NCBI RefSeq assembly: GCF_038002345.1
Contig: NZ_JBBOCJ010000001.1
Coordinates: forward strand, 1,798,001 to 1,862,000
DNA: 64,000 nucleotides
Origin: Paenibacillus sp. FSL M7-0420
Lineage (GTDB): Bacteria; Bacillota; Bacilli; Paenibacillales; Paenibacillaceae
Reading direction: 5' to 3'
Under the pieces are notes generated by a model. That model worked only from the letters and a program-made list of their open reading frames with translations. It did not search any database and was not told where the DNA came from. Below are positions 1-64,000 of this stretch, one piece after another; the first letter of the stretch is position 1, and each line of letters opens with the position of its first letter. The position numbers and the translations under genes were made by a program.

Positions 1-150
1 GCGACCTACAAGGTCAACATCGAGTCGATCACCCAGCTCATCCGCGAGGCTGGCAAGATCCCGGCGCAGCGCAACACGCGCTATGACATCCTGCGGACGT
101 TCGAGGATGCGAATGCCAAGATTGATAATGATTTTGTGATGCAGAACTAG
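1..150 (+). CDS. C-terminal fragment of a CofH/MqnC-type radical SAM enzyme (partial)
   Basis: An open frame runs in from the left edge and ends at TAG 148-150, giving 49 residues. The segment LIREAGKIPAQRNTRYDIL resembles the C-terminal tail of the CofH-like radical SAM enzymes of the futalosine menaquinone pathway (MqnC or MqnE), where an [AG]-x-I-P-x-x-R-[ND]-T-x-Y pattern is usual. The radical-SAM cysteine motif would lie upstream, outside the window, so the assignment rests on this tail alone. It is followed 30 bp later by a strong terminator. MqnC is the better guess; MqnE is not excluded. Confidence 0.5.
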   Translation, partial: ATYKVNIESITQLIREAGKIPAQRNTRYDILRTFEDANAKIDNDFVMQN

Positions 151-180
151 AATATAGCTATACATCAACAGATCAATAAC

Positions 181-224
181 GGGGCTGTGCTACCTATAGG
201 TAGCACAGCCCCGTTATGTTTTTT
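181..224 (+). terminator. Rho-independent terminator after the first gene
   Basis: A perfect 14-bp stem (GGGGCTGTGCTACC, 181-194, with its complement 199-212) and a 4-nt TATA loop are followed by GTTATGTTTTTT. It ends transcription of the left-edge gene. Confidence 0.9.
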
Positions 225-318
225 GGAAACTATTGTTTCCTCCAGTTCCGAACAAGAAGTATATCAATGCTAAAACTACGCGAAAACCGAATAGCAATCG
301 TTACAGCGTCATGTAGCT

Positions 319-499
319 AATGTATACGAAAAACAGCATACATTGTGTTCACTTGCAGGCATATGGCCGAATGTATGCGGAAAACAACATACATTGTGCT
401 TGCTCACAGGCATATGGCCCGAATGTATGCGGAAAACAGCATACATTGTGCTCGCACGCAGGCGCATAACCCGAATGTATATGAAAAACAGCATATATT
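319..499. repeat. Array C: four tandem units of 51-52 bp with palindromic cores
   Basis: The core AATGTATGCGGAAAACAGCA plus TACATT is an inverted repeat (AATGTATGC / GCATACATT around an A-rich loop). It starts at 319, 370, 422 and 474, so the period is 51, 52 and 52 bp. The linkers carry a common CAGGCATATGGCC-like segment. The first and last cores are slightly diverged. It fills the otherwise empty 151-725 gap between a terminator and the yfkN promoter. No coding signal is convincing on either strand. Confidence 0.85.
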
Positions 500-640
500 G
501 AGCTGTATTTCCAGATAATCCCATTGTATTGGATTTTCGTTGTTTTTGTCATAGAGTTGTAAAATTTAATCGTTATATTTTACAAAAATAGCTGAAATAA
601 TGTGAGATTTTACACAACAATTTATAAGAGTTAATGGAAT

Positions 641-668
641 TTGATAGATTCATAGGGAAGGCTATGAT
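641..668 (+). promoter_or_regulatory. Probable sigma-A promoter of the yfkN-like gene
   Basis: TTGATA at 641-646 and TATGAT at 663-668 are separated by 16 bp. The start codon is about 58 bp downstream. Confidence 0.55.
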
Positions 669-725
669 ACAATTTTTCGGACAGTGGTAGAATAATCTAG
701 CAATCACAGGGAGGAAATTAGATTT

Positions 726-3700
726 ATGGGAGAGAGAAGATGGAACAAGCCGATAGCTTCTTTATTGGCTACCACAGTTCTGGCAGCACAGATGCTGGGC
801 GGAGTATTCAATGTTCCTGTGCTGGCGGCAGGAAAGGCTGAGGCTTCTCCGGTGATTAATCCGGGAACCATTAATTTACGCTTGATGAGCACCACTGATG
901 TTCATACGAATGTATATGGATGGGACTATTTCAAGGGTGCCGCCTCCGCGACTGTAGGTCTGGACCGTACTTCAACCTTGGTAAAGACTGCACGCAGTGA
1001 AGCAGAGGGCGAGTACAACCTTTTGCTGGATAATGGCGATTTAATTCAAGGAACACCGCTGGGAACGTATATGGCCCAAGTGTCTGATTTCAGGGAAAGT
1101 GAAGACCAGATTCATCCGATCATCGCAGCTATGAACCTGATGGGTTATGATGCAGCAACCTTTGGCAATCATGAATTCAATTATGGTTTGGATTATCTGG
1201 ACCGGACCGTTAAAGGCAATGTAAACAGCGCAACTTATAAGGAGTCTACGGGAGCGAAGTTCCCTTATGTGAATGCAAATATTTATAATGTGTCCGATAA
1301 TAATAATACATTTGAACCTTATAAAATCATCGATAAAGAGGTAAAGGACAGCAACGGCAACACCGTTACCATTAAAGTCGGCCTCCTGGGTCTGGTTACT
1401 CCTCAGATCATGGAGTGGGACAAGGTGAACCTGGAGCAAAAGGTTATTGCCAAAGATATTGTGGAAACGGCGAAGAAGTTTGTTCCTGAAATGAAGACGG
1501 CTGGTGCGGACGTTATCGTCGCCATGACTCATTCCGGGTTCGACGCTGCTGCCGCAGAAGGAACCGGAGCAGAGAATGTCATTAACCTGCTGAGCAAGGT
1601 TCCCGGCATTGATGCCATTACTTTCTCGCATACCCACAAGGTATTCCCGACGAACGGCGTTGACAGCGCGCTGGATGCGTCCTTCAAAGATCCGTCCACC
1701 AAGAAACCTTACAATAATGGTGTAGCTAAGGTAGATAACGTTAACGGACACATCAATGGGACTCCGGCAGTACAAGCAGGCTATGGCGGTGGTTACCTGG
1801 GCCTTATCGATCTGAAAATCGCCCAGAACAGCAGCGGCAAGTGGACAGTAGACAAAGCAGTCTCCAAGGCTTCTACGCGCTCTATTGCTGGCGCAGCCAT
1901 TGACACTGCTATTGACGATCTTGCCGGAGCAGCACATCAAGCTACGATTGATTATGTGAATCAACCGCTTGGTGTAACAACTACGCCGATGAACAGCTAC
2001 TTTGCATTGGTTCAGGATGATCCGACAGTCCAGCTCGTAACCTATGCCCAGCAGCAGTATGTATCTAACTTGATTCATACGAACGAGAATCTGGCCGACT
2101 ATAGAAACCTGCCGATCCTGAGCGTTGGTGCGCCATTCAAGGCTGGACGCAACGGCCCTGAGGAGTATACAGACATTAAGAAAGGCAGTCTTACGATTGC
2201 CAGCGCAAGCGATTTGTACTTGTATGACAACACACTCAAGGCGATTGTTGTTAACGGTGAAACCGTCAAGAATTGGGTAGAGATGAGCGCAGGAGCGTTC
2301 AACCGTATCAAGCCATCCATCTCCACCCCCCAGCCGCTTTTGAATTCAGCATTTGCTGTATTCAATTTCGATGTGATTGACGGGATCAAATATACAATTG
2401 ATGTTACCCGTCCTGCTAAATACATGCCTGATGGAACGCTTGTCGATAAGTCTTACAGCCGGGTAACCTCCATTACTTACAACGACCAGCCGCTGAACCT
2501 AGAGGATAAGTTCGTGGTCGTTACCAACAACTACCGTGCAAGCGGCGGCGGGAACTTCCCGGGTGTCAAAGGCGCTAACATGATCATTGATTCCCAGATG
2601 GAGAACCGCCAGGTGCTGATGGATTACATCAAGGAAGCGGGAACCGTTGATCCTACCGCAGACAACAACTGGTCGATTGCACCTATTGAAGGCAATGTTA
2701 CTGTAACATTCCCGTCTTCACCCAAAGCAGCAGCAGTCGCTCCTGCAAACATTACTGCTACGGGAACTCAAGATGTCAATAAATTTGAAATCTACAACCT
2801 TGATTTGAAAAAAGCTCCTCCAGTCCCAACGGGAGATGTTGAAGTCCATCTGCTGGGCATTAATGACTTCCACGGCCAACTGGACACTACCTCGGTGGTG
2901 AACGGAGAAGCTGTAGGAACGGCGGCTACACTTGCAGCTTATTTGAAGGAAGCCCGTGCCAAATATGAGCATTCGCTGCTGTTCCATAACGGCGATTCTG
3001 TGGGCGCATCCGCTCCGGTATCTTCGCTGGAACGCGACAAGCCTACAATGGAATGGATGAACCTCATGAAGTTCGACGTCGGCACCCTGGGCAACCATGA
3101 ATTTGACCAAGGTGTTGAGGCGATGAAGGCTCAAATCTATGGCGGTAAAGACCCTAAGAATGAGAAAGTCGTCCATAACGGCGCGGATTTCGATTATATC
3201 AATGCCAACGCAGTAGACAGTACTACTGGCAAACCTATTATCACTCCTTATGTAGTAAAAGAAGTTGGCGGCGTGAAAATTGGCTTCATCGGAGTGGTGA
3301 CCAAAGCAACGCCAAGCAAAGTATCGCCAGCCGGTACAGCCGGTGTGAAATTCCTGAGTGCCGAGGAAGAGGTCGCGGCGATTGAGAAATATGCGGCCGA
3401 GCTGAATGCTCAAGGCGTCAAGACGATCGTAGTGCTTGCCCATGATCCGGCAACAACCAAGGTTGATCCGGTTACCAAAAAGAATGTATCCACCGGCGAA
3501 GCTGTAGATCTGGCTAATGCGCTTCCTGCCAATTCCCCGGTTGATGTCATCGTAGCCGGAGACAACCATGGCTATGCCAATGATACGGTGAACGGTAAGC
3601 TGATCGTTCAGGCTTACTCTTACGGAACGGCTTTCGAAGACATCAAGCTGGTGATTGACGGAGCTACAGGTACAGTGAAGAGTAAAACAGCTACTGTAAC

Positions 3701-5123
3701 GAACACGGTTCAGAGTAAAATCACACCGGATGCCGAAACCAAGGCGTTGGTGGACTACTATCTGAGTCGGCACCCTGAGCTGACTCAGCCTGTAGGAACT
3801 ACTGACGGTACAATTACCCGTACAGATGCCTACACTAAGGAATCAGCATTGGGTAATCTGATTGCAGATGCGATGCGCAGCGCTGATTTCGAAGACGGTT
3901 CTACGGTTCCTGCTGATTTCGCCTTCATGAACCCGGGCGGTATCCGTGCGGATCTTCCGAAGGGTAATGTAGCGTTCGGCGATCTGGCGAAGATTCAGCC
4001 ATTCGGCAACACGCTGGTGAAGCTGACGCTTACCGGTCAGCAGATCAAGACTCTGCTGCAGCAGCAATGGGCGGTTAAGGCTGACGGCACCGCAGACACG
4101 AAGACACTGCAAATCTCAGGTCTGAAATATACAGCCAACATGTATCTGCCGGTTGCAGAGCGTGTGGCTAACCTGACCAAGACAGACGGAACACCTATTG
4201 AAATGTCGAAGAGCTACACGGCTGTAGTCAATAATTTCATGGCTGCGGGCGGCGATAATTACAAGGTATTGACTGAGGCGAGCGCCTCGCTGGCCGGACC
4301 GATTGACCTGAATGTATTCTATGAATATATCGTCAAAACATTCAACGGCGGTGCGATCACGGCTGCCATTGAAGGCCGGATCACTAATGTGGAGAAAGAC
4401 CCTGGAACAGCTACTCCTAGTCCTAGCTCTACCCCTGGTACTGGATATAACCCGGGACCGGTTGTAACAGCAACGCCTAAGCCGACAGCTACACCATCGG
4501 CTACGCCAGCAGCCTCTGCTACACCAGCTCCTGTGGCTACACCGGCACCTACAGCAACTCCTGCTGTACCTGTTGTAGCCTTCAAGGATCTGGGCAAGGT
4601 AGCCTGGGCCGCAGATGCCATTAATGTATTGGCAGCCAAAGGCATTATCAAAGGAATGGACGGCACAAACTTTGCACCCATGAAAAGTGTAACCCGTGCA
4701 GAATTCGTAACCATGCTGGTTCGTTCACTTGATTTGAGCAATTCGGCTTCACCTGCGAAATTCAGCGATGTGAAGCAGGGAGTCTGGTACTCGGGTACGA
4801 TTGCTGCGGCTGTCAATGCAGGTCTTGTAAAAGGCTCCGGCAACGGTAAATTCGAGCCGGGCCGTGAGATTACCCGCGAGGAAATGGCGATTATGATCGC
4901 GAATGCCCTTAAGGGTCAGCTGCAGCCGGTTGATGCTGCAACGTTGAACAAATTCACGGATAAGGGCAAGATTGCCCCTTACGCTCAGCAGGCAGTGGCA
5001 CAGCTGACTCAGATGGGTATCGTCAACGGTGTGGATGCCAAGCAGTTCGCACCGAAGAGTATGGCTAACCGTGCCCAGGCTGCGGTCATTATCTTCCGTA
5101 TGCTGGAGAACAAAGCTTCATAA
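726..5123 (+). CDS. yfkN: Bifunctional 2',3'-cyclic-nucleotide phosphodiesterase / 5'-nucleotidase with SLH anchor (YfkN-like)
   Basis: This 1465-aa exported enzyme carries two full nucleotidase modules. A signal peptide (about residues 1-35, ending VLAAG) is followed by metallophosphatase domain 1 (from LMSTTDVHTN, about 50, with NGDLIQGTPLG and GNHEFNYG) and its 5'-nucleotidase C-terminal domain. Domain 2 starts near 707 (LLGINDFHGQLD, HNGDSVGAS, GNHEFDQG, GDNHGY). A Pro/Thr/Ala linker (about 1226-1280) leads to three SLH repeats (from about 1284, 1345 and 1408) that should bind pyruvylated cell-wall polymer. Bacillus subtilis YfkN has a similar length and double-module plan but a different wall anchor. 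The likely role is extracellular nucleotide salvage of phosphate and nucleosides. The ATG at 726 follows GGGAGG at 709-714. Confidence 0.93.
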   Translation: MGERRWNKPIASLLATTVLAAQMLGGVFNVPVLAAGKAEASPVINPGTINLRLMSTTDVHTNVYGWDYFKGAASATVGLDRTSTLVKTARSEAEGEYNLLLDNGDLIQGTPLGTYMAQVSDFRESEDQIHPIIAAMNLMGYDAATFGNHEFNYGLDYLDRTVKGNVNSATYKESTGAKFPYVNANIYNVSDNNNTFEPYKIIDKEVKDSNGNTVTIKVGLLGLVTPQIMEWDKVNLEQKVIAKDIVETAKKFVPEMKTAGADVIVAMTHSGFDAAAAEGTGAENVINLLSKVPGIDAITFSHTHKVFPTNGVDSALDASFKDPSTKKPYNNGVAKVDNVNGHINGTPAVQAGYGGGYLGLIDLKIAQNSSGKWTVDKAVSKASTRSIAGAAIDTAIDDLAGAAHQATIDYVNQPLGVTTTPMNSYFALVQDDPTVQLVTYAQQQYVSNLIHTNENLADYRNLPILSVGAPFKAGRNGPEEYTDIKKGSLTIASASDLYLYDNTLKAIVVNGETVKNWVEMSAGAFNRIKPSISTPQPLLNSAFAVFNFDVIDGIKYTIDVTRPAKYMPDGTLVDKSYSRVTSITYNDQPLNLEDKFVVVTNNYRASGGGNFPGVKGANMIIDSQMENRQVLMDYIKEAGTVDPTADNNWSIAPIEGNVTVTFPSSPKAAAVAPANITATGTQDVNKFEIYNLDLKKAPPVPTGDVEVHLLGINDFHGQLDTTSVVNGEAVGTAATLAAYLKEARAKYEHSLLFHNGDSVGASAPVSSLERDKPTMEWMNLMKFDVGTLGNHEFDQGVEAMKAQIYGGKDPKNEKVVHNGADFDYINANAVDSTTGKPIITPYVVKEVGGVKIGFIGVVTKATPSKVSPAGTAGVKFLSAEEEVAAIEKYAAELNAQGVKTIVVLAHDPATTKVDPVTKKNVSTGEAVDLANALPANSPVDVIVAGDNHGYANDTVNGKLIVQAYSYGTAFEDIKLVIDGATGTVKSKTATVTNTVQSKITPDAETKALVDYYLSRHPELTQPVGTTDGTITRTDAYTKESALGNLIADAMRSADFEDGSTVPADFAFMNPGGIRADLPKGNVAFGDLAKIQPFGNTLVKLTLTGQQIKTLLQQQWAVKADGTADTKTLQISGLKYTANMYLPVAERVANLTKTDGTPIEMSKSYTAVVNNFMAAGGDNYKVLTEASASLAGPIDLNVFYEYIVKTFNGGAITAAIEGRITNVEKDPGTATPSPSSTPGTGYNPGPVVTATPKPTATPSATPAASATPAPVATPAPTATPAVPVVAFKDLGKVAWAADAINVLAAKGIIKGMDGTNFAPMKSVTRAEFVTMLVRSLDLSNSASPAKFSDVKQGVWYSGTIAAAVNAGLVKGSGNGKFEPGREITREEMAIMIANALKGQLQPVDAATLNKFTDKGKIAPYAQQAVAQLTQMGIVNGVDAKQFAPKSMANRAQAAVIIFRMLENKAS

Positions 5124-5130
5124 GTTAAAG

Positions 5131-5197
5131 TTTCATGATCATGTGATCATGAAATGATTCAGAGGAAGGCCCGTGCTGAAATAGCACGGGCCCTTTT
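5131..5197 (+). terminator. Tandem hairpins / terminator after yfkN
   Basis: Two structures lie close together. The first is a perfect 11-bp palindromic stem TTTCATGATCA/TGATCATGAAA at 5131-5154. The second is a GC-rich terminator GGCCCGTGCT-GAAAT-AGCACGGGCC at 5168-5192 followed by CTTTT. Confidence 0.82.
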
Positions 5198-5227
5198 CTG
5201 GCCTGAGGACGGGCAGCTGTTTTGCGC

Positions 5228-5256
5228 TTGACGGAAGATAAGCTGAGATTTATAAT
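5228..5256 (+). promoter_or_regulatory. Sigma-A promoter of the thrS leader
   Basis: TTGACG (5228-5233), a 17-bp spacer and TATAAT (5251-5256) form a near-consensus promoter. It places the transcription start near 5263, about 370 nt ahead of the thrS start codon and so upstream of the whole T-box leader. Confidence 0.85.
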
Positions 5257-5264
5257 TGCCTTAA

Positions 5265-5587
5265 TTCATGTTATCAGCGTTGACAAAGATATGAACCGTT
5301 TGCTTTGGACCGTTTCAGAGAGAGGAAGCCTCAGGCTGCAACTTCCTCCGGTACCGGTATTGGTTTACCCCTTTGTAGCTGCGGTTATGAACTCCTGAAA
5401 GTTTCCGTACTCCGGAATCTTAATGGATAGTAAGAACCGCCGGTTCATGGCCGTTATCCCCATGCTAACGAAGGATTATATTCTGCAGTGAAGCTGAAGC
5501 ATAAGCAGCAATTGCAAGGATAGATCGAATTTGGGTGGAATCACGGGTGCAATCACTCGTCCCTTTGCGGGACGGGTGTTTTTTGTG
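5265..5587 (+). promoter_or_regulatory. T-box riboswitch (threonine) controlling thrS
   Basis: The long leader has the order expected of a T-box: a stem I region with GAGAGAGGAAG pairing to CTTCCTC (around 5316-5352), further hairpins, then a T-box core TTGGGTGGAATCACGGGTG (about 5531-5549). The terminator is CACTCGTCCC/GGGACGGGTG (5554-5578) followed by six Ts. The core can pair with the 5' arm of the terminator to form the antiterminator. The core departs from the usual GGGTGGtACCgCG at several bases. A Thr specifier codon (ACN) is expected; an ACT lies in GAACTCC after stem I, but I could not fold the leader to confirm it. Confidence 0.85.
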
Positions 5588-5636
5588 TGAAGAGTTCAGC
5601 GAAGTATAGCCCAACAAACCTTAGGAGGAAGTAATC

Positions 5637-7574
5637 ATGTCAGTAAATATTAAGCTTCCGGACGGATCGGTCCGGGAATACGCAGACGGCAGCAGCATTG
5701 ATGATGTAGCCGCCTCTATCAGCAGCGGACTGCGCAAGAACGCCGCAGCAGGCAAGCTCAACGGGATTGTCGTAGACCTGTCAACACCGCTGCAGGAAGG
5801 CGATCTGGTAGAGATCGTAACTCTGGATTCGCCGGAAGGTCTCGAAGTGATGCGCCACAGTACAGCTCACCTGATGGCGCAGGCAGTAAGACGCCTGTTC
5901 GGCACCAAGGAAGTGAAGCTTGGAGTAGGTCCTGTGATCGAAGACGGCTTCTATTATGATATGGACCTGGAGCATCCGCTCAATCCCGAGGATCTGCTGA
6001 AGATCGAGAAGGAAATGGACCGCATCGTCTCGGAGAATCTGCCGATTGTCCGCCATGAGGTCAGCCGGGGGGAAGCACTGGAGCGCTTCGGCGAGCTGGG
6101 TGATCCTTACAAGCTGGAGCTGATTGAAGCTCTGCCGGAAGACAGTGTCATCACCATCTATGAGCAGGGCGAATTCTTCGACCTTTGCCGTGGCCCGCAT
6201 TTGCCGTCTACTGCCAAGATCAAGGTATTCAAGCTGATGAATGTGGCCGGGGCTTACTGGCGCGGGGACAGCAAGAACAAGATGCTGCAGCGTGTCTACG
6301 GCACAGCCTGGATCAAGAAGGCACAGCTGGATGAGCATCTGCGCCTGCTGGAGGAAGCGAAGAAGCGCGACCACCGGAAGCTGGGCAAGGAGCTGGAGAT
6401 TTTCACCTTCAACCAGTTAGTTGGACAAGGCCTGCCAATCTGGCTGCCTAAGGGCGCGAAGCTGCGCAGTATTCTGGAGCGTTATATTGTGGATCTGGAA
6501 GCAAGCCTCGGATACCAGCATGTCTACACTCCTGTACTCGGGAACGTAGAGCTGTACAAGACTTCCGGCCACTGGGAGCACTACCAGGAAGATATGTTCC
6601 CTAAGATGACTATCGATAACGAAGAGTTCGTGCTCCGCCCGATGAACTGCCCGCATCATATGATGATCTACAAGAGCTCGATGCACAGCTACCGCGATCT
6701 GCCGATCCGTATTGCCGAGCTCGGGATTCAGCACCGTTATGAAATGTCGGGAGCCTTGACAGGTTTGCACCGTGTGCGTTCCATGACGCTGAATGATTCG
6801 CATATTTTCTGCCGTCTGGACCAGATCAAGAGCGAGTTCATCCGCGTGCTGGAATTAATTAAGCAGGTATACAGTGACTTCGGGATTGAAGATTACCGGT
6901 TCCGCCTCTCTTACCGTGATCCTAAGGATACTGAGAAATATTATGCCAACGACGAGATGTGGGAGACTGCACAGCGTATGCTGCGTGAGGTAGTCGAAGA
7001 AGCCGGTCTGCCGTTCTACGAAGCTGAAGGCGAAGCGGCCTTCTATGGTCCGAAGCTTGATGTGCAGATTAAGACTGTACTCGGTAAAGAAGAGACACTC
7101 TCGACCGTACAGATTGACTTCCTGCTGCCGGAGCGCTTTGAGCTGGAATATGTCGGCGACGACGGCCAGAAGCACCGCCCGGTGGTCCTGCACCGCGGGA
7201 TTCTGGGAACGATGGAACGGTTCGTAGCCTTCCTGCTGGAGAACTTTGCCGGTTCACTGCCGCTGTGGCTGTCCCCGCAGCAGGTGAAGATTATCCCGGT
7301 CTCGTCAGCCTTCGACGAATATGCGAAGGAAGTAGAAGCGAAGCTGCTGAAGAGCGGCATCCGTGCGGAAGTGGACTTACGCAATGAGAAGATGGGCTAC
7401 AAGATCCGTGAAGCTCAGCTTGAGAAGCTGCCATACATGTTCGTTGTCGGCGAGAACGAGATGAATGCGGGCAGCGTATCGATCCGCAAACGCGGCGAAG
7501 GCGACATCGGCGCCCGTCCGCTGCAAGAAGCCATTGATTCGCTTGCCCAGGAAATTGCCGGACGTGTAATCTAA
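5637..7574 (+). CDS. thrS: Threonyl-tRNA synthetase
   Basis: A 645-aa cytoplasmic class II synthetase that charges tRNA-Thr. The domain order is complete: an N-terminal TGS domain (1-62), the second editing-type domain with the HSTAH zinc motif (about 74-78), and the catalytic core with the MNCPHHM zinc/active-site motif (C335). Then follow the motif 2 region around [13 protein letters not shown], and the C-terminal anticodon-binding domain (from about 540). The ATG follows AGGAGG (5623-5628) at good spacing. It is monocistronic behind its own promoter and T-box, so uncharged tRNA-Thr should raise expression. Confidence 0.97.
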
Positions 7575-7609
7575 TTCATTCTGCTCACTGAACCTCTGTT
7601 ATAAGCCTT

Positions 7610-7652
7610 ATGAGACCGCTATGGCGCGGTGTCATGTATAAAGTTTTGTGAA
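7610..7652 (+). terminator. Possible weak terminator after thrS
   Basis: A short GC-rich stem (ACCGC/GCGGT, extended imperfectly by TGA/TCA) is followed some 12 nt later by GTTTTG. The spacing to the T-run is poor, so the call is tentative. Confidence 0.3.
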
Positions 7653-7688
7653 TCGGGAAACCCTCGTACTATGGGGAGGGTTTAACTA

Positions 7689-8447
7689 ATGAACAAAATG
7701 GGCTTATACCAGAGGTTTTGGTGTCTTTTCGTCACGATCGTCCTTATGCTGACCGCTGCCGGGATCTTCCCGGACTACGCGCGGAAGTCAGTCCAGGCGA
7801 GAGGGATGGAGGACACTGCAGGGCAGCATGGAAGTAGCATACAGAAGCAGTCACCCGTTGATCGTCAGCAGGCAGGCTCAGCATCCCGTCTTGGAGGCTC
7901 TTCAAGAGCCGTACAGCCGGATGCCGCAGACAAAGCTGCTAAGCCAGAGGTACAGGCAGCTAAGCCTAAGAATGCTGTCAAAGCACCCGGCTCGGTACCG
8001 GTAGCCGCTCCGGCTCCAGAGCAGATTATCACCTCGCTGAAAGTAATGGCGACCGGCTATACAGCCGGATACGAATCCACAGGCAAGACCGCGAAGCATC
8101 CGGAGTACGGGATTACGTATTCAGGAGTGAAGGTACGGCGGGACAAGAATGCGGTATCCACGATTGCAGCGGACCCGAAGGTGCTGCCGCTGGGAAGTAT
8201 TTTATATATACCGGGTTACGGATATGGCATTGTGGCCGATACCGGATCGGCAATCAAAGGGCGCAAGATCGATCTCTACTTCAGCACCACCAAGCAGGTC
8301 TACAAAGAATGGGGCAAGAAGTCAGTCGTGGTTCAAGTGATTAAGCGCGGCGACGGCAAATGCACAGAAAGTATGCTGAAGAGCCTTGGCCACGCCATTC
8401 AGACTTATAATGCGGTTCCGCAATATTTGCTGGAAGAAGCTATTTAG
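7689..8447 (+). CDS. Exported 3D-domain protein, probable peptidoglycan-acting enzyme
   Basis: This 252-aa protein begins with a hydrophobic signal segment (about 10-30). A low-complexity Ala/Lys/Pro/Gln linker (about 40-110) leads to a C-terminal 3D (Asp-Asp-Asp) domain from about residue 117. The domain has the hallmark acidic positions in [16 protein letters not shown] and KGRKIDLYF. 3D domains adopt the double-psi barrel of MltA-like lytic transglycosylases and occur in Firmicute wall-remodelling proteins (YocH, YabE). The cleavage activity is inferred from the family only. The start at 7689 follows GGGGAGGG (7673-7680). Confidence 0.85.
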
Positions 8448-8451
8448 AGGT

Positions 8452-8498
8452 TGCTCACGCCGGTCAAACCGGAGTTTGAATTTATTTTCACGTGAGCA
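8452..8498 (+). other. Hairpin downstream of the 3D-domain gene
   Basis: TGCTCACG (8452-8459) pairs with CGTGAGCA (8491-8498), enclosing a second small stem CCGGT-CAA-ACCGG. No T-run follows, so it may be a processing or attenuation structure rather than a terminator. Confidence 0.4.
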
Positions 8499-8580
8499 TG
8501 CATAATACAGCGGTCTGCTTCCCATAATATCGACTGGAGCAAATACTTGCTTCTTCCGATACAATAGGGAGGTGATTCTC

Positions 8581-8727
8581 GTGGCTAATTCCAAGAAACC
8601 AAAGGTACAAGAAAATTTCAAAACACCAAATGAAAAATACAATGCAGAGTTCGCTGTTGAAAATGACGGTGCTACTAAGCAAAGCAGCAATTCTATGACC
8701 AAACCGGCTCAGAAACCGCAGCAGTAA
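8581..8727 (+). CDS. Small hydrophilic 48-aa protein, gamma-SASP-like
   Basis: A GTG start at 8581 sits 5 nt after a perfect GGGAGGTGA (8567-8575), and the frame ends at TAA 8725-8727. The product starts MANSKKPKVQENF and is rich in Lys, Asn, Gln and Ser, with a YNAEFAVEND stretch. That stretch recalls the EFASET-type signature of gamma small acid-soluble spore proteins, although the repeated QNxQSA pattern is missing. It is followed by a clear terminator. The coding call rests on the ribosome binding site, the defined stop and the terminator. The spore role is a guess. Confidence 0.65.
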   Translation: MANSKKPKVQENFKTPNEKYNAEFAVENDGATKQSSNSMTKPAQKPQQ

Positions 8728-8758
8728 TGCTGGGTTCCCGGTAAGCTCCTGAAGCAAC

Positions 8759-8806
8759 AAGCTGTCCTGCCATGTCCGGATTACGGGCTGGAGGGCAGCT
8801 TTTTTA
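8759..8806 (+). terminator. Terminator after the 48-aa gene
   Basis: AAGCTGTCCT (8759-8768) pairs with AGGGCAGCTT (8792-8801), with one G-U pair, and leads into a run of Ts. Confidence 0.85.
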
Positions 8807-8993
8807 ATAGAATTTATATATTTTGGGTTATTTTATACAGCTATAATCTTACTTAATATTCCAGCTCTCTCGGTCTGGAGACGGAGATACGGTTCCTTCT
8901 TACGCCGCTGTTCTCCGCCGCAATCTTCCTGTAGACTAAGGTTATAAATGTTTACTGAGGAAGAGTTGTATTTACGACAAGGGGGATGACATT

Positions 8994-10073
8994 ATGAAAC
9001 GAAGGTTCACCAGCCAGGTACTCGGAGGCCTGCTCCTCATCGGTCTTGGGGGAATGTTCCTGCTCCGGCAGATGGGCTACACGGATTTCAGTCTGGGTTC
9101 ACTGATCTCCACCTATTGGCCGGTTATTCTGATCGTGATGGGAATCAAACGGTTTTTGGCTCCGGATGAGGAGCACTCCAGATTCTCGGCAACACTCGGC
9201 GGGTTCATCTATTTGGCCATCGGGGTGTTTTTCCTGGGAAGGAATTTAGACTGGTTCTACTACTCGGCAAGCGATTTCTTCAAAATGCTCATTCCGCTCA
9301 TGCTGATCGGCGGCGGATTGTCCGTCATCTTCAGGCCGCGGCGCAATACTCCGCCTATACCTCCGGCACCGCCTTCACCGCCGGGCTACTACCCGCCTGG
9401 ACCCGGCAAGAGTCCGCTGGATACAGCACCGCCTGCTCCACTGGAATCTACGCTCGATCAGCAGTTCGAGCAAAAATTCGGCAAGCCGGCTGGCAGCGAG
9501 GACCGGAACTGGAATGATTATCTGCATAAGGATGAGGAGGACGCAGACGGTAACCCGCTGCATGCCTCGTCAGATACCCGCTGGCAGGAGAAGCAAGAGC
9601 GGCAGGGGCGCAGACGCCAGGAGCGTCAGGAACGGCAGGCCCGCCGTCACGGCGAATGGCATGAGGAGTTTCAGGATTCCGGGCATGATAAGGATGCGAC
9701 GAACCGTTCGGCTTTTATCGGCGATGTGCATATGGGCAAGGAACATTTTCAACTGAAGCGGACCAACATTTCGCAGTTCATCGGGGATACGGTGCTGGAT
9801 CTGACCAATGCGCAGATTCCTTACGGCGAGACCAAGATTAATATCTCTGCTTTTGTCGGCGATATTAAAGTGTACATTCCAGACGATATGGATCTGGGTG
9901 TGGCTGTGACCGGCAGCTCGTTCATCGGTGACATGCAGGTGCTGGAGCAGTCGCGCAGCGGGTTCATGAGCAATGTACAATGCAAGACACCATATTACAA
10001 GGAATCCGGCAAGAAGGTCCGTATCAATGTCAGCTGCTTCATCGGCGACGTTAAAGTGAAAACGGTGGGTTAA
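8994..10073 (+). CDS. liaF: LiaF-like membrane inhibitor of the LiaSR system
   Basis: This 359-aa membrane protein has about four N-terminal transmembrane segments within residues 8-105 (GGLLLIGLGGMFLL and others). A long charged, proline-rich cytoplasmic linker (about 110-235) is followed by a C-terminal LiaF domain of repeated hydrophobic beta units with SAFIGD, SQFIGD, SAFVGD, SSFIGD and SCFIGD. In B. subtilis LiaF keeps the LiaS kinase off until envelope stress. Here it is the first gene of liaF-liaS-liaR, and the kinase start codon directly abuts its stop. The start follows AGGGGGATG. Confidence 0.9.
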   Translation: MKRRFTSQVLGGLLLIGLGGMFLLRQMGYTDFSLGSLISTYWPVILIVMGIKRFLAPDEEHSRFSATLGGFIYLAIGVFFLGRNLDWFYYSASDFFKMLIPLMLIGGGLSVIFRPRRNTPPIPPAPPSPPGYYPPGPGKSPLDTAPPAPLESTLDQQFEQKFGKPAGSEDRNWNDYLHKDEEDADGNPLHASSDTRWQEKQERQGRRRQERQERQARRHGEWHEEFQDSGHDKDATNRSAFIGDVHMGKEHFQLKRTNISQFIGDTVLDLTNAQIPYGETKINISAFVGDIKVYIPDDMDLGVAVTGSSFIGDMQVLEQSRSGFMSNVQCKTPYYKESGKKVRINVSCFIGDVKVKTVG

Positions 10074-11114
10074 ATGGGGATCTTCAGTAATACCAAGTGG
10101 ATGCTGCTGGTGTATTTCCTGCTGAGCGGCGGGGTAACGGCGGGGCTGATGTATGCCGGGACATGTCTGGGCTATATTCAGGTGGTGGATACCCGGATGT
10201 GGATCTACCTGTGTCTGGGCATTGTATTGTTCACAGTCATCATCGGCTACATCGCCGGTCAGCGGATTCAGCGGCGGATCGATCATCTGGATCTGAATAT
10301 GCTGCAGGTGGCCAAGGGGAATATGTCGGTGCGGATGCCGGAGAGCGAGGACCAGTCTTTCGCACGTGTCTACCACGAGTTCAACATCATGATGGATACG
10401 GTGGAGAAGAAGATGAAGCGGCTCCAGCAGCTCGGGGAGCAGGAAGTGATCGAGAAGGAACAGGCAGCGGAGAGCGCGGTACTGGAAGAGCGCAGGCGTA
10501 TGGCCCGGGATCTGCATGATACGGTGAGCCAGCAGCTGTTCGCTATTCACATGTCAGCCTCTTCGCTGCCTAAAGTGCTTGAGCGCAGCGCAGAGCACGG
10601 GCAGACGGTGATGGATCAGCTGATCAGCATGTCCCAGATGGCACAGAAGCAGATGAGGGCGCTGATCGCACAGCTGCGTCCGGTGGAGCTGGAGGGGCGC
10701 AATCTGTTCGAGGCACTGGAGAAGTGGTTCCCGGATTACTGCCGCCAGAACGGGCTCAAAGGGGTGAAGGAGCTTGAGCTTCAGGGTGAGCTGTCCGAAG
10801 CGATTGAGCATCAGCTGTTCCTGATTATTCAGGAATCGATGGCGAATATCGTGAAGCATGCCGGTGCACGGGTGGTCAGTCTGTCCCTGCGGGAGGTGCC
10901 GCGCCAGGTGGTGCTGAGCATCAGCGATGACGGTCAGGGCTTCGAGCATGTGCAGCACAAGCAAGGCTCCTACGGGCTCACGACCATGCGTGAGCGTGCC
11001 GAGAAGCTCGGCGGTCAGGTCGAGATTATCAGCCGCAGGGGAGCGGGAACGACGATCCGTGTACATATTCCAAAGTTTGTCCAAGAGACTGAGGCCGATT
11101 CTGAAGAGGCTTGA
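10074..11114 (+). CDS. liaS: LiaS-like sensor histidine kinase
   Basis: A 346-aa membrane kinase with two transmembrane helices (about 9-30 and 44-62) and a short extracellular loop, typical of intramembrane-sensing kinases. A HAMP domain, a HisKA_3 helix with the phospho-accepting His in RMARDLHDTVSQQ (H148) and a HATPase domain (DDGQGF, GLTTMRERAEKLGG) follow. The ATG comes directly after the liaF TAA, so translation is probably coupled. It is expected to phosphorylate the LiaR encoded 64 bp downstream upon cell-wall antibiotic stress. Confidence 0.92.
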   Translation: MGIFSNTKWMLLVYFLLSGGVTAGLMYAGTCLGYIQVVDTRMWIYLCLGIVLFTVIIGYIAGQRIQRRIDHLDLNMLQVAKGNMSVRMPESEDQSFARVYHEFNIMMDTVEKKMKRLQQLGEQEVIEKEQAAESAVLEERRRMARDLHDTVSQQLFAIHMSASSLPKVLERSAEHGQTVMDQLISMSQMAQKQMRALIAQLRPVELEGRNLFEALEKWFPDYCRQNGLKGVKELELQGELSEAIEHQLFLIIQESMANIVKHAGARVVSLSLREVPRQVVLSISDDGQGFEHVQHKQGSYGLTTMRERAEKLGGQVEIISRRGAGTTIRVHIPKFVQETEADSEEA

Positions 11115-11178
11115 TATGCTCTTGCTGTGATGAAGCCGGGACCGAATCATGCTTACACAATGTTAGGGGGAGTACAAA

Positions 11179-11832
11179 ATGAGTCTCATAAGAGTACTGC
11201 TTGTAGATGATCACGATATGGTGAGGATGGGCCTCAAAACCTATCTGATGCTGGAGCCGATGTTTGAAGTGATTGGAGAAGCAGCCAACGGGCATGAAGC
11301 GCTGGCGATGCTGCGTGAGCTGGGACAGGAGGCGCTGCCGGATCTGGTGCTGATGGATCTGATGATGCCGGTAATGAACGGGGCTGAGACTACCCGCGCG
11401 GTCCTGGCCGAATTCCCCGGGCTCAAAATTGTCATCCTTACCAGCTTCCTGGAGGACGATCTGGTGGTCGATGCAATTGAAGCAGGAGCTGTCAGCTATG
11501 TGCTTAAGACCGTCTCGGCGGAAGAGCTGATCTACGCGCTGCAAGGCGCCTATCGCGGCATGCCGGTGATGACCGGTGATGTGTCGCAGGCACTGACACG
11601 CGGTATCCGCCAGCGCACGGTCCAGGGCGACTCCTCCGGCTTGACCGAGCGGGAGAAGGAAGTGCTGCTGCTGATCGCTGAGGGCAAGACGAATAAGGAT
11701 ATCGGCGAGGAGCTGCATATCAGCATCAAGACCGTGAAGACCCATGTCAGCAACCTGCTGATGAAATGTGAGCTGGACGACCGCACCCAGCTGGCGATCT
11801 ACGCCCACCGCAAGGGCTGGGCGCAGGGGTAG
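11179..11832 (+). CDS. liaR: LiaR-like response regulator (NarL/LuxR family)
   Basis: A 217-aa regulator with a receiver domain (acidic pair in LLVDDHD, phospho-acceptor D60 in DLVLMDLMMP). The C-terminal LuxR helix-turn-helix is LTEREKEVLLLIAEGKTNKD and onward (about 155-217). The start is preceded by TTAGGGGGAG. It closes the liaFSR operon; genes in this window under LiaR control could not be identified from sequence. Confidence 0.92.
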   Translation: MSLIRVLLVDDHDMVRMGLKTYLMLEPMFEVIGEAANGHEALAMLRELGQEALPDLVLMDLMMPVMNGAETTRAVLAEFPGLKIVILTSFLEDDLVVDAIEAGAVSYVLKTVSAEELIYALQGAYRGMPVMTGDVSQALTRGIRQRTVQGDSSGLTEREKEVLLLIAEGKTNKDIGEELHISIKTVKTHVSNLLMKCELDDRTQLAIYAHRKGWAQG

Positions 11833-11864
11833 CATTTGCAGGCTTTTTGACTAAATCTAATGAT

Positions 11865-12081
11865 CTATATAGATTGAACTAAAAATTTAAGTTAAAGGGA
11901 AAGTGGCGGAGGGGAATTTTGGAACTGGAGGAGCGGTAGCGACCGCCTTTGTCTACGGATTTCAACCGTTAACAACGGTATAAAATCATGAAATCTGTAG
12001 ACAACAGCGGCCGGAAGTCCAAAACTTCTCTGGAGTCACGGCTAATTCCAAAACATAAAAACATTAGTTCAATTTATATAG
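11865..12081. repeat. Nested-palindrome, MITE-like non-coding element
   Basis: About 217 bp are bounded by 18-bp terminal inverted repeats, CTATATAGATTGAACTAA at 11865-11882 and its complement with one mismatch at 12064-12081. Inside is a second inverted repeat (GTCTACGGATTTCA 11951-11964 / TGAAATCTGTAGAC 11989-12002) enclosing a third (ACCGTT-AAC-AACGGT, 11965-11979). A small stem GCGGT-AGCG-ACCGC lies at 11933-11946, and an imperfect outer pairing of GAATTTTGGAACT with AGTCCAAAAC is also present. It encodes no protein and fills the liaR-ROK gap. It could be a transposon-derived MITE or a structured-RNA repeat. Confidence 0.7.
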
Positions 12082-12120
12082 TGAACCGATAAGGAGGCTA
12101 TCCGAATAGCAAACGCTAAT

Positions 12121-13095
12121 TTGATGAAGGAAATTAACCTGAATCATGTGCGCCAGGTGATGAAACGTATGGAGACGGCTACAAAACCCCAGCTGGCTGC
12201 ACGGACCAAGCTAAGTGTAGTAACTGTGAACTCATTAGTTAAGGAGCTGTCCGAGTTAGGGGAGTTGTTTGAAGACCTGGTGGTGCCTTCCAACGGGGGC
12301 AGACCCGCACAGACCTATCGCTTTAATTACGATTTCAGCCTCGCGTTGGTGATGTACGTGACAGAAAAAGCGGGAAAGGTACTGATCTCCGCCACAGTTA
12401 TCAATTTGAAGGACGATATTCTGATGAAGGATGAGCATATTATCCCGGTTTTCGAAAGAGATTTTTGCTATACAATCATTGAACATGCCCTGAGCCAGTA
12501 CCCTTCCATCAAGGTCATTGGCATAGGTATTCCGGGACAGGCGGTAAACGGTGAAATTAAAGTCAGCAGTCTCCGGGAACTGACGGGCTCCCGGTTGATA
12601 GAAGAGATTGAATCCCGGTTTGGACTGCCTATCCTGGTGGAGAATGATGTGAATGCCGCGATCAGCGGATATTGCATGAAGCATAGCGAAGGCGAAGAGC
12701 AATATTTACTGGGTCTTTACTTTCCGAACGGGTACCCGCCGGGTATGGGGATCTACCTGCACGGCAGCATCCTGAAAGGAAATCAGGGGATGTCAGGAGA
12801 GGTAAAGTTCCTTCCCGATATGCCTGAGTGGAGCCTGGAGATGACCCCGGACATATTCATAGCTGCAACCTGCAGGATCTTACAGACGGTGAATGCTGTT
12901 CTGGCCCCGGATAGAATTGTCATCTATCAGGACAGAGTGGAGGATTCCGTCTGGACATCGGCCTGGACAGCCTATCAGCTTCAGCACCCCATGCCTGTTT
13001 ATCCGGAAGTCGTCTTACAGCATACCTTTCAGGAAGATTTCGAGAACGGTCTGCGCAGGCTGACCCTGAAGGAGCTAGAGCCGGAGCCCGTTTAG
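12121..13095 (+). CDS. ROK-family protein with N-terminal winged helix (putative sugar-responsive regulator)
   Basis: A 324-aa protein with an N-terminal winged helix (about 5-60, KPQLAARTKLSVVTVNSLVK) followed by a ROK actin-like fold with GIGIPGQAV and VENDVNAAISGY. The usual ROK zinc cysteine cluster (CxCGxxGCxE) is absent; GNQGMSGEV stands at its place, so zinc binding and perhaps kinase activity are doubtful. Repression of sugar genes is the usual role of HTH-ROK proteins. The start is TTG 12121 or ATG 12124; the nearest AGGAGG (12092-12097) is unusually distant (about 23 nt). The MFS gene downstream is a possible target. Confidence 0.8.
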   Translation: MMKEINLNHVRQVMKRMETATKPQLAARTKLSVVTVNSLVKELSELGELFEDLVVPSNGGRPAQTYRFNYDFSLALVMYVTEKAGKVLISATVINLKDDILMKDEHIIPVFERDFCYTIIEHALSQYPSIKVIGIGIPGQAVNGEIKVSSLRELTGSRLIEEIESRFGLPILVENDVNAAISGYCMKHSEGEEQYLLGLYFPNGYPPGMGIYLHGSILKGNQGMSGEVKFLPDMPEWSLEMTPDIFIAATCRILQTVNAVLAPDRIVIYQDRVEDSVWTSAWTAYQLQHPMPVYPEVVLQHTFQEDFENGLRRLTLKELEPEPV

Positions 13096-13110
13096 ACCTA
13101 ACGTGCGAAG

Positions 13111-13137
13111 AACCCTTGTTAACTACAGGGGTTTTTT
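13111..13137 (+). terminator. Terminator after the ROK gene
   Basis: AACCCTTGT pairs with ACAGGGGTT (one G-U pair) around a TAACT loop, followed by TTTTTG. Confidence 0.85.
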
Positions 13138-13166
13138 GTTGTTTTCTGGATAAGTAAAACCGCTTC

Positions 13167-13195
13167 TTGACAAAAAACAAGAGAGAGAACATACT
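13167..13195 (+). promoter_or_regulatory. Probable promoter of the MFS gene
   Basis: A consensus TTGACA (13167-13172), a 17-bp spacer and CATACT (13190-13195). Confidence 0.55.
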
Positions 13196-13249
13196 TAGTA
13201 CATATACTTTATAAAGTTTATTTATTAAGTGGTTTTAGGAGGAGAATCT

Positions 13250-14461
13250 TTGTCTACGTATTTTTTGATTATTATTTATCTGGCTTTTATTAGTCTGGGA
13301 CTTCCCGATTCTTTACTTGGCTCTGCGTGGCCTGTGATCTGGCCAGAGATGGGTTCATCGCTTGGATCGGCGGGAATCATCTCGATGATTATTGCCGGAG
13401 GGACCATCGTGTCCAGTCTGTTCAGTAATATAATAGTCAAGCGCTTGGGGACAGGACGAATAACTCTTGTCAGTTGCCTCGTAACCGCCGCTTCATTGTT
13501 CGGATTCTCCGTGTCGCCATCCGTGTTGTGGTTTATAGTAATGGCCGTTCCGCTAGGCCTTGGGGCAGGAGCAGTGGACGCGGCACTGAATCATTATGTG
13601 GCCGAACATTACAAGGCTCATCATATGAGCTGGCTGCACTGCTTCTGGGGCGTAGGCGCGACACTGGGACCCATGATTATGGCAGTCAATCTCGTACACG
13701 CCCAGTCCTGGAGAGGGGGATATGCGGTTGTGGCCATCATTCAGTTCGGGTTCGCGTTGATTCTGTTAGTGACGCTTCCGTTATGGAACAAGGTTGCTGC
13801 CACGCGGGAGCCTCAGCTTCCTGCAGCGCTTAGCGGCAAGCTTCCAGATGAAGCAGCTGTGAACCTTAAGCCGCAGGCGAACACCATCCGCTTGCGGGGC
13901 GTTAAGCCTACCCTGGTGACGTTCTTGTTGTACTGCGGAATAGAAGCAATGGTTGGACTGTGGGGCGCCAGTTATCTGGTAGGCGCAAGGGGAGTGGCGC
14001 CAGATACAGCAGCGGCTTGGATCTCCGTATACTACGCGGGCATTACAGTTGGCAGGCTGATTACCGGCTTCATCACGTTAAAAGTCCATAACCGCCTTCT
14101 TATCCGTTACGGTCAATTGGTGACCATCGCAGGCGGGGCTGTTCTTGTATTGCCGTTCGATCCGGCCCTCTCACTTGCAGGACTGATATTGATTGGTCTG
14201 GGCCTCGCACCGATTTATCCGGGTCTCCTGCATGAGACGCCGGCCCGGTTCGGCAAGGAGAATTCAGCCCGCTTAATCGGGTATCAGATGGCGGTAGCCT
14301 ACACGGGAACAACGTTAATTCCGCCGTTATTCGGGCTTTTATCCGTGCGCACCAGCATTGCCGTATTCCCCTTTGCTGTACTTGCGCTACTGATCTTCAT
14401 GTTCTGCAGTGCAGAGCGGGTGAACCGGCTGCTGGGCCAATCCATTTTAGGGAGGGAATAA
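13250..14461 (+). CDS. Major facilitator superfamily transporter
   Basis: A hydrophobic 403-aa protein with about twelve transmembrane segments in two halves split by a charged loop (about 185-215). It starts STYFLIIIYLAFISLGLPDS, a pattern seen in FucP-like and related sugar-type MFS permeases. I chose TTG 13250 because AGGAGGAG (13237-13244) stands just upstream. The longer GTG start at 13229 would place that site inside the gene. The substrate is unknown; the neighbouring ROK regulator hints at a sugar. Its last codons contain the ribosome binding site of the next small ORF. Confidence 0.85.
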   Translation: MSTYFLIIIYLAFISLGLPDSLLGSAWPVIWPEMGSSLGSAGIISMIIAGGTIVSSLFSNIIVKRLGTGRITLVSCLVTAASLFGFSVSPSVLWFIVMAVPLGLGAGAVDAALNHYVAEHYKAHHMSWLHCFWGVGATLGPMIMAVNLVHAQSWRGGYAVVAIIQFGFALILLVTLPLWNKVAATREPQLPAALSGKLPDEAAVNLKPQANTIRLRGVKPTLVTFLLYCGIEAMVGLWGASYLVGARGVAPDTAAAWISVYYAGITVGRLITGFITLKVHNRLLIRYGQLVTIAGGAVLVLPFDPALSLAGLILIGLGLAPIYPGLLHETPARFGKENSARLIGYQMAVAYTGTTLIPPLFGLLSVRTSIAVFPFAVLALLIFMFCSAERVNRLLGQSILGRE

Positions 14462-14465
14462 ACTG

Positions 14466-14582
14466 ATGGCTTATATTCTTATATGCGCAATCATCTGGCT
14501 GGCCGCCTACTTTCATATGGCAGCATTCAAAGAACCTATGGAAGTGAAGCCTATCCGTACTGTAGAAGATCTGTTTGATTAA
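14466..14582 (+). CDS. 38-aa single-pass membrane peptide coupled to the MFS gene
   Basis: ATG 14466 lies 4 bp after the MFS stop, and its ribosome binding site GGGAGGG overlaps the end of the MFS gene. The peptide MAYILICAIIWLAAYF... has one hydrophobic helix (about 3-20) and a charged tail ending EDLFD. Spacing and site quality support translation and coupling with the transporter. A role as an accessory or regulatory micro-protein is conjecture. Confidence 0.6.
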   Translation: MAYILICAIIWLAAYFHMAAFKEPMEVKPIRTVEDLFD

Positions 14583-14724
14583 TCAACTATTTATCATCGT
14601 CTGGGTATCTTTTATCTCCGCTTAAATTGTTTTTAATGTGACCTTAAGGTTTACAGTACAAAATAAGGACATCAAAACAAATAACACTTTGCCTGACACG
14701 GCAAGGCGCGGGAGGAAAGTAAAC

Positions 14725-16386
14725 ATGGACGATAACAAAAACAACTTCAATCGTGAGAACAACTACAATCGTGATCATGAACCGGGACCGGATCGTGAAT
14801 GGGACAATAATCATAATGATACTGATAACAGCACTAATTCATCCGCAGAAGGCGGCTCCTACTACTATTCTTACGGACCTTTCAAATCGATGAACAATGA
14901 TGAGATGAACGGCAATGACCCGCAGCATTATAACCGCCGCGAACCCGAACGGGTAGAGGTTACGCCGCCACAGCCGGTGAAGTCCTTACCGTATAACACA
15001 TCGCTCCGCACTACCGGCAATGACGGGAACGGCGGACGCGGCGGCAATCCTCCAGAGGGGGGCAACGGCTGGCAGTATAACCGTAAGCCGAAGAAGCCGG
15101 TGAAAGCGGTACTGGTATCTTTTCTCGCCGGAATGGTGGTCTTATCAGGCTCCATGTTCATGGCAGACCGGGGGAACTGGTTCACCGGAGGCCAGGAGGC
15201 AGCCACGGTTGCAACGAATCCGGCAGGGAAGACGGCTAGCGGCAATGCCAACATTACACCTTCCACTTCTGCAGCGGCGCTGGTTACCGGCTCAGGAGAT
15301 GTATCCGGCGTAGTTGAAGGGGTAGGGCCGGCAGTTGTCAAAATTGAGACACTGGTGAAATCAAATAACTCGCGGAATAGAAGCAGCAGCCCGAATATGA
15401 GTGATCCGTTCTCTCAGTTCTTCTTCGGGGATCAATTCGGCGGAGGAGGTTCCGACTCGAATAATTCGGAATCCCAGCAGGGCTCGAATAATTCTTCTCC
15501 GCAGCTTACACCTTACGGTATTGGTACAGGCTTCATCTATGATTCGAACGGTTATATACTGACCAACCAGCACGTGGTAGATGGTGCCGATGTCATTCAG
15601 GTTACCGTAGACGGCACCTCCAAGACTTATGAAGCGAAGCTGCTGGGCTCCAGCAAGGATCTGGATCTCGCCGTACTGAAGATTGAAGGCTCGGACTTCC
15701 CGTCTGTGGCGCTTGGCGATTCCGACAGCATCAAGGTCGGCTCAGAGGTCGTGGCGATCGGGAACCCGCAGGGCTTCGACCATACGGTGACAACCGGAGT
15801 GCTTAGCGCCAGAGGCCGCAGCATCGATATCAACGAAGAAGACGGCAGTGGCGTGAAGACCTACAAAAATCTGCTGCAGACTGACGCCTCCATTAACCCG
15901 GGGAACTCCGGCGGACCGCTGCTCAACATGAACGGCCAGGTCATTGGTATGAACGTTGCAGTAAGCAGAGACGCTCAGGGTATCGGCTTTGCCATTCCGG
16001 TAAATACCATAAAAGGCGTAGTAGATAAGCTTGAAGCCAATCAGGAAATTCCGAAGGAACCGGTACCATTCATTGGGGCTACTCTGATGACAATTACCGA
16101 TGAAGTTGCCAAGCAAATGGGAACCACGATTAAAGAAGGCTCTGTAGTAGCTGAAATTGTCTTTAAATCTCCTGCTTATACAGCGGATCTGCGTCCTTAC
16201 GATATCATTACAGGAATTGACGGAAAGAGCTACGCTACCAGCCAGGATCTGATCACTTACATCCAGACGCTTAAGGTAGGCGATAAGGCGACTCTGAATG
16301 TGGTCCGTGACGGTAAGAAGCTGGATCTGCCGGTAACGATCGGCAACAAGAATGATTTCGAGACCACGCAGACTCAGAAGCAATAA
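14725..16386 (+). CDS. htrA: HtrA-like S1C serine protease, membrane-anchored
   Basis: A 553-aa protease with an Asn/Asp-rich cytoplasmic N-terminus, one transmembrane anchor (AVLVSFLAGMVVLSG, about 130-150), a trypsin-like domain and one PDZ domain (about 455-545). The catalytic triad is visible: H283 (TNQHVVDG), D314 (KDLDLAVLK) and S395 (GNSGGPLL). It degrades or refolds misfolded exported proteins at the outer face of the membrane. ATG 14725 follows GGGAGGAAA (14710-14718); an upstream GTG at 14638 lacks such a site. A response regulator and kinase follow after a hairpin, so it may be a target of that system. Confidence 0.94.
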   Translation: MDDNKNNFNRENNYNRDHEPGPDREWDNNHNDTDNSTNSSAEGGSYYYSYGPFKSMNNDEMNGNDPQHYNRREPERVEVTPPQPVKSLPYNTSLRTTGNDGNGGRGGNPPEGGNGWQYNRKPKKPVKAVLVSFLAGMVVLSGSMFMADRGNWFTGGQEAATVATNPAGKTASGNANITPSTSAAALVTGSGDVSGVVEGVGPAVVKIETLVKSNNSRNRSSSPNMSDPFSQFFFGDQFGGGGSDSNNSESQQGSNNSSPQLTPYGIGTGFIYDSNGYILTNQHVVDGADVIQVTVDGTSKTYEAKLLGSSKDLDLAVLKIEGSDFPSVALGDSDSIKVGSEVVAIGNPQGFDHTVTTGVLSARGRSIDINEEDGSGVKTYKNLLQTDASINPGNSGGPLLNMNGQVIGMNVAVSRDAQGIGFAIPVNTIKGVVDKLEANQEIPKEPVPFIGATLMTITDEVAKQMGTTIKEGSVVAEIVFKSPAYTADLRPYDIITGIDGKSYATSQDLITYIQTLKVGDKATLNVVRDGKKLDLPVTIGNKNDFETTQTQKQ

Positions 16387-16407
16387 GCACATCATGCGGT
16401 GGGCGTT

Positions 16408-16435
16408 AGAGCGGAAGGGGCAACCCTTCCGCTCT
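16408..16435 (+). terminator. Strong hairpin after htrA
   Basis: A perfect 12-bp stem AGAGCGGAAGGG-GCAA-CCCTTCCGCTCT. The following bases are GTGCTGTTCG, so the T-run is weak and read-through into the two-component genes is possible. Confidence 0.6.
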
Positions 16436-16516
16436 GTGCTGTTCGTGTACGGATGCGGAGAGACGGGTGCATCTGATACAATAGAGATATATGAATGAGA
16501 CAATGGGGGCTGCCGG

Positions 16517-17203
16517 ATGCGACCGAATATACTGATAATTGATGATGATGAGAAAATAACCTCTATGCTCCGCCGGGGGCTGGCTTTTGAGGGCTATGAT
16601 GTCAAGACGGCGTCCAACGGGGCTGACGGGTTGCGTGCCGTTCTGAACAGTGATCCTGATGTGGTCATTCTGGACGTTATGATGCCTCAGGTGGACGGGT
16701 TCGAGGTCTGCCGCCGTCTGCGGGAAGGCGGTAGCAGCGTTCCTGTGCTGATGCTGACGGCCAAGGATGAAATCGAGCACCGGGTGAAGGGGCTGGACCT
16801 CGGCGCGGATGACTATCTGGTGAAGCCGTTTGCCCTGGAGGAGCTGCTGGCCAGAGTCCGGGCGCTGCTCCGGCGCAAAAGCGAGCAGGGCGGAAGCCCG
16901 GATCAGGCGGTCACCTATGAGGATATTACGCTGGATGTGGATTCCCGGGAAGTGACCCGCGCCGGACGGCGTCTGGAGCTGACGGCGAAGGAATTCGAGC
17001 TGCTGCATCTGTTCATGCAGAATCCGAAGCGGGTGCTCTCCCGCGATCTCATCATGGATAAGATCTGGGGCTACGATTACAGCGGGGAATCGAATGTCCT
17101 GGAGGTATATATTGCCATGCTGCGCCAGAAGACGGAGGAGCATGGCGGCAAACGACTGATTCAGACGATCCGGGGAGCCGGTTACATCCTAAGAGGTGAC
17201 TAA
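16517..17203 (+). CDS. OmpR-family response regulator
   Basis: A 228-aa regulator with a receiver domain (acidic pocket in LIIDDDEKI, phospho-acceptor D53 in VVILDVMMP, K in LVKPFALEEL) and a C-terminal winged helix (about 130-226, ending TIRGAGYILRGD). The start follows GGGGG at 16504-16508. It ends one base before the kinase ATG, so the two are co-translated. The order htrA - regulator - kinase resembles CssRS/HtrA and the mycobacterial MprAB-PepD arrangements, suggesting secretion or envelope stress control. The exact orthologue is not clear. Confidence 0.92.
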   Translation: MRPNILIIDDDEKITSMLRRGLAFEGYDVKTASNGADGLRAVLNSDPDVVILDVMMPQVDGFEVCRRLREGGSSVPVLMLTAKDEIEHRVKGLDLGADDYLVKPFALEELLARVRALLRRKSEQGGSPDQAVTYEDITLDVDSREVTRAGRRLELTAKEFELLHLFMQNPKRVLSRDLIMDKIWGYDYSGESNVLEVYIAMLRQKTEEHGGKRLIQTIRGAGYILRGD

Positions 17204-17204
17204 T

Positions 17205-18653
17205 ATGTCCATACGACTGCGGCTGACTGCCTGGTACTCGGGGATTCTTGCCGTTATGCTGCTGGTCTTGTCCGGCGTGATCTACGCGTTTGTCTATATT
17301 AATACGTACGGCGATTTGAAAAGCCGGCTCCTGAGCCAGTCTCATCAGGTTGAACTGAAACAGGGATTGACCTCTGACGGTACGCTGCAGCCGATTTTAG
17401 GCGGACCTGCGGGCCAAAGCCTGTTCGCCCAGATGTACATCTATGATCTGGACAGACTGATCCCCAGTCCGAACATGACCGAGATCAGCTTGAAGTTCAA
17501 GGTTCCCGCCAAGGAGGATCTCCCCGGACAGGAGGGATTCCTGCAAGCCAGCTATGGCGGCAATCCTTTTCTGATTTATCAGAAGGGCTTTGACATTAAT
17601 CTTAATAACAGCAGTTTCCCTGCTGTCCTTCAGGTTGCTGTGTATACGGGTGAGCAGGTCACCCTGCTGAACCGGCTGAAGAATATTCTGCTGGCCGGCT
17701 CCTTCGCTACATTGCTCGCAGCCTTCACCTTCGGCCTCTTCCTGGCCCGTAAGGCGATGAGTCCGATTGGCAAGGTCATTGAAGCTGCGAACGGGATACA
17801 GACGGGAACTGACCTCAGCTCGCGGATCGTATATGACGGTCCGCAGGATGAGATCGGGCGGCTGATTGAGACGGTGAACAGTATGCTTGGGCGGATGGAA
17901 GGCTTCTATACGGGGCTGGAGGAGGCCTACGCCACGCAGCGCCGCTTTGTCTCGGATGCTTCGCATGAGCTGCGGACACCGCTTACAACCATCCGCGGGA
18001 ATATCGATCTGCTGCAAAAGGTCTGGGAGATGAAGCCGGATGACAGCCGGATGTCCGAGGCGGATATCCGCCAGCTCTCGCTTGAATCGGTGAAGGATAT
18101 CGCTGATGAAGCGGCACGCATGAGCCGTCTGGTAGCGGATATGCTCTCCCTGGCCCGGGCGGATACCGGCCGGACCTTCGAGATCGAGCCGGTGGCGCTG
18201 GAGCCGATGATGACTGAGGTAGCCCGCCGGGCGTCCTTCCTGACGCGCGAAGCGGAGTGGTCTGTCGGTGAGATGGGCCATCTGAACGGTAAGTATATCC
18301 TGGGCAATAAGGATTATCTGCAGCAGATGATGTTCATTTTCATTGACAATGCTTTCAAATACACCCCGGCCGGTGAGGTAGCGCTGGATGCCTTGCTGTA
18401 TCAGAATCAGGTGGGAATCCGCATTGCCGATACGGGAATCGGGATGGACAAAGATGAGGTGCCGCATATCTTCGACCGCTTCTACCGCGCAGATGAATCC
18501 AGAGGAATTACGGAAGGCATCGGGCTCGGACTGTCCATTGCCAAATGGATTATTGAGGAGCACGGAGGCTCTGTTGAGGTGGTTACCCGTCAGGGGGAAG
18601 GGACGACCTTTGTGATCTGGCTGCCGCTTCTCTTTGCCCCGCCGCTGGAATAG
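17205..18653 (+). CDS. Sensor histidine kinase paired with the OmpR-type regulator
   Basis: A 482-aa kinase. An N-terminal transmembrane helix (about 8-30), an extracellular sensor (about 30-160), a second helix (about 162-185), HAMP, and HisKA with H254 in SDASHELRTPLTT follow in order. The ATP-binding domain has IDNAFKYTP, ADTGIGMD and GIGLGLSIAKWI. ATG 17205 is preceded by AGAGGTGA (17192-17199), which lies within the end of the upstream gene. What it senses is unknown. Confidence 0.93.
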   Translation: MSIRLRLTAWYSGILAVMLLVLSGVIYAFVYINTYGDLKSRLLSQSHQVELKQGLTSDGTLQPILGGPAGQSLFAQMYIYDLDRLIPSPNMTEISLKFKVPAKEDLPGQEGFLQASYGGNPFLIYQKGFDINLNNSSFPAVLQVAVYTGEQVTLLNRLKNILLAGSFATLLAAFTFGLFLARKAMSPIGKVIEAANGIQTGTDLSSRIVYDGPQDEIGRLIETVNSMLGRMEGFYTGLEEAYATQRRFVSDASHELRTPLTTIRGNIDLLQKVWEMKPDDSRMSEADIRQLSLESVKDIADEAARMSRLVADMLSLARADTGRTFEIEPVALEPMMTEVARRASFLTREAEWSVGEMGHLNGKYILGNKDYLQQMMFIFIDNAFKYTPAGEVALDALLYQNQVGIRIADTGIGMDKDEVPHIFDRFYRADESRGITEGIGLGLSIAKWIIEEHGGSVEVVTRQGEGTTFVIWLPLLFAPPLE

Positions 18654-18710
18654 GGTATAATTGAGTGGCTCCTATTACAGCAGTCATTGACAGCAGAAAG
18701 CGGTGAATTC

Positions 18711-19667
18711 ATGGAAGTCATCAAAATCTCTCCCCGGGGTTATTGCTATGGCGTCGTCGATGCTATGGTAATGGCACGGCAGGCTGCGCAGAATCTGGAC
18801 CTGCCCCGGCCGATTTATATACTGGGCATGATTGTGCATAACAGCCATGTCACGAACTCCTTCGAGGACGACGGAATTATTACGCTGGACGGGCATAACC
18901 GTCTGGATATTCTAGATAAGGTGGACAAGGGCACAGTTATTTTCACTGCGCACGGCGTATCTCCCGAGGTACGCAAGATGGCACGGGCCAAAGGGCTGAC
19001 TACGGTGGATGCCACCTGTCCGGATGTAACGAAGACGCATGACCTCATCAAGGAGAAGGTTGAAGAGGGCTGTGAGATTATTTATATCGGCAAGAAAGGC
19101 CATCCCGAGCCGGAGGGTGCGGTGGGCATTGCTCCTGAGCATGTCCATCTGATTGAGAAGGAGGAGGACATTGCCGGCCTGAGAATTCCTCCTTCACGTA
19201 TTGTCATTACGAACCAGACTACTATGAGCCAGTGGGATATCAAGCATATTATGCGCAAGCTGCTGGAGACCTTCCCCGGAGCCGAGGTCCATAATGAGAT
19301 TTGTATGGCGACACAGGTCCGCCAGGAGGCTGTGGCTGAGCAGGCGGGCCAGTGTGAGCTGGTGATTGTGGTCGGTGATCCGCGCAGCAATAACTCCAAC
19401 CGCTTGGCGCAGGTATCAGAGGAGATCGCGGGAGTTACGGCTTACCGGATCGCTGACGTCTCCGAGTTGAATACGGAGTGGCTGAAGGGAATTACCAAGG
19501 TAGGCGTGACTTCCGGCGCTTCTACGCCGACGCCGATCACCAAGGAAGTTATTAATTATCTGGAGCAGTATGACGAAACGAAGCCGGAGACCTGGGAGAT
19601 CAAGCGCACGGTCAATATGGCGAAGCTTCTGCCTCCGGTGAAGAATAAGACGGCCAGCACCAGCTGA
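18711..19667 (+). CDS. ispH: 4-hydroxy-3-methylbut-2-enyl diphosphate reductase
   Basis: A 318-aa Fe-S enzyme and last step of the MEP isoprenoid pathway (HMBPP to IPP and DMAPP). The three cluster cysteines are present: C12 ([11 protein letters not shown], the Bacillus-type variant), C103 (DATCPDV) and C198 (EICMATQ). The active-site region has [10 protein letters not shown] 18711 follows CGGTGA (18700-18705), whereas the upstream TTG at 18687 has no ribosome binding site. The gene is 57 bp after the kinase and is closed by its own terminator. Confidence 0.96.
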
Positions 19668-19710
19668 CAGGTCTGAATAATAATAACGATGAACTCATAG
19701 CGGTTACCCG

Positions 19711-19744
19711 GCAGTGCGGCCTGAGAGGGCTGTGCTGCTTTTTT
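19711..19744 (+). terminator. Terminator after ispH
   Basis: GCAGTGCGGCC (19711-19721) pairs with GGCTGTGCTGC (19728-19738), including G-U pairs, followed by TTTTTT. Confidence 0.85.
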
Positions 19745-19789
19745 GTAGTGTGGACTGGATACAATTTACATAAAACGGGGGAATAACGG

Positions 19790-19818
19790 TTGACGGAAAG
19801 GGGAATATGCGTTAAAAT
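19790..19818 (+). promoter_or_regulatory. Sigma-A promoter of aroF
   Basis: TTGACG (19790-19795), a 17-bp spacer and TAAAAT (19813-19818). The roughly 105-nt leader before the aroF start shows no obvious attenuator. Confidence 0.8.
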
Positions 19819-19931
19819 CACTTTAGTGCTTAAAAGCGTACACGCGTCGTAGCGAGATAGTATATCAGAGGATTAGCAGTGTGCCGGTCTATCTTACAAC
19901 ACTAATACGGGTCCAAAAGGGGAGCTATAAT

Positions 19932-20978
19932 ATGATCGTTATTACATCCAACCAAACACCTCAGGAACAGGTGAATGAGATTATTGCCGTGATTGAGAAG
20001 GAAGGCTTGCAGGTCCATCTCTCTGTAGGCGCTGACCATACCGTAATCGGACTGGTCGGGGGCGTCACTCCGAAGCTTGCCGAGCATCTTCGTCAGATGA
20101 AGGGCGTGGAGAATGTAGTTAAGATTACCAAATCCTATAAGCTGGCGAGCCGCGACTTCCATCCAGAAGATACGGTTATCGATATCCGCGGAGTAAAGAT
20201 CGGCGGAGAGAATATGGTCATTATGGGCGGTCCGTGTGCCGTGGAATCTCCCGAGCAGATCGATGAGATTGCCCGGCTGGTTAAGGCTTCCGGCGGCCAG
20301 GTACTGCGCGGAGGTGCCTTCAAGCCGCGTACCGGACCTTACAGCTTCCAAGGGGTTGGCGTGGAAGGGCTGACAATGATGGCTGAAGCCGGCAAACGTC
20401 ACGGCCTGCTGACTATTACTGAGGTCATGACGCCGGAATACGTGGATATCTGTGCCGAGCATGCGGATATTCTGCAGGTAGGTACACGCAACATGCAGAA
20501 CTTTGACCTGCTGCGCAAGCTGGGGACCTGCGGCCGTCCTGTACTGCTGAAGCGCGGGTTCAGTGCGACCTATGATGAGCTGCTGAATGCGGCAGAATAC
20601 ATTCTCGCCGGGGGCAACCGGGATGTCATGCTGTGCGAGCGCGGCATCCGTACCTTCGAGACTTACACGCGCAACACGCTGGATCTGTCGGCCATTCCTG
20701 TGCTGCAGAATCTCAGCCATCTGCCTGTGATCTCTGACCCGAGCCACGGTACCGGACGCCGTGAACTGGTAGCCCCTATGGCCAAGGCCTCGGTTGCTGC
20801 AGGCGCTAACGGTCTGATCATCGAGATGCATACCGACCCCGATAACTCCATGACTGGTGACGGCGTTCAGTCCCTGTTCCCTGAGCAATTCGACAGCCTG
20901 CTGCGGGATCTGGAGAAGCTGGCACCGCTGGTGGGCCGCAAGTTCTCTCCGTCTCTGGAGGCTGCGCCTGTAGTATGA
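19932..20978 (+). CDS. aroF: 3-deoxy-7-phosphoheptulonate (DAHP) synthase
   Basis: A 348-aa enzyme that condenses phosphoenolpyruvate with erythrose 4-phosphate, the first step of the shikimate pathway. An N-terminal ferredoxin-like regulatory domain (about 1-70), as in the Thermotoga-type enzyme, probably gives feedback control. The type I-beta barrel follows, with [28 protein letters not shown] and [13 protein letters not shown] 19932 follows AAGGGGAGC (19917-19925). The longer GTG start at 19881 would lack a ribosome binding site. Confidence 0.95.
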
Positions 20979-21002
20979 GTGTGAACGTATAAATGACTAT
21001 TG

Positions 21003-21049
21003 AACAGCTCTCTTCTCCCGTTTCAGGATGGGGGATGAGGGCTGTTTTT
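21003..21049 (+). terminator. Terminator after aroF
   Basis: AACAGCTCTCTTCTCCCG pairs imperfectly (G-U pairs) with the segment GGGGGATGAGGGCTGTT, then TTT. Confidence 0.75.
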
Positions 21050-21118
21050 GCTGCATTTTTGTTGCATAGGGGACAAAGGTGACATGGAATCCGGATGATT
21101 TTGGTATTTTCACCAAAG

Positions 21119-21135
21119 CGTCAGAATATCTTACA
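21119..21135. promoter_or_regulatory. GlnR/TnrA-like operator upstream of glnA
   Basis: CGTCAGAATATCTTACA fits the TGTNA-N7-TNACA consensus with only the first T replaced by C. It sits 29 bp upstream of the -35 box, matching glnA operators known in other Firmicutes. Nitrogen control is inferred. Confidence 0.6.
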
Positions 21136-21163
21136 TTGTCGCAAGAAATACCTGACATAAGCA

Positions 21164-21192
21164 TTGACGATGTTAGGTATGCGATTTATAAT
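21164..21192 (+). promoter_or_regulatory. Sigma-A promoter of glnA
   Basis: TTGACG (21164-21169), 17 bp and a perfect TATAAT (21187-21192). Confidence 0.85.
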
Positions 21193-21271
21193 GACGACAG
21201 CAAAAAAATAAAAACAAGAACATTTGATACGATGAGCGGCCTAATGTTCGGAATCTGGGGAGGAATTAAGC

Positions 21272-22696
21272 ATGTCGGTTGAAAAAGTATTGCAGACGAT
21301 CAAGGAAAACAATATCGAGTGGGTGGATTTCCGGTTTGTAGATTTGGGTGGACGTGCTCACCATATCTCTTTGCCAGCATCCGCAGTTGAAGAAGAAACA
21401 TTTGTAAATGGAGTAGCATTCGATGGTTCTTCCATTACAGGCTTCCGGGGGATTGAAGAGTCGGATATGGTAATGATGCCTGATCCAAGCACCACTTACA
21501 TTGACCCGTTCACTGCTCACCCGACACTGAACATTATGTGCGACATTTTCACACCTGATGGCGAACGTTATGAGCGCGACCCGCGCGGGATCGCAGTGAA
21601 GGCTGAAGAATTCCTGCAATCCAGCGGTGTAGGTACAGCAGCATTCTTCGCACCTGAATCCGAGTTCTTCATCTTCGACGATGTACGTTACGAGAGCGGA
21701 ATGAATACTTCCTCCTTCTATGTGGATTCCGAAGAAGCAGCATGGAACACAGGCCGCAAGGAAGAAGGCGGCAACATGGCATTCAAGGTTGGCGTGAAGG
21801 GCGGATACGTGCCTGTAGCTCCAGTGGATTCCCAGCAGGATATCCGCAGTGAAATGTGCCGTTTGCTTGGTGAAGCCGGACTCGAAATCGAGCGTCATCA
21901 CCATGAAGTAGCAACAGCAGGCCAAGCGGAAATCAACTTCCGTTTCGACACCTTGAAGAAAACAGCTGATAATCTCCTCACTTACAAATACATTGTGCAG
22001 AACACTGCACGCCAATACGGCAAGGTAGCCACCTTCATGCCAAAACCGCTGTTCGGCGATAACGGTAGCGGAATGCACGTTCACCAATCGATTTTCAACG
22101 GCGATGCCCCATTGTTCTACGAAAAAGGCGCATATGCCAACCTGAGTGAAATGGCGCTGCACTACATCGGCGGTATCCTGTATCATGCTCCTGCATTGAT
22201 CGCGCTGACGAACCCAAGCACCAACTCGTTCAAACGTCTGGTTCCTGGCTATGAAGCACCGGTCAACCTGGTATATTCTAAGGGTAACCGTTCCGCTGCA
22301 GTCCGTATCCCGGTAGCTGCTGTGACACCTAAGGGCTGTCGTATTGAATTCCGTACACCGGACTCCACGGCTAACCCATACCTGGCCTTCTCCGCTATGC
22401 TGATGGCTGGTCTGGACGGAATCAAGAAGAAGATCAACCCTGAAGAGATGGGCTACGGTCCGCTGGACAAGAACATCTACGAATTGTCTGATGCAGACAA
22501 AGAGAAGATCCGCAGCGTTCCGGGTACCCTGGACGAAGCTCTGGATGCACTGGAAGCTGACTTCGAATTCCTGACAGAGGGCGGCGTATTCACTAAGGAC
22601 TTCATCGATAACTATATCGCCCTGAAGCGTTCCGAAGCTCAAGCCGTTGCCATCCGCGTTCATCCGCATGAATACTCCCTGTACTTCGACGTATAA
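21272..22696 (+). CDS. glnA: Type I glutamine synthetase (474-aa form)
   Basis: Converts glutamate, ammonia and ATP to glutamine; forms a dodecamer in the cytoplasm. Seen are the N-terminal beta-grasp, VAFDGSSITGFRGIEESD, the metal and ATP motifs (APESEFFIFD, GSGMHVHQS, NPSTNSFKRL) and the C-terminal DFIDNYIALKRSEA...HPHEYSLYF. At 474 aa it is longer than the 444-aa GSI-alpha enzyme usual in Bacillus. It keeps a Tyr (Y403, KNIYELSD) at the place of the adenylylated Tyr of GSI-beta enzymes. It has no glnR partner next door. GGGGAGGAAT precedes the start, and a GlnR-like site is upstream. Confidence 0.95.
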   Translation: MSVEKVLQTIKENNIEWVDFRFVDLGGRAHHISLPASAVEEETFVNGVAFDGSSITGFRGIEESDMVMMPDPSTTYIDPFTAHPTLNIMCDIFTPDGERYERDPRGIAVKAEEFLQSSGVGTAAFFAPESEFFIFDDVRYESGMNTSSFYVDSEEAAWNTGRKEEGGNMAFKVGVKGGYVPVAPVDSQQDIRSEMCRLLGEAGLEIERHHHEVATAGQAEINFRFDTLKKTADNLLTYKYIVQNTARQYGKVATFMPKPLFGDNGSGMHVHQSIFNGDAPLFYEKGAYANLSEMALHYIGGILYHAPALIALTNPSTNSFKRLVPGYEAPVNLVYSKGNRSAAVRIPVAAVTPKGCRIEFRTPDSTANPYLAFSAMLMAGLDGIKKKINPEEMGYGPLDKNIYELSDADKEKIRSVPGTLDEALDALEADFEFLTEGGVFTKDFIDNYIALKRSEAQAVAIRVHPHEYSLYFDV

Positions 22697-22737
22697 GCTT
22701 TTAAGATAAGCTAGTGTAAAACTAGCTGGATAGAGAG

Positions 22738-22769
22738 GCCCCTGGAATCATTGATTCCGGGGGCTTTTT
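22738..22769 (+). terminator. Terminator after glnA
   Basis: A 12-bp stem GCCCCTGGAATC-ATT-GATTCCGGGGGC (one G-U pair) with five Ts. Confidence 0.92.
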
Positions 22770-22840
22770 GCATTTATCGTGTAAACAAACATCGGTGGCG
22801 GCTGATCGTGCTGGAGGGCGAGGTGAATGGTGGAAGGTGA

Positions 22841-23006
22841 AGGGATAAATCCCTCTGATTTAGCGGGGAGTTGGCTGGAAGGTGAGATGAAGGGGATAAA
22901 TCCCTCAGAATTAGCTGGAAGTTGGCAAATGAGTGAAATAAAAGGGATAAATCCCTCAGATTCAGCGAAAAGTTGGCTGGAAGCTAAAATGAAAGGGATA
23001 ATTCCC
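22841..23006. repeat. Array A: four 51-bp tandem units with GGGATAAATCCC cores
   Basis: GGGATAAATCCC palindromes start at 22842, 22893, 22944 and 22995, an exact 51-bp period; the last core reads GGGATAATTCCC. Linkers follow CAGAATTAGCTGGAAGTTGG and a CAAATGAG...AAATAAA-like tail. The frame stays open as a 17-residue repeat (KGINPSDLAGSWLEGEM-like), but there is no convincing start or neighbour to support translation. Confidence 0.9.
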
Positions 23007-23053
23007 TCTGTTGGTGCTGCTGATGATTAAAGCTGAGGGAGAGTAATGATGAA

Positions 23054-23361
23054 GAGCACTAGTGCACCTGAATTCAGCAATAGTGGGCAAATGAGCTAAA
23101 TGAAGAGCACTAGTGCACCTTAATTCGGCCAAAGTGGGCAAATGAGCTAAATGAAGAGCAGTAGTGCACCTGAATTCAGCAGATGTGGGCAAATAAACTA
23201 AATGAGGAGCAGTAGTGCACCTGAATTCGGCCAAAGTGGGCAAATAAGCTAAATGAGGAGCACTAGTACACCTGAATTCGGAAAAGTGGGCAAATGAGCT
23301 AAATTGGGAGCACTAGTGCACCTGAATTCGGGGAAGTTGGGTGCTAGTTGGGCAAATGTGG
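23054..23361. repeat. Array B: six 51-bp tandem units with GAGCACTAGTGCAC cores
   Basis: GCACTAGTGC-type palindromes start at 23056, 23107, 23158, 23209, 23260 and 23310 (period 51, last 50). Copies 3 and 4 carry GCAGTAGTGC and copy 5 GCACTAGTAC. The linker CTGAATTCAGC...AGTGGGCAAATGAGCTAAATGA is clearly related to that of array A, which ends 48 bp upstream. Together with array A it occupies most of the 1-kb glnA-GH94 gap. Confidence 0.9.
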
Positions 23362-23478
23362 AGCCCTGTTCTCATTTGTCTAAAATAGCTTAATATTGTG
23401 TTTTCGTAAAGTTTCGTTACTAAAATAGTATTAATGTAATAAAATTACAATAATATGTGGTGATCTGAGTTTTGGAGT

Positions 23479-23497
23479 ATTAATTGTGCACATTAAT
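23479..23497. promoter_or_regulatory. Palindromic operator-like site
   Basis: ATTAATTGTGCACATTAAT: TTAAT arms around the perfect 8-bp palindrome TGTGCACA, in the AT-rich region ahead of the GH94 gene. Confidence 0.35.
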
Positions 23498-23556
23498 CTC
23501 TGCTCATAAGTCACAATTAACGCTTTACAAAGGGAATTAACGGTGTGATAATGAAA

Positions 23557-23572
23557 CCGAAACCGATTTCGG
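23557..23572. promoter_or_regulatory. LacI-type operator candidate ahead of the phosphorylase
   Basis: CCGAAACCGATTTCGG has perfect 6-bp arms, CCGAAA and TTTCGG, with a central CG, the style of LacI/GalR operators. It lies about 150 bp upstream of the GH94 start. Confidence 0.5.
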
Positions 23573-23590
23573 AAAGCGGTATCGGGTATT

Positions 23591-23686
23591 GCGATTAAGT
23601 GTTCATGCAACTAAGCGGTTATGCAATTATGTATTAATCAATTATGTGGTTATCCAATTATGTATTTATGCAATTATGTGGTCATC
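23591..23686. repeat. 16-bp degenerate direct repeats upstream of the GH94 gene
   Basis: Six consecutive 15-16-bp units of the form (G)CAATTATGT(A/G)(T/G)TTAT begin near 23592, 23608, 23624, 23639, 23655 and 23671. They end 39 bp before the start codon, and the first two units are diverged. Confidence 0.75.
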
Positions 23687-23724
23687 GCAAACAAGAAGAT
23701 ATCTACTGTTAGGGAACAGGGAGG

Positions 23725-26481
23725 ATGAATGCATTGAAAGAACAAACCAATGGATCAAAAGCAGGCTGGAGCTTCACCGGAAATAACGGGGACTTTCGGC
23801 TGGAGCAGCCGGACCGGAGCAGCTTTTTATATTTTCCGCTAGTGAATGAAGGGGGCATGATGTCCTCGGTCAGTCCCAAGCTGCATGGTCAGGCCACTTC
23901 GGGCCATAATACCTTTCTGACACCGCCAATCTCCGTGGAGGATCTGCATAATTCCCGCGCATCGCGCAATTTCTGGGTGTACATTGAAGGCAAGGGCGCC
24001 TGGTCAGCTGCGGGTAATTCTGCACGGCAGAATGCGGCGTTCTATGGCGAAGCAGCAGATGAATCCTTGCTGGAGGCAGGACTTCTGTGGCATCGGGTGA
24101 CGCGGGAGAGTAAGGAGCTGGGGCTGAGAGCGGAGATCACAAGCTTCGTACCCTGCGGCAACGACAAGGTTGAGCTGATGAAGGTGGTACTTACGAACAG
24201 CGGTACAGAAGCACTGACGCTGACATCTACTGCGGCTATTCCGTTATATGCGCGTTCTGCGGATGATCTGCGCGATCACCGGCATGTCACCTCGCTGCTG
24301 AACCGGATCTATACTTCGGCGTATGGCGTAGAGGTGCAGCCTGCGTTGTCCTTCGACGAACGCGGCCACCGGGTGAATCATACTTCGTACGGGGTATTCG
24401 GGGCTGGTGAGGGCGGAGCGCTGCCAACCGGATTATTCCCGGTGCAGGAGGAATTCATCGGTGAGGGCGGGAGTCTGGACTGGCCGGAATCGGTTGTGAA
24501 CAATCTGGCCCCGCCGATTGGGAAAGATGGCGGAGTGCCTTGGGAAGGGTATGAGGCACTGGGAGGCCTGCGGTTCGCCGCAATCACTTTGGAGCCGGGT
24601 CAGAGTCATTCTTATGTCGTAGTCATGGCGATTGACAATGATAGAATCGATGTGCAGGCGCTGATGGCCAAATATGGCTCGGCTGCGGCTTTTGACGCGT
24701 TGCTTGATGAGAATAAACGCTTCTGGGCGGATAAAGTCAATACGGTAGAATTCCATACCGGAGATCATGCCGCCGACGAATGGATGAAATGGGTCACGCT
24801 GCAGCCAGTGCTGCGCAGACTATACGGCAACTCGTTCCTGCCTTACCACGATTATGGCAGAGGGGGACGCGGCTGGCGCGATCTTTGGCAGGATTGCCTG
24901 GCTCTATTGATTATGGAGCCTGCGGATGTGCGCAGCCTGCTGCTGAACAACTATGCCGGAGTGCGAATTGACGGCAGCAATGCGACGATCATCGGGCAGC
25001 AGCCGGGCGAATTCATTGCCGACCGCAACAATATTCCCCGGGTCTGGATGGACCATGGAGCGTGGCCGTTCCTGACCACCATGCTATACCTGGATCAGAG
25101 CGGGGATCTGGACTTCCTGCTGCAGGAGCAGACCTACTTCCGTGATACCTTCATGAACCGCTGTAAGGACCGCGATGCCTCCTGGGAGCCGGGTGCAGGA
25201 AGCAGTCTGCGGACGAATGCGGGCGAAGTCTATACAGGTACTATTCTGGAGCATATTCTGCTGCAGAATCTGGTTCCTTTCTTCAATGTGGGTGAGCATA
25301 ACAACATCCTGCTGGAAGGAGCGGACTGGAACGATGGCCTCGATATGGCAGCACAGCGGGGCGAAAGTGTCACCTTCACAGCCTTCTATGCCAGCAATCT
25401 GCTGGATCTGTCCAAGCTGCTGATTACCCTGAAGGAACGGACTGGCGGAGATACACTGGAGCTGGCAGAAGAGATGGTGCTGCTGCTTGACTCGCTCAGC
25501 CAAGCTGTCGATTATGAATCGGTTACGGCCAAGCATGAGCTCCTCAGCCGCTTCTATGCTGCCGCACCGAATAAGGTGAGCGGGGTAAGAGCCGTTCTGA
25601 AGCTTGAAGAGGTTGCAGCAGATCTTGCCCGTAAGGCGGAATGGATATTCAATCACCTGCGCCGCAATGAATGGGTAGAGAGCGGACACGGCGACGGCTG
25701 GTTCAACGGCTATTATAATAATGACGGTGAGCGCGTAGAAGGGGAATGGGCTGAGAGTACACGGATGACGCTTACCGGACAGGTCTTCCCGCTCCTGGGA
25801 CACGCGGCTGCTCCAGAGCAGATTCCTGCGATCATCTCTGCGGTAGAGCGCAATCTGTACGATGAGAAGATCGGCTACCGTCTGAACAGCAACTTCGGCG
25901 GCATTCAGCAGAATCTGGGCCGGGCGTTCGGCTTCGCCTTCGGACACAAGGAGAACGGGGCCATGTTCAGCCACATGACCGTTATGTACGGCAATGCGCT
26001 GTATAAGCGCGGATACGTCAAAGAAGGCCGCAAAGTGCTGGATTCACTGTATCGCCTGAGTGCGAACTTCGAGGTGAGCCGGATGTATCCCGGAATTCCG
26101 GAATATATCAATGAGCAGGGCAGAGGAATGTACACGTATCTGACAGGCTCGGCAAGCTGGCTGCTCCTGACGATGGTAACTGAAGTATTTGGCGTCAAAG
26201 GCAAGCTCGGCGACCTGCTGCTGCAGCCGAAGCTGGTGAATGAACAGTTTGACGGCGATAAGAGCGCCTCAATCAAGACTATCTTTGCCGGACGTGAGCT
26301 GAAAGTCGTCTATATGGCCTCTGGAAGCACGGAATACGGAGAGTATCAAATACACGCAGCCCGCTTGAACGGAGCTGAGGTAACGCTTCAGCGCGTCTCA
26401 GAGGGTGCTGTGATCCCGCGCAGCCTCTTGACAGACCTGCCTGAAGGAGAAATTCATCTGCTGGAGGTAGAACTGGCCTAA
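23725..26481 (+). CDS. GH94-type (glycosyltransferase 36 family) glycoside phosphorylase
   Basis: A 918-aa cytoplasmic enzyme with no signal peptide. A beta-sandwich domain (about 10-290, FRLEQPDRSSFLYFPL) is followed by a helical (alpha/alpha)6 catalytic domain. That domain has GRGWRDLWQDCLAL, WMDHGAWPFL and EGADWNDGLDMA; D537 in the last motif matches the GH94 general acid. Such enzymes phosphorolyse beta-glucosides (cellobiose, laminaribiose, beta-1,2-glucans); the substrate here is undetermined. GGGAGG directly abuts ATG 23725, so TTG 23734 may be the true start. The upstream LacI-like operator suggests sugar control. A mutarotase-like gene follows 145 bp later. Confidence 0.85.
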   Translation: MNALKEQTNGSKAGWSFTGNNGDFRLEQPDRSSFLYFPLVNEGGMMSSVSPKLHGQATSGHNTFLTPPISVEDLHNSRASRNFWVYIEGKGAWSAAGNSARQNAAFYGEAADESLLEAGLLWHRVTRESKELGLRAEITSFVPCGNDKVELMKVVLTNSGTEALTLTSTAAIPLYARSADDLRDHRHVTSLLNRIYTSAYGVEVQPALSFDERGHRVNHTSYGVFGAGEGGALPTGLFPVQEEFIGEGGSLDWPESVVNNLAPPIGKDGGVPWEGYEALGGLRFAAITLEPGQSHSYVVVMAIDNDRIDVQALMAKYGSAAAFDALLDENKRFWADKVNTVEFHTGDHAADEWMKWVTLQPVLRRLYGNSFLPYHDYGRGGRGWRDLWQDCLALLIMEPADVRSLLLNNYAGVRIDGSNATIIGQQPGEFIADRNNIPRVWMDHGAWPFLTTMLYLDQSGDLDFLLQEQTYFRDTFMNRCKDRDASWEPGAGSSLRTNAGEVYTGTILEHILLQNLVPFFNVGEHNNILLEGADWNDGLDMAAQRGESVTFTAFYASNLLDLSKLLITLKERTGGDTLELAEEMVLLLDSLSQAVDYESVTAKHELLSRFYAAAPNKVSGVRAVLKLEEVAADLARKAEWIFNHLRRNEWVESGHGDGWFNGYYNNDGERVEGEWAESTRMTLTGQVFPLLGHAAAPEQIPAIISAVERNLYDEKIGYRLNSNFGGIQQNLGRAFGFAFGHKENGAMFSHMTVMYGNALYKRGYVKEGRKVLDSLYRLSANFEVSRMYPGIPEYINEQGRGMYTYLTGSASWLLLTMVTEVFGVKGKLGDLLLQPKLVNEQFDGDKSASIKTIFAGRELKVVYMASGSTEYGEYQIHAARLNGAEVTLQRVSEGAVIPRSLLTDLPEGEIHLLEVELA

Positions 26482-26626
26482 AGCCGGAGCTGTTGAATTC
26501 TATCGCCTGCTCTGCCGGTCCGCGCGGAGCAGGCATTTTAATATCCAAATATCCGGTATAGAATGGCCCAGGAAATGCTATGATAGGATGTGCTGCGTCC
26601 AACCAGGACAGAAAGGAAAGAGATCA

Positions 26627-27511
26627 ATGACACGTATATTATCCAACGGAGTACTGACCGTAGAGATTGCAGATGTGGGAGCCTATGGAGGCACCCGTTT
26701 TGACTGGACGGGATTTATTACAGGAGTGAAGCTGGAGCAGGGAGGACATACCTTTTGCGTTCCGGAAAGTCTGGTGCCTGGGCAGGGTACGGGAGGGATA
26801 GGCCTCTGCAATGAGTTTGGCATTTCCCGGGCAATTGGCTATGAAGATGCTGCTCCTGGGGAATGGTTCCCCAAGCCCGGCATCGGGCTGCTGCAGAAGC
26901 AAAGTGATGAGCCTTATTCATTCGTCGGGGAGTATCCGCTTAAGCCATTCCCGATCACAGAAGAGTGGAGCGGAGACTCGGTTACATACACTGTGCAGCC
27001 GCTGGAATGCCGGGGCTACAGCATGCGGCTGGTCAAGACATTGAAGCTTGAAAATAACCGGCTGGATATTTCCTACATGATAGAGAATACAGGGACCGAA
27101 GCGCTGCGGATTGAAGAGTATATTCATAATTTTGTCGGCATTGATGGGGCGCTCGTAGGGACGGATTATGAGCTTAAGCTGCCGGGAACGCCGCAGATCG
27201 TGGCCCCGGAATCGGCGTATACGGAGAATTTGCTCAGCATAGACGGGAATAGCCTGACATGGGCCGGGGAAACGGACCGCCAATTCTATTGCAGACTCGA
27301 AGGCTGGGAGCAGGCGGAGGCGGACTATTACTGGGAGCTGATCCATAAGCCTACTGGAGCCTGCATCAGAGAGAGCGGAGATTTCGCTGCTGAGCGGATT
27401 GCGCTGTGGGGAGACAAGCATGTGATTTCACCTGAAGTTTTTGCTGACATCACTATTTTACCGCGTCACAGCAAGGGGTGGAGCCGCAGTTACCTGTTTT
27501 CAGCCTTCTGA
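26627..27511 (+). CDS. Galactose-mutarotase-like fold protein
   Basis: A 294-aa beta-rich protein with motifs of aldose-1-epimerase-like folds (LSNGVLTVEIADVGAYGGTR at the N-terminus, YMIENTGTEALRIEEYIHNF in the middle). No clear catalytic His/Glu pair could be assigned. It lies 145 bp after the GH94-type phosphorylase on the same strand without a strong terminator between, so it may act on the anomers of the same sugar or bind them. ATG 26627 follows GAAAGGAAAG; the longer start at 26588 is unsupported. Confidence 0.7.
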   Translation: MTRILSNGVLTVEIADVGAYGGTRFDWTGFITGVKLEQGGHTFCVPESLVPGQGTGGIGLCNEFGISRAIGYEDAAPGEWFPKPGIGLLQKQSDEPYSFVGEYPLKPFPITEEWSGDSVTYTVQPLECRGYSMRLVKTLKLENNRLDISYMIENTGTEALRIEEYIHNFVGIDGALVGTDYELKLPGTPQIVAPESAYTENLLSIDGNSLTWAGETDRQFYCRLEGWEQAEADYYWELIHKPTGACIRESGDFAAERIALWGDKHVISPEVFADITILPRHSKGWSRSYLFSAF

Positions 27512-27620
27512 TTGCGGTCTAGCTTACCTCATATGTGAATAATTATACTTGCTGGTGTTTATCGTTATCTGCTATCATAGCGATATCCATATTAATAGGA
27601 GAGAAAGGGTGGGAGTTATT

Positions 27621-28709
27621 TTGAGCAAGAGAGCATACAATTTTAATGCCGGTCCGGCAGCATTGCCGCTGGCAGTATTGGAACGTGCACAGGCGGAGTT
27701 CGTTGAATTCCGGGAGAGCGGAATGTCCATTATGGAGATGTCGCACCGCGGGGCGATATACGAATCCGTGCATAATGAAGCTCAGGAACGCCTGCTTTCG
27801 CTCCTCGGCAATCCGCAGGGCTACAAGGTATTGTTCATCCAGGGCGGAGCAAGCACACAGTTCGCCATGGTTCCGATGAACCTTATCGCTGAAGGCCAGG
27901 TCGGCAGCTATGTCATGACAGGAAGCTGGGCGGACAAAGCCCTGAAGGAAGCCAAGCTGACAGGCGGCGGCCATGTAGCCGCATCCTCCGCAGACAAGAA
28001 ATTCCTGGCTATTCCCGAGCTTAGCAGCATCAAGGCTGCGGACAATGCGGCTTACCTGCATATCACCTCGAATGAGACGATTGAAGGCACACAGTATGCA
28101 CAGTATCCTGATGCCGGTAACATTCCGCTGGTTGCCGATATGTCCAGTGATATTCTGAGCCGCGACTTCGATGTGAACCAATTCGGCCTGATCTATGCCG
28201 GTGCACAGAAGAATCTCGGACCGTCGGGCGTTACCGTAGTGATTGCCAAGGAAGAGCTGATCGCAAGTTCTCCGGCGAATATTCCGACGATTCTGCGGTA
28301 TGATACTCATTACAAGAACAACTCTCTCTACAATACGCCGCCATCCTTCTCTGTATATATGGTTAACGAAGTGTTAAAATGGATTGAGGAACAGGGCGGG
28401 CTTGCCGGCACTGAAGCCAAGAACCGTGACAAAGCAGGTCTCCTGTATGATTATATCGACGGCAGCGACGGCTTCTACCGCGGAGTTGCGGAAGAAGGCA
28501 GCCGTTCCATCATGAATGTAACGTTCCGGATGCAATCGGAGGAGCTGGAGAAGCAGTTCATCAAAGCTTCCGAAGCCGAAGGCTTTGTCGGCCTCAAGGG
28601 ACACCGCAGCGTAGGCGGCTTACGGGCTTCGATCTACAACGCCGTTCCGCATGAGAGCGTGAAGGCACTGGCTGATTTCATGAAGCATTTCCGGCAAACT
28701 CAAGGGTAA
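27621..28709 (+). CDS. serC: Phosphoserine aminotransferase
   Basis: A 362-aa PLP enzyme converting 3-phosphohydroxypyruvate and glutamate to phosphoserine (serine and pyridoxal synthesis). It starts SKRAYNFNAGPAALP, has GGASTQFAMVPMN, the PLP-lysine K197 in YAGAQKNLGPSG, and HRSVGGLRASIYNA near the end; the length is as usual for the family. I chose TTG 27621 from alignment to family N-termini. GTG 27609, with AGGAGAG upstream, would add four residues and is possible. Confidence 0.95.
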   Translation: MSKRAYNFNAGPAALPLAVLERAQAEFVEFRESGMSIMEMSHRGAIYESVHNEAQERLLSLLGNPQGYKVLFIQGGASTQFAMVPMNLIAEGQVGSYVMTGSWADKALKEAKLTGGGHVAASSADKKFLAIPELSSIKAADNAAYLHITSNETIEGTQYAQYPDAGNIPLVADMSSDILSRDFDVNQFGLIYAGAQKNLGPSGVTVVIAKEELIASSPANIPTILRYDTHYKNNSLYNTPPSFSVYMVNEVLKWIEEQGGLAGTEAKNRDKAGLLYDYIDGSDGFYRGVAEEGSRSIMNVTFRMQSEELEKQFIKASEAEGFVGLKGHRSVGGLRASIYNAVPHESVKALADFMKHFRQTQG

Positions 28710-28725
28710 TCTAAGAACGTTCCTG

Positions 28726-28749
28726 ACCTTCCGCCTGGCAGCGGAAGGT
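28726..28749 (+). terminator. Hairpin terminator after serC
   Basis: ACCTTCCGC-CTGGCA-GCGGAAGGT, followed by TTTATATGTTTT, which is also the start of a repeated element. Confidence 0.7.
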
Positions 28750-28822
28750 TTATATGTTTTGGGGTCCCCCAAAGTACCTGAGTCATCATCGAAGCTAAAG
28801 CCCCACTTTGTGGGGTTATTTT
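28749..28822 (+). repeat. Dispersed element type 1, copy 1
   Basis: A 74-bp sequence with a TTTATATGTTTT head, a GGGGTCCCC palindrome, AAAGTACCTGAG and a terminal hairpin CCCCA-CTTTG-TGGGG with TTATTTT. A second copy in the same orientation lies at 31726-31800 with about 87 percent identity by eye. The 3' hairpin with Ts could end transcription. It lies between serC and trmL. Confidence 0.8.
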
Positions 28823-28959
28823 GCCCATAGCCAGGATCACCTAAGCCCGGCCTGTAACTGCAAGCAGCATCAAGAATACATCACAGGGCCATGGAAGGCA
28901 CTGCGGATACTTACGCCGCCGCACTCCTTAAGACCCTACAGAGGGGAAGCATCAGACTT

Positions 28960-29424
28960 ATGGCATTACACATTGTGCTGGTGGAACCGGAAATACCGGC
29001 GAATACCGGCAATATCGCCCGTACCTGTGCGGCCACAGGAACCCATCTCCATCTCGTACACCCGCTGGGCTTCCGCACAGACGATGCTACACTGAAGCGT
29101 GCCGGACTCGATTATTGGCATGCAGTGAATATTGAATATCATAATTCCTTCAGTGAAGTATTGGAGAAGTATCAGGAAGGGCGGTTCTTCTACGCGACTA
29201 CCAAGGCCAAGAAGCGCTATAGCGATTTCGCCTTCCGGGATGGAGACTTCTTCGTGTTCGGGAAAGAAACCAAGGGGTTGCCGGCAGAGATCCTGGAGGC
29301 TGGTCAGGAAACGGCGATGCGGATGCCGATGAGCGAGGCGGTCAGATCGCTTAATTTATCCAATTCGGCAGCGATTGTGGTCTATGAAGCGCTCCGGCAG
29401 CTCGATTTCCCACAACTTTTCTAA
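28960..29424 (+). CDS. trmL: tRNA (cytidine(34)-2'-O)-methyltransferase
   Basis: A 154-aa SPOUT-family enzyme that 2'-O-methylates the wobble base of tRNA-Leu isoacceptors. Visible are the N-terminal LVEPEIPANTGNIARTCAATG region, FGKETKGLP and the knot motif MPMSEAVRSLNLSNSAAIV. ATG 28960 follows AGAGGGGAAGC (28939-28949). The longer frame from 28891 overlaps non-coding sequence. Confidence 0.95.
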   Translation: MALHIVLVEPEIPANTGNIARTCAATGTHLHLVHPLGFRTDDATLKRAGLDYWHAVNIEYHNSFSEVLEKYQEGRFFYATTKAKKRYSDFAFRDGDFFVFGKETKGLPAEILEAGQETAMRMPMSEAVRSLNLSNSAAIVVYEALRQLDFPQLF

Positions 29425-29577
29425 AAGTTGACATCATTTTTTATTTTTTTCAGCAGGATTCGACATTTTAGTAACGAAATAGTTGATTAGTGCCGAAGAA
29501 AGTAATAGGGTACGTGAACTTGGATGTCAGAAATGGCACTACTAATCATAAGTTGAACAGGAGAGTGTAAGTTAGAT

Positions 29578-29832
29578 ATGAAACCTGCTGGCGTTGTACG
29601 TAAAGTAGATCAGCTGGGTAGAATTGTTCTGCCTAAGTCTCTGCGTAAAAGGTATCAAATGAATGAAGGGGATCCTGTAGAAATTCTTGTTCAGGGCGAC
29701 CACATTATTCTGGAGCGTTACCGTCCGAAGTGTGTCTTCTGCGGATCGATGGAAGGCGTAAGTGAATATAAAGACCGTTACATTTGTTCAAGCTGCCTTA
29801 CCGAGATGACCCAACTGCCAAAACACGCGTAA
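29578..29832 (+). CDS. AbrB-family transition-state regulator with C-terminal zinc-ribbon-like tail
   Basis: An 84-aa DNA-binding protein. The swapped-hairpin AbrB domain (KVDQLGRIVLPKSLRKRYQM...ILVQGDHIILERY, about 6-50) is followed by CVFC...CSSC, two CxxC pairs that may bind zinc. B. subtilis AbrB and Abh also have C-terminal multimerisation tails. ATG 29578 follows AGGAGAG (12-nt spacing). It probably controls growth-transition genes; its own long upstream region (about 150 bp) may carry autoregulatory sites. Confidence 0.88.
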   Translation: MKPAGVVRKVDQLGRIVLPKSLRKRYQMNEGDPVEILVQGDHIILERYRPKCVFCGSMEGVSEYKDRYICSSCLTEMTQLPKHA

Positions 29833-29935
29833 GCGTAGAGCGCATCAATTATCTACATAGGGTAAAACGCGTAAGCGCGTCTTATAACATGGATGCTGGT
29901 TGGACTCGGCTTCAGTGAATAGTGAAGAACACAAA

Positions 29936-29971
29936 AAGAGCGCCGCACACATCAGTGCGGTGCTCCTTTTT
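29936..29971. terminator. Bidirectional terminator between the abrB-like gene and a minus-strand small gene
   Basis: AAAAAGAGCGCCGCAC-ACATCA-GTGCGGTGCTCCTTTTT: a 10-bp GC stem flanked by A and T runs, able to stop transcription from both sides. Confidence 0.88.
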
Positions 29972-30008
29972 GTGGTATACGTCCATCAGATTGTTCGCGG
30001 AGGGCGTG

Positions 30009-30113
30009 TCACAGCCCCTTAGTCTTGTCGTCGTTGTAGGAAGAAGTAAGAATACCAGCCAGAAACAGTACAAATACCAGGGTCACGATCCAAAAAGTCA
30101 GGGAGAACGACAT
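30009..30113 (-). CDS. 34-aa single-pass membrane protein
   Basis: On the minus strand ATG (30113-30111) is preceded by a textbook GGAGGTG 5 nt upstream and the frame ends at TGA 30009-30011. The product MSFSLTFWIVTLVFVLFLAG... has one transmembrane helix (about 5-22) and a short polar tail with NDDKTKGL. It ends shortly before the bidirectional terminator. I do not recognise it; size and shape resemble small respiratory-complex or stress membrane peptides. Confidence 0.65.
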   Translation of the reverse strand: MSFSLTFWIVTLVFVLFLAGILTSSYNDDKTKGL

Positions 30114-30218
30114 GCAGGCACCTCCATTATTGACGATCTTCGTTACCCTGAGTATACCCTTTTAATCTGTAAAAATAAATGAAAATGTGATATTTAGCAT
30201 TGACGGTTATACTCGGAA

Positions 30219-31286
30219 TTACTTGAAGAACAAGAAATTGGTTGGGACGCGGCGCAAATTGCCGTCGGAAGGTCTGTTTATGACCTTGCCGCGGAAAATC
30301 ATGGACGATGAGCCGCCGCCGTCCAGGTTATAAGCATCGATGACGCCGAGATTGTACAGCTTATCCTGCAGCTCAGCCAGTGTAGCTCCCGAGTTACCGT
30401 TCTCGTTATATCCGTCAGCGACCAGAATCAGCAGCTGATTATCCTTGTAGTTACCGATGATGGTCCGCGGTGCCCGCTTCGGGGCCAGCTGCCATTTCAG
30501 CGGAATGGCTGTCTTGCTCTGATTCTTCAGCAGCACAGGGACAAAGGTTGCTCCGAATACCGGCTCCAGCTGATCGAGCTGGTCACGGCTGGTGAATTTG
30601 CCGCCGATCAGCTGGCCGGATTTGTTCAGGCCGACGAAGCTGAGATCCTTGTAGCTGGGCTCGAAGCCGTACAGATATTCTCCGCCGACGATGGTGGTCG
30701 AGAGCGGATAACGCTTGCCGTTCTGATCAGCGAAGCCGCCGGCATTAATACCGGCCGAGGCACCGTAGCGGTTCACGGCCTGCAGTGTGGTCTCGGAAGC
30801 GCCCGTGCCGTCACCGGCCAGGCTCATCTTCATGGCTGAGGAATCCTTCAGCTTAATCTTCATTGCGTATGCTGTATAGTTGCCGGGGTTCAGCCGGTAT
30901 AATTCAATGGTAATCCGGTCGCTGCTGATCACATCGGCAGGAATGCCGAGCCGGGAACTAATCCGGCGGTTGTAGATCCGCTCAGGACGGGAGGTCTGGG
31001 CCGTTGCTGTGCTGACCAGTGCGTTCATAGCGTTCGTGGTCTGCTTGTAGAGCTGTGCGCTGGTACCGATAGAGTCTATGGTGTAAGCGGCATAGCTCTT
31101 GGCCACAGCCAGGTCCTGCTTCAATTGCGCGGTTTCATTCACGGGTCCGGGGTCAGCTGCGAAGGGGGCGGTATTCAGCTTAAGCTCAAGCGGAGGCTGG
31201 TACAGCCACAGACAGAGCAGCAGTCCGAACAATGGAGCGGTCAGGAGCATGAAGAACCGGTTCACTCTTTTGACAGGAGTCATCAT
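30219..31286 (-). CDS. Phosphodiester glycosidase (NAGPA-domain) family protein, membrane-anchored
   Basis: A 355-aa protein. An N-terminal transmembrane anchor (about 10-30) and a linker are followed by an NAGPA domain (about 130-355) with SAGINAGGF, APRTIIG, DGY, GATLAELQDKLYNLG and AYNLDGGGSSSM. The family includes the mammalian uncovering enzyme and bacterial exopolysaccharide or cell-wall proteins; the substrate is unknown. Its ATG overlaps the stop of the upstream 135-aa gene by the ATGA tetramer, so the two are co-translated. Confidence 0.88.
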   Translation of the reverse strand: MMTPVKRVNRFFMLLTAPLFGLLLCLWLYQPPLELKLNTAPFAADPGPVNETAQLKQDLAVAKSYAAYTIDSIGTSAQLYKQTTNAMNALVSTATAQTSRPERIYNRRISSRLGIPADVISSDRITIELYRLNPGNYTAYAMKIKLKDSSAMKMSLAGDGTGASETTLQAVNRYGASAGINAGGFADQNGKRYPLSTTIVGGEYLYGFEPSYKDLSFVGLNKSGQLIGGKFTSRDQLDQLEPVFGATFVPVLLKNQSKTAIPLKWQLAPKRAPRTIIGNYKDNQLLILVADGYNENGNSGATLAELQDKLYNLGVIDAYNLDGGGSSSMIFRGKVINRPSDGNLRRVPTNFLFFK

Positions 31287-31690
31287 TTCAGCAGATCCAT
31301 CTCTTTCTTGAGCGTATCAAGCTGTTTCTTGACCTCGCTTAATTGCGTGTACAGCTTGTTGCTGTTGTCCGTCTTGTTACTGGCATTATCCTTGGTGAAG
31401 GTCAGCAGCTCGTTGAATGTCTGCACGGTGCTCTGAAGCTCCTTCACTTGTTCTGACAGGACGGCGATCTTCGACTCGTAGTCGGTCTTCAAAACGGTAA
31501 GCTGCTGCTGGCTTTGAGAGCCAAGCTCGCTCAGCACCTGATCCTTCAGATGATTGGTGTAGCTGTACACGGCGTATACGCCGGCTGTGATCATCAGAAT
31601 CCAGAACAGTAGAAACCATTTGACGGACGAGCCGCTTCTCTCTGCACTCCGGCGAGAGTGTACCCGGGTCGATTCCGCTAGCGGTTGCAT
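31283..31690 (-). CDS. Single-pass membrane protein with periplasm-side coiled coil
   Basis: A 135-aa protein with a basic N-terminus, one transmembrane helix (about 24-45) and a long heptad-rich helix (about 48-135, e.g. LYTQLSEVKKQLDTLKKEMDLL). GAGGTGATG precedes the start. It is the first gene of a two-gene operon with the NAGPA-domain protein. It may organise or tether that enzyme, but no family is recognised. Confidence 0.8.
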   Translation of the reverse strand: MQPLAESTRVHSRRSAERSGSSVKWFLLFWILMITAGVYAVYSYTNHLKDQVLSELGSQSQQQLTVLKTDYESKIAVLSEQVKELQSTVQTFNELLTFTKDNASNKTDNSNKLYTQLSEVKKQLDTLKKEMDLLK

Positions 31691-31718
31691 TTCATCACCT
31701 CAAGCCATATTTTTCAAG

Positions 31719-31800
31719 ATAAGAATTTACATGTTTCGGGGTCCCCGCAAAGTATCTGAGTAAACATTGAAGCCAAAGCCTCACTTTGTGGGGTTATTTT
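31719..31800 (+). repeat. Dispersed element type 1, copy 2
   Basis: Begins ATAAGAATTTACATGTTTC, then GGGGTCCCC, CAAAGTATCTGAG and a terminal CTCACTTTGTGGGG hairpin with TTATTTT. It matches 28749-28822. Its first 19 bases also match the head of the 95-bp type 2 elements at 36931 and 50066. It lies in the 370-bp gap upstream of the minus-strand operon; the rest of that gap shows only a possible promoter. Confidence 0.8.
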
Positions 31801-31995
31801 TCAAGTCCTCATTCTATCAGACTTTCAGGTTTTTCGCAAAAGTGAAAGAGCCGCGCAGAAACGACAAAAAGTAATTGCATCCTGTTAAACTACTGCGATA
31901 CAATTTCTATAGATTGGAATATCTGATGGACGTATTCAAGGTAAAAGTAGGAAGAATAGACTTATGACAGCATAGATCCTTGCTTGCGTGTTGAC

Positions 31996-32009
31996 GGGAA
32001 ACGCTTACA
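31996..32009. promoter_or_regulatory. Possible cre (CcpA) site
   Basis: GGGAAACGCTTACA fits TGWNANCGNTNWCA except at two positions; it overlaps the TTGACG at 31991-31996 upstream of the orphan response regulator. Confidence 0.3.
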
Positions 32010-32059
32010 GCGCTTTCCATTCTGGAAAATTATATAGATAGCAGGAGGTCTGGGCATTA

Positions 32060-32716
32060 ATGACGAAGGTCTGGCAGGTGGTCATCGTGGGATGTCATCC
32101 CACAAGTATGCTGGGAACAAAATTAATTCTGGAAGATGAGGAGGGACTGACGGTAGACGGCATGTTCGCTACCTGGGAAGAATGTCTCGCGGGCATGGAG
32201 GAATTAAGGCCTGATCTGGTGCTGAGTGATTATCAGATGCACGATGGAACCGTAGAACAGGTGCTGCCGGATATGAAAAAAAGCTCACCTTGCTCCCACA
32301 TTATTATCATGACGGAGGAGAACGATAAGGAGATATTCCTGCCCCTGATTGAACTGGGAGCGAGCGGGGTATTGTCGAAGGGAGCCACTCCGGGTCAGCT
32401 TCTGCAGATGATCCGCGGCATCCGTGAAGGGTTCCTCTCCATTCCGCTGGAATGGATTGAAAAGGGCTTCCGTCCGGTAGCCTCCTCCAGAGGACTGGAA
32501 GGCGTCTTGCAGCTGACACAGACGGAGATGTTCATCATGGAACGCATTGTGCAAGGAATTACATACGACAAAATCGCACTTGAAATTGAAGTCAGCCGCC
32601 GTTCGATTGATAACTACCTGCGCAAGATTTATGTGAAGCTGGAAGTATCGACAAGAGCGCAGGCGATTGAGAAGTTCGCGCTTTTCTCAAGACAGAACAA
32701 GCAAATCTACGCATAA
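32060..32716 (+). CDS. Orphan NarL/LuxR-type response regulator with degenerate receiver pocket
   Basis: A 218-aa protein. The receiver domain keeps the acceptor-like D57 (DLVLSDYQM) and Lys (VLSKGA) but has VVIVGCHP where the metal-binding Asp pair (DDHP) is expected. A LuxR-type helix-turn-helix follows (LTQTEMFIMERIVQGITYDK and onward, about 150-212). No kinase gene is adjacent. It may be phosphorylation-independent, or controlled by a ligand or partner. The start follows AGGAGGT (32043-32049). Confidence 0.85.
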   Translation: MTKVWQVVIVGCHPTSMLGTKLILEDEEGLTVDGMFATWEECLAGMEELRPDLVLSDYQMHDGTVEQVLPDMKKSSPCSHIIIMTEENDKEIFLPLIELGASGVLSKGATPGQLLQMIRGIREGFLSIPLEWIEKGFRPVASSRGLEGVLQLTQTEMFIMERIVQGITYDKIALEIEVSRRSIDNYLRKIYVKLEVSTRAQAIEKFALFSRQNKQIYA

Positions 32717-32783
32717 TCCCTGTATTACGACATAATAGCATCAGGACTGGAATATTCTTAAACCAGATAAAGGGGGGAAGCGT

Positions 32784-34001
32784 ATGAAGTATGAGTTTTC
32801 ATCGCGCGCACATACATTGTTATCTTCACCGCTGCTGAGTATCCGTAAGGAGACACGCCGGGGTACGCTGATCTCGCTGGCCGAGGAGCTCCCGGCTGAA
32901 GAATTATTTCCGCTGTCACTGCTGTCTGAGGCGGCATCCACCGTAATCTCCACAGATGCAAGTGCGCTGCAGTACGGGGAGCCTGAAGGGTATGGCCCGC
33001 TCCGCGAATGGCTGACCGGAGACTGGCTCCGCAGCAAAGGAGTGGCGGTAGCCGATGGCGGAGTGCTGCTGACAACGGGCAGCCAGCAGGCCATTGACCT
33101 GCTGTGCAGGGTATACATTGATCCCGGGGATCATGTGCTGGTTGAGAATCCGACTTCACCCGGTATTCTGCAGGCGCTGCGCATGCAGGGAGCCGTCATT
33201 ATTCCGGTCCAGGGGGATGGAGACGGCCTGCTGCCGGATCATCTGCGCCGAACGATCCGCAGCTATAGGCCCAAGATGCTGTTCGCTGCGCCAAGCTTCA
33301 CCAATCCCAGCGGAGTGCTCTGGAGTCTTGCCCGGCGGCAAGAGATTCTGGAGCTGTGCATCTCACATAATGTGCTGATCGTAGAGGATGATTCCTATGG
33401 CGATCTGCACTTCCAGCGGAGTGAGGGGCATCCCTCCAAGAAATATCCTACTCTATACGCGTTGGAGAATGTCAGCGAAGGCGGGCATGTGCTATACATC
33501 GGCTCCTTCAGCAAGACGGTCGCGCCGGCGCTGCGGACGGGCTGGGCGGCGGGAAGCCGCGAGCTAATCGGCATGATGGCTGCCGCCAAGCAGATGGCGG
33601 ACTGGCAGTCCAGCTCGCTGAACCAGCGGCTGCTGCATCATCTGCTCAGTGTGTCGGCCTTTGATCTGCGGGAGCATATCGCTCTGCTGAACCGCGAATA
33701 CAATACCCGCCTGAAGCTGATGGCGGAGCTGCTGAAGCGTCCGGCCTGGAAGAACAGCGTCTACGACATGCCGGCCGGCGGCATGTTCCTCTGGGTATCG
33801 CTGCCTGAAGGCCTGGACGCGATGGCTCTGCTGCGTGCTTCGCTAACCAAGGGGGTAGCCTTCCTGCCTGGTCCGCTCTGCAGTGTAAGCGGAGGCTCGG
33901 ACCGCATCCGGCTCAACTTCAGCCATCCCGGCCGTGATGAGCTGCTGCTGGGAATGAACCTGATGAGTGAAGCGGTGACCGAGTTCACGGCGCGCAGCTA
34001 G
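32784..34001 (+). CDS. PLP-dependent class I/II aminotransferase (2-aminoadipate/aromatic type)
   Basis: A 405-aa fold-type I aminotransferase without the GntR domain of MocR regulators. Seen are LQYGEPEGYGPLREWL, TTGSQQAIDLL, NPSG, DDSYGD, the PLP-lysine K244 in SFSKTVAPALRTGW and R near the C-terminus in DRIRLNF. The sequence style fits LysN/2-aminoadipate or aromatic aminotransferases. The precise substrate is not predictable. GGGGGGAAG precedes the start. It lies 67 bp after the orphan regulator. Confidence 0.9.
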   Translation: MKYEFSSRAHTLLSSPLLSIRKETRRGTLISLAEELPAEELFPLSLLSEAASTVISTDASALQYGEPEGYGPLREWLTGDWLRSKGVAVADGGVLLTTGSQQAIDLLCRVYIDPGDHVLVENPTSPGILQALRMQGAVIIPVQGDGDGLLPDHLRRTIRSYRPKMLFAAPSFTNPSGVLWSLARRQEILELCISHNVLIVEDDSYGDLHFQRSEGHPSKKYPTLYALENVSEGGHVLYIGSFSKTVAPALRTGWAAGSRELIGMMAAAKQMADWQSSSLNQRLLHHLLSVSAFDLREHIALLNREYNTRLKLMAELLKRPAWKNSVYDMPAGGMFLWVSLPEGLDAMALLRASLTKGVAFLPGPLCSVSGGSDRIRLNFSHPGRDELLLGMNLMSEAVTEFTARS

Positions 34002-34120
34002 GTGAGAAGGAACGGGCGCAAATATGGCTTCACGGAAATTGAGCGGATTTTCATTTGAATTTTACCGGATGCTATGTTAGGCTGGAGTCAATTAAATCTT
34101 CCATAAACATATCGTTTACT

Positions 34121-34218
34121 GGATTGTTACTGGCCGTGCCAGGCAAAACCTAAACTGATGGTGACTGATTTGAACCCGTTCACCGGGCTCGATGATCTTG
34201 CCATAGGTTTAGGTTTTT
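34121..34218 (+). promoter_or_regulatory. RAT 1: LicT antiterminator site plus terminator ahead of bglA
   Basis: GGATTGTTACTGG...CAGGCAAAACC (34121-34150) matches the ribonucleic antiterminator of BglG/SacY/LicT proteins. It overlaps the 5' arm of a terminator, AAAACCTAAAC (34145-34155) pairing with GTTTAGGTTTT (34207-34217). LicT binding should block terminator formation and allow bglA expression. Confidence 0.92.
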
Positions 34219-34252
34219 CTGTTATATAGGCCATGCAGAAAGATCATAATGA

Positions 34253-35725
<1,473 letters not shown>

Positions 35726-35760
35726 GTGAAATGGGGCAAGCTTAAGAAGCACAGGCCTTA

Positions 35761-35811
35761 ATAAAACGTTTTCATAAAAGTGTTGTCATATTTACAATGA
35801 TATGCTAAGAT
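35761..35811 (+). promoter_or_regulatory. cre-like site and promoter of licT
   Basis: ATAAAACGTTTTCA (35761-35774) matches the cre consensus at all but its first two positions. A promoter follows: TTGTCA (35783-35788), 17 bp, TAAGAT (35806-35811). Carbon catabolite repression of licT is therefore likely. Confidence 0.65.
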
Positions 35812-35832
35812 GCTGCTACAGGTAGAATAACT

Positions 35833-35905
35833 GGATTGTTACTGTTCATTCAGGCAAAACCAGAAACGGGCACTCTTTTGATGCCGTTTTGGTTTTGCCT
35901 TTTTT
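35833..35905 (+). promoter_or_regulatory. RAT 2: LicT antiterminator site plus terminator ahead of licT
   Basis: GGATTGTTACTG...CAGGCAAAACC (35833-35861) overlaps the long terminator GGCAAAACCAGAAACGG / CCGTTTTGGTTTTGCC (35853-35899), which ends in six Ts. It implies autoregulated antitermination of licT. Confidence 0.92.
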
Positions 35906-35963
35906 AACACAATAATGTTGTATCCCCGCGCCTGCGGGAGATTATATTACTCTGACGGTGTAA

Positions 35964-36824
<861 letters not shown>

Positions 36825-36833
36825 TGTGGTGCA

Positions 36834-36927
36834 GGATTGCTACTCGATACAGAGGCAAAACCTAAACCCGGACAGTGCTGGAGGCAGAAGACTGCCTTTC
36901 CCCGCTGATCGGCGTTTAGGTTTTTTT
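36834..36927 (+). promoter_or_regulatory. RAT 3: LicT antiterminator site plus terminator ahead of bglP
   Basis: GGATTGCTACTCG...GAGGCAAAACC (36834-36862) overlaps a terminator, AAAACCTAAAC (36857-36867) pairing with GTTTAGGTTTT (36914-36924) followed by Ts. It differs from RAT 1 and 2 at a few loop bases (C for T in GGATTGCTAC). Confidence 0.88.
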
Positions 36928-36930
36928 AAA

Positions 36931-37025
36931 TATAAAAATTTATATGTTTCACGCTATAAATTATCCTTCTATTTCTCGCTGAAACGGTACCGTCCTTTAA
37001 AAGGACGGCGAAGCCGTTTCTGCTT
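36931..37025 (+). repeat. Dispersed element type 2, copy 1 (95 bp)
   Basis: Head ATAAAAATTTATATGTTTCAC, middle TATCCTTCTATTTCTC, then nested stems GAAACGG / CCGTTTC enclosing CCGTCCTTT-AA-AAGGACGG. An inverted copy at 49972-50066 is about 89 percent identical over 95 bp by eye. It lies inside the 5' leader of bglP, after the RAT 3 terminator. Confidence 0.85.
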
Positions 37026-37062
37026 GTGCGGAAAACATACTACATCTAAGGAGCAACATCTT

Positions 37063-38961
37063 ATGAATACAAAAGAGCTGTCCAAAGAAATATTGAAGCT
37101 TGTTGGCGGAGAAGACAATATCGATCAGGTAACCCACTGTATGACCCGTCTGCGCTTCAACCTGAATGACAACAACCGTGCGGACAAAGCGGCCCTGCAG
37201 AAGACGGACGGGGTAATGGGCGTGATGATTAACGGCGGGCAATTCCAGGTCATTATCGGCAATGATGTCCCGGTGGTCTACAATGAGCTGATTGGCAATA
37301 TGTCCGTTTCTCCTGAGAAGAAGGCTTCCGCTGACAAGGTGGAGAAAAAGAAGCAGAATCCGCTGAGCAAGCTGTTTGACTTCATCTCGGGCATCTTCAC
37401 ACCGATCCTGCCGGCCATTACCGGTGCGGGGATGATCAAGGGGATTGTCGCCCTGCTTGTCGCAGTAGGCTGGATGGGAACGGAGAACTCCACGTATATC
37501 ATACTATCGGCAATCGGGGACGGCGCCTTCTACTTCCTGCCGATTGTTCTGGCCATCAGCGCTGCCCGTAAGCTGGGAAGCAATATGTACATCGCTGCTG
37601 CGATAGGGGCGGCCATTCTGCATCCGACTGTCACCACACTGCTGGGGTCCGGAGAGCCTGTTACCTTCGCTTCACTGCCGGTGGTAGCTGCAACCTACGC
37701 TTCGTCCGTCATTCCGATTGTGATTGCCGTATGGCTGGCCTCCTATGTGGAAAAAGCCGTTGATAAAGTAACCCATGCTTCCCTGAAGCTGATTATCGTT
37801 CCGACGGTTACGCTGCTGGTCATTGTGCCGCTTACCCTGATTGCCGTAGGCCCGCTGGGAGTAATTATCGGGGATGGCCTGACTGGAGGGATCAGCTGGC
37901 TGTTCGAGAATACGGGATTGTTCGCAGGCCTGCTGCTGGGCGGAACCATGTCGCTGCTGATCATTACCGGGATGCACTATGCCCTGATTCCAATCATGAT
38001 CGCATCCATTGCACAGCTTGGCTATGACTATATGATTCCGATTATGATGGTAGCGAACTTCGCCCAGGCGGGCAGTGCGCTTGGTGTCTCGCTGAGAACG
38101 AAGAACAGCAAGCTGAAGTCCCTCTCCCTGTCCACAAGTATCACGGCCTTCATGGGAATTACAGAACCGGCTATGTACGGTGTAAATATGCGTCTTAAGA
38201 AACCGTTCATCTCTGCCCTGATCGGCGGAGCCGCCGGTGGTGCGTTCCTCAGCTTGTTCAAGGTAAAAGCGTATGTCATCGGCGGACTCGCCGGACTCTC
38301 CGGCATTCCGATGGTTCTCGGTGCGACCTTTGTCTATTCGGTCATCGGCTTCGCCATCGGGGCGGCAGTTGCTGCGATTGTCACTTATATTCTCGGTTTC
38401 GAGGATGAGCCGGAAGCTGCTGCTGCGCCTGCGGTGACTCCTGCCGAGCCTGTAGTATCTGCCGCTAACACTACTGTAATGGGCGCTGCTGCTGAGTCTA
38501 CGATGGTGAATCAAGAGGTATTCAGTCCGATTGCCGGAGCGGTGAAGCCGCTCAGCGAAGTGAGCGACCCGGCCTTCTCGGAGGAGATCATGGGTAAGGG
38601 GTATGCGATTCAGCCGTCCGAAGGCCGCGTAGTCTCGCCGGTTCAGGGAACGGTGTTCTCGCTCTCGAAGAGCGGACATGCCATTGGTCTGGTCAGCGAC
38701 AGCGGAGCGGAAATGCTGATCCATATCGGCATCGACACGGTGAAGCTAAAGGGCCTGCATTTCTCGCCCAAGGTAACCGCCGGAACCCGGGTGGCTGTCG
38801 GCGATCTCCTGATGGAATTCGATCTGGCCCAGATCGAGAAGGCGGGCTATAGTACGATTACGCCGGTTATTATTACGAACATCCAGCAGTACCAGTCCAT
38901 CCAGTCTGCTGGCGCCACCTCGGTTAAGGAGAAGGAGCTGCTGTATACGGTGCTTGCTTAG
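37063..38961 (+). CDS. bglP: PTS beta-glucoside permease EIIBCA
   Basis: A 632-aa membrane permease that imports and phosphorylates beta-glucosides. EIIB (1-85) has the phospho-cysteine C26 (VTHCMTRLRF). EIIC has about ten membrane segments (about 105-450, including GMHYALIPIMI and FMGITEPAMYGVN). EIIA is C-terminal (about 490-632) with phospho-His H554 in MLIHIGIDTVKL. ATG 37063 follows AAGGAGC; the longer frame from 36826 runs through RAT 3 and is rejected. It is induced through LicT. Confidence 0.96.
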   Translation: MNTKELSKEILKLVGGEDNIDQVTHCMTRLRFNLNDNNRADKAALQKTDGVMGVMINGGQFQVIIGNDVPVVYNELIGNMSVSPEKKASADKVEKKKQNPLSKLFDFISGIFTPILPAITGAGMIKGIVALLVAVGWMGTENSTYIILSAIGDGAFYFLPIVLAISAARKLGSNMYIAAAIGAAILHPTVTTLLGSGEPVTFASLPVVAATYASSVIPIVIAVWLASYVEKAVDKVTHASLKLIIVPTVTLLVIVPLTLIAVGPLGVIIGDGLTGGISWLFENTGLFAGLLLGGTMSLLIITGMHYALIPIMIASIAQLGYDYMIPIMMVANFAQAGSALGVSLRTKNSKLKSLSLSTSITAFMGITEPAMYGVNMRLKKPFISALIGGAAGGAFLSLFKVKAYVIGGLAGLSGIPMVLGATFVYSVIGFAIGAAVAAIVTYILGFEDEPEAAAAPAVTPAEPVVSAANTTVMGAAAESTMVNQEVFSPIAGAVKPLSEVSDPAFSEEIMGKGYAIQPSEGRVVSPVQGTVFSLSKSGHAIGLVSDSGAEMLIHIGIDTVKLKGLHFSPKVTAGTRVAVGDLLMEFDLAQIEKAGYSTITPVIITNIQQYQSIQSAGATSVKEKELLYTVLA

Positions 38962-39078
38962 GGCGAGCCATGAGCAAATAAGCGAAGGGCTGGGGGCTTG
39001 GAGTGAATGAGCGAAGAGCAAGGTATAGAACAGTAGGATGTTCTAGAGTATAGATCAGGTAAGTGGATAGAGAAGGTA

Positions 39079-39127
39079 CAAAGGAGTTGTCGCTCGCAGC
39101 AGGTCTGCGTGCGGACAACTCCTTTTT
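39079..39127. terminator. Bidirectional terminator after bglP
   Basis: AAAGGAGTTGTC pairs with GACAACTCCTTTTT around an inner stem CGCAG/CTGCG. It sits in the 290-bp gap between bglP and the converging DUF2161 gene, where I see no other feature. Confidence 0.85.
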
Positions 39128-39253
39128 GGCTTGTATAGTTGCCGGAAGGGAAGGGAAGTAGGCCGGATGGGTGTGGAAAACTGTGTACAATGGTTGGGCA
39201 GTCGAGCGTGAACGCCTCATGGTTGCGTGAATGCCTATGTAAGGCGCGCGGGC

Positions 39254-40144
39254 CTACAGCTTGCCCGCGCTGATCTCCGCGATCGCCGAATACTCGATCA
39301 GCGCCGCTTGTCCGGCGGCCGTGAGCGTGTAGCGGCCACGCTGCACCCGGAAGAACCACGCATAGTAGTTCTTCTGCAGGATCGCAGCGGCGCCGGGCAC
39401 GCCGCTGCGCTTCCGCAGCGCGGCGGGCGTGACGCCGCGCGCGCTCTCCGCCCGGCTGCGCGCAGCAGCCGGGCCCGCACCCGCAGCAGCGTCCTCCGCT
39501 GCTGCTGCGGTACCCGCGGCCGCCGTCTCCCCGGCGGCCAGGGCAGTGCCCGGCGCGCCGCTTAGCGCCGCGCGCCCTCCGCCGAGGCCGGCCGCTCCGG
39601 CGGCTTCGGCCTCCAGGGCCTGCAGCGCGAGTGCTACGCGCAGCGCCTTCTCGCGGTAGGCCGTCACGAGCTTGACGCGCGTGCTGCCGCCGGTGTTGTA
39701 GTCTCCGCTGCGCTCGCGGAACTCGTAGAGCAGTCGCTCGCGGCGGCGGACGGCGCTGCGGGCCTGCGGCGGCGCCTCGCCCGGCTCCGCGAGCACCTCG
39801 ACGAGCGGGGCCTTCGTCTTGTAGAAGACGACGGTGATCAGCCCCAGGCCGAGCCGGCGGCACAGTCCGGTGAGCTCGCCCCAGCGCTGGTTGACTGCGC
39901 CCTTCTTCTCCCTGACGCGTTCTACCGCGAGGTAGACGTTAGGGCTGAGGCGCAACCGTTCAATCCCCTGCAGCAGCAGGGCGAGATTGAACGATTTTTT
40001 CATCTCCACAATGAGCGGCTGCTCCTCGTCCTCCCGGATGCCCACCAGATCACAGGTCCGCACCTCACCCTTGATGTCATAGCCTTGCCGCTCAAAAAAA
40101 CTCTTCAAAGGAGCATACAGCTCCGTCTCCTGCTTGATCGCCAT
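39254..40144 (-). CDS. DUF2161 / PD-(D/E)XK nuclease-fold protein with Ala-rich insert
   Basis: A 296-aa protein whose N-terminal half has the PD-(D/E)XK pattern: D in CDLVGI, E-x-K in LIVEMKKSF (about 50). A C-terminal winged-helix-like part ends ILQKNYYAWFFRVQRGRYTL. Residues about 180-240 are a very GC-rich Ala/Gly/Glu segment absent from the compact fold. Its function is unknown; DUF2161 is described as a phosphodiesterase-like nuclease family. GGAGTGA precedes the ATG. An extended -10 TGCTATAAT lies 60 bp upstream on the minus strand. Confidence 0.85.
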   Translation of the reverse strand: MAIKQETELYAPLKSFFERQGYDIKGEVRTCDLVGIREDEEQPLIVEMKKSFNLALLLQGIERLRLSPNVYLAVERVREKKGAVNQRWGELTGLCRRLGLGLITVVFYKTKAPLVEVLAEPGEAPPQARSAVRRRERLLYEFRERSGDYNTGGSTRVKLVTAYREKALRVALALQALEAEAAGAAGLGGGRAALSGAPGTALAAGETAAAGTAAAAEDAAAGAGPAAARSRAESARGVTPAALRKRSGVPGAAAILQKNYYAWFFRVQRGRYTLTAAGQAALIEYSAIAEISAGKL

Positions 40145-40204
40145 TCTGTATTCACTCCTGCCCTGAATTGCAGCGTAATTATTCTATAGAAATCATGATT
40201 CTCT

Positions 40205-40231
40205 ATTATAGCACAGCAAAAAAGAGGTCAA
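40205..40231 (-). promoter_or_regulatory. Promoter of the DUF2161 gene
   Basis: Read on the minus strand: TTGACC (40231-40226), 15 bp and an extended -10 TGCTATAAT (-10 at 40210-40205). The spacer is short, offset by the TG extension. Confidence 0.5.
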
Positions 40232-40315
40232 CTATTCCGGGCTCGCCGCATAGGTATGTAATACACTTTCTAAGCTTGGTGGAGCAAGTAGGAGCGCAAG
40301 AGGAGGCAGCGAGCC

Positions 40316-42211
40316 ATGGATATTTTTGAGCGTATAGCAACGCATCGGGCTGAGAACAACCGTTTGGCGTGGAGCGGCACTTTCAAGGACTATATAGAAC
40401 TGCTTAAAGTAGACCCTTCTCCCGCCAAAACGGCTCATTCCCGCGTATACGACATGATCAAGTCACACGGCGTCGAGGACATTAACGGACGTAAACGGTA
40501 TAAGTTTTTTGAACAGGAGATCTTTGGACTGGATCGTGCGGTGGAAAAGCTGGTGGAGGAATACTTCCATTCCGCAGCCCGGAGGCTGGATGTACGTAAA
40601 CGGATTCTGCTGCTGATGGGACCGGTCAGTGGAGGAAAGTCCACCCTGGTCACGCTGCTGAAGCGCGGCCTGGAGCAATATTCGCGCACGGATGCGGGTG
40701 CGGTGTATGCCATTGAGGGCTGCCCGATGCATGAGGACCCGCTGCATCTGATTCCGCTGGAGCTGCGGCCTGAGATCGAACGCGAGCTGGATGTACGGAT
40801 TGAAGGCAATCTCTGCCCGTCCTGCCAGATGCGGCTGAAGAATGACTACCAAGGGGATATTGAACGTGTGGCGGTTACCCGGGTGCTGTTGTCCGAAGAG
40901 GAGCGGGTAGGGATTGGTACATTCAGCCCTTCCGATCCGAAGTCGCAGGATATCGCGGATCTGACCGGCAGCATCGACTTCTCCACCATTACCGAATTCG
41001 GCTCGGAATCCGATCCGCGGGCCTACCGCTTCGACGGGGAGCTGAACAAGGCCAACCGCGGGATCATGGAATTCCAGGAAATGCTGAAATGTGACGAGAA
41101 GTTCCTGTGGAATCTGCTGTCGCTGACTCAGGAGGGCAACTTCAAGGCCGGACGGTTTGCGTTAATTTCGGCGGATGAGATGATTATTGCCCACACGAAT
41201 GAGACTGAATATAAATCCTTCATCTCCAATAAAAAGAACGAAGCGCTCCAGTCCCGCATGATCGTCATGCCGGTTCCCTATAATCTGCGCGTCTCTGAAG
41301 AGGAAAAGATCTACGCCAAGCTGATCGGCCAGAGCGATATGAAGCATGTTCATATTGCCCCTCACGCGCTGCGCGCGGCGGCGATCTTCTCGATCCTGAC
41401 CCGGCTCAAGGAGAGCAAGAAGCAGGGGATGGATCTGATCAAGAAGCTGCGCATGTACGACGGCGAAGAGGTCGAGGGCTACAAGGAAGCGGATCTGAAG
41501 GAGATGCAGACCGAATACTTAGATGAAGGCATGTCCGGCATCGACCCGCGTTATGTCATTAACCGCATCTCCAGCGCCCTGATCAAAGGCGATCTGCAGT
41601 GCATGAACGCGCTGGATGTGCTGCGGGCAATCAAGGACGGTCTGGATCAGCATCCCTCGATTACGAAGGAGGAGCGTGAGCGTTATCTGAACTTTATTTC
41701 CATTGCCCGCAAGGAATACGATATTCTTGCCAAAAGTGAAGTGCAGAAGGCCTTCGTTTACTCTTTTGAAGAATCCGCCAAAACGCTGTTCGAGAATTAT
41801 CTCGACAATATCGAAGCCTTCTGCAACTGGTCCAAAATCCGCGACCCGCTCACCGATGAGGAGATGGAACCGGATGAGCGGCTGATGCGCTCCATTGAAG
41901 AGCAGATCGGCATCTCGGAGAATGCGAAGAAGGCCTTCCGCGAGGAGATCCTGATCCGTATTTCCTCCTACTCCCGCAAGGGCAAGAAGTTCGAGTACAA
42001 CAATCACGACCGGCTGCGGGAAGCCATCGAGAAGAAGCTGTTCACGGATCTCAAGGATATCGTCAAAATCACCACTTCCTCCAAGACACCGGATGAAAGC
42101 CAGCTCAAACGGATCAACGAGGTCAGCCGCCGCCTGATCGACGAGCATAACTACTGCCCGATCTGTGCCAATGAGCTGCTGAAATATGTCGGAAGCCTGC
42201 TGAACCGCTGA
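40316..42211 (+). CDS. prkA: PrkA-family serine protein kinase
   Basis: A 631-aa protein with an N-terminal AAA-like ATPase domain (P-loop GPVSGGKST from residue 102) and the C-terminal PrkA domain (about 380-631, with CPICANELL near the end). In B. subtilis PrkA promotes sporulation, and in enterics its relative YeaG works with a YhbH-type and a SpoVR-type protein in stress. Here no yhbH follows; spoVR lies 8 kb away on the other strand. The start follows GAGGAGGC. Confidence 0.95.
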   Translation: MDIFERIATHRAENNRLAWSGTFKDYIELLKVDPSPAKTAHSRVYDMIKSHGVEDINGRKRYKFFEQEIFGLDRAVEKLVEEYFHSAARRLDVRKRILLLMGPVSGGKSTLVTLLKRGLEQYSRTDAGAVYAIEGCPMHEDPLHLIPLELRPEIERELDVRIEGNLCPSCQMRLKNDYQGDIERVAVTRVLLSEEERVGIGTFSPSDPKSQDIADLTGSIDFSTITEFGSESDPRAYRFDGELNKANRGIMEFQEMLKCDEKFLWNLLSLTQEGNFKAGRFALISADEMIIAHTNETEYKSFISNKKNEALQSRMIVMPVPYNLRVSEEEKIYAKLIGQSDMKHVHIAPHALRAAAIFSILTRLKESKKQGMDLIKKLRMYDGEEVEGYKEADLKEMQTEYLDEGMSGIDPRYVINRISSALIKGDLQCMNALDVLRAIKDGLDQHPSITKEERERYLNFISIARKEYDILAKSEVQKAFVYSFEESAKTLFENYLDNIEAFCNWSKIRDPLTDEEMEPDERLMRSIEEQIGISENAKKAFREEILIRISSYSRKGKKFEYNNHDRLREAIEKKLFTDLKDIVKITTSSKTPDESQLKRINEVSRRLIDEHNYCPICANELLKYVGSLLNR

Positions 42212-42242
42212 CGGAGGCGGCTTCACGGATACTGGGGACCAG

Positions 42243-42352
42243 GGACTGCCATCAGGCAGTCCTCTTGTCTGTCCCGGAGTTAATTAAGACTTGTACGCTC
42301 AGCCAAAAGGGAATATCCCAGGCCATGGTGATGGCTTAGGGATATTCCCTTT
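42243..42352. terminator. Two hairpins between prkA and the converging Gly-rich gene
   Basis: GGACTGCC-ATCA-GGCAGTCC (42243-42262) has a weak T-run. AAAGGGAATATCCC / GGGATATTCCCTTT (42306-42352) has a perfect 14-bp stem with an inner GCCAT/ATGGC stem and works from both directions. Confidence 0.85.
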
Positions 42353-42445
42353 AGTCTAGCGAAGTGCCTGATTGGCGAATCCGTGCGGACTGGATAACCG
42401 GCAGTGTCAGGGGATTCTTTATCATCCTGAAGAACGCTAATTCTC

Positions 42446-43327
42446 CTAATCCTCCTGGGAGTCCTTAGGCTCCTGCTCCTTACCGCCAATCTTGAAGCTG
42501 AATTGGCCTTTATATTTGCCGAGCTGCCCGCCCACGCCGATGCCTGCGCCTTCGCCGCCGCCGAACTGGGCCTTGGCCTCAGCCCCGACCCCCTTGTTGC
42601 CGCCTAGCTGAACATGGGAGTCAAAACCGGCGCCTTGACTGAGACCCAGATGAGCACCCGCATCTGCATCTAGCCCGTGGTCACCGCCGGCCTGCGCGCC
42701 CATGTGAACATCGGCTCCCTGCCCGCCGCCGAGCTGGGCCTTGCCCTGCGCGGCGACGCCGTATTTGCCGAAGGCTTGGGCTCCGGCGCTCACTCCGAGG
42801 CCCTGCCCGTTACCTAAATGGGAATCACCTTGCGCTTCAATGCCATAGGAGGGGCTGCCAATATGGCCGCCTGCCTGAAGATCAGCGCCGCTGTAGGCCA
42901 GATTCCCGCCGGCGTGTAAGCCAATGCCGTGTTTGCCCCCGATTTCGCCTCCCGTATCGATATGAATTCCATTTCCTTCAGTCTGACTTGGTCCGGGATG
43001 GCCGTCCACCGCCTTGTTCGCGGCAGCCGGATGTCCGCTTTCCACCACCTTTTGCGGCTTGCTGGCACTCTGAAGCTGCTGCCAGCCGTCCATTTGGTCC
43101 TCCGCAGGGTCATTCTCAAGCTTACTTGGAGCGGCCGGGGGTTCGGAAGCCCTGACAGCCTGAGTATTCCCGGCAGCTGCAGACTTCTGAGCAATTCTCT
43201 GAGCGGTCTCCTCAGCGGTCTCTGAATGTACCAGGTAGTGGTAATGCGAATAAGGATAGGGCTGCGGCAGATGCCGATAGCCTGACGAATGGGCTGAACT
43301 GCTTGAATCTTCGTTCCTGTAATTCAT
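42446..43327 (-). CDS. Glycine-rich tandem-repeat protein of unknown function
   Basis: A 293-aa protein with no signal peptide. The N-terminus is rich in Ser, Tyr and His (HLPQPYPYSHYHY). From about residue 130 it is a string of roughly 13-residue units such as AQLGGGQGADVHMGAQ, rich in Gly, Ala, His and acidic residues, ending GQFSFKIGG. The start at 43327 follows GGAGGG; the longer frame to 43354 has none. Spore-coat or exosporium structure is a guess from composition and the prkA neighbour. Cysteine is absent and hydrophobicity low. Confidence 0.75.
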   Translation of the reverse strand: MNYRNEDSSSSAHSSGYRHLPQPYPYSHYHYLVHSETAEETAQRIAQKSAAAGNTQAVRASEPPAAPSKLENDPAEDQMDGWQQLQSASKPQKVVESGHPAAANKAVDGHPGPSQTEGNGIHIDTGGEIGGKHGIGLHAGGNLAYSGADLQAGGHIGSPSYGIEAQGDSHLGNGQGLGVSAGAQAFGKYGVAAQGKAQLGGGQGADVHMGAQAGGDHGLDADAGAHLGLSQGAGFDSHVQLGGNKGVGAEAKAQFGGGEGAGIGVGGQLGKYKGQFSFKIGGKEQEPKDSQED

Positions 43328-43413
43328 GCGGGAACCCTCCATTCTTGATTTCATTACAATAGCCTATTCGTCGAAATGGGAAGTGATTCGTATCAGACCA
43401 ATATAAAAGTACA

Positions 43414-43468
43414 TTGTAATGGCTGCATGGCTGTGCTACATTGTGTGAATGAATTGAAAACGATTCAC
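43414..43468 (+). promoter_or_regulatory. Promoter and overlapping palindromic operator of the tetR gene
   Basis: TTGTAA (43414-43419), 17 bp, TACATT (43437-43442); immediately downstream GTGAAT-N12-ATTCAC (43445-43468). The operator position over the start site fits autorepression by the TetR protein. Confidence 0.65.
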
Positions 43469-43489
43469 TCAGGCATGGAGGGCTTATAG

Positions 43490-44074
43490 ATGGAAGATAA
43501 GAAGGCAGAGATTTTCAGATGCGGTACCGAGCTGTTCAGCTCCAAGGGCTTCAAGGACACTAATGTGTCCGACATCACCAAGCTGTGCGGATATGCCGTA
43601 GGCACGTTCTATAATTATTACGCCTCCAAAGAGAAGCTGTTCATAGAGATCTACCTGCGGGAGAATGAGGAGCTGAAGCGGAGCATGATGGCTAAGGTCG
43701 ATGTGGATGATGAGCCAGCCAAGGTGCTTAAGCAGATGATGGAGCTTAATTACAGGGGGATGAATGAGCACCCTATCCTGAAGGAATGGTACAATAAAGC
43801 ACTCTTCAGCAAGCTGGAGAAGGAATTCTATGCCCATGGCGGGATAGAGGGGATTCATGAGATGATGAACAGCGGCATGCTGGAGCTAATCCGGCTCTGG
43901 AAGTCCAAGGGGAAAATCAGAACGGATCTTGCGGACGGGATGATTCTCGCTTTGTTCAACTCTATTCCGTATATCGACATTCACAAGGAAGAGATCGGGG
44001 CAAGCCATTTTCCGCAGCTTCTGGATTATATAGTGGAATTCATCATGAAAGGCTTGACGGATACGCAGCGCTGA
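43490..44074 (+). CDS. TetR/AcrR-family transcriptional regulator
   Basis: A 194-aa repressor-type protein: N-terminal HTH (about 8-50, TNVSDITKLCGYAVGTFYNYYASKEKLF), then a helical ligand domain. The start follows ATGGAGGGC. A palindrome over its own promoter suggests autoregulation. No efflux or enzyme target is adjacent; the AraC-type gene follows 78 bp later on the same strand. Confidence 0.9.
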   Translation: MEDKKAEIFRCGTELFSSKGFKDTNVSDITKLCGYAVGTFYNYYASKEKLFIEIYLRENEELKRSMMAKVDVDDEPAKVLKQMMELNYRGMNEHPILKEWYNKALFSKLEKEFYAHGGIEGIHEMMNSGMLELIRLWKSKGKIRTDLADGMILALFNSIPYIDIHKEEIGASHFPQLLDYIVEFIMKGLTDTQR

Positions 44075-44116
44075 TAATATAGCAAGACTGGAACGGTGCC
44101 GCATGCCGCTGTCTGC

Positions 44117-44122
44117 TATAAT
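44117..44122 (+). promoter_or_regulatory. Extended -10 box ahead of the AraC/GyrI-like gene
   Basis: TGCTATAAT with TG one base upstream; no good -35 is visible. Confidence 0.45.
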
Positions 44123-44151
44123 GTTTTCACCTATGTGGACCTGAAAGGCCG

Positions 44152-45051
44152 GTGGAGCAACTGAATTACAGCAGAGAGATCGGGCAGACGATTGATTATA
44201 TTGAGGAGCATCTCATGGACCCGCTGACAGCGGAGCAGATTGCGGCGTATGCGGGTTATTCGCTGTACCATTTCTGCCGGATGTTCAGCCAGTCGCAGGA
44301 TATGCCGGTCATGGAATATGTGCGCACCCGGAGATTGTCGCGGGCTGCCGTTGAATTGTTTAACGGGCGGAGAATTACGGAGATTGCGCTGGAATATGGC
44401 TTCGAGACACCCGGGGGCTTCGCCAAAGCCTTCCGCAAGACCTACGGCTACAGTCCCTCCCAGTATGCGGCGCGGATGAGCGGGTATCTGCGGGACAGGT
44501 TGGAGTATGAGATTAAGGCGTATATGGCAGAGCCGGTGAGGGTGGAGCGGCCTGCTTTTAACGTAGCGGGTTACGGGATTGAGACGAATGTGGAGGCGGG
44601 GAATGCTACGCAGGATGTCGCTTCTTTCTGGTATAACTATGAGGGCGATAATCTGGAGGATCAAATGTATGCGAAGCTGAATCCGCCGAAGCATGGGGAG
44701 GTCGGCTTATGTATACCGTCAGACGCTGGCGGTAATGCTGTGTATCTGCTGGGGGTTATAGTGGAGGACTTCAGTAAGGCCACTCCTGACATGCTTACGG
44801 CTGTTGTGCCTGCGGCACAGTATGCGGTATTTACGACACCACCGGTAGACGCTACCGATGAGGCGGGACCGGAGACTTTTGCCGAGGTGGTCAAGAGTAC
44901 CTGGAGATATATCTTCGAGGACTGGTTCCCAGGCAGCGGCTACATGCATGACGAAGATAAACTGAACTTTGAGTTCTACGACGAACGCTGTCACGCCCGC
45001 GTGGATTCCGTGATGGAGATTTATGTCCCTGTACGGGAGCGGGTATCATGA
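44152..45051 (+). CDS. AraC-family regulator with GyrI-like effector-binding domain
   Basis: A 299-aa protein: N-terminal double helix-turn-helix (about 1-105, QIAAYAGYSLYHFCRMF and EYGFETPGGFAKAFRKTYG), then a GyrI/SOUL-like effector domain (about 125-295). This plan is that of Rob/SoxS-like multidrug regulators. The GTG start at 44152 has only a weak AAAGG upstream; the ATG at 44133 reads into a stop. Confidence 0.88.
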   Translation: MEQLNYSREIGQTIDYIEEHLMDPLTAEQIAAYAGYSLYHFCRMFSQSQDMPVMEYVRTRRLSRAAVELFNGRRITEIALEYGFETPGGFAKAFRKTYGYSPSQYAARMSGYLRDRLEYEIKAYMAEPVRVERPAFNVAGYGIETNVEAGNATQDVASFWYNYEGDNLEDQMYAKLNPPKHGEVGLCIPSDAGGNAVYLLGVIVEDFSKATPDMLTAVVPAAQYAVFTTPPVDATDEAGPETFAEVVKSTWRYIFEDWFPGSGYMHDEDKLNFEFYDERCHARVDSVMEIYVPVRERVS

Positions 45052-45105
45052 AATCACTAACCGTTTAATTGTAATATGTGGAAAAATAGTATGAAGGAGC
45101 TAACC

Positions 45106-46038
45106 ATGGTCAAACAACGCAAGATTCTACTAACAGTAACCGTATTGTACACGCTGCTTGTGCTTTATTTTATGTTCTTTGCTTTTGGCAGAGGAGAGGC
45201 TTCGGATCATACCGTTTACACCTTTATTTTCATGCCTGAAAACTTCCTTTTGCTGCCGTCTCCGTCTGATCTTTTTCCTCCCACCCTGATGGATTTGGTG
45301 GGCTTCGGGAACACACTTGCGTTTGTTCCTTTCGGTATATTGATTCCATGGCTGTACCGGGTCAGCTTCGTCCGGTTCATCACCTTGTTCTTCATCGCGA
45401 TTCTTGTGCTTGAAACGCTTCAGGCCCTTACCTTCCTGGGCAGCTTCGATATCAATGATGCTCTTCAGAATTCGGTTGGTGCAGCCCTCGGTTTCGGGGC
45501 GTACAAGCTTGGCTTCCGTTACCGGAGCCTCGGGTGCAATCTGGCGGCAACGGCTATAGCGGGGTTGGTCCTTTTTATAGCTTTATGGGGACTAGGCGCA
45601 GCGGTAAACAAAATAATAACTAAAGTAGAGGGTCCGTTCACAGCGATCACGGAATGGACCGACACCTCGGGCAATTCATCCGCAGATAAACCGGACAGCA
45701 TTCAAATCAACGGACAGAAGATGCCGCTCCGCTATAACCTGTATGGCGCTGAAGACGGAGATTCCAGAACATTCACGTACAAGTCTGAGGGTCAGACGAC
45801 TTTCTGCTTCACTTTCGGAAACCCCGAACCCACAGATTATTCCGGTGAGATCAGTATTACCCGGGATGGCCAGGAATTCTTGAATTATACTGGAGATTTT
45901 CAGCGTACTAATCCTGAACAGTACCCTGTAGTATACGAGATGCCAGTTGAGCCGGGGCAAGAGCTGAAGATCACGATTAAGGACGAATTGAAAATATGGG
46001 ATGTCGGGTATAAAAAGATGCAGTATATTTGGAACTGA
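45106..46038 (+). CDS. VanZ-family membrane protein
   Basis: A 310-aa protein. The VanZ domain (about 1-170) has five hydrophobic segments with LVGFGNTLAFVPFGIL, ETLQALTF and DINDALQNSVGAALG, followed by an extracellular beta-rich tail (about 180-310). VanZ proteins are linked to low-level glycopeptide resistance, but most members are uncharacterised. ATG 45106 follows AAGGAGC; the longer frame from 45076 is unsupported. Confidence 0.87.
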   Translation: MVKQRKILLTVTVLYTLLVLYFMFFAFGRGEASDHTVYTFIFMPENFLLLPSPSDLFPPTLMDLVGFGNTLAFVPFGILIPWLYRVSFVRFITLFFIAILVLETLQALTFLGSFDINDALQNSVGAALGFGAYKLGFRYRSLGCNLAATAIAGLVLFIALWGLGAAVNKIITKVEGPFTAITEWTDTSGNSSADKPDSIQINGQKMPLRYNLYGAEDGDSRTFTYKSEGQTTFCFTFGNPEPTDYSGEISITRDGQEFLNYTGDFQRTNPEQYPVVYEMPVEPGQELKITIKDELKIWDVGYKKMQYIWN

Positions 46039-46076
46039 GTGCTTAATCTTCCATTAGGAGAGGATAGGTGACGGTT

Positions 46077-46682
46077 ATGAAAATGGCATTTGTTCTGTTC
46101 GACGGCATGACCAGCATGGATTTTGTGGGGTTCTATGAAGCGGTGAGCTGGGTGGCGATCCTGAAGGCGAAGGAGAACGTATCCTGGACCTTCTGCGCGA
46201 GCAAGGCGGAGGTGACGGATGACCGGGGACTGACGATGAAAGCCAATGAGGTATTGCCTGATCTGGGGACATTCGATCTGGTCTTCCTCCCGGGCGGCCA
46301 TGTGACCCGGACGCTCCGCTACAATGAGGACTTCATAAGCTGGATACGGACGGCAGAAGGCGCACGTTATAAGGTGGCGGTCTGCACGGGTGCATTGTTG
46401 TTAGGTGCGGCAGGATTCTTAGAGGGGAAAAAAGCGACCACGAACTCGTCTGCCTACGATTTGCTCGCCCCTTACTGCGGGGAAGTCATTAAAGCCCGGG
46501 TGGTCCGGGACGGTGATACCTTCACCGGAGGCGGAGTGACGGCTTCAATCGACCTTGGCCTGTACCTGATCGAGTGCTTAGTAAATACAGACACTGCGCG
46601 ACAGGTGCAACAAAAACTGGAGTACCCCTATTATCAGGCAGGTAACCTGAGCGATATTTACTATCCGTATGAAGAGGAATAA
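46077..46682 (+). CDS. DJ-1/PfpI-family protein
   Basis: A 201-aa class I glutamine-amidotransferase-like protein with the nucleophile elbow VAVCTGALLLGAAG (Cys) and the nearby LPGG. It is of the AraC-GATase-like branch without the HTH domain. Possible roles are deglycase, chaperone or isonitrile hydratase; the sequence does not decide. ATG 46077 follows GGTGA; GTG 46068 (AGGAGAGG upstream) would add three residues. Confidence 0.85.
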   Translation: MKMAFVLFDGMTSMDFVGFYEAVSWVAILKAKENVSWTFCASKAEVTDDRGLTMKANEVLPDLGTFDLVFLPGGHVTRTLRYNEDFISWIRTAEGARYKVAVCTGALLLGAAGFLEGKKATTNSSAYDLLAPYCGEVIKARVVRDGDTFTGGGVTASIDLGLYLIECLVNTDTARQVQQKLEYPYYQAGNLSDIYYPYEEE

Positions 46683-46694
46683 TGAGGGTTCAGC

Positions 46695-46732
46695 AAAAAA
46701 GGCAAGCCCCGTAGCAGGGGGTTGCCTTTTTT
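46695..46732. terminator. Bidirectional terminator
   Basis: AAAAAAGGCAAGCCCC-GTAG-CAGGGGGTTGCCTTTTTT: a strong GC stem with A and T runs on either side, between converging genes. Confidence 0.93.
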
Positions 46733-46740
46733 GCTGTCCG

Positions 46741-49155
46741 TTATTGCCCGGCTGCAGCGTCCAATTGAACCGCTACGTAGCTTCCCAGCTCAACCATGCC
46801 TGCACTATCCAGCTTGGCGGCATCGTGTTGCTTGATGACTTCGGCGGTTTTTTGCATCAGCTCCGAGCTGTCGGTATTGCCCAGAACGCGCAGAACTACC
46901 AGCGTCTCGCCTTTCTTCAGCTGTTCGGCCAGCTTGGTCTTGTAGGCTTCCAGGGAATCTACTTCAAGTCCTTGCGTCACGTAATAATCATAGGCATTGC
47001 TGGTGGCCTTGAACAGAGGCAGCTCATGGTCCAGCCAGTAGGCCTTGTCCATCACATACTCTACATCGGAGGCTGTAGCGTCATTGGAGTTATAGAGCAG
47101 ATAAGGAAGTCCGGTATTGGTGGCGTTATTGGTCGGGTCAACGTTGACCCATTCGTCGCCGATCTTCACCTTGTTCCAGGCGTGATTCACGCCGCTCATG
47201 GTTCCTGTGACGACCATCGAAGGGACCTGGACGAGATCCGAGAGCAGCTGGAAGGTATGGGCATAGCTCATGCATACGCCGACTTTTTTAACCAGTATGC
47301 CATAGGTATTGAAAGAATCGTTATACTTCGCATCTACTGTCTTGAACTCCTGCTCCATGGCATTCTCCAGAGCAGCATCGTCATAGGCGGTATTATCATT
47401 CAGATAATCGTAGATTGCCATCTGTTTCTCATCCGCGCTCATGCCTTCCTTGATCACAGCAGCGATTACTTTATCTGCCTCGGCAAGGATCTCCTTCTGC
47501 TTGGAGCGGATGGTCTCGGCAGAATCATCGTACTTCACAATCAGCGTCAGCTTCTCATAATCGTAGCCATAGCCGCGGAAGCCGAGAATGAGCGGGTTCT
47601 GGTAGACTACCTTCTCAATTACATCGACCAGGGTACGGGCATTCTGCGCCTCCGGGAAGGCTTGCAGCGAGATTTCGGTGTCGCCGTTCATCAGGGTCAA
47701 TGCGAGATATTCCTCCAGCGCAGAGTCGGCATGAATCAGGTCTGCCCGTATCGTGGTGCCCGGTACCGCCTGTTTGTTGCCTTCCTCTACCTTGCTCTTC
47801 GTATTCTCTTTTTGCTGGTCGATGACATTATCTCCAGGTTCACTGGCGTTCCCGTTATCGTTGTCGATGATGGTCGGTACGTCCGGTGCAGGCACATAAT
47901 CCGTGTTATTCTGCGGCTCCACATACCCGGGATTCGCTTTGTTGCTCTGGGTGGCGGCAAGACTGGAAATATCCGCTTCGGTCAACTGCGTAACCTGGAC
48001 ATATCCCTTAAGTGCAGTGCCTTGAATTGTGTATGGGACATCGGTTGGGCCGGAAGCCTTAAGAGTCACAGCTCCGGTGTCGTACATCACTGTTACTGAG
48101 GCTTTGGAGCCGTCAATGAACTGGACCGGAACGGTCTTGGGCAGCTCTTTGGCATTCTTGTACAATTTCAGGTTGATGTTATCCTCAGGAGCCACAGTGC
48201 GCGGCAGACGTTTGGATAACGCTACGGTATCTGCCGAACGGCTGAACCGGGATTCTTTGTCCCCCTGAACGGCAGTGACGTAATATTCCCCTTGGACATT
48301 ATTATTCTGTACGCTCGTAATCATCTCATCTACTACACCGAGCGCACCGCGTCCGTCCTTCATGAAATCGTTATACGAAGTGCCCTTCACGGTTGCAATC
48401 AGCAGCGGACGCTGATCCGCATAGCCCTGCTCGGCGCCGCTGAGCGGCTCATTGATGTTCTCCATTGTAATATGGGAGGCGCTGTAAATATTGTAGCTCT
48501 CCGCGCCCGGAACTTCATTCCACACCAGAGTCAGTCTTCCGTCAGGACTGATGTCGGCTTGCAGCGTCGGCGTGGGCAGATCCGATTTCACCGTAAACGG
48601 AATAATCACCGGCTGCTTCAGCAGAGTAGGCGACTTAGCATCCAGGTCATAGTTGAGCCGGATGTAGTAGACAGGCGCGTTCCCCCAGGAGCTGGCTCCG
48701 GTAGCGCGCAGGGAATCGGAGGGAAGGACGCCGAAGCCGAGCGGCTTGATGGAGTATACGCTTTTGCCGTCAACAAGCTGTGAATCCTCAAGGGTCCCGA
48801 CCTTACTCTCCGGCAGTGCCTTGATATCGGTATGTACGGATAACGTCTTGCCAATGGCTTCGGAGCCAAGATCGGTATTGAATCTGAAGATGAATTCCAT
48901 ATCCTGCTCCACATTATACATAGGCATGATGCCCGGACTGTGATCTGCTTCATCTGAATCATACTTCTGCTTCAGATCGTACACGGTCTGTGAAGCGTCC
49001 GGCGGAGGGTTCCCCGAAGTGTTCTTCGTCTCGGCAGTTGCCGTGGCGGCCGGGCTGGATGAAGGCGCTGGACTTCCTTCTTTGCTGCCCCCCATGCAGC
49101 CTGTCAGAATCACACACATGATGAGCAGCAGTATTGCCATTTGTTTCACTTTCAC
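46741..49155 (-). CDS. Transglutaminase-domain lipoprotein with FN3-like module
   Basis: An 804-aa lipoprotein: signal peptide with lipobox LTGC (about Cys19), Ser/Thr/Pro-rich spacer, beta-rich region, an FN3-like module (PTPTLQADISPDGRLTLVWN, about 185-280), a second linker, and a C-terminal transglutaminase-like domain. That domain has Cys in KKVGVCMSYAHTF, His in NHAWNKVKI and Asp in VNVDPTNNAT. It probably acts as a peptidase or crosslinker at the cell surface. GTG 49155 follows GGAGAGG; the upstream start at 49203 would spoil the signal peptide. Confidence 0.88.
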   Translation of the reverse strand: MKVKQMAILLLIMCVILTGCMGGSKEGSPAPSSSPAATATAETKNTSGNPPPDASQTVYDLKQKYDSDEADHSPGIMPMYNVEQDMEFIFRFNTDLGSEAIGKTLSVHTDIKALPESKVGTLEDSQLVDGKSVYSIKPLGFGVLPSDSLRATGASSWGNAPVYYIRLNYDLDAKSPTLLKQPVIIPFTVKSDLPTPTLQADISPDGRLTLVWNEVPGAESYNIYSASHITMENINEPLSGAEQGYADQRPLLIATVKGTSYNDFMKDGRGALGVVDEMITSVQNNNVQGEYYVTAVQGDKESRFSRSADTVALSKRLPRTVAPEDNINLKLYKNAKELPKTVPVQFIDGSKASVTVMYDTGAVTLKASGPTDVPYTIQGTALKGYVQVTQLTEADISSLAATQSNKANPGYVEPQNNTDYVPAPDVPTIIDNDNGNASEPGDNVIDQQKENTKSKVEEGNKQAVPGTTIRADLIHADSALEEYLALTLMNGDTEISLQAFPEAQNARTLVDVIEKVVYQNPLILGFRGYGYDYEKLTLIVKYDDSAETIRSKQKEILAEADKVIAAVIKEGMSADEKQMAIYDYLNDNTAYDDAALENAMEQEFKTVDAKYNDSFNTYGILVKKVGVCMSYAHTFQLLSDLVQVPSMVVTGTMSGVNHAWNKVKIGDEWVNVDPTNNATNTGLPYLLYNSNDATASDVEYVMDKAYWLDHELPLFKATSNAYDYYVTQGLEVDSLEAYKTKLAEQLKKGETLVVLRVLGNTDSSELMQKTAEVIKQHDAAKLDSAGMVELGSYVAVQLDAAAGQ

Positions 49156-49396
49156 TAACGTCCTCTCCCGTCTGGTTTCTGTATGAGAGTAATCATGGAC
49201 CATCCAGAATTACCCATTATAAATCACAGGAGATATATAACCCATTGGGATACTATTAAAACAAAATTGGGATAATTTATATTTAAGTATTTTTTGCAGC
49301 AGGGGATATGGGGGATGGGGCGCTGAGTATTGGCGGTGATTCATGTTATAATTCACTTACACGTAATCCGCTAGGAAGCGAAGGAGGCAGATCCAA

Positions 49397-49966
49397 GTGT
49401 CGAATCCGGATGAGCAGAGGCAGCATTCGTATCAGGATTGGTTGTCATGGGACGGTGTATGGGAATTAATTAACGGCAAAGCCTATAATATGTCTCCAAC
49501 GCCTACAGCCCTGCACCAGTATGTTATAGGAGAGCTATATTTTGCATTGCGTACGCACCTGGAAAATAAGAGCTGTCATGTGTTTGTCGCTCCGTTCGAT
49601 GTGTTCTTCAGCGAGGATGATTCTGCTGCAATGCCCGATCATGTCGTCCAGCCCGATCTGTCGGTGGTCTGCTCTAAGGATCAGATTACGAAGAATGGCT
49701 GTCACGGCGCGCCCACAATGATTATCGAAGTGTTATCTCCGTCAACGGCACTCAAGGACTTCAATGAGAAGTTCAATCTGTACCAGAAGTATGGCGTCCA
49801 GGAATATTGGATCGTCGATCCCGGCAACCGCACGGTTCATGTATATGCGCTGCAGGATGGCGTGTATCAGGTGAGGGACTTATTTTCGGAGCAGGATAGT
49901 GTGCGGTCGAATGTGTTTAAGGATTTTCAGCTGCCGCTGGGCAAATTGTTTGACCTCCAAATCTAA
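49397..49966 (+). CDS. Uma2-family (DUF820) restriction-endonuclease-fold protein
   Basis: A 189-aa protein with the Uma2 core: ELINGKAYNMSPTP, QPDLSVVC, MIIEVLSPST and YWIVDPGNRTV, matching the D-(E/D)-x-K-like nuclease fold. The family is abundant in cyanobacteria and scattered in Firmicutes; function unknown. GTG start after AAGGAGG; a TATAAT with upstream TG lies at 49347-49352. Type 2 repeat copy 2 begins 6 bp after its stop. Confidence 0.85.
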   Translation: MSNPDEQRQHSYQDWLSWDGVWELINGKAYNMSPTPTALHQYVIGELYFALRTHLENKSCHVFVAPFDVFFSEDDSAAMPDHVVQPDLSVVCSKDQITKNGCHGAPTMIIEVLSPSTALKDFNEKFNLYQKYGVQEYWIVDPGNRTVHVYALQDGVYQVRDLFSEQDSVRSNVFKDFQLPLGKLFDLQI

Positions 49967-49971
49967 TACAA

Positions 49972-50066
49972 CAAGTAGAAACGGCTTCGCCGTCCTCTTA
50001 AAGGACGGTACCGTTTCAGTGAGAAATAGAAGGATAAGTTATCATGTGCAACGTATAAATTCTTAT
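49972..50066 (-). repeat. Dispersed element type 2, copy 2 (95 bp, inverted)
   Basis: Read on the minus strand it repeats 36931-37025: ATAAGAATTTATACGTTGCAC, TTATCCTTCTATTTCTC, then GAAACGG...CCGTCCTTT AAGAGGACGG...CCGTTTC. About 10 differences in 95 bp by eye, several in the middle part. Confidence 0.85.
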
Positions 50067-50074
50067 ATTTTCAA

Positions 50075-50121
50075 AAACAAGCCGCAGCGTAATTGCACAT
50101 AGCAACTACACTGCGGCTTAT
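50075..50121 (-). terminator. Terminator of spoVR (minus strand)
   Basis: AAGCCGCAG (50079-50087) pairs with CTGCGGCTT (50111-50119); on the minus strand the stem is followed by GTTTTTG. Confidence 0.7.
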
Positions 50122-50142
50122 TGTGCGAAACCATACGTTTCT

Positions 50143-51540
50143 TTACATAAACTTCCGCTGCACCTTCTTGCCGTCATAGGTGAACATGGCGTTTTTGTCT
50201 TCCACAACGGTCTGCAGATGCACGGTCCGGCCCCAGAGGGCGTAGATATGCGGGAGCGTGCGCTCCAGATATTTCAGATCCAGCTCGATACTCTCATAGC
50301 GGTGGGCAATCAAGAGTTCGCCGTTCCGCTCATAATCGGCATCCTGGATGACGAGGTACGGGGAGCCGCCGTTCACCCGGGCCAGCACCAGCTGGTCGCG
50401 CACATTCTCCCACGCTTTATCGGTAATTTTCCATTCCGGTCCCTTTTTCTCGAATACATAGAGGTCCAGGTCGTTCACCAGCTCCTTCGACAGATAGCTG
50501 CGGATGAAGGAAATGTCGGAATCGAGCTCGCGCACCTCGAACATTTTGTCCCGGTCCCAGCGATTTTCGATGTCCTCGAAGATCTTCAGCCCCAGGTAGT
50601 ACGGATTCAGGCTCTGGCGGGAAGGCTGCACCACCGATGAATTTAGCTTGGCGTATTCGACAGTCTCTTCGGCAGTCAGGTCCAGCTCGCGCATAATCCG
50701 CTGATGCCAGTAGGAGGCCCAGCCTTCGTTCATGATCTTGGTCTCCATCTGCGGCCAGAAATAGAGCATCTCGTCATGCAGCATCGTCATGATGTCGCGC
50801 TGCCAGTCCTCCAGAGCAGTAGAGTATTGCTGGATGAACCAGACGATATCTTTTTCCGGCTCCGGGGGGAAGGTGCGTTTGCCGGCGGTTTCCGGCACTG
50901 GCGGGACGTCATCACTCTTTTCCAAATCCCACAGCTCACTGTAAGCATTAGCCGGTCCAGGCCCGCCGGGAGGGGAGTCCTTGCGCTCCTTCATCTTGGC
51001 TTCGAGCAGATGGGTCTTGCCCAGCTTGCGCGGCTGGATCAGGCTGGGATCGATATGCTCCTGGATCGCCAGCACGGAATCAATGAAGCTCTCTACGGTG
51101 TCTGTGCCATAGGTGACGGAGTAATCATTGATGCGGTCAGCGGTGGCGGACATGCTCTCGACCATATCCCGGTTAGACATGGAGAAGCGCATATTGTTCT
51201 TGAAGAAGTCGCAGTGCGCCAGCACATGCGCGACAATCAGCTTGTTCTGCACCAGGGAGTTGCCGTCCAGCAGGAAGGCGTAGCACGGGTTAGAGTTGAT
51301 GACCAGCTCATAAATTTTGCTCAGGCCAAAATCGTATTGAGCCTTCATTTTATGAAAAGTCTTGCCAAAGCTCCAGTGCCCGAACCGGGTAGGCATCCCG
51401 TACGCACCGAAGGTATAAATAATATCCGCCGGACATATCTCATAACGCATCGGATAAAAATCGAGCCCAAACCCGGAAGCAATCTCCGTGATCTCGGCAA
51501 TCGACCGCTCCAGCGCTTTAATCTCATCATCACCGGGCAT
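50143..51540 (-). CDS. spoVR: SpoVR-family protein
   Basis: A 465-aa protein of the SpoVR/YcgB family, required for normal spore cortex in B. subtilis. Family features include [53 protein letters not shown] and NEGWASYWH, with conserved His/Glu pairs suggesting a metal site. The start at 51540 ([13 protein letters not shown]) follows AAGGAGAG; the longer frame to 51747 is unsupported. The partner prkA lies 8 kb away and yhbH is not in the window. Confidence 0.94.
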
Positions 51541-51634
51541 GCATCCATCTCTCCTTCCAGCTTGTGAACCGTTCTTCCTATGTATATGGGGGGAGGGGTG
51601 GGAGTATGATGGGCATGCCCAGCCCAAATATCCC

Positions 51635-52552
51635 TTATTCCGCTTCCGTATAGAACAGCTTAAGCAGAATATTCTGCGGATAATTTCCAAAGTGCTCCCC
51701 GAAGATGGTAAGTCCGCCTTTGTTTGTAGAATTCCCATCAATCCCAATCCTCAGCTTGATGAAGGGAGAGTCTTCGATCTTTAGCTCAGCGAGGGTGACC
51801 GATGATATTTTTTGACCATCTATTCCAGTATCCTTCTTGGTGACTCTTAAATGCTTCAAAAGTCCATACTGGCTTAGTTCGTTATCCCACCAGTTTGGTG
51901 TTAATTTCCCGCGCACATCTGAAAAATTACCCGGAGCCGTCCAGGTGCCTAAAAAAACATCGTTGATATAAAAGGCGATATCACTTGGCCAATTATTGTT
52001 GGACCCAGGAAACTCTGAAGATAGCTCCAAGGATAGCTCTAATAATTCTGCAGTAAAATTTCGGTTAAAATCATTCGGAATCATATATTCAACGAAGCCC
52101 TCCGCAAACCAAACTAAAGAAGCATCGATCCGGTCATTGGAGACGAAGGTCCGTTGATCATCTAACTTTCCGATTACTTTAGTCTGGCTGGCTAATCCAC
52201 AGGTAGGGGTGACTGAAAAGTTAGAATAGTATCCCAGCTTGATTTCATTCGTAATGACTTTAAAAGGAAGATGGAGCTTTTGGGGGAGGTTGAGGGCAAT
52301 ATGATCAACGGCAAGCACAAAACTCTTCTTTCTGTTATCGGTACCCTCCAGGTTGTCCTGGAGCTTAATGATCTTGGCGTCCTCCAGTAACCGGATATGG
52401 CGTGACACGATAGCTTTGCTTAAGTTTAGCTTTTTGGCGAGCTCACTGACAGTAAGCGGTGTATGTAACAGTAGTTTGAGAATCGAAGCTCTTGTGTCAG
52501 ATGCCAGTGCCTTTAGAACAGAAATACCATGATCATCGAGTTCTAAGAACAT
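51635..52552 (-). CDS. ArsR-type HTH regulator with large C-terminal sensor domain, divergent from GH2
   Basis: A 305-aa protein: N-terminal ArsR-like winged helix (about 10-80, [23 protein letters not shown]) and a beta-rich domain of about 210 residues containing [16 protein letters not shown], which looks like a carbohydrate-binding jelly-roll. Single-domain ArsR proteins are about 100 aa, so the C-terminal domain probably senses a sugar. The start at 52552 follows GGAGGT. It is transcribed divergently from the GH2-GH105 operon, with palindromes between them. Confidence 0.85.
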
Positions 52553-52564
52553 ATGGACCTCCAA

Positions 52565-52586
52565 TTGTTAACTTTTTGGTTTACAA
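52565..52586. promoter_or_regulatory. Operator-like inverted repeat beside the ArsR-type gene
   Basis: TTGTTAAC-TTTTTG-GTTTACAA (7 of 8 paired), 12 bp from the regulator start; it shares GTTAACTTTT with the operator at 52724. Confidence 0.55.
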
Positions 52587-52664
52587 TAAACGATCTGGTT
52601 AAGCGCTGGTTTTATTTAGTATACCACAAAGTTGAAAATCAGGAATAACGCTGATAGAGCCTTG

Positions 52665-52678
52665 AAAGAACGCTTTCA
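52665..52678. promoter_or_regulatory. cre-like site ahead of the GH2 operon
   Basis: AAAGAACGCTTTCA fits the cre consensus at all but the first two positions. Confidence 0.5.
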
Positions 52679-52723
52679 TCATGATAGTATTTGCTTGCTT
52701 GCGGGGGAGATTTATTGCGATAA

Positions 52724-52753
52724 CCACAAAGAAGTTAACTTTTATTGTTGTGG
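52724..52753. promoter_or_regulatory. Palindromic operator candidate ahead of GH2
   Basis: CCACAA at 52724 and TTGTGG at 52748 flank the perfect palindrome AAGTTAACTT (52732-52741). It lies 26 bp before the GH2 start, a good place for repression by the divergent ArsR-type regulator. Confidence 0.6.
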
Positions 52754-52779
52754 ACTACTAAGATAGGAGCTGAAGCTAG

Positions 52780-54576
52780 ATGACACACAGGATGGAATAT
52801 CCGCGTCCGCAGTTCGTCAGAGACGCATGGCTTAACTTAAATGGAACCTGGCAATTTGAATTTGATGACAGCAATGAGGGAGCAACGCAGCGATGGTTTG
52901 ATCCAGGTGAGAGCTTCAGTCAGACCATTCAAGTTCCCTTTGCGTTTCAGACCCCTGCCAGCGGAATACACGATACCACTTTTCATGACTATGTATGGTA
53001 TAAGCGCAATTTCACACTCGAGCCAGACTGGTATCAGAAGCGTGTGATATTACATTTTGGAGCGGTAGATTATCGGGCTTGGGTGTATGTGAATGGTCAT
53101 TATATCGGCGTGCATGAGGGCGGACACACTTCATTTTCTTTTGATATTACGCATGCCTTAACCGGTCAGGAGGAGCAGGTCACGGTTCATGTGGAGGACC
53201 CTTCAACGGATGAGACTATTCCCCGGGGCAAACAGTTCTGGTTAGAGCAGCCCGAAAGCATCTGGTATACGCGCACGAGCGGAATTTGGCAGACCGTGTG
53301 GCTGGAAGCAGTCAACCCTGTTCATATTCAGCAGGTGAAATTTACGCCCGATCTGGATCAAGGAAGTATTGGAATTGAAGTGAAGTCTGAGGGGCATGGA
53401 TCAGAAGAATTAGATTTGGAACTTCGTATTTCTTTTGGCGGAGAACTGGTTATTCAGGACCGGGTACGATTGTTACAGCCTATAACACGAAGAATGGTAG
53501 ATCTGTTTGGTCTGAAAATATTCCGCACAAACTTTCACCGCGCCGGCTGGACATGGAGCCCGGAAGCTCCTAATTTGTTCGATGTGGAAATGAAGCTGTA
53601 CGATCACGGGGTTGAGGTGGACTCTATAGAGTCGTATTTCGGCATGCGGAAGGTTCATACAGAGGATGGTATGGTCTATCTGAATAACAAACCGTATTAT
53701 CAAAAGCTTGTACTGGATCAGGGGTATTGGCAGGAAGGATTACTTACGGCGCCAACGGACGACCATCTGAAGAAGGATATTGAATTAGCCAAAGAATTAG
53801 GGTTCAACGGTTGCCGTAAGCATCAGAAGGTCGAGGACCCGCGCTTTTTATACTGGGCAGATCAGATAGGGTTCCTTGTATGGGGAGAATGTGCGGCGAA
53901 CGCCTCTTACAATAATGATGCTGTAGCCCGGTTAACCAAAGAATGGATTGAGATTATTGACCGTGATTTCAATCATCCCTCGATTGTGGCCTGGGTTCCG
54001 CTTAACGAAAGCTGGGGCATTCCTATGGTGAAATCGAATAAGCAGCAGCAGTATCACAGCTTAGCTATGTATAGTCTGATTCATTCCTTGGATGATACCC
54101 GGTTAGTGATATCGAATGACGGATGGGAAATGACACGAACTGACATTTGTGCGATGCACAATTATCAGCATGGCAGAGCAGATGAGCCCGATAAGTATGA
54201 AGAGTTCAAGCGGATTCTTTCTACAAAAGATACCATGCTTGCATCCAATCCATCAGCCCGCAGTGTGTATGCAGACGGTTATGAGCATCGGGGAGAGCCC
54301 ATCTTGTTAACTGAATTCGGCGGGATAAGCTATAAGGCTGGCGCTGACGACGGCTGGGGTTATACCAGTGCACAATCTGCAGAGGATCTTGTTCTGGAAT
54401 ACGGAAGAATTATGAAAGCGGTATACGCGTCGAAGATTATTTACGGATATTGTTATACACAGTTAACGGATGTAGAGCAGGAGATTAACGGCCTGGTAGC
54501 CTATGACCGGACACCCAAATGCAACCTGTCGTTAATTAAAGAAATTAACGATCAATGGCATCTGCGGACCATTTAA
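52780..54576 (+). CDS. GH2 family beta-glycosidase (beta-galactosidase/beta-glucuronidase-like)
   Basis: A 598-aa cytoplasmic GH2 enzyme: sugar-binding jelly-roll (about 1-180), immunoglobulin-like domain (about 180-285) and TIM barrel. General acid E410 lies in VPLNESWGIP and nucleophile E512 in LLTEFGGISY. At about 600 aa it is closer to beta-glucuronidases and short GH2 enzymes than to LacZ. The substrate is undetermined; the GH105 partner suggests a pectic side-chain oligosaccharide. The start follows AGGAGC; no terminator separates it from the next gene. Confidence 0.9.
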   Translation: MTHRMEYPRPQFVRDAWLNLNGTWQFEFDDSNEGATQRWFDPGESFSQTIQVPFAFQTPASGIHDTTFHDYVWYKRNFTLEPDWYQKRVILHFGAVDYRAWVYVNGHYIGVHEGGHTSFSFDITHALTGQEEQVTVHVEDPSTDETIPRGKQFWLEQPESIWYTRTSGIWQTVWLEAVNPVHIQQVKFTPDLDQGSIGIEVKSEGHGSEELDLELRISFGGELVIQDRVRLLQPITRRMVDLFGLKIFRTNFHRAGWTWSPEAPNLFDVEMKLYDHGVEVDSIESYFGMRKVHTEDGMVYLNNKPYYQKLVLDQGYWQEGLLTAPTDDHLKKDIELAKELGFNGCRKHQKVEDPRFLYWADQIGFLVWGECAANASYNNDAVARLTKEWIEIIDRDFNHPSIVAWVPLNESWGIPMVKSNKQQQYHSLAMYSLIHSLDDTRLVISNDGWEMTRTDICAMHNYQHGRADEPDKYEEFKRILSTKDTMLASNPSARSVYADGYEHRGEPILLTEFGGISYKAGADDGWGYTSAQSAEDLVLEYGRIMKAVYASKIIYGYCYTQLTDVEQEINGLVAYDRTPKCNLSLIKEINDQWHLRTI

Positions 54577-54608
54577 CCGGGCTTATTTAATAATAAGGAG
54601 CTGATGGA

Positions 54609-55727
54609 ATGATGACAAACGAACTATTGCTTCAAAAGATCGGTCTGGTCGTAGACAGGCTTATGAACCTGGGCGGCAGCGACTATGAAAAGGATAAAAC
54701 CGTGGTTCAGGCCGATACCAGGGTAGGGATTGTGCAACGTGATTTCGGCATTGAAGAATGGGATTGGCCTCAGGGCGTAGGTCTTTATGGTCTTTATAAG
54801 CTGCAGAACTACTACGGCGATACGCGTTATATGGAATTTTTTCAGAATTGGGTTTCCCGTAATCTGGAGGCGGGACTGCCTTCTAAAAATATCAATACGA
54901 CAGCTCCCTATTTGCCTTTGGTGCTGCTCCTGGATCAGCTTGAGCCTTCCAGCGAACTGGAAGAGCTATGCCGGGAGCATGCGGATTGGCTCATTCATGA
55001 GCTGCCCAAAACCAAAGAAGGCGGCTTCCAGCATACGGTCACTGCCATCGGCAACCGGGATGGCATTCACCTGCACAATGGACAGTTATGGATTGATACG
55101 CTCTTTATGGCGGTTCTGTTCCTGAACCAGGCCGGGCGCAAGTTCAACCGGCCAGAGTGGGGGCATGAGGCTGAACACCAGATTCTGCTCCATATCAAGT
55201 ATTTGTTCGACAAGCATACCGGCTTGTTCTTCCACGGCTGGAGCTTCGAACGCAATGATAATTTCGGCAGTATCTTCTGGTGCCGCGGCAACTCCTGGTT
55301 CACGTATGGGATCGTCGATTACCTGGAAGCTTGCCAGGATTCGATTAGTCCGGGTTTCCGGCAGTTTCTGGTTGATACGTATACTGCTCAGGTCAATGCC
55401 CTGGTATCCCTCCAGGCCGCTTCCGGTCTGTGGCATACCGTCCTGCAGGACCCGTCCAGCTATGAAGAGGTATCGGGATCGGCCGCAATCGCCGCAGGGA
55501 TTATCAAAGGGATTAAAGCCGGTATTCTGGATGCCTCCTATCAGGCTGCGGCAGACAAGGCCATTCAGTCGGTATGTCAAAATATTAGCGCAGACGGCAC
55601 CGTGCTGAATGTGTCGGCCGGAACCGGCATGGGGATGGATAAGGAGCATTACAAGAACATTGCCCTCCGGCCTATGGCGTACGGACAGTCCTTGGCTCTT
55701 ATCGCTTTATATGAAGCGTTAAATTAA
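54609..55727 (+). CDS. GH105 unsaturated glucuronyl/rhamnogalacturonyl hydrolase
   Basis: A 372-aa (alpha/alpha)6 barrel enzyme of the YteR/YesR type that removes the 4,5-unsaturated uronic acid left by polysaccharide lyases. Seen: DWPQGVGLYGLYK, probable catalytic D163 in QLWIDTLFMAV, SIFWCRGNSWFTYG, SGLWHTVL and SGSAAIAAGI. No signal peptide, so it works on imported oligosaccharides. It starts 32 bp after the GH2 gene with AAGGAGC, forming one operon. Confidence 0.92.
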   Translation: MMTNELLLQKIGLVVDRLMNLGGSDYEKDKTVVQADTRVGIVQRDFGIEEWDWPQGVGLYGLYKLQNYYGDTRYMEFFQNWVSRNLEAGLPSKNINTTAPYLPLVLLLDQLEPSSELEELCREHADWLIHELPKTKEGGFQHTVTAIGNRDGIHLHNGQLWIDTLFMAVLFLNQAGRKFNRPEWGHEAEHQILLHIKYLFDKHTGLFFHGWSFERNDNFGSIFWCRGNSWFTYGIVDYLEACQDSISPGFRQFLVDTYTAQVNALVSLQAASGLWHTVLQDPSSYEEVSGSAAIAAGIIKGIKAGILDASYQAAADKAIQSVCQNISADGTVLNVSAGTGMGMDKEHYKNIALRPMAYGQSLALIALYEALN

Positions 55728-55735
55728 ACAGCAGA

Positions 55736-55780
55736 AAGCCTGATCCTTGAGCATTTACGCCAGAGGATTAGGCTTTTTTT
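55736..55780 (+). terminator. Terminator after the GH2-GH105 operon
   Basis: AAGCCTGATCCT pairs with AGGATTAGGCTT (one G-U pair), followed by seven Ts. Confidence 0.9.
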
Positions 55781-55847
55781 CACAATAAATTATGTTAAGA
55801 TTACGTTAATTAACACTTGGAAATCGACGAACGGGGAGAGAGAAGTA

Positions 55848-56477
55848 ATGACTGACTTCACAGCGATTCGGGACCTGTTCCACATTACGGAACCGTGCGG
55901 ATTCGATAATGAATCGTTAACACCGTGGCTGGAACGCTACGGGCATATTCCTCAGGTGTTGCGGGCGTATTATACTGAGCTTGGGGCCCACTCTGCATTG
56001 AACGCAACTCAGGATTTTCTGGTTCCGCCTCACAAATTTCCGCGTTATATGGAAGAAGACTACTGCATCTTTTATACCGAAAATCAGGAAGCCTGCGTCT
56101 GGGGAATCCGTGCAGCGGATATGAAGCTTGATAATCCTCCCGTCTATGTGCGCAGCGGAGCCGAATGGGAGCGCCTGCGTTCTTCTGTCGAGGAATTTTT
56201 GCTGGCCATGGCCCATTTGCAGGCAGTGCTGGCGATGGAGTATAGCAGCGAAGAATATTGGGAGATCGATGAGGATGTTGCGGAGCGGATTGAGCAGAAT
56301 TTTCCATCCCGCCAAGCGGATTCAGATTTATACACGGGGGTTCGTTTTTTTGGCCGGCCGGGTGAATTGATTATGATTATGAACAACAACGGTGGCCATC
56401 TGCTAATGTTCGCGGCCGAAGACGAGGAACGCCTTGATGAATTGTACAACCTCTTTGAGCAGTGGACGGATCAATAG
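55848..56477 (+). CDS. SMI1/KNR4-like protein of unknown function
   Basis: A 209-aa acidic cytoplasmic protein. The pattern of LPQ-like RAYYTELG, YCIFYTENQEACVWGI and an Asp/Glu-rich C-terminus resembles SMI1/KNR4 (SUKH) folds, which include immunity proteins of contact toxins. No toxin gene is adjacent. The start follows GGGAGAG. A short hairpin GGCCTGAC-CGCA-GTCAGGCC (56495-56514) follows the stop. Confidence 0.7.
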   Translation: MTDFTAIRDLFHITEPCGFDNESLTPWLERYGHIPQVLRAYYTELGAHSALNATQDFLVPPHKFPRYMEEDYCIFYTENQEACVWGIRAADMKLDNPPVYVRSGAEWERLRSSVEEFLLAMAHLQAVLAMEYSSEEYWEIDEDVAERIEQNFPSRQADSDLYTGVRFFGRPGELIMIMNNNGGHLLMFAAEDEERLDELYNLFEQWTDQ

Positions 56478-56522
56478 CTCTTTCCGCGTCAAAAGGCCTG
56501 ACCGCAGTCAGGCCCCGCTCAA

Positions 56523-56755
56523 CATACATCAAACAGCTTTCATTCCATTTGAACTGGAACCAAGTTAAATTTGCAACTGTGGAGGAATCTGACTTCACAA
56601 AAGTAACATATACCGTATGGGTTCCTACTGCTGTTCCGGCATTGATCGGGATACTCTTAACTGACCATGTCTGCCATCCATACTTGTTTTAGCTGTACTA
56701 CTGAAGTCCACATTTTAAATGCTATAGCCTTCCGCTTCAAATTTCAATGTGTTAA
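56523..56755 (-). pseudogene. Decayed CBM6-like carbohydrate-binding module fragment
   Basis: On the minus strand LKFEAEGYSI is followed by a stop and NVDFSSTAKTS. A frameshift near the sequence for KYGWQTW then leads into WQTWSVKSIPINAGTAVGTH, then TVYVTFVKSDSSTVANLTWF and QF. This is the order of a CBM6 module ending (WQTW...AGTHTVYVTF...NLxWFQF). There is no start codon, signal peptide or enzyme domain, so it is a remnant. It fills the gap downstream of the FAD-oxidoreductase gene. Confidence 0.7.
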
Positions 56756-56770
56756 ATTTAGTCCGCTCCC

Positions 56771-59023
56771 TTAACCATATACCCGCACCTCAATAATCTC
56801 CGCATACTCACTGCCGTTGGTATTGAGCACCACCACACGCAGGCGGTCTGTTCTCACAGCTTCGTGCAGCGTGTGTACCCGCTTGCGCTTGTGGTTGTCA
56901 TGTTCCCAGGCAACTGCGGTCCATTTGCCGCCCTTGTAAGCTTCAATACGATACTCCTTAACGAGCGTTGGCAGGATTTCGTAAGGCGTAATATGATGAT
57001 GCAGGTTGATCAGATCATCGTTGACATCGTCATTGAAGGTGATGTGTACCTGACGGATGGTAACCGGCTCGTTCCAGGCCAGCTCCAGCCACTCCGGCTG
57101 ACCGGAGGCCATCCGGTCAGAGGACCACATATGCGGACCGCCGTACGGGCGGAGGTAGCCGTCGATAACTTTATCCGCAGCGAAGGCACTCGTTATCCCG
57201 GACAGGCGTAGGCATGGGGCTTGGCGATCAAATTTCTTCTTGTCCCACTGCACTACGGGCTGTGCAGGCGGATTCTCACCGAAATCCCGCGAGGCTGCGG
57301 GGGTCTCATTATGCCCGTAGGCGAGCATACCCGAAGCTGGCTCATCCGCCATATGCAGCGACAGTGCAGGATGGGCCTTCAAGATCAGGAACGCGTTGCG
57401 CGGTGACTCCGGCTGCCACTGAACCGGGAGCTTCACCCACTGGGCGGCTCCGGCCTGAACGGGAGCTGACGCGGACTGAATCAGCGTATGGGGAACATAG
57501 TTCTCGGGACGTCCGGTCTCCCATAGCTCGACCGTCAGCTCTGTTGCCTCGGCCGCATCGATCAGCAGCTCAATTCCGTCCAGCCCCGGATCGGCCGCAA
57601 CGGTGATACCGATGTTCGCTGTGAGCGGGACGCTGAACGCGGATTGCTCCACGCCGAACCGGGTCCGCTCGCTGGAAGCGCTGAGCCCAGCCTTCAGCGC
57701 CAGATCGGCATCATCCTCGTTGCGTAGCCCGAGGACGGAAGCATCCTGGCGCAGCATCGTCTGCTGCAGCTCGTTCAGGTGGCCCGCATGGAGTTCGCGC
57801 GGCGATATTCCCTTGGCGGCGCAGAGTGCCGCGCCGGTACCAGCCGCTTCGCCAATGACCGCGCAGGTGGCCATGACGCGGGTCGTGCCGAACGCTACAT
57901 GTGAAGCGCTGATGTCGCGGCCGGCCATCAGCAGATTGCTGACGTTCACCGAATACAGCGAACGGAACGGGATGTGATAGCTGCCGTCCGAATACATATG
58001 CTTCGAGCCTGACTCTGTAGCGTACACTCCCTGCGGCGGATGCAGGTCAATGGACCAGCCGCCGAACGCTACGCGGTCCGGGAATTCGCGCTGGGCCAGG
58101 ATATCGTTCTGATTCAGGACATAATCGCCAATGAACCGGCGGTACTCCCGCTTGCCCGGAGTGGAACCGACCCATTCCAGTGTCATGTTGTCAGCGTCGA
58201 ATTTGCCGGAGTTCTTAATATAGTCCCAGATCCCGTAGATCACAGACCACAGCTCGTCGCGGATGGCCTCATTGTCGTGAACAGTGTCCTGCTCGCCGCC
58301 GAATTCGATCCACCAGTAGGCGCAGCCGTTGTCACCGCTGCGGATGATGCGGCGCTCGGCAATAGAGGTTTGTGTAATATCCTTTGCCATGGCTGGAGCG
58401 ATATATTTGACCGGATGACCTGCGTCCTTGGTATAGAAGAGCAGTGTGCTGCCGAGCGTAATATCATCTGCGATTAGCGGTGCCCATTCCTCATTATATT
58501 CTTCGCGTGCTTCACGGCCCAGCCGGTACTCTGCCCCTGCCAGGAAGCCTACCAGGCCATCTCCCGTACAGTCCAGAAAGACCGCGCTTTCAAAAGTAAT
58601 TCTCCGCTCCGACCCCATCATCCATCCGGTCACGGACCGGAGGCTCCGCTGGCCGCTGCCATCCTCGAAAGCATCGACCTCATGAACATCCGTGTTCAGA
58701 AACAGCTGAATGTTCGGTTCGGCCTTAACCGCTTCAAGCACCACCATATCCCACAGATACGGATTGCCGTCTTTGTTGCGGTACTGGTTCTCCACAAACA
58801 GCTCGCCCATAATCCCCGTCTCACGGGCATACCGGTGGATACCGTGCGAGGTTGCACCGCATACCCATACCCGCACCTCACTGCTGGAGTTACCGCCGAG
58901 CACCGGACGGTTATTAATCAGCGCCACACGCTGGCCCAGCCGGGCTGCTGCAATCGCCGCGCATACCCCTGCCAGTCCGCCGCCTACCACTGTTACATCC
59001 GTGTTGACCGTTTCACTACGCAT
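56771..59023 (-). CDS. FAD-dependent oxidoreductase with C-terminal discoidin-like domain
   Basis: A 750-aa protein: N-terminal Rossmann motif VVGGGLAGVCAAIAAARLG and NRPVLGGNSSSEV of the FAD_oxidored family (about 5-440), ISASHVAFGTTRVMATCAVIGEA closing the FAD domain. A beta-rich region and a C-terminal F5/8-type-C-like domain (about 610-750) follow. No signal peptide. This family is frequent in carbohydrate loci with unknown substrates. AGGAGAGG precedes the start. It is divergent from an AraC-type activator. Confidence 0.88.
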   Translation of the reverse strand: MRSETVNTDVTVVGGGLAGVCAAIAAARLGQRVALINNRPVLGGNSSSEVRVWVCGATSHGIHRYARETGIMGELFVENQYRNKDGNPYLWDMVVLEAVKAEPNIQLFLNTDVHEVDAFEDGSGQRSLRSVTGWMMGSERRITFESAVFLDCTGDGLVGFLAGAEYRLGREAREEYNEEWAPLIADDITLGSTLLFYTKDAGHPVKYIAPAMAKDITQTSIAERRIIRSGDNGCAYWWIEFGGEQDTVHDNEAIRDELWSVIYGIWDYIKNSGKFDADNMTLEWVGSTPGKREYRRFIGDYVLNQNDILAQREFPDRVAFGGWSIDLHPPQGVYATESGSKHMYSDGSYHIPFRSLYSVNVSNLLMAGRDISASHVAFGTTRVMATCAVIGEAAGTGAALCAAKGISPRELHAGHLNELQQTMLRQDASVLGLRNEDDADLALKAGLSASSERTRFGVEQSAFSVPLTANIGITVAADPGLDGIELLIDAAEATELTVELWETGRPENYVPHTLIQSASAPVQAGAAQWVKLPVQWQPESPRNAFLILKAHPALSLHMADEPASGMLAYGHNETPAASRDFGENPPAQPVVQWDKKKFDRQAPCLRLSGITSAFAADKVIDGYLRPYGGPHMWSSDRMASGQPEWLELAWNEPVTIRQVHITFNDDVNDDLINLHHHITPYEILPTLVKEYRIEAYKGGKWTAVAWEHDNHKRKRVHTLHEAVRTDRLRVVVLNTNGSEYAEIIEVRVYG

Positions 59024-59160
59024 TGTTGAACCTCTCCTTTGGTGTGTGTTAATATATCCGTAGTTTCATGATAGGATAATCTATAATCAAATGACATGCA
59101 TATAATTTCTTGATTTATACACTTTATTTCATTGAATAATGCATCTAAGGAGCGTCAGAC

Positions 59161-59958
59161 ATGCGCATGAATTGGTCGGTTCGTCCGGCAGTCTATCTGT
59201 ATTGGGAGCAGAAAAATCAGTTCCTGCTGGAGCACGACACCTACCCCGTGTGGACCTTATTTGCGGTGGAGCAGGGACAATTCGCTTACCGCTTCGGAGA
59301 CCACGAAGGGGAAGGAGGGTCCGGGGATATCATTGTATGTCCGCCGGGGACAACCTTTTACCGGAGAACAATTAGTCCGTTGACCTTTCATTTCATACAA
59401 TTCGAATGGGAGGAAGAGGAGGGACCGGAGGACGCCGCAACGCTTGGAGGCAGATGGACTGTCCGGGATGTGGAGCGCCTGATGTCTACCTGCCGCTATA
59501 TGCGGAGTATCGGAAGAGGGATTCAGGAGGAGCCGGGCTATAGCCGGATGAAGCATATGCTGGAGGATTTGTGGAGGCTGCTTGAAATTGAGCGCAGCAG
59601 TGCATCCGAGGAGCTGCGCTCTGGAGAGACAAGCCCGGGCCCGCTGATGCAGCAGGCTAAGCAATGGCTGCTGGAGCATGCCTGTACACCTATGACCCTG
59701 CAGGAGCTGGCGGCTACCCTTGCTATTACACCGGTACAATTAACGCGGCGTTTCCGTGCAGCCTATGGGAAGGCCCCTTCAGACTTCGTAACCGGACTCC
59801 GGCTCAGACGGGCCTGCCAGCTCTTGGAGGATTCAAGGTTGCCCATTGAGCTGATCGCCCAGCAGTGCGGTTACGAGAACGGCTTCTATCTGAGCCGGGT
59901 GTTCACGGCGAAGCTGGGATTAACACCATCCCGGTACCGTAAGCTGCACCGCGTATAA
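59161..59958 (+). CDS. AraC-family regulator, divergent from the FAD-oxidoreductase gene
   Basis: A 265-aa protein: N-terminal cupin-like sensor (about 10-90, GDIIVCPPGTTFYRR) and C-terminal AraC HTH (about 165-262, LQELAATLAITPVQLTRRFR and IAQQCGYENGFYLSRVF). The start follows AAGGAGC. The 137-bp divergent promoter region is AT-rich; it probably activates the oxidoreductase gene in response to a sugar. Confidence 0.9.
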   Translation: MRMNWSVRPAVYLYWEQKNQFLLEHDTYPVWTLFAVEQGQFAYRFGDHEGEGGSGDIIVCPPGTTFYRRTISPLTFHFIQFEWEEEEGPEDAATLGGRWTVRDVERLMSTCRYMRSIGRGIQEEPGYSRMKHMLEDLWRLLEIERSSASEELRSGETSPGPLMQQAKQWLLEHACTPMTLQELAATLAITPVQLTRRFRAAYGKAPSDFVTGLRLRRACQLLEDSRLPIELIAQQCGYENGFYLSRVFTAKLGLTPSRYRKLHRV

Positions 59959-60061
59959 TAATAACAATTGTATGGATCAACGAATTATATTATCATGTAA
60001 TTAGCTGTTTATCTAATTTGTTGTAAACCATACTGTTTTCTCTAGAAAGGAACGTTTTGAA

Positions 60062-60838
60062 ATGATCGAGAACGAAGCTTCTGCCATCGCCGCAAGAAAT
60101 ATAATGGATGCTGATCAAGATAACACTTTTCCCACATTTGCGTATTCGGTATTAGACCGTTACATTGACGGGGACATCATCATCGATAAGTCTTCGGCGC
60201 TGATCGGTACTTCTTCAGGCATTTATGCAGTGATGGGGGATGAGACTAATGATGATTTTGCACTCATGCTTATGCACGAATTCAAGCGCAGAGAGAAGCT
60301 TAATCAGAGGTTTACGTTATTTTCATCCTCTGAACGATGGGATCGAAGAATTAATGAGCTTTTAGGGGCGAAGCTGCAGCGGATGCAGAGGTATTCTTTT
60401 ACATTCAATGAGCATCGTTTCATGCAATCGGGAAGAGCGGGTATACCGGATGGCTTCCGGCTGAACAGGACAAATGAGGAATCGCTTGAAGGACATAGAG
60501 AGTTCGATGCAGCGTACATCCGGAAATACTGGGGATCGGTGGAGCGGTTTGCGGACAAGGGCTTCGGTTTCTTTGTTACGGAACATGAAGTAATTGCAGG
60601 AGAGTGTGTCTCTATATTCTCGTCCGATCAGTATGCGGAGATTGATATTGTGACGAATCCTTTGTATAGGGGAAGGGGCGTGGCGGGGTGTGTTGCCGAA
60701 GCTTTTATCCTGGAGAGCTTAGAACGTCAGATCACGCCAAGATGGGACTGTGACCTTCACAATACGGCCTCCATCCGATTGGCGCAGAAACTACATTTTG
60801 CCGCTCCAGAGACCTATTCGCTCTATGCGAGGAAGTAA
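60062..60838 (+). CDS. GNAT-family N-acetyltransferase
   Basis: A 258-aa protein whose C-terminal half has the GNAT fold (FVTEHEVIAGECVSIFSS, IDIVTNPLYRGRGVAGCVAEAF with the R-G-x-G-V-A acetyl-CoA loop). The N-terminal half matches the plan of the longer GNAT_acetyltran family. Substrate unknown. The start follows AAAGGAA. Monocistronic with a terminator. Confidence 0.85.
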   Translation: MIENEASAIAARNIMDADQDNTFPTFAYSVLDRYIDGDIIIDKSSALIGTSSGIYAVMGDETNDDFALMLMHEFKRREKLNQRFTLFSSSERWDRRINELLGAKLQRMQRYSFTFNEHRFMQSGRAGIPDGFRLNRTNEESLEGHREFDAAYIRKYWGSVERFADKGFGFFVTEHEVIAGECVSIFSSDQYAEIDIVTNPLYRGRGVAGCVAEAFILESLERQITPRWDCDLHNTASIRLAQKLHFAAPETYSLYARK

Positions 60839-60866
60839 GGCTGAATTATTGTTGTAATATATTCAT

Positions 60867-60915
60867 ACAGCGACAGCCAGAGACGTTATCCGTCCTCTGC
60901 TGTCGCTGTTTCTGT
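60867..60915 (+). terminator. Terminator after the GNAT gene
   Basis: ACAGCGACAG / CTGTCGCTGT perfect stem with a 23-nt loop, followed by TTCTGTTT. Confidence 0.78.
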
Positions 60916-61061
60916 TTGCAGGACAAGAAAGTATAAAAAACAAGAAAAAGAACATAGAAAGCGCAAGAAATTTAAACTTATACGAACTATAATGGGTTAT
61001 GCTTACCTATCGTTGATTGAGTATTTGTACATAATGCCCGTGTGAAGGAGGACTTCCGAAT

Positions 61062-62627
61062 TTGAGAACATTCCGTAATCCGGTGCTGCCGGGCTTCTAT
61101 CCAGATCCTTCGGCCATCCGTGTAGGAGAGGACTATTATTTGGTCACTTCAAGCTTTGAATTCTACCCCGGGGTTCCGATTTTCCACAGCAGGGATCTTG
61201 TCCACTGGCGCCAGCTGGGCCATGTGCTGGACCGTCCGTCCCAGCTCAATCTGGACGGGATTCTCCCGTCGAGGGGGATTTGGGCGCCGACCCTCCGGTA
61301 TCATCAAGGTCTCTTTTATATGATCACAACGTTCGTAGATAATCACAAGGACCCGCATAATTTTTATGTCACATCCGCCGATCCGGCGGGAGACTGGTCA
61401 GATCCGGTCTGGCTGGAGGATGCGCCCGGCATTGATCCTTCCCTGTTCTTCGATGAGGACGGCAAGGTCTACTACACCGGTAACCGGGTGCCTCCCGGAG
61501 GCCAGGATTATCCGAAGCATATGGACATCTGGCTGCAGGAGATTGATCTGGCGCAGGGCAGGCTTACCGGTCCGAAGCACAGTCTCTGGCAAGGTGCGCT
61601 GAAGACTGCCCATGCCCAGGAAGGGCCGCATCTGTATTCCATAGGAGGATGGTATTATCTGCTGATCGCCGAGGGCGGCACCGGCCATACCCATGCGGTA
61701 ACGGTTGCCAGAAGCCGGAACGTGACAGGGCCTTATGAGGGGCACCGGGCCAATCCGATCCTGACCCACCGCCATCTCGGCAGGGAGTACCCCATCGTGA
61801 ATACGGGTCACGGGGAGCTTGTGGAGACGCAGCACGGGGATTGGTGGATGCTCTGCCTGGCCTCCCGGACCTGCGGGGGATATTACCGCAACCTGGGCCG
61901 GGAGACCTTCCTGAGTCCAGTCAAATGGGAGGACGAATGGCCGGTAGTCAATCCCGGCAAGGGCGTACTTGAGCTGGAGGGGCCAGCGCCGGATCTGCCG
62001 GTGACGCAGTGGCCGCTGCTGCCGGTGCGGGATGATTTTGCTGCCGGGGAGCTTAGCCCGATCTGGAACTTCCTGCGCACGCCGCGCGGTGAATTCTGGA
62101 GCCTCACCGAGCATCCGGGACATCTGCGGCTGCGGCTGAAGCCGGAGGTGCTGGCGGATATAGAAAATCCGGCTTATATCGGAAGACGGCAGCAGCATCT
62201 CAGCTTCAGAGCCGCAGCGGAGATGCGCTTCCAGCCGGAAGCCGCAGGCGAGAGCGCCGGACTGGCCCTGATCCAGAATGCGGACAACCACTTCCGTTAT
62301 GAACGGACGCTGGAGGATGGCAGGCAGCTGCTGAAGCTGACCGTGCGCAGCAGAGGAGCTGAGCAATTGCTGGCCTCTGTGCCTTATCCGCTGGATACCG
62401 TACAGCTTAAGGTAGAAGCCAGGGGGCAGGATTACAGTTTTTATTATAGAGCTTCAGTATCAGATACCTGGACCGCACTGCATGAACAGGCTGACGGCCG
62501 GGTGCTGAGCACGGATTGGGCCGGTGGTTTTACAGGGGCCTATATCGGAATGTATGCCAGTGCGGGCGGAGCACAGAGCAGCAATGTTGCGGATTACGGC
62601 TGGTTCAGCTATGAAGAGCTTGAATAG
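61062..62627 (+). CDS. GH43 beta-xylosidase / alpha-L-arabinofuranosidase
   Basis: A 521-aa cytoplasmic five-bladed beta-propeller GH43 enzyme with a C-terminal beta-sandwich (GH43_C2, about 325-521). The catalytic base D15 is in FYPDPSAIR, a second Asp in GIDPSLFFDEDG and the acid E187 in HAQEGPHLY. It cleaves xylo- or arabino-oligosaccharides. TTG start at 61062 after GAAGGAGGA. It is co-directional with GH28 (30 bp gap), so both probably act on side chains of pectin or arabinoxylan. Confidence 0.93.
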   Translation: MRTFRNPVLPGFYPDPSAIRVGEDYYLVTSSFEFYPGVPIFHSRDLVHWRQLGHVLDRPSQLNLDGILPSRGIWAPTLRYHQGLFYMITTFVDNHKDPHNFYVTSADPAGDWSDPVWLEDAPGIDPSLFFDEDGKVYYTGNRVPPGGQDYPKHMDIWLQEIDLAQGRLTGPKHSLWQGALKTAHAQEGPHLYSIGGWYYLLIAEGGTGHTHAVTVARSRNVTGPYEGHRANPILTHRHLGREYPIVNTGHGELVETQHGDWWMLCLASRTCGGYYRNLGRETFLSPVKWEDEWPVVNPGKGVLELEGPAPDLPVTQWPLLPVRDDFAAGELSPIWNFLRTPRGEFWSLTEHPGHLRLRLKPEVLADIENPAYIGRRQQHLSFRAAAEMRFQPEAAGESAGLALIQNADNHFRYERTLEDGRQLLKLTVRSRGAEQLLASVPYPLDTVQLKVEARGQDYSFYYRASVSDTWTALHEQADGRVLSTDWAGGFTGAYIGMYASAGGAQSSNVADYGWFSYEELE

Positions 62628-62657
62628 ATCTTGATTAGACAGAGATGGAGGAATACG

Positions 62658-64000
62658 ATGAATAATAAATATGATTCCGAAGCTTATCCAATCCCGGAGC
62701 TGCCGCAGATTCCGCAGCGGACCTTCTGTATTACAGACTATGGGGCAGAAGCTGAAGGGCTGCTCTGTACATCTGCTATACAGGATACCCTGGATGCCTG
62801 CGCAGCTGCGGGAGGAGGAACGGTGATCATCCCGCCGGGAATCTGGCGTACCGGGCCGCTGACGCTGCACAGCCGGATCAATCTGTGTGCCGAGCGGGGG
62901 GCACTGGTACGCTTTGAACCCGAGTATAATCTGTATCCGCTGCTGTTCTCCCATTACGAAGGGACTGCCGGCTGGCGGTGCCAGGCTCCGCTGGACGGTG
63001 AGGATCTGAGCGATGTAGCCATTACCGGTGAAGGCATCTTCGATGGCAGCGGTGAGGCCTGGCGTCCGGTGAAGCGCTTCAAGCGGACGGAACTGGAGTG
63101 GAATAGCCTGCTTGCTTCCGGGGGAGCCTTGGATGAACAGGGTGAGATCTGGTGGCCTTCCAAGGAAGCGCTTACGGGAGAAGCTTATGTTCTGAAGCTG
63201 AAGGAAGGCGGCGAGACAGCAATGGAAGCCTACCTTCCTGCCCGTGCGTATCTGCGTCCAGCGCTGCTGAGCCTGCGGAATTGCCGCAGAGTGCTGCTGG
63301 AGGGCCCGACCTTTCAGAATTCTCCTGCCTGGTGTCTGCACCCCATGGGCTGTGAGCAGGTTACAATCAGACATATTCAAGTGCGCAATCCATGGTACTC
63401 CCAGAACGGGGACGGGCTGGATCTGGAGTCCTGTACACATGCGCTGGTCGAGCACTGCGGGTTCGATGTAGGCGACGATGCCATCTGTCTGAAATCGGGC
63501 AAGGATGAGGAGGGCCGCCGGGCAGGAAGAGCTTGCCGGTACATTACGATCCGTCATTGTACGGTCTATCACGGGCATGGCGGGGTAGTGATCGGCAGTG
63601 AAATGTCGGGCGGTGTACATGCGGTCCGGGTGAACGACTGCGTGTTCATGGGTACGGACATCGGGCTGCGCTTCAAGAGTACCCGGGGAAGAGGCGGCGT
63701 AGTAGAGGATATCCTGGTGGAAAATATACAGATGTCAGGCATCGTCCATGAAGCGGTATCCTTCCACCTGTTCTATGCCGGGGTTGAGGGGTCTGAGGGC
63801 TATGACGAGCAGGAGGTTCCGGTCACGGAGGAGACTCCGCAGTTCCGTAACATTACGCTGCGGAATATGGCCTGCCACGGGGCGGCAACCGCGCTGCTGG
63901 TGAACGGGCTGCCGGAAATGCCGCTTGCTGCGCTTACGGTGGAGAACTTCACCGCCATAAGCAGGCGGGGCATCATCCTGCGCCATGCAGCAGGTCTGAA
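62658..64000 (+). CDS. GH28 polygalacturonase-family glycosidase (partial, runs off the window)
   Basis: 447 codons to the window end, no stop reached. It starts at ATG 62658 behind ATGGAGG, 30 bp after GH43. The right-handed beta-helix GH28 signatures are present: NGDGLDLES (D252), GDDAICLKSG (D273/D274) and GHGG (H307). No signal peptide, so it is probably an intracellular exo-acting enzyme on galacturonide or rhamnogalacturonan oligomers. Confidence 0.92.
   Translation, partial: MNNKYDSEAYPIPELPQIPQRTFCITDYGAEAEGLLCTSAIQDTLDACAAAGGGTVIIPPGIWRTGPLTLHSRINLCAERGALVRFEPEYNLYPLLFSHYEGTAGWRCQAPLDGEDLSDVAITGEGIFDGSGEAWRPVKRFKRTELEWNSLLASGGALDEQGEIWWPSKEALTGEAYVLKLKEGGETAMEAYLPARAYLRPALLSLRNCRRVLLEGPTFQNSPAWCLHPMGCEQVTIRHIQVRNPWYSQNGDGLDLESCTHALVEHCGFDVGDDAICLKSGKDEEGRRAGRACRYITIRHCTVYHGHGGVVIGSEMSGGVHAVRVNDCVFMGTDIGLRFKSTRGRGGVVEDILVENIQMSGIVHEAVSFHLFYAGVEGSEGYDEQEVPVTEETPQFRNITLRNMACHGAATALLVNGLPEMPLAALTVENFTAISRRGIILRHAAGL

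Follow-up and report, generated by a model that had tools for sequence, protein, structure and literature searches.

Tandem arrays of 51-bp palindromic units follow the direction of replication in a Paenibacillus chromosome

Introduction

Polar motifs of the KOPS/SRS and Chi type are skewed with the direction of replication, and occur as short single motifs in large numbers. The arrays described here are likewise oriented by replichore (51 of 52 loci in the host genome and 39 of 40 in a second genome of the genus), but consist of palindromic cores set in 51-bp tandem arrays rather than of short single motifs. Many palindromic units, largely intergenic, are also found in the REP/BIME elements associated with TnpA-REP (RAYT), and insertion sequences can target REP-like palindromes. 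PMC6006769 describes canonical REPs as having a GT[AG]G foot together with a cognate tnpA-REP gene, and as able to pair in inverted orientation. The present arrays differ in having direct tandem units and a consensus that lacks the GT[AG]G foot (in both unit types AAATGA(A/G) precedes the core), and some array-rich genomes are without a Y1 gene.

The BOX element of Streptococcus pneumoniae (boxA-boxB(n)-boxC) is, like the arrays, modular and intergenic, with ordered modules and a variable tandem number of boxB. According to PMC3049150, 60.8% of BOX copies lie on the leading strand, mirroring coding bias, against 51 of 52 array loci. It is the module between boxA and boxC that varies in a BOX element, whereas both blocks of the arrays amplify; inspection by eye of the edges of the printed array loci revealed no common terminal module like boxA/boxC. 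The BRE repeats of Bordetella, ~90 bp long and usually intergenic, are tandem at some loci and vary in copy number at a given locus; PMC3110155 states that their orientation does not follow the replication fork, whereas array orientation follows replication. CRISPR was discarded on repeat structure, core and linker both being repeated within a locus. No published description of such an array family was found in open-licence papers.

Results

Two array blocks downstream of glnA

The window analysed is a stretch of 64,000 nucleotides from Paenibacillus sp. FSL M7-0420 (NZ_JBBOCJ010000001.1, positions 1,798,001 to 1,862,000), lying within a contig of 7.66 Mb, one of the two that make up the genome. 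The original prediction, made from this stretch, was of two adjacent 51-bp arrays of four and six units, and both TRF and unit models recovered them (Table 1). With a period of 51, TRF assigned 3.3 copies to 22840-23008 and 5.5 copies to 23049-23329, and the unit models placed unit starts at 22833, 22884, 22935 and 22986 (A) and at 23046, 23097, 23148, 23199, 23250 and 23300 (B). The palindromic cores GGGATAAATCCC in A and GAGCACTAGTGCACC in B are present as claimed, the fourth A unit carrying GGGATAATTCCC. A tail said to be common to both blocks, GGCAAATGAG (or GGCAAATAAR; also written CAAATGAG), is carried by five B units, the remaining one being altered. Among the four A units it is found once, at 22884-22934, in a unit whose sequence suggests a local hybrid of A and B. 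The first and third A units terminate in GGCTGGAAG, and the fourth is degenerate at that end.

Table 1. Features of the array locus (window coordinates).
Feature	Position	Strand	Evidence
glnA, glutamine synthetase, upstream flank, on the array's strand	21272..22696	+	Pfam PF00120, PF03951
Predicted glnA intrinsic terminator, upstream of array	22738..22769	+	Direct reading and terminator scan
A block, four 51-bp units, core GGGATAAATCCC	22833..23036	+	nhmmer unit-model scores 26-43; TRF
A unit with B-kind linker tail GGCAAATGAGT	22884..22934	+	Unit sequence
B block, six 51-bp units, core GAGCACTAGTGCACC and variants	23046..23350	+	nhmmer unit-model scores 32-50; TRF
GH94-family gene, downstream flank	23725..26481	+	Pfam PF17167, PF06165

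The predicted glnA terminator was listed by one terminator scan and was absent from the list of a second scan tool. An AT-rich tandem repeat with periods of 8, 16 and 31 occupies window positions 23594-23686, upstream of the GH94 gene. Since 51 is 3 x 17, reading frames stay open through the repeats and ORFs arise (22827-23030 on the + strand, 22962-23243 on the - strand); a coding function was rejected because 58 of 311 catalogued spacings differ from 51.

Census of the family

A catalogue built from 524 kb of fetched sequence, in which a locus was kept if at least two units scored >=12, contains 52 loci with two or more units in the host genome (31 A+B, 16 B alone and 5 A alone), 364 units in all, with a unit spacing of exactly 51 in 253 of 311 cases. 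Own-genome blast searches gave at least 47 matches with B and at least 59 with A, lower bounds in that the two censuses scored 40 of 52 and 40 of 53 candidates. Pattern counts (forward/reverse) were 75/74 for A and 87/70 for B with <=1 mismatch, and a general core pattern matched 74 times forward and 83 times in reverse; reversed-pattern controls gave 0 throughout. The general pattern adds loci 2440632, 2601044, 4409965 and 4644088 to the 52 catalogued, so that these counts too are lower bounds.

Distribution in other genomes is patchy. The linker pattern occurs in 14 of 100 genomes of the genus, and among 197 genomes of the family exact A or B patterns beyond the genus are single copies alone. 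By exact patterns, A is present and B missing in two genomes (G029 and G042), and in a third (G157) B is accompanied by one copy of A. Whole genomes were searched for the linker, the cores and Y1 matches, the first places alone being listed. Collections of plasmids and phages yielded no match to the arrays. At glnA itself, 2 of 80 loci from named genomes, some of them incomplete, carry an array; P. tritici, whose GlnA is 99% identical, is without one. Inspection by eye of P. tritici and P. phytohabitans (L102, L104) shows a different intergenic sequence with short internal repeats in the array's place downstream of glnA.

Orientation along the chromosome

Orientation after replication is the strongest feature of the arrays, and one that is invisible from the window alone. 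GC skew in the host chromosome is positive at 0-3.49 Mb and negative at 3.78-7.19 Mb (20 spaced 12-kb samples), and with replichores assigned from these spaced samples and the change of sign taken as the terminus, array direction agrees with replication direction at 51 of 52 loci. The one lagging locus, 6214443, is weak and irregular. At the level of single units, 386 of the 394 that score >=6 point with replication. All 74 forward matches of the general core lie below 3.52 Mb; among the 26 matches listed of the 83 in reverse, 25 lie above 3.98 Mb and one is a forward palindrome read backwards. A search of L091 for a dif site near 3.79 Mb found none at <=3 mismatches.

The same behaviour was seen in G126, a single-contig genome of the genus with positive skew at 4.6-7.2 and 0.2-0.6 Mb and negative skew at 0.9-4.0 Mb. 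There, 53 of 54 hits follow the skew, and when these were merged by hand into 40 loci (40 of 71 candidates having been scored), 39 follow, the exception being locus 1569542. Among ten loci listed from G203, eight follow the skew, 3301671 opposes it and 5040365 falls between skew samples.

Genes in the catalogued stretches, called with a simple in-house ORF scorer rather than a standard gene finder, are themselves mostly leading (300 of 404); as the sole cause of 51 leading loci in 52, this bias has P = 3.6e-6. The 52 arrays have both neighbouring genes co-oriented in 26 cases, convergent in 20, divergent in three and both opposed in two, with one flank unknown in the remaining case, and 114 control gaps of >=100 bp comprise 55 leading tandem, 22 convergent, 29 divergent and eight lagging tandem. 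Divergent gaps are thus under-used by arrays (3 of the 51 with two known flanks versus 29 of 114 controls). In convergent gaps, where a transcript-linked element should split between the two directions, all 20 arrays are leading, and so replication, not transcription, seems to set their direction. A terminator-like site separates gene from array at 21 of the 46 loci whose upstream gene is co-oriented and whose flanks are both known, the window's included, and is lacking ahead of the array at 25; detection of such sites is partial, since of 89 gene ends at control gaps free of arrays, 27 show one within the first 200 bp.

Block order

Along the direction of replication, A comes before B without interleaving in 29 of the 31 mixed loci of the host genome. 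The exceptions are 1735824, where B is followed by A, and 1492076, where one irregular B-like unit is followed by seven A units. This count leaves out two pairs of separate arrays, at 4594 kb (B then A, ~330 bp apart) and at 4015-4016 kb (A then B). Of 25 G126 loci, 19 are mixed, every one A then B, and the same order is found in printed loci from other species (L209, L187, L192 and L200); in L182, from another species, an A-like core comes last, after AGGCAAAAGTGCCT units.

Relationship of linkers and cores

Consensus units were built from one unit per locus and type, drawn from the host and other genomes (53 A, 60 B), and read GAAATGA-AAGGGATAAATCCCTTT-GATTCCGCCGAAAGTGGGCTGGATGGG for A and CAAATGA-GGAGCACTAGTGCACCT-GAATTCGGCGAAAGTGGGCTAAACGAG for B. 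The linkers had been described as plainly related, and indeed their consensus sequences match in 26 of 34 columns, as against <=20 in 10,000 shuffles. Whole units match at 32 of 51 positions in register 0 and at <=20 in every other rotation; the cores are identical at 6 of 17 positions. A candidate second hairpin within the linker (GCC-GAAAGTG-GGC) is the best helix window in A by excess pairing (12.5, next 9.5) and weak in B; it was set aside.

A conserved linker bearing a swapped palindrome had suggested a modular repeat, to be checked by counting the cores that pair with one linker. More than one core does occur on a homologous linker, both in the host genome (GGGATAAATCCC, GRNGCANNAGTGCNCC, GGTGTATAAATACACC and hybrids such as AGTGTATAAATCCC) and in other species (including AGGCAAAAGTGCCT, GGGGCAGAAGTGCCCC and AGAGCAAAAATGCCTCT). 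That part of the modular idea stands. The substitution of an unrelated module is unsupported, as the cores align on one scaffold: they are variants of a single palindrome with intermediates, which leaves the idea of a swapped module only partly right. The form RGNGYANNARTRCNCY fits B cores and B intermediates, and the cores GGTGTATAAATACACC and AGTGTATAAATCCC connect A with B. Core columns 12 and 19 are C-G in 50, G-C in 48 and T-A in two of 113 units, mostly G-C in A and mostly C-G in B, so that both arms change together. Pairing at 12-19, 9-22 and 10-21 exceeds all 2000 shuffles when the 113 units are pooled, an excess that is largely the A/B difference and is small within A alone or B alone. 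Columns 10 and 21 form an A-A mismatch in 28 of 60 B cores, and perfect core pairing is therefore dispensable. Where a locus has two or more units of both types (22 loci), the linker distance between A and B is 0.486 within a locus versus 0.501 across loci (20 of 2000 permutations as low); neighbouring blocks are hardly closer than distant ones, and exchange between them is thus weak. On these sequence comparisons, we read A and B as probable diverged forms of one site, not exchanged modules. Gradual divergence, which the original prediction had offered as its fallback, agrees with the single core scaffold and the paired arm changes.

Conservation and orthologous loci

Cores are better conserved than linkers, both between loci and between orthologues. 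Among 34 A and 41 B units from different loci of the host genome, the inner core (columns 11-20) differs per site by 0.039 in A and 0.214 in B, and the linker by 0.388 and 0.395, respectively; part of the core conservation is ascertained, because the unit models were seeded on cores, and linker differences are inflated where units carry indels, because the comparison was ungapped. Arrays also persist at orthologous sites: in a comparison that took 25 of the ~40 G126 loci, 18 share flanks with array loci of the host (identity 87-97%), and for 16 the match extends to both sides. With block consensus units and the core defined as columns 8-23, 13 orthologous A pairs have 12 core differences (5.8% of sites) versus 94 elsewhere (20.7%), and 17 B pairs have 23 (8.5%) versus 92 (15.5%). 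At orthologous locus 1492076, the host has mainly A and G126 has B. Copy number also varies, the window's A4B6 corresponding to A4B5 in G126, A1B4 in P. silagei and A5B1 in P. piscarius. Four of seven loci found in G126 alone were examined in the host genome by eye, with indistinct borders; one holds a degenerate B-like array, one a single hybrid remnant and two none.

Neighbouring repeats and insertion sequences

A second tandem family of 51/52-bp units, D (e.g., AATGTAATCGAAAAACCGATTACAA and AATGTATGCGGAAAACAGCATACAT), lies at window positions 319-504 and occurs genome-wide, with 465 forward and 325 reverse matches at <=2 mismatches (control, 0). D precedes B arrays at 1735, 2551, 3359 and 3983 kb. 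Among 100 D matches listed, eight are clearly against the skew (3312459, six from 5669574, and 5685415). Where skew is negative, D units in the other orientation number six at 5669574-5669829 and three at 5685415-5685622; inversion was rejected as the source of misoriented units at 5.67-5.69 Mb, local skew not being inverted. Six + copies lie at 3786427, where sampled skew is weakly negative, and across L091 (C1, 3786427-3789622) D arrays switch strand within ~2.7 kb near the skew change. Homology of D is not claimed, either to A (local score 26, reached by 23 of 500 shuffles) or to B (local score 15, reached by 419 of 500).

An insertion sequence of the DDE_Tnp_1 type, with ends CAATGTCATTAAG and a length of 1641 bp in the measured copy, lies inside B cores at five places on C1 (1250538, 1538207-1539847, 1770210, 5798055-5799695 and 5895477-5897117; L062 and others), with a target duplication of ~10 bp by eye. 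Within the array-rich stretches to which the search was confined, these insertions hint at a preference for the B palindrome. Three A arrays of the host (2706843, 4016098 and 6927072) have similar flanks with GGGGCTGTCYCAAAAG downstream, as if they sat in a larger common repeat or transposon remnant.

Discussion

Our tentatively preferred reading, which we hold with a little less than even confidence, is that the arrays are long-lived, untranslated DNA elements, putative polar binding arrays kept aligned with replication. The conserved palindromes and the constant 51-bp spacing, about five helical turns, suggest a dimeric DNA-binding protein on one face of the helix, and each core would then be a palindromic site for such a protein or for related proteins. 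Orientation and block order together suggest that direction matters: the array would take its direction from the asymmetry of the unit and from the usual order of A before B, and this direction may stay aligned because the element is read with the fork, or during chromosome segregation or condensation. Copy number would shift by slippage or unequal recombination within a locus, and selection would maintain the core sequence. Action at the DNA level is favoured. Among the mechanisms originally proposed, protein-binding cassettes agree best with the data, and neither transcribed hairpins nor active spread of a palindrome agrees well. Weighing against putative binding arrays are the patchiness of the family, the finding of A and B apart, the A-A mismatch kept by many B cores, the partial ascertainment of core conservation, the exceptions in orientation, the A-like core that ends L182 and the two of four G126-only loci without an array in the host.

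Alternatively, the arrays could be a selfish dispersed element, in which units or an A-B seed spread through an HUH/Y1 single-strand transposase acting on the lagging-strand template, insertion fixing the orientation (cf. IS200/IS605) and later slippage building the arrays. IS608 and ISDra2 target the lagging-strand template, according to PMC6006769. Spread of this kind would account for orientation and A-to-B order together, and the host genome has three matches to PF01797 (Y1 transposase), none of them linked to the arrays here. However, PF01797 has no match in the array-rich genomes G203 and G134, nor in G064, leaving dependence on a Y1 transposase unsupported; across the genus it is present in 11 of 14 linker-positive genomes versus 56 of 100 overall. 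Moreover, the catalogue is without any A1B1 locus, arrays share no common edge motif by eye, and the four loci examined offer no clean empty site. Linkers differ by 0.44-0.46 between loci while cores are intact, and this linker divergence gives no sign of recent spread. We therefore consider a selfish origin unlikely.

Orientation might also reflect stability, the G-/A-rich strand being tolerated only as the leading strand and inverted arrays being lost or stalling forks; arrays would then arise anywhere, and their orientation would be a survivor effect without function. Unit skews are in keeping with this (GC 0.345 and AT 0.234 in A; GC 0.177 and AT 0.296 in B), as are the weak, irregular state of the lone lagging locus and the variation of copy number among orthologues. 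This explanation leaves the 29:2 block order and the core conservation unexplained and, more weakly, is at odds with the persistence of D units in opposite orientation where skew is negative; we regard it as rather improbable. A transcribed hairpin element of 3' untranslated regions, such as an attenuator or mRNA stabiliser, for which speak the co-oriented upstream gene at 47 of 52 loci, the short hairpins that cores can form and the 25 loci with no terminator-like site ahead of the array, is very improbable in view of the 20 convergent gaps in which the array follows the leading-strand gene, the terminator-like sites at 21 loci, the near-random folding of four 150-nt window pieces as DNA (z -0.8 to -1.5) and Rfam searches with 0 matches at gathering score in the whole window and, permissively at 22700-23720, three eukaryotic families all below cut-off.

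Returning to putative binding arrays, a more specific proposal, which we consider quite doubtful, is that a subset of Paenibacillus marks chromosome direction with ordered A-then-B arrays that would be read by a putative pair of proteins or by one protein of two specificities. If true, this would be a polarity system made of binding arrays, not of short skewed motifs. The family nearly always follows replication and ignores adjacent genes, whereas the repeats compared here mirror genes (BOX) or ignore the fork (BRE), and it may thus represent either a functional polar element of the chromosome or the clear trace of a spread or loss that depends on the fork.
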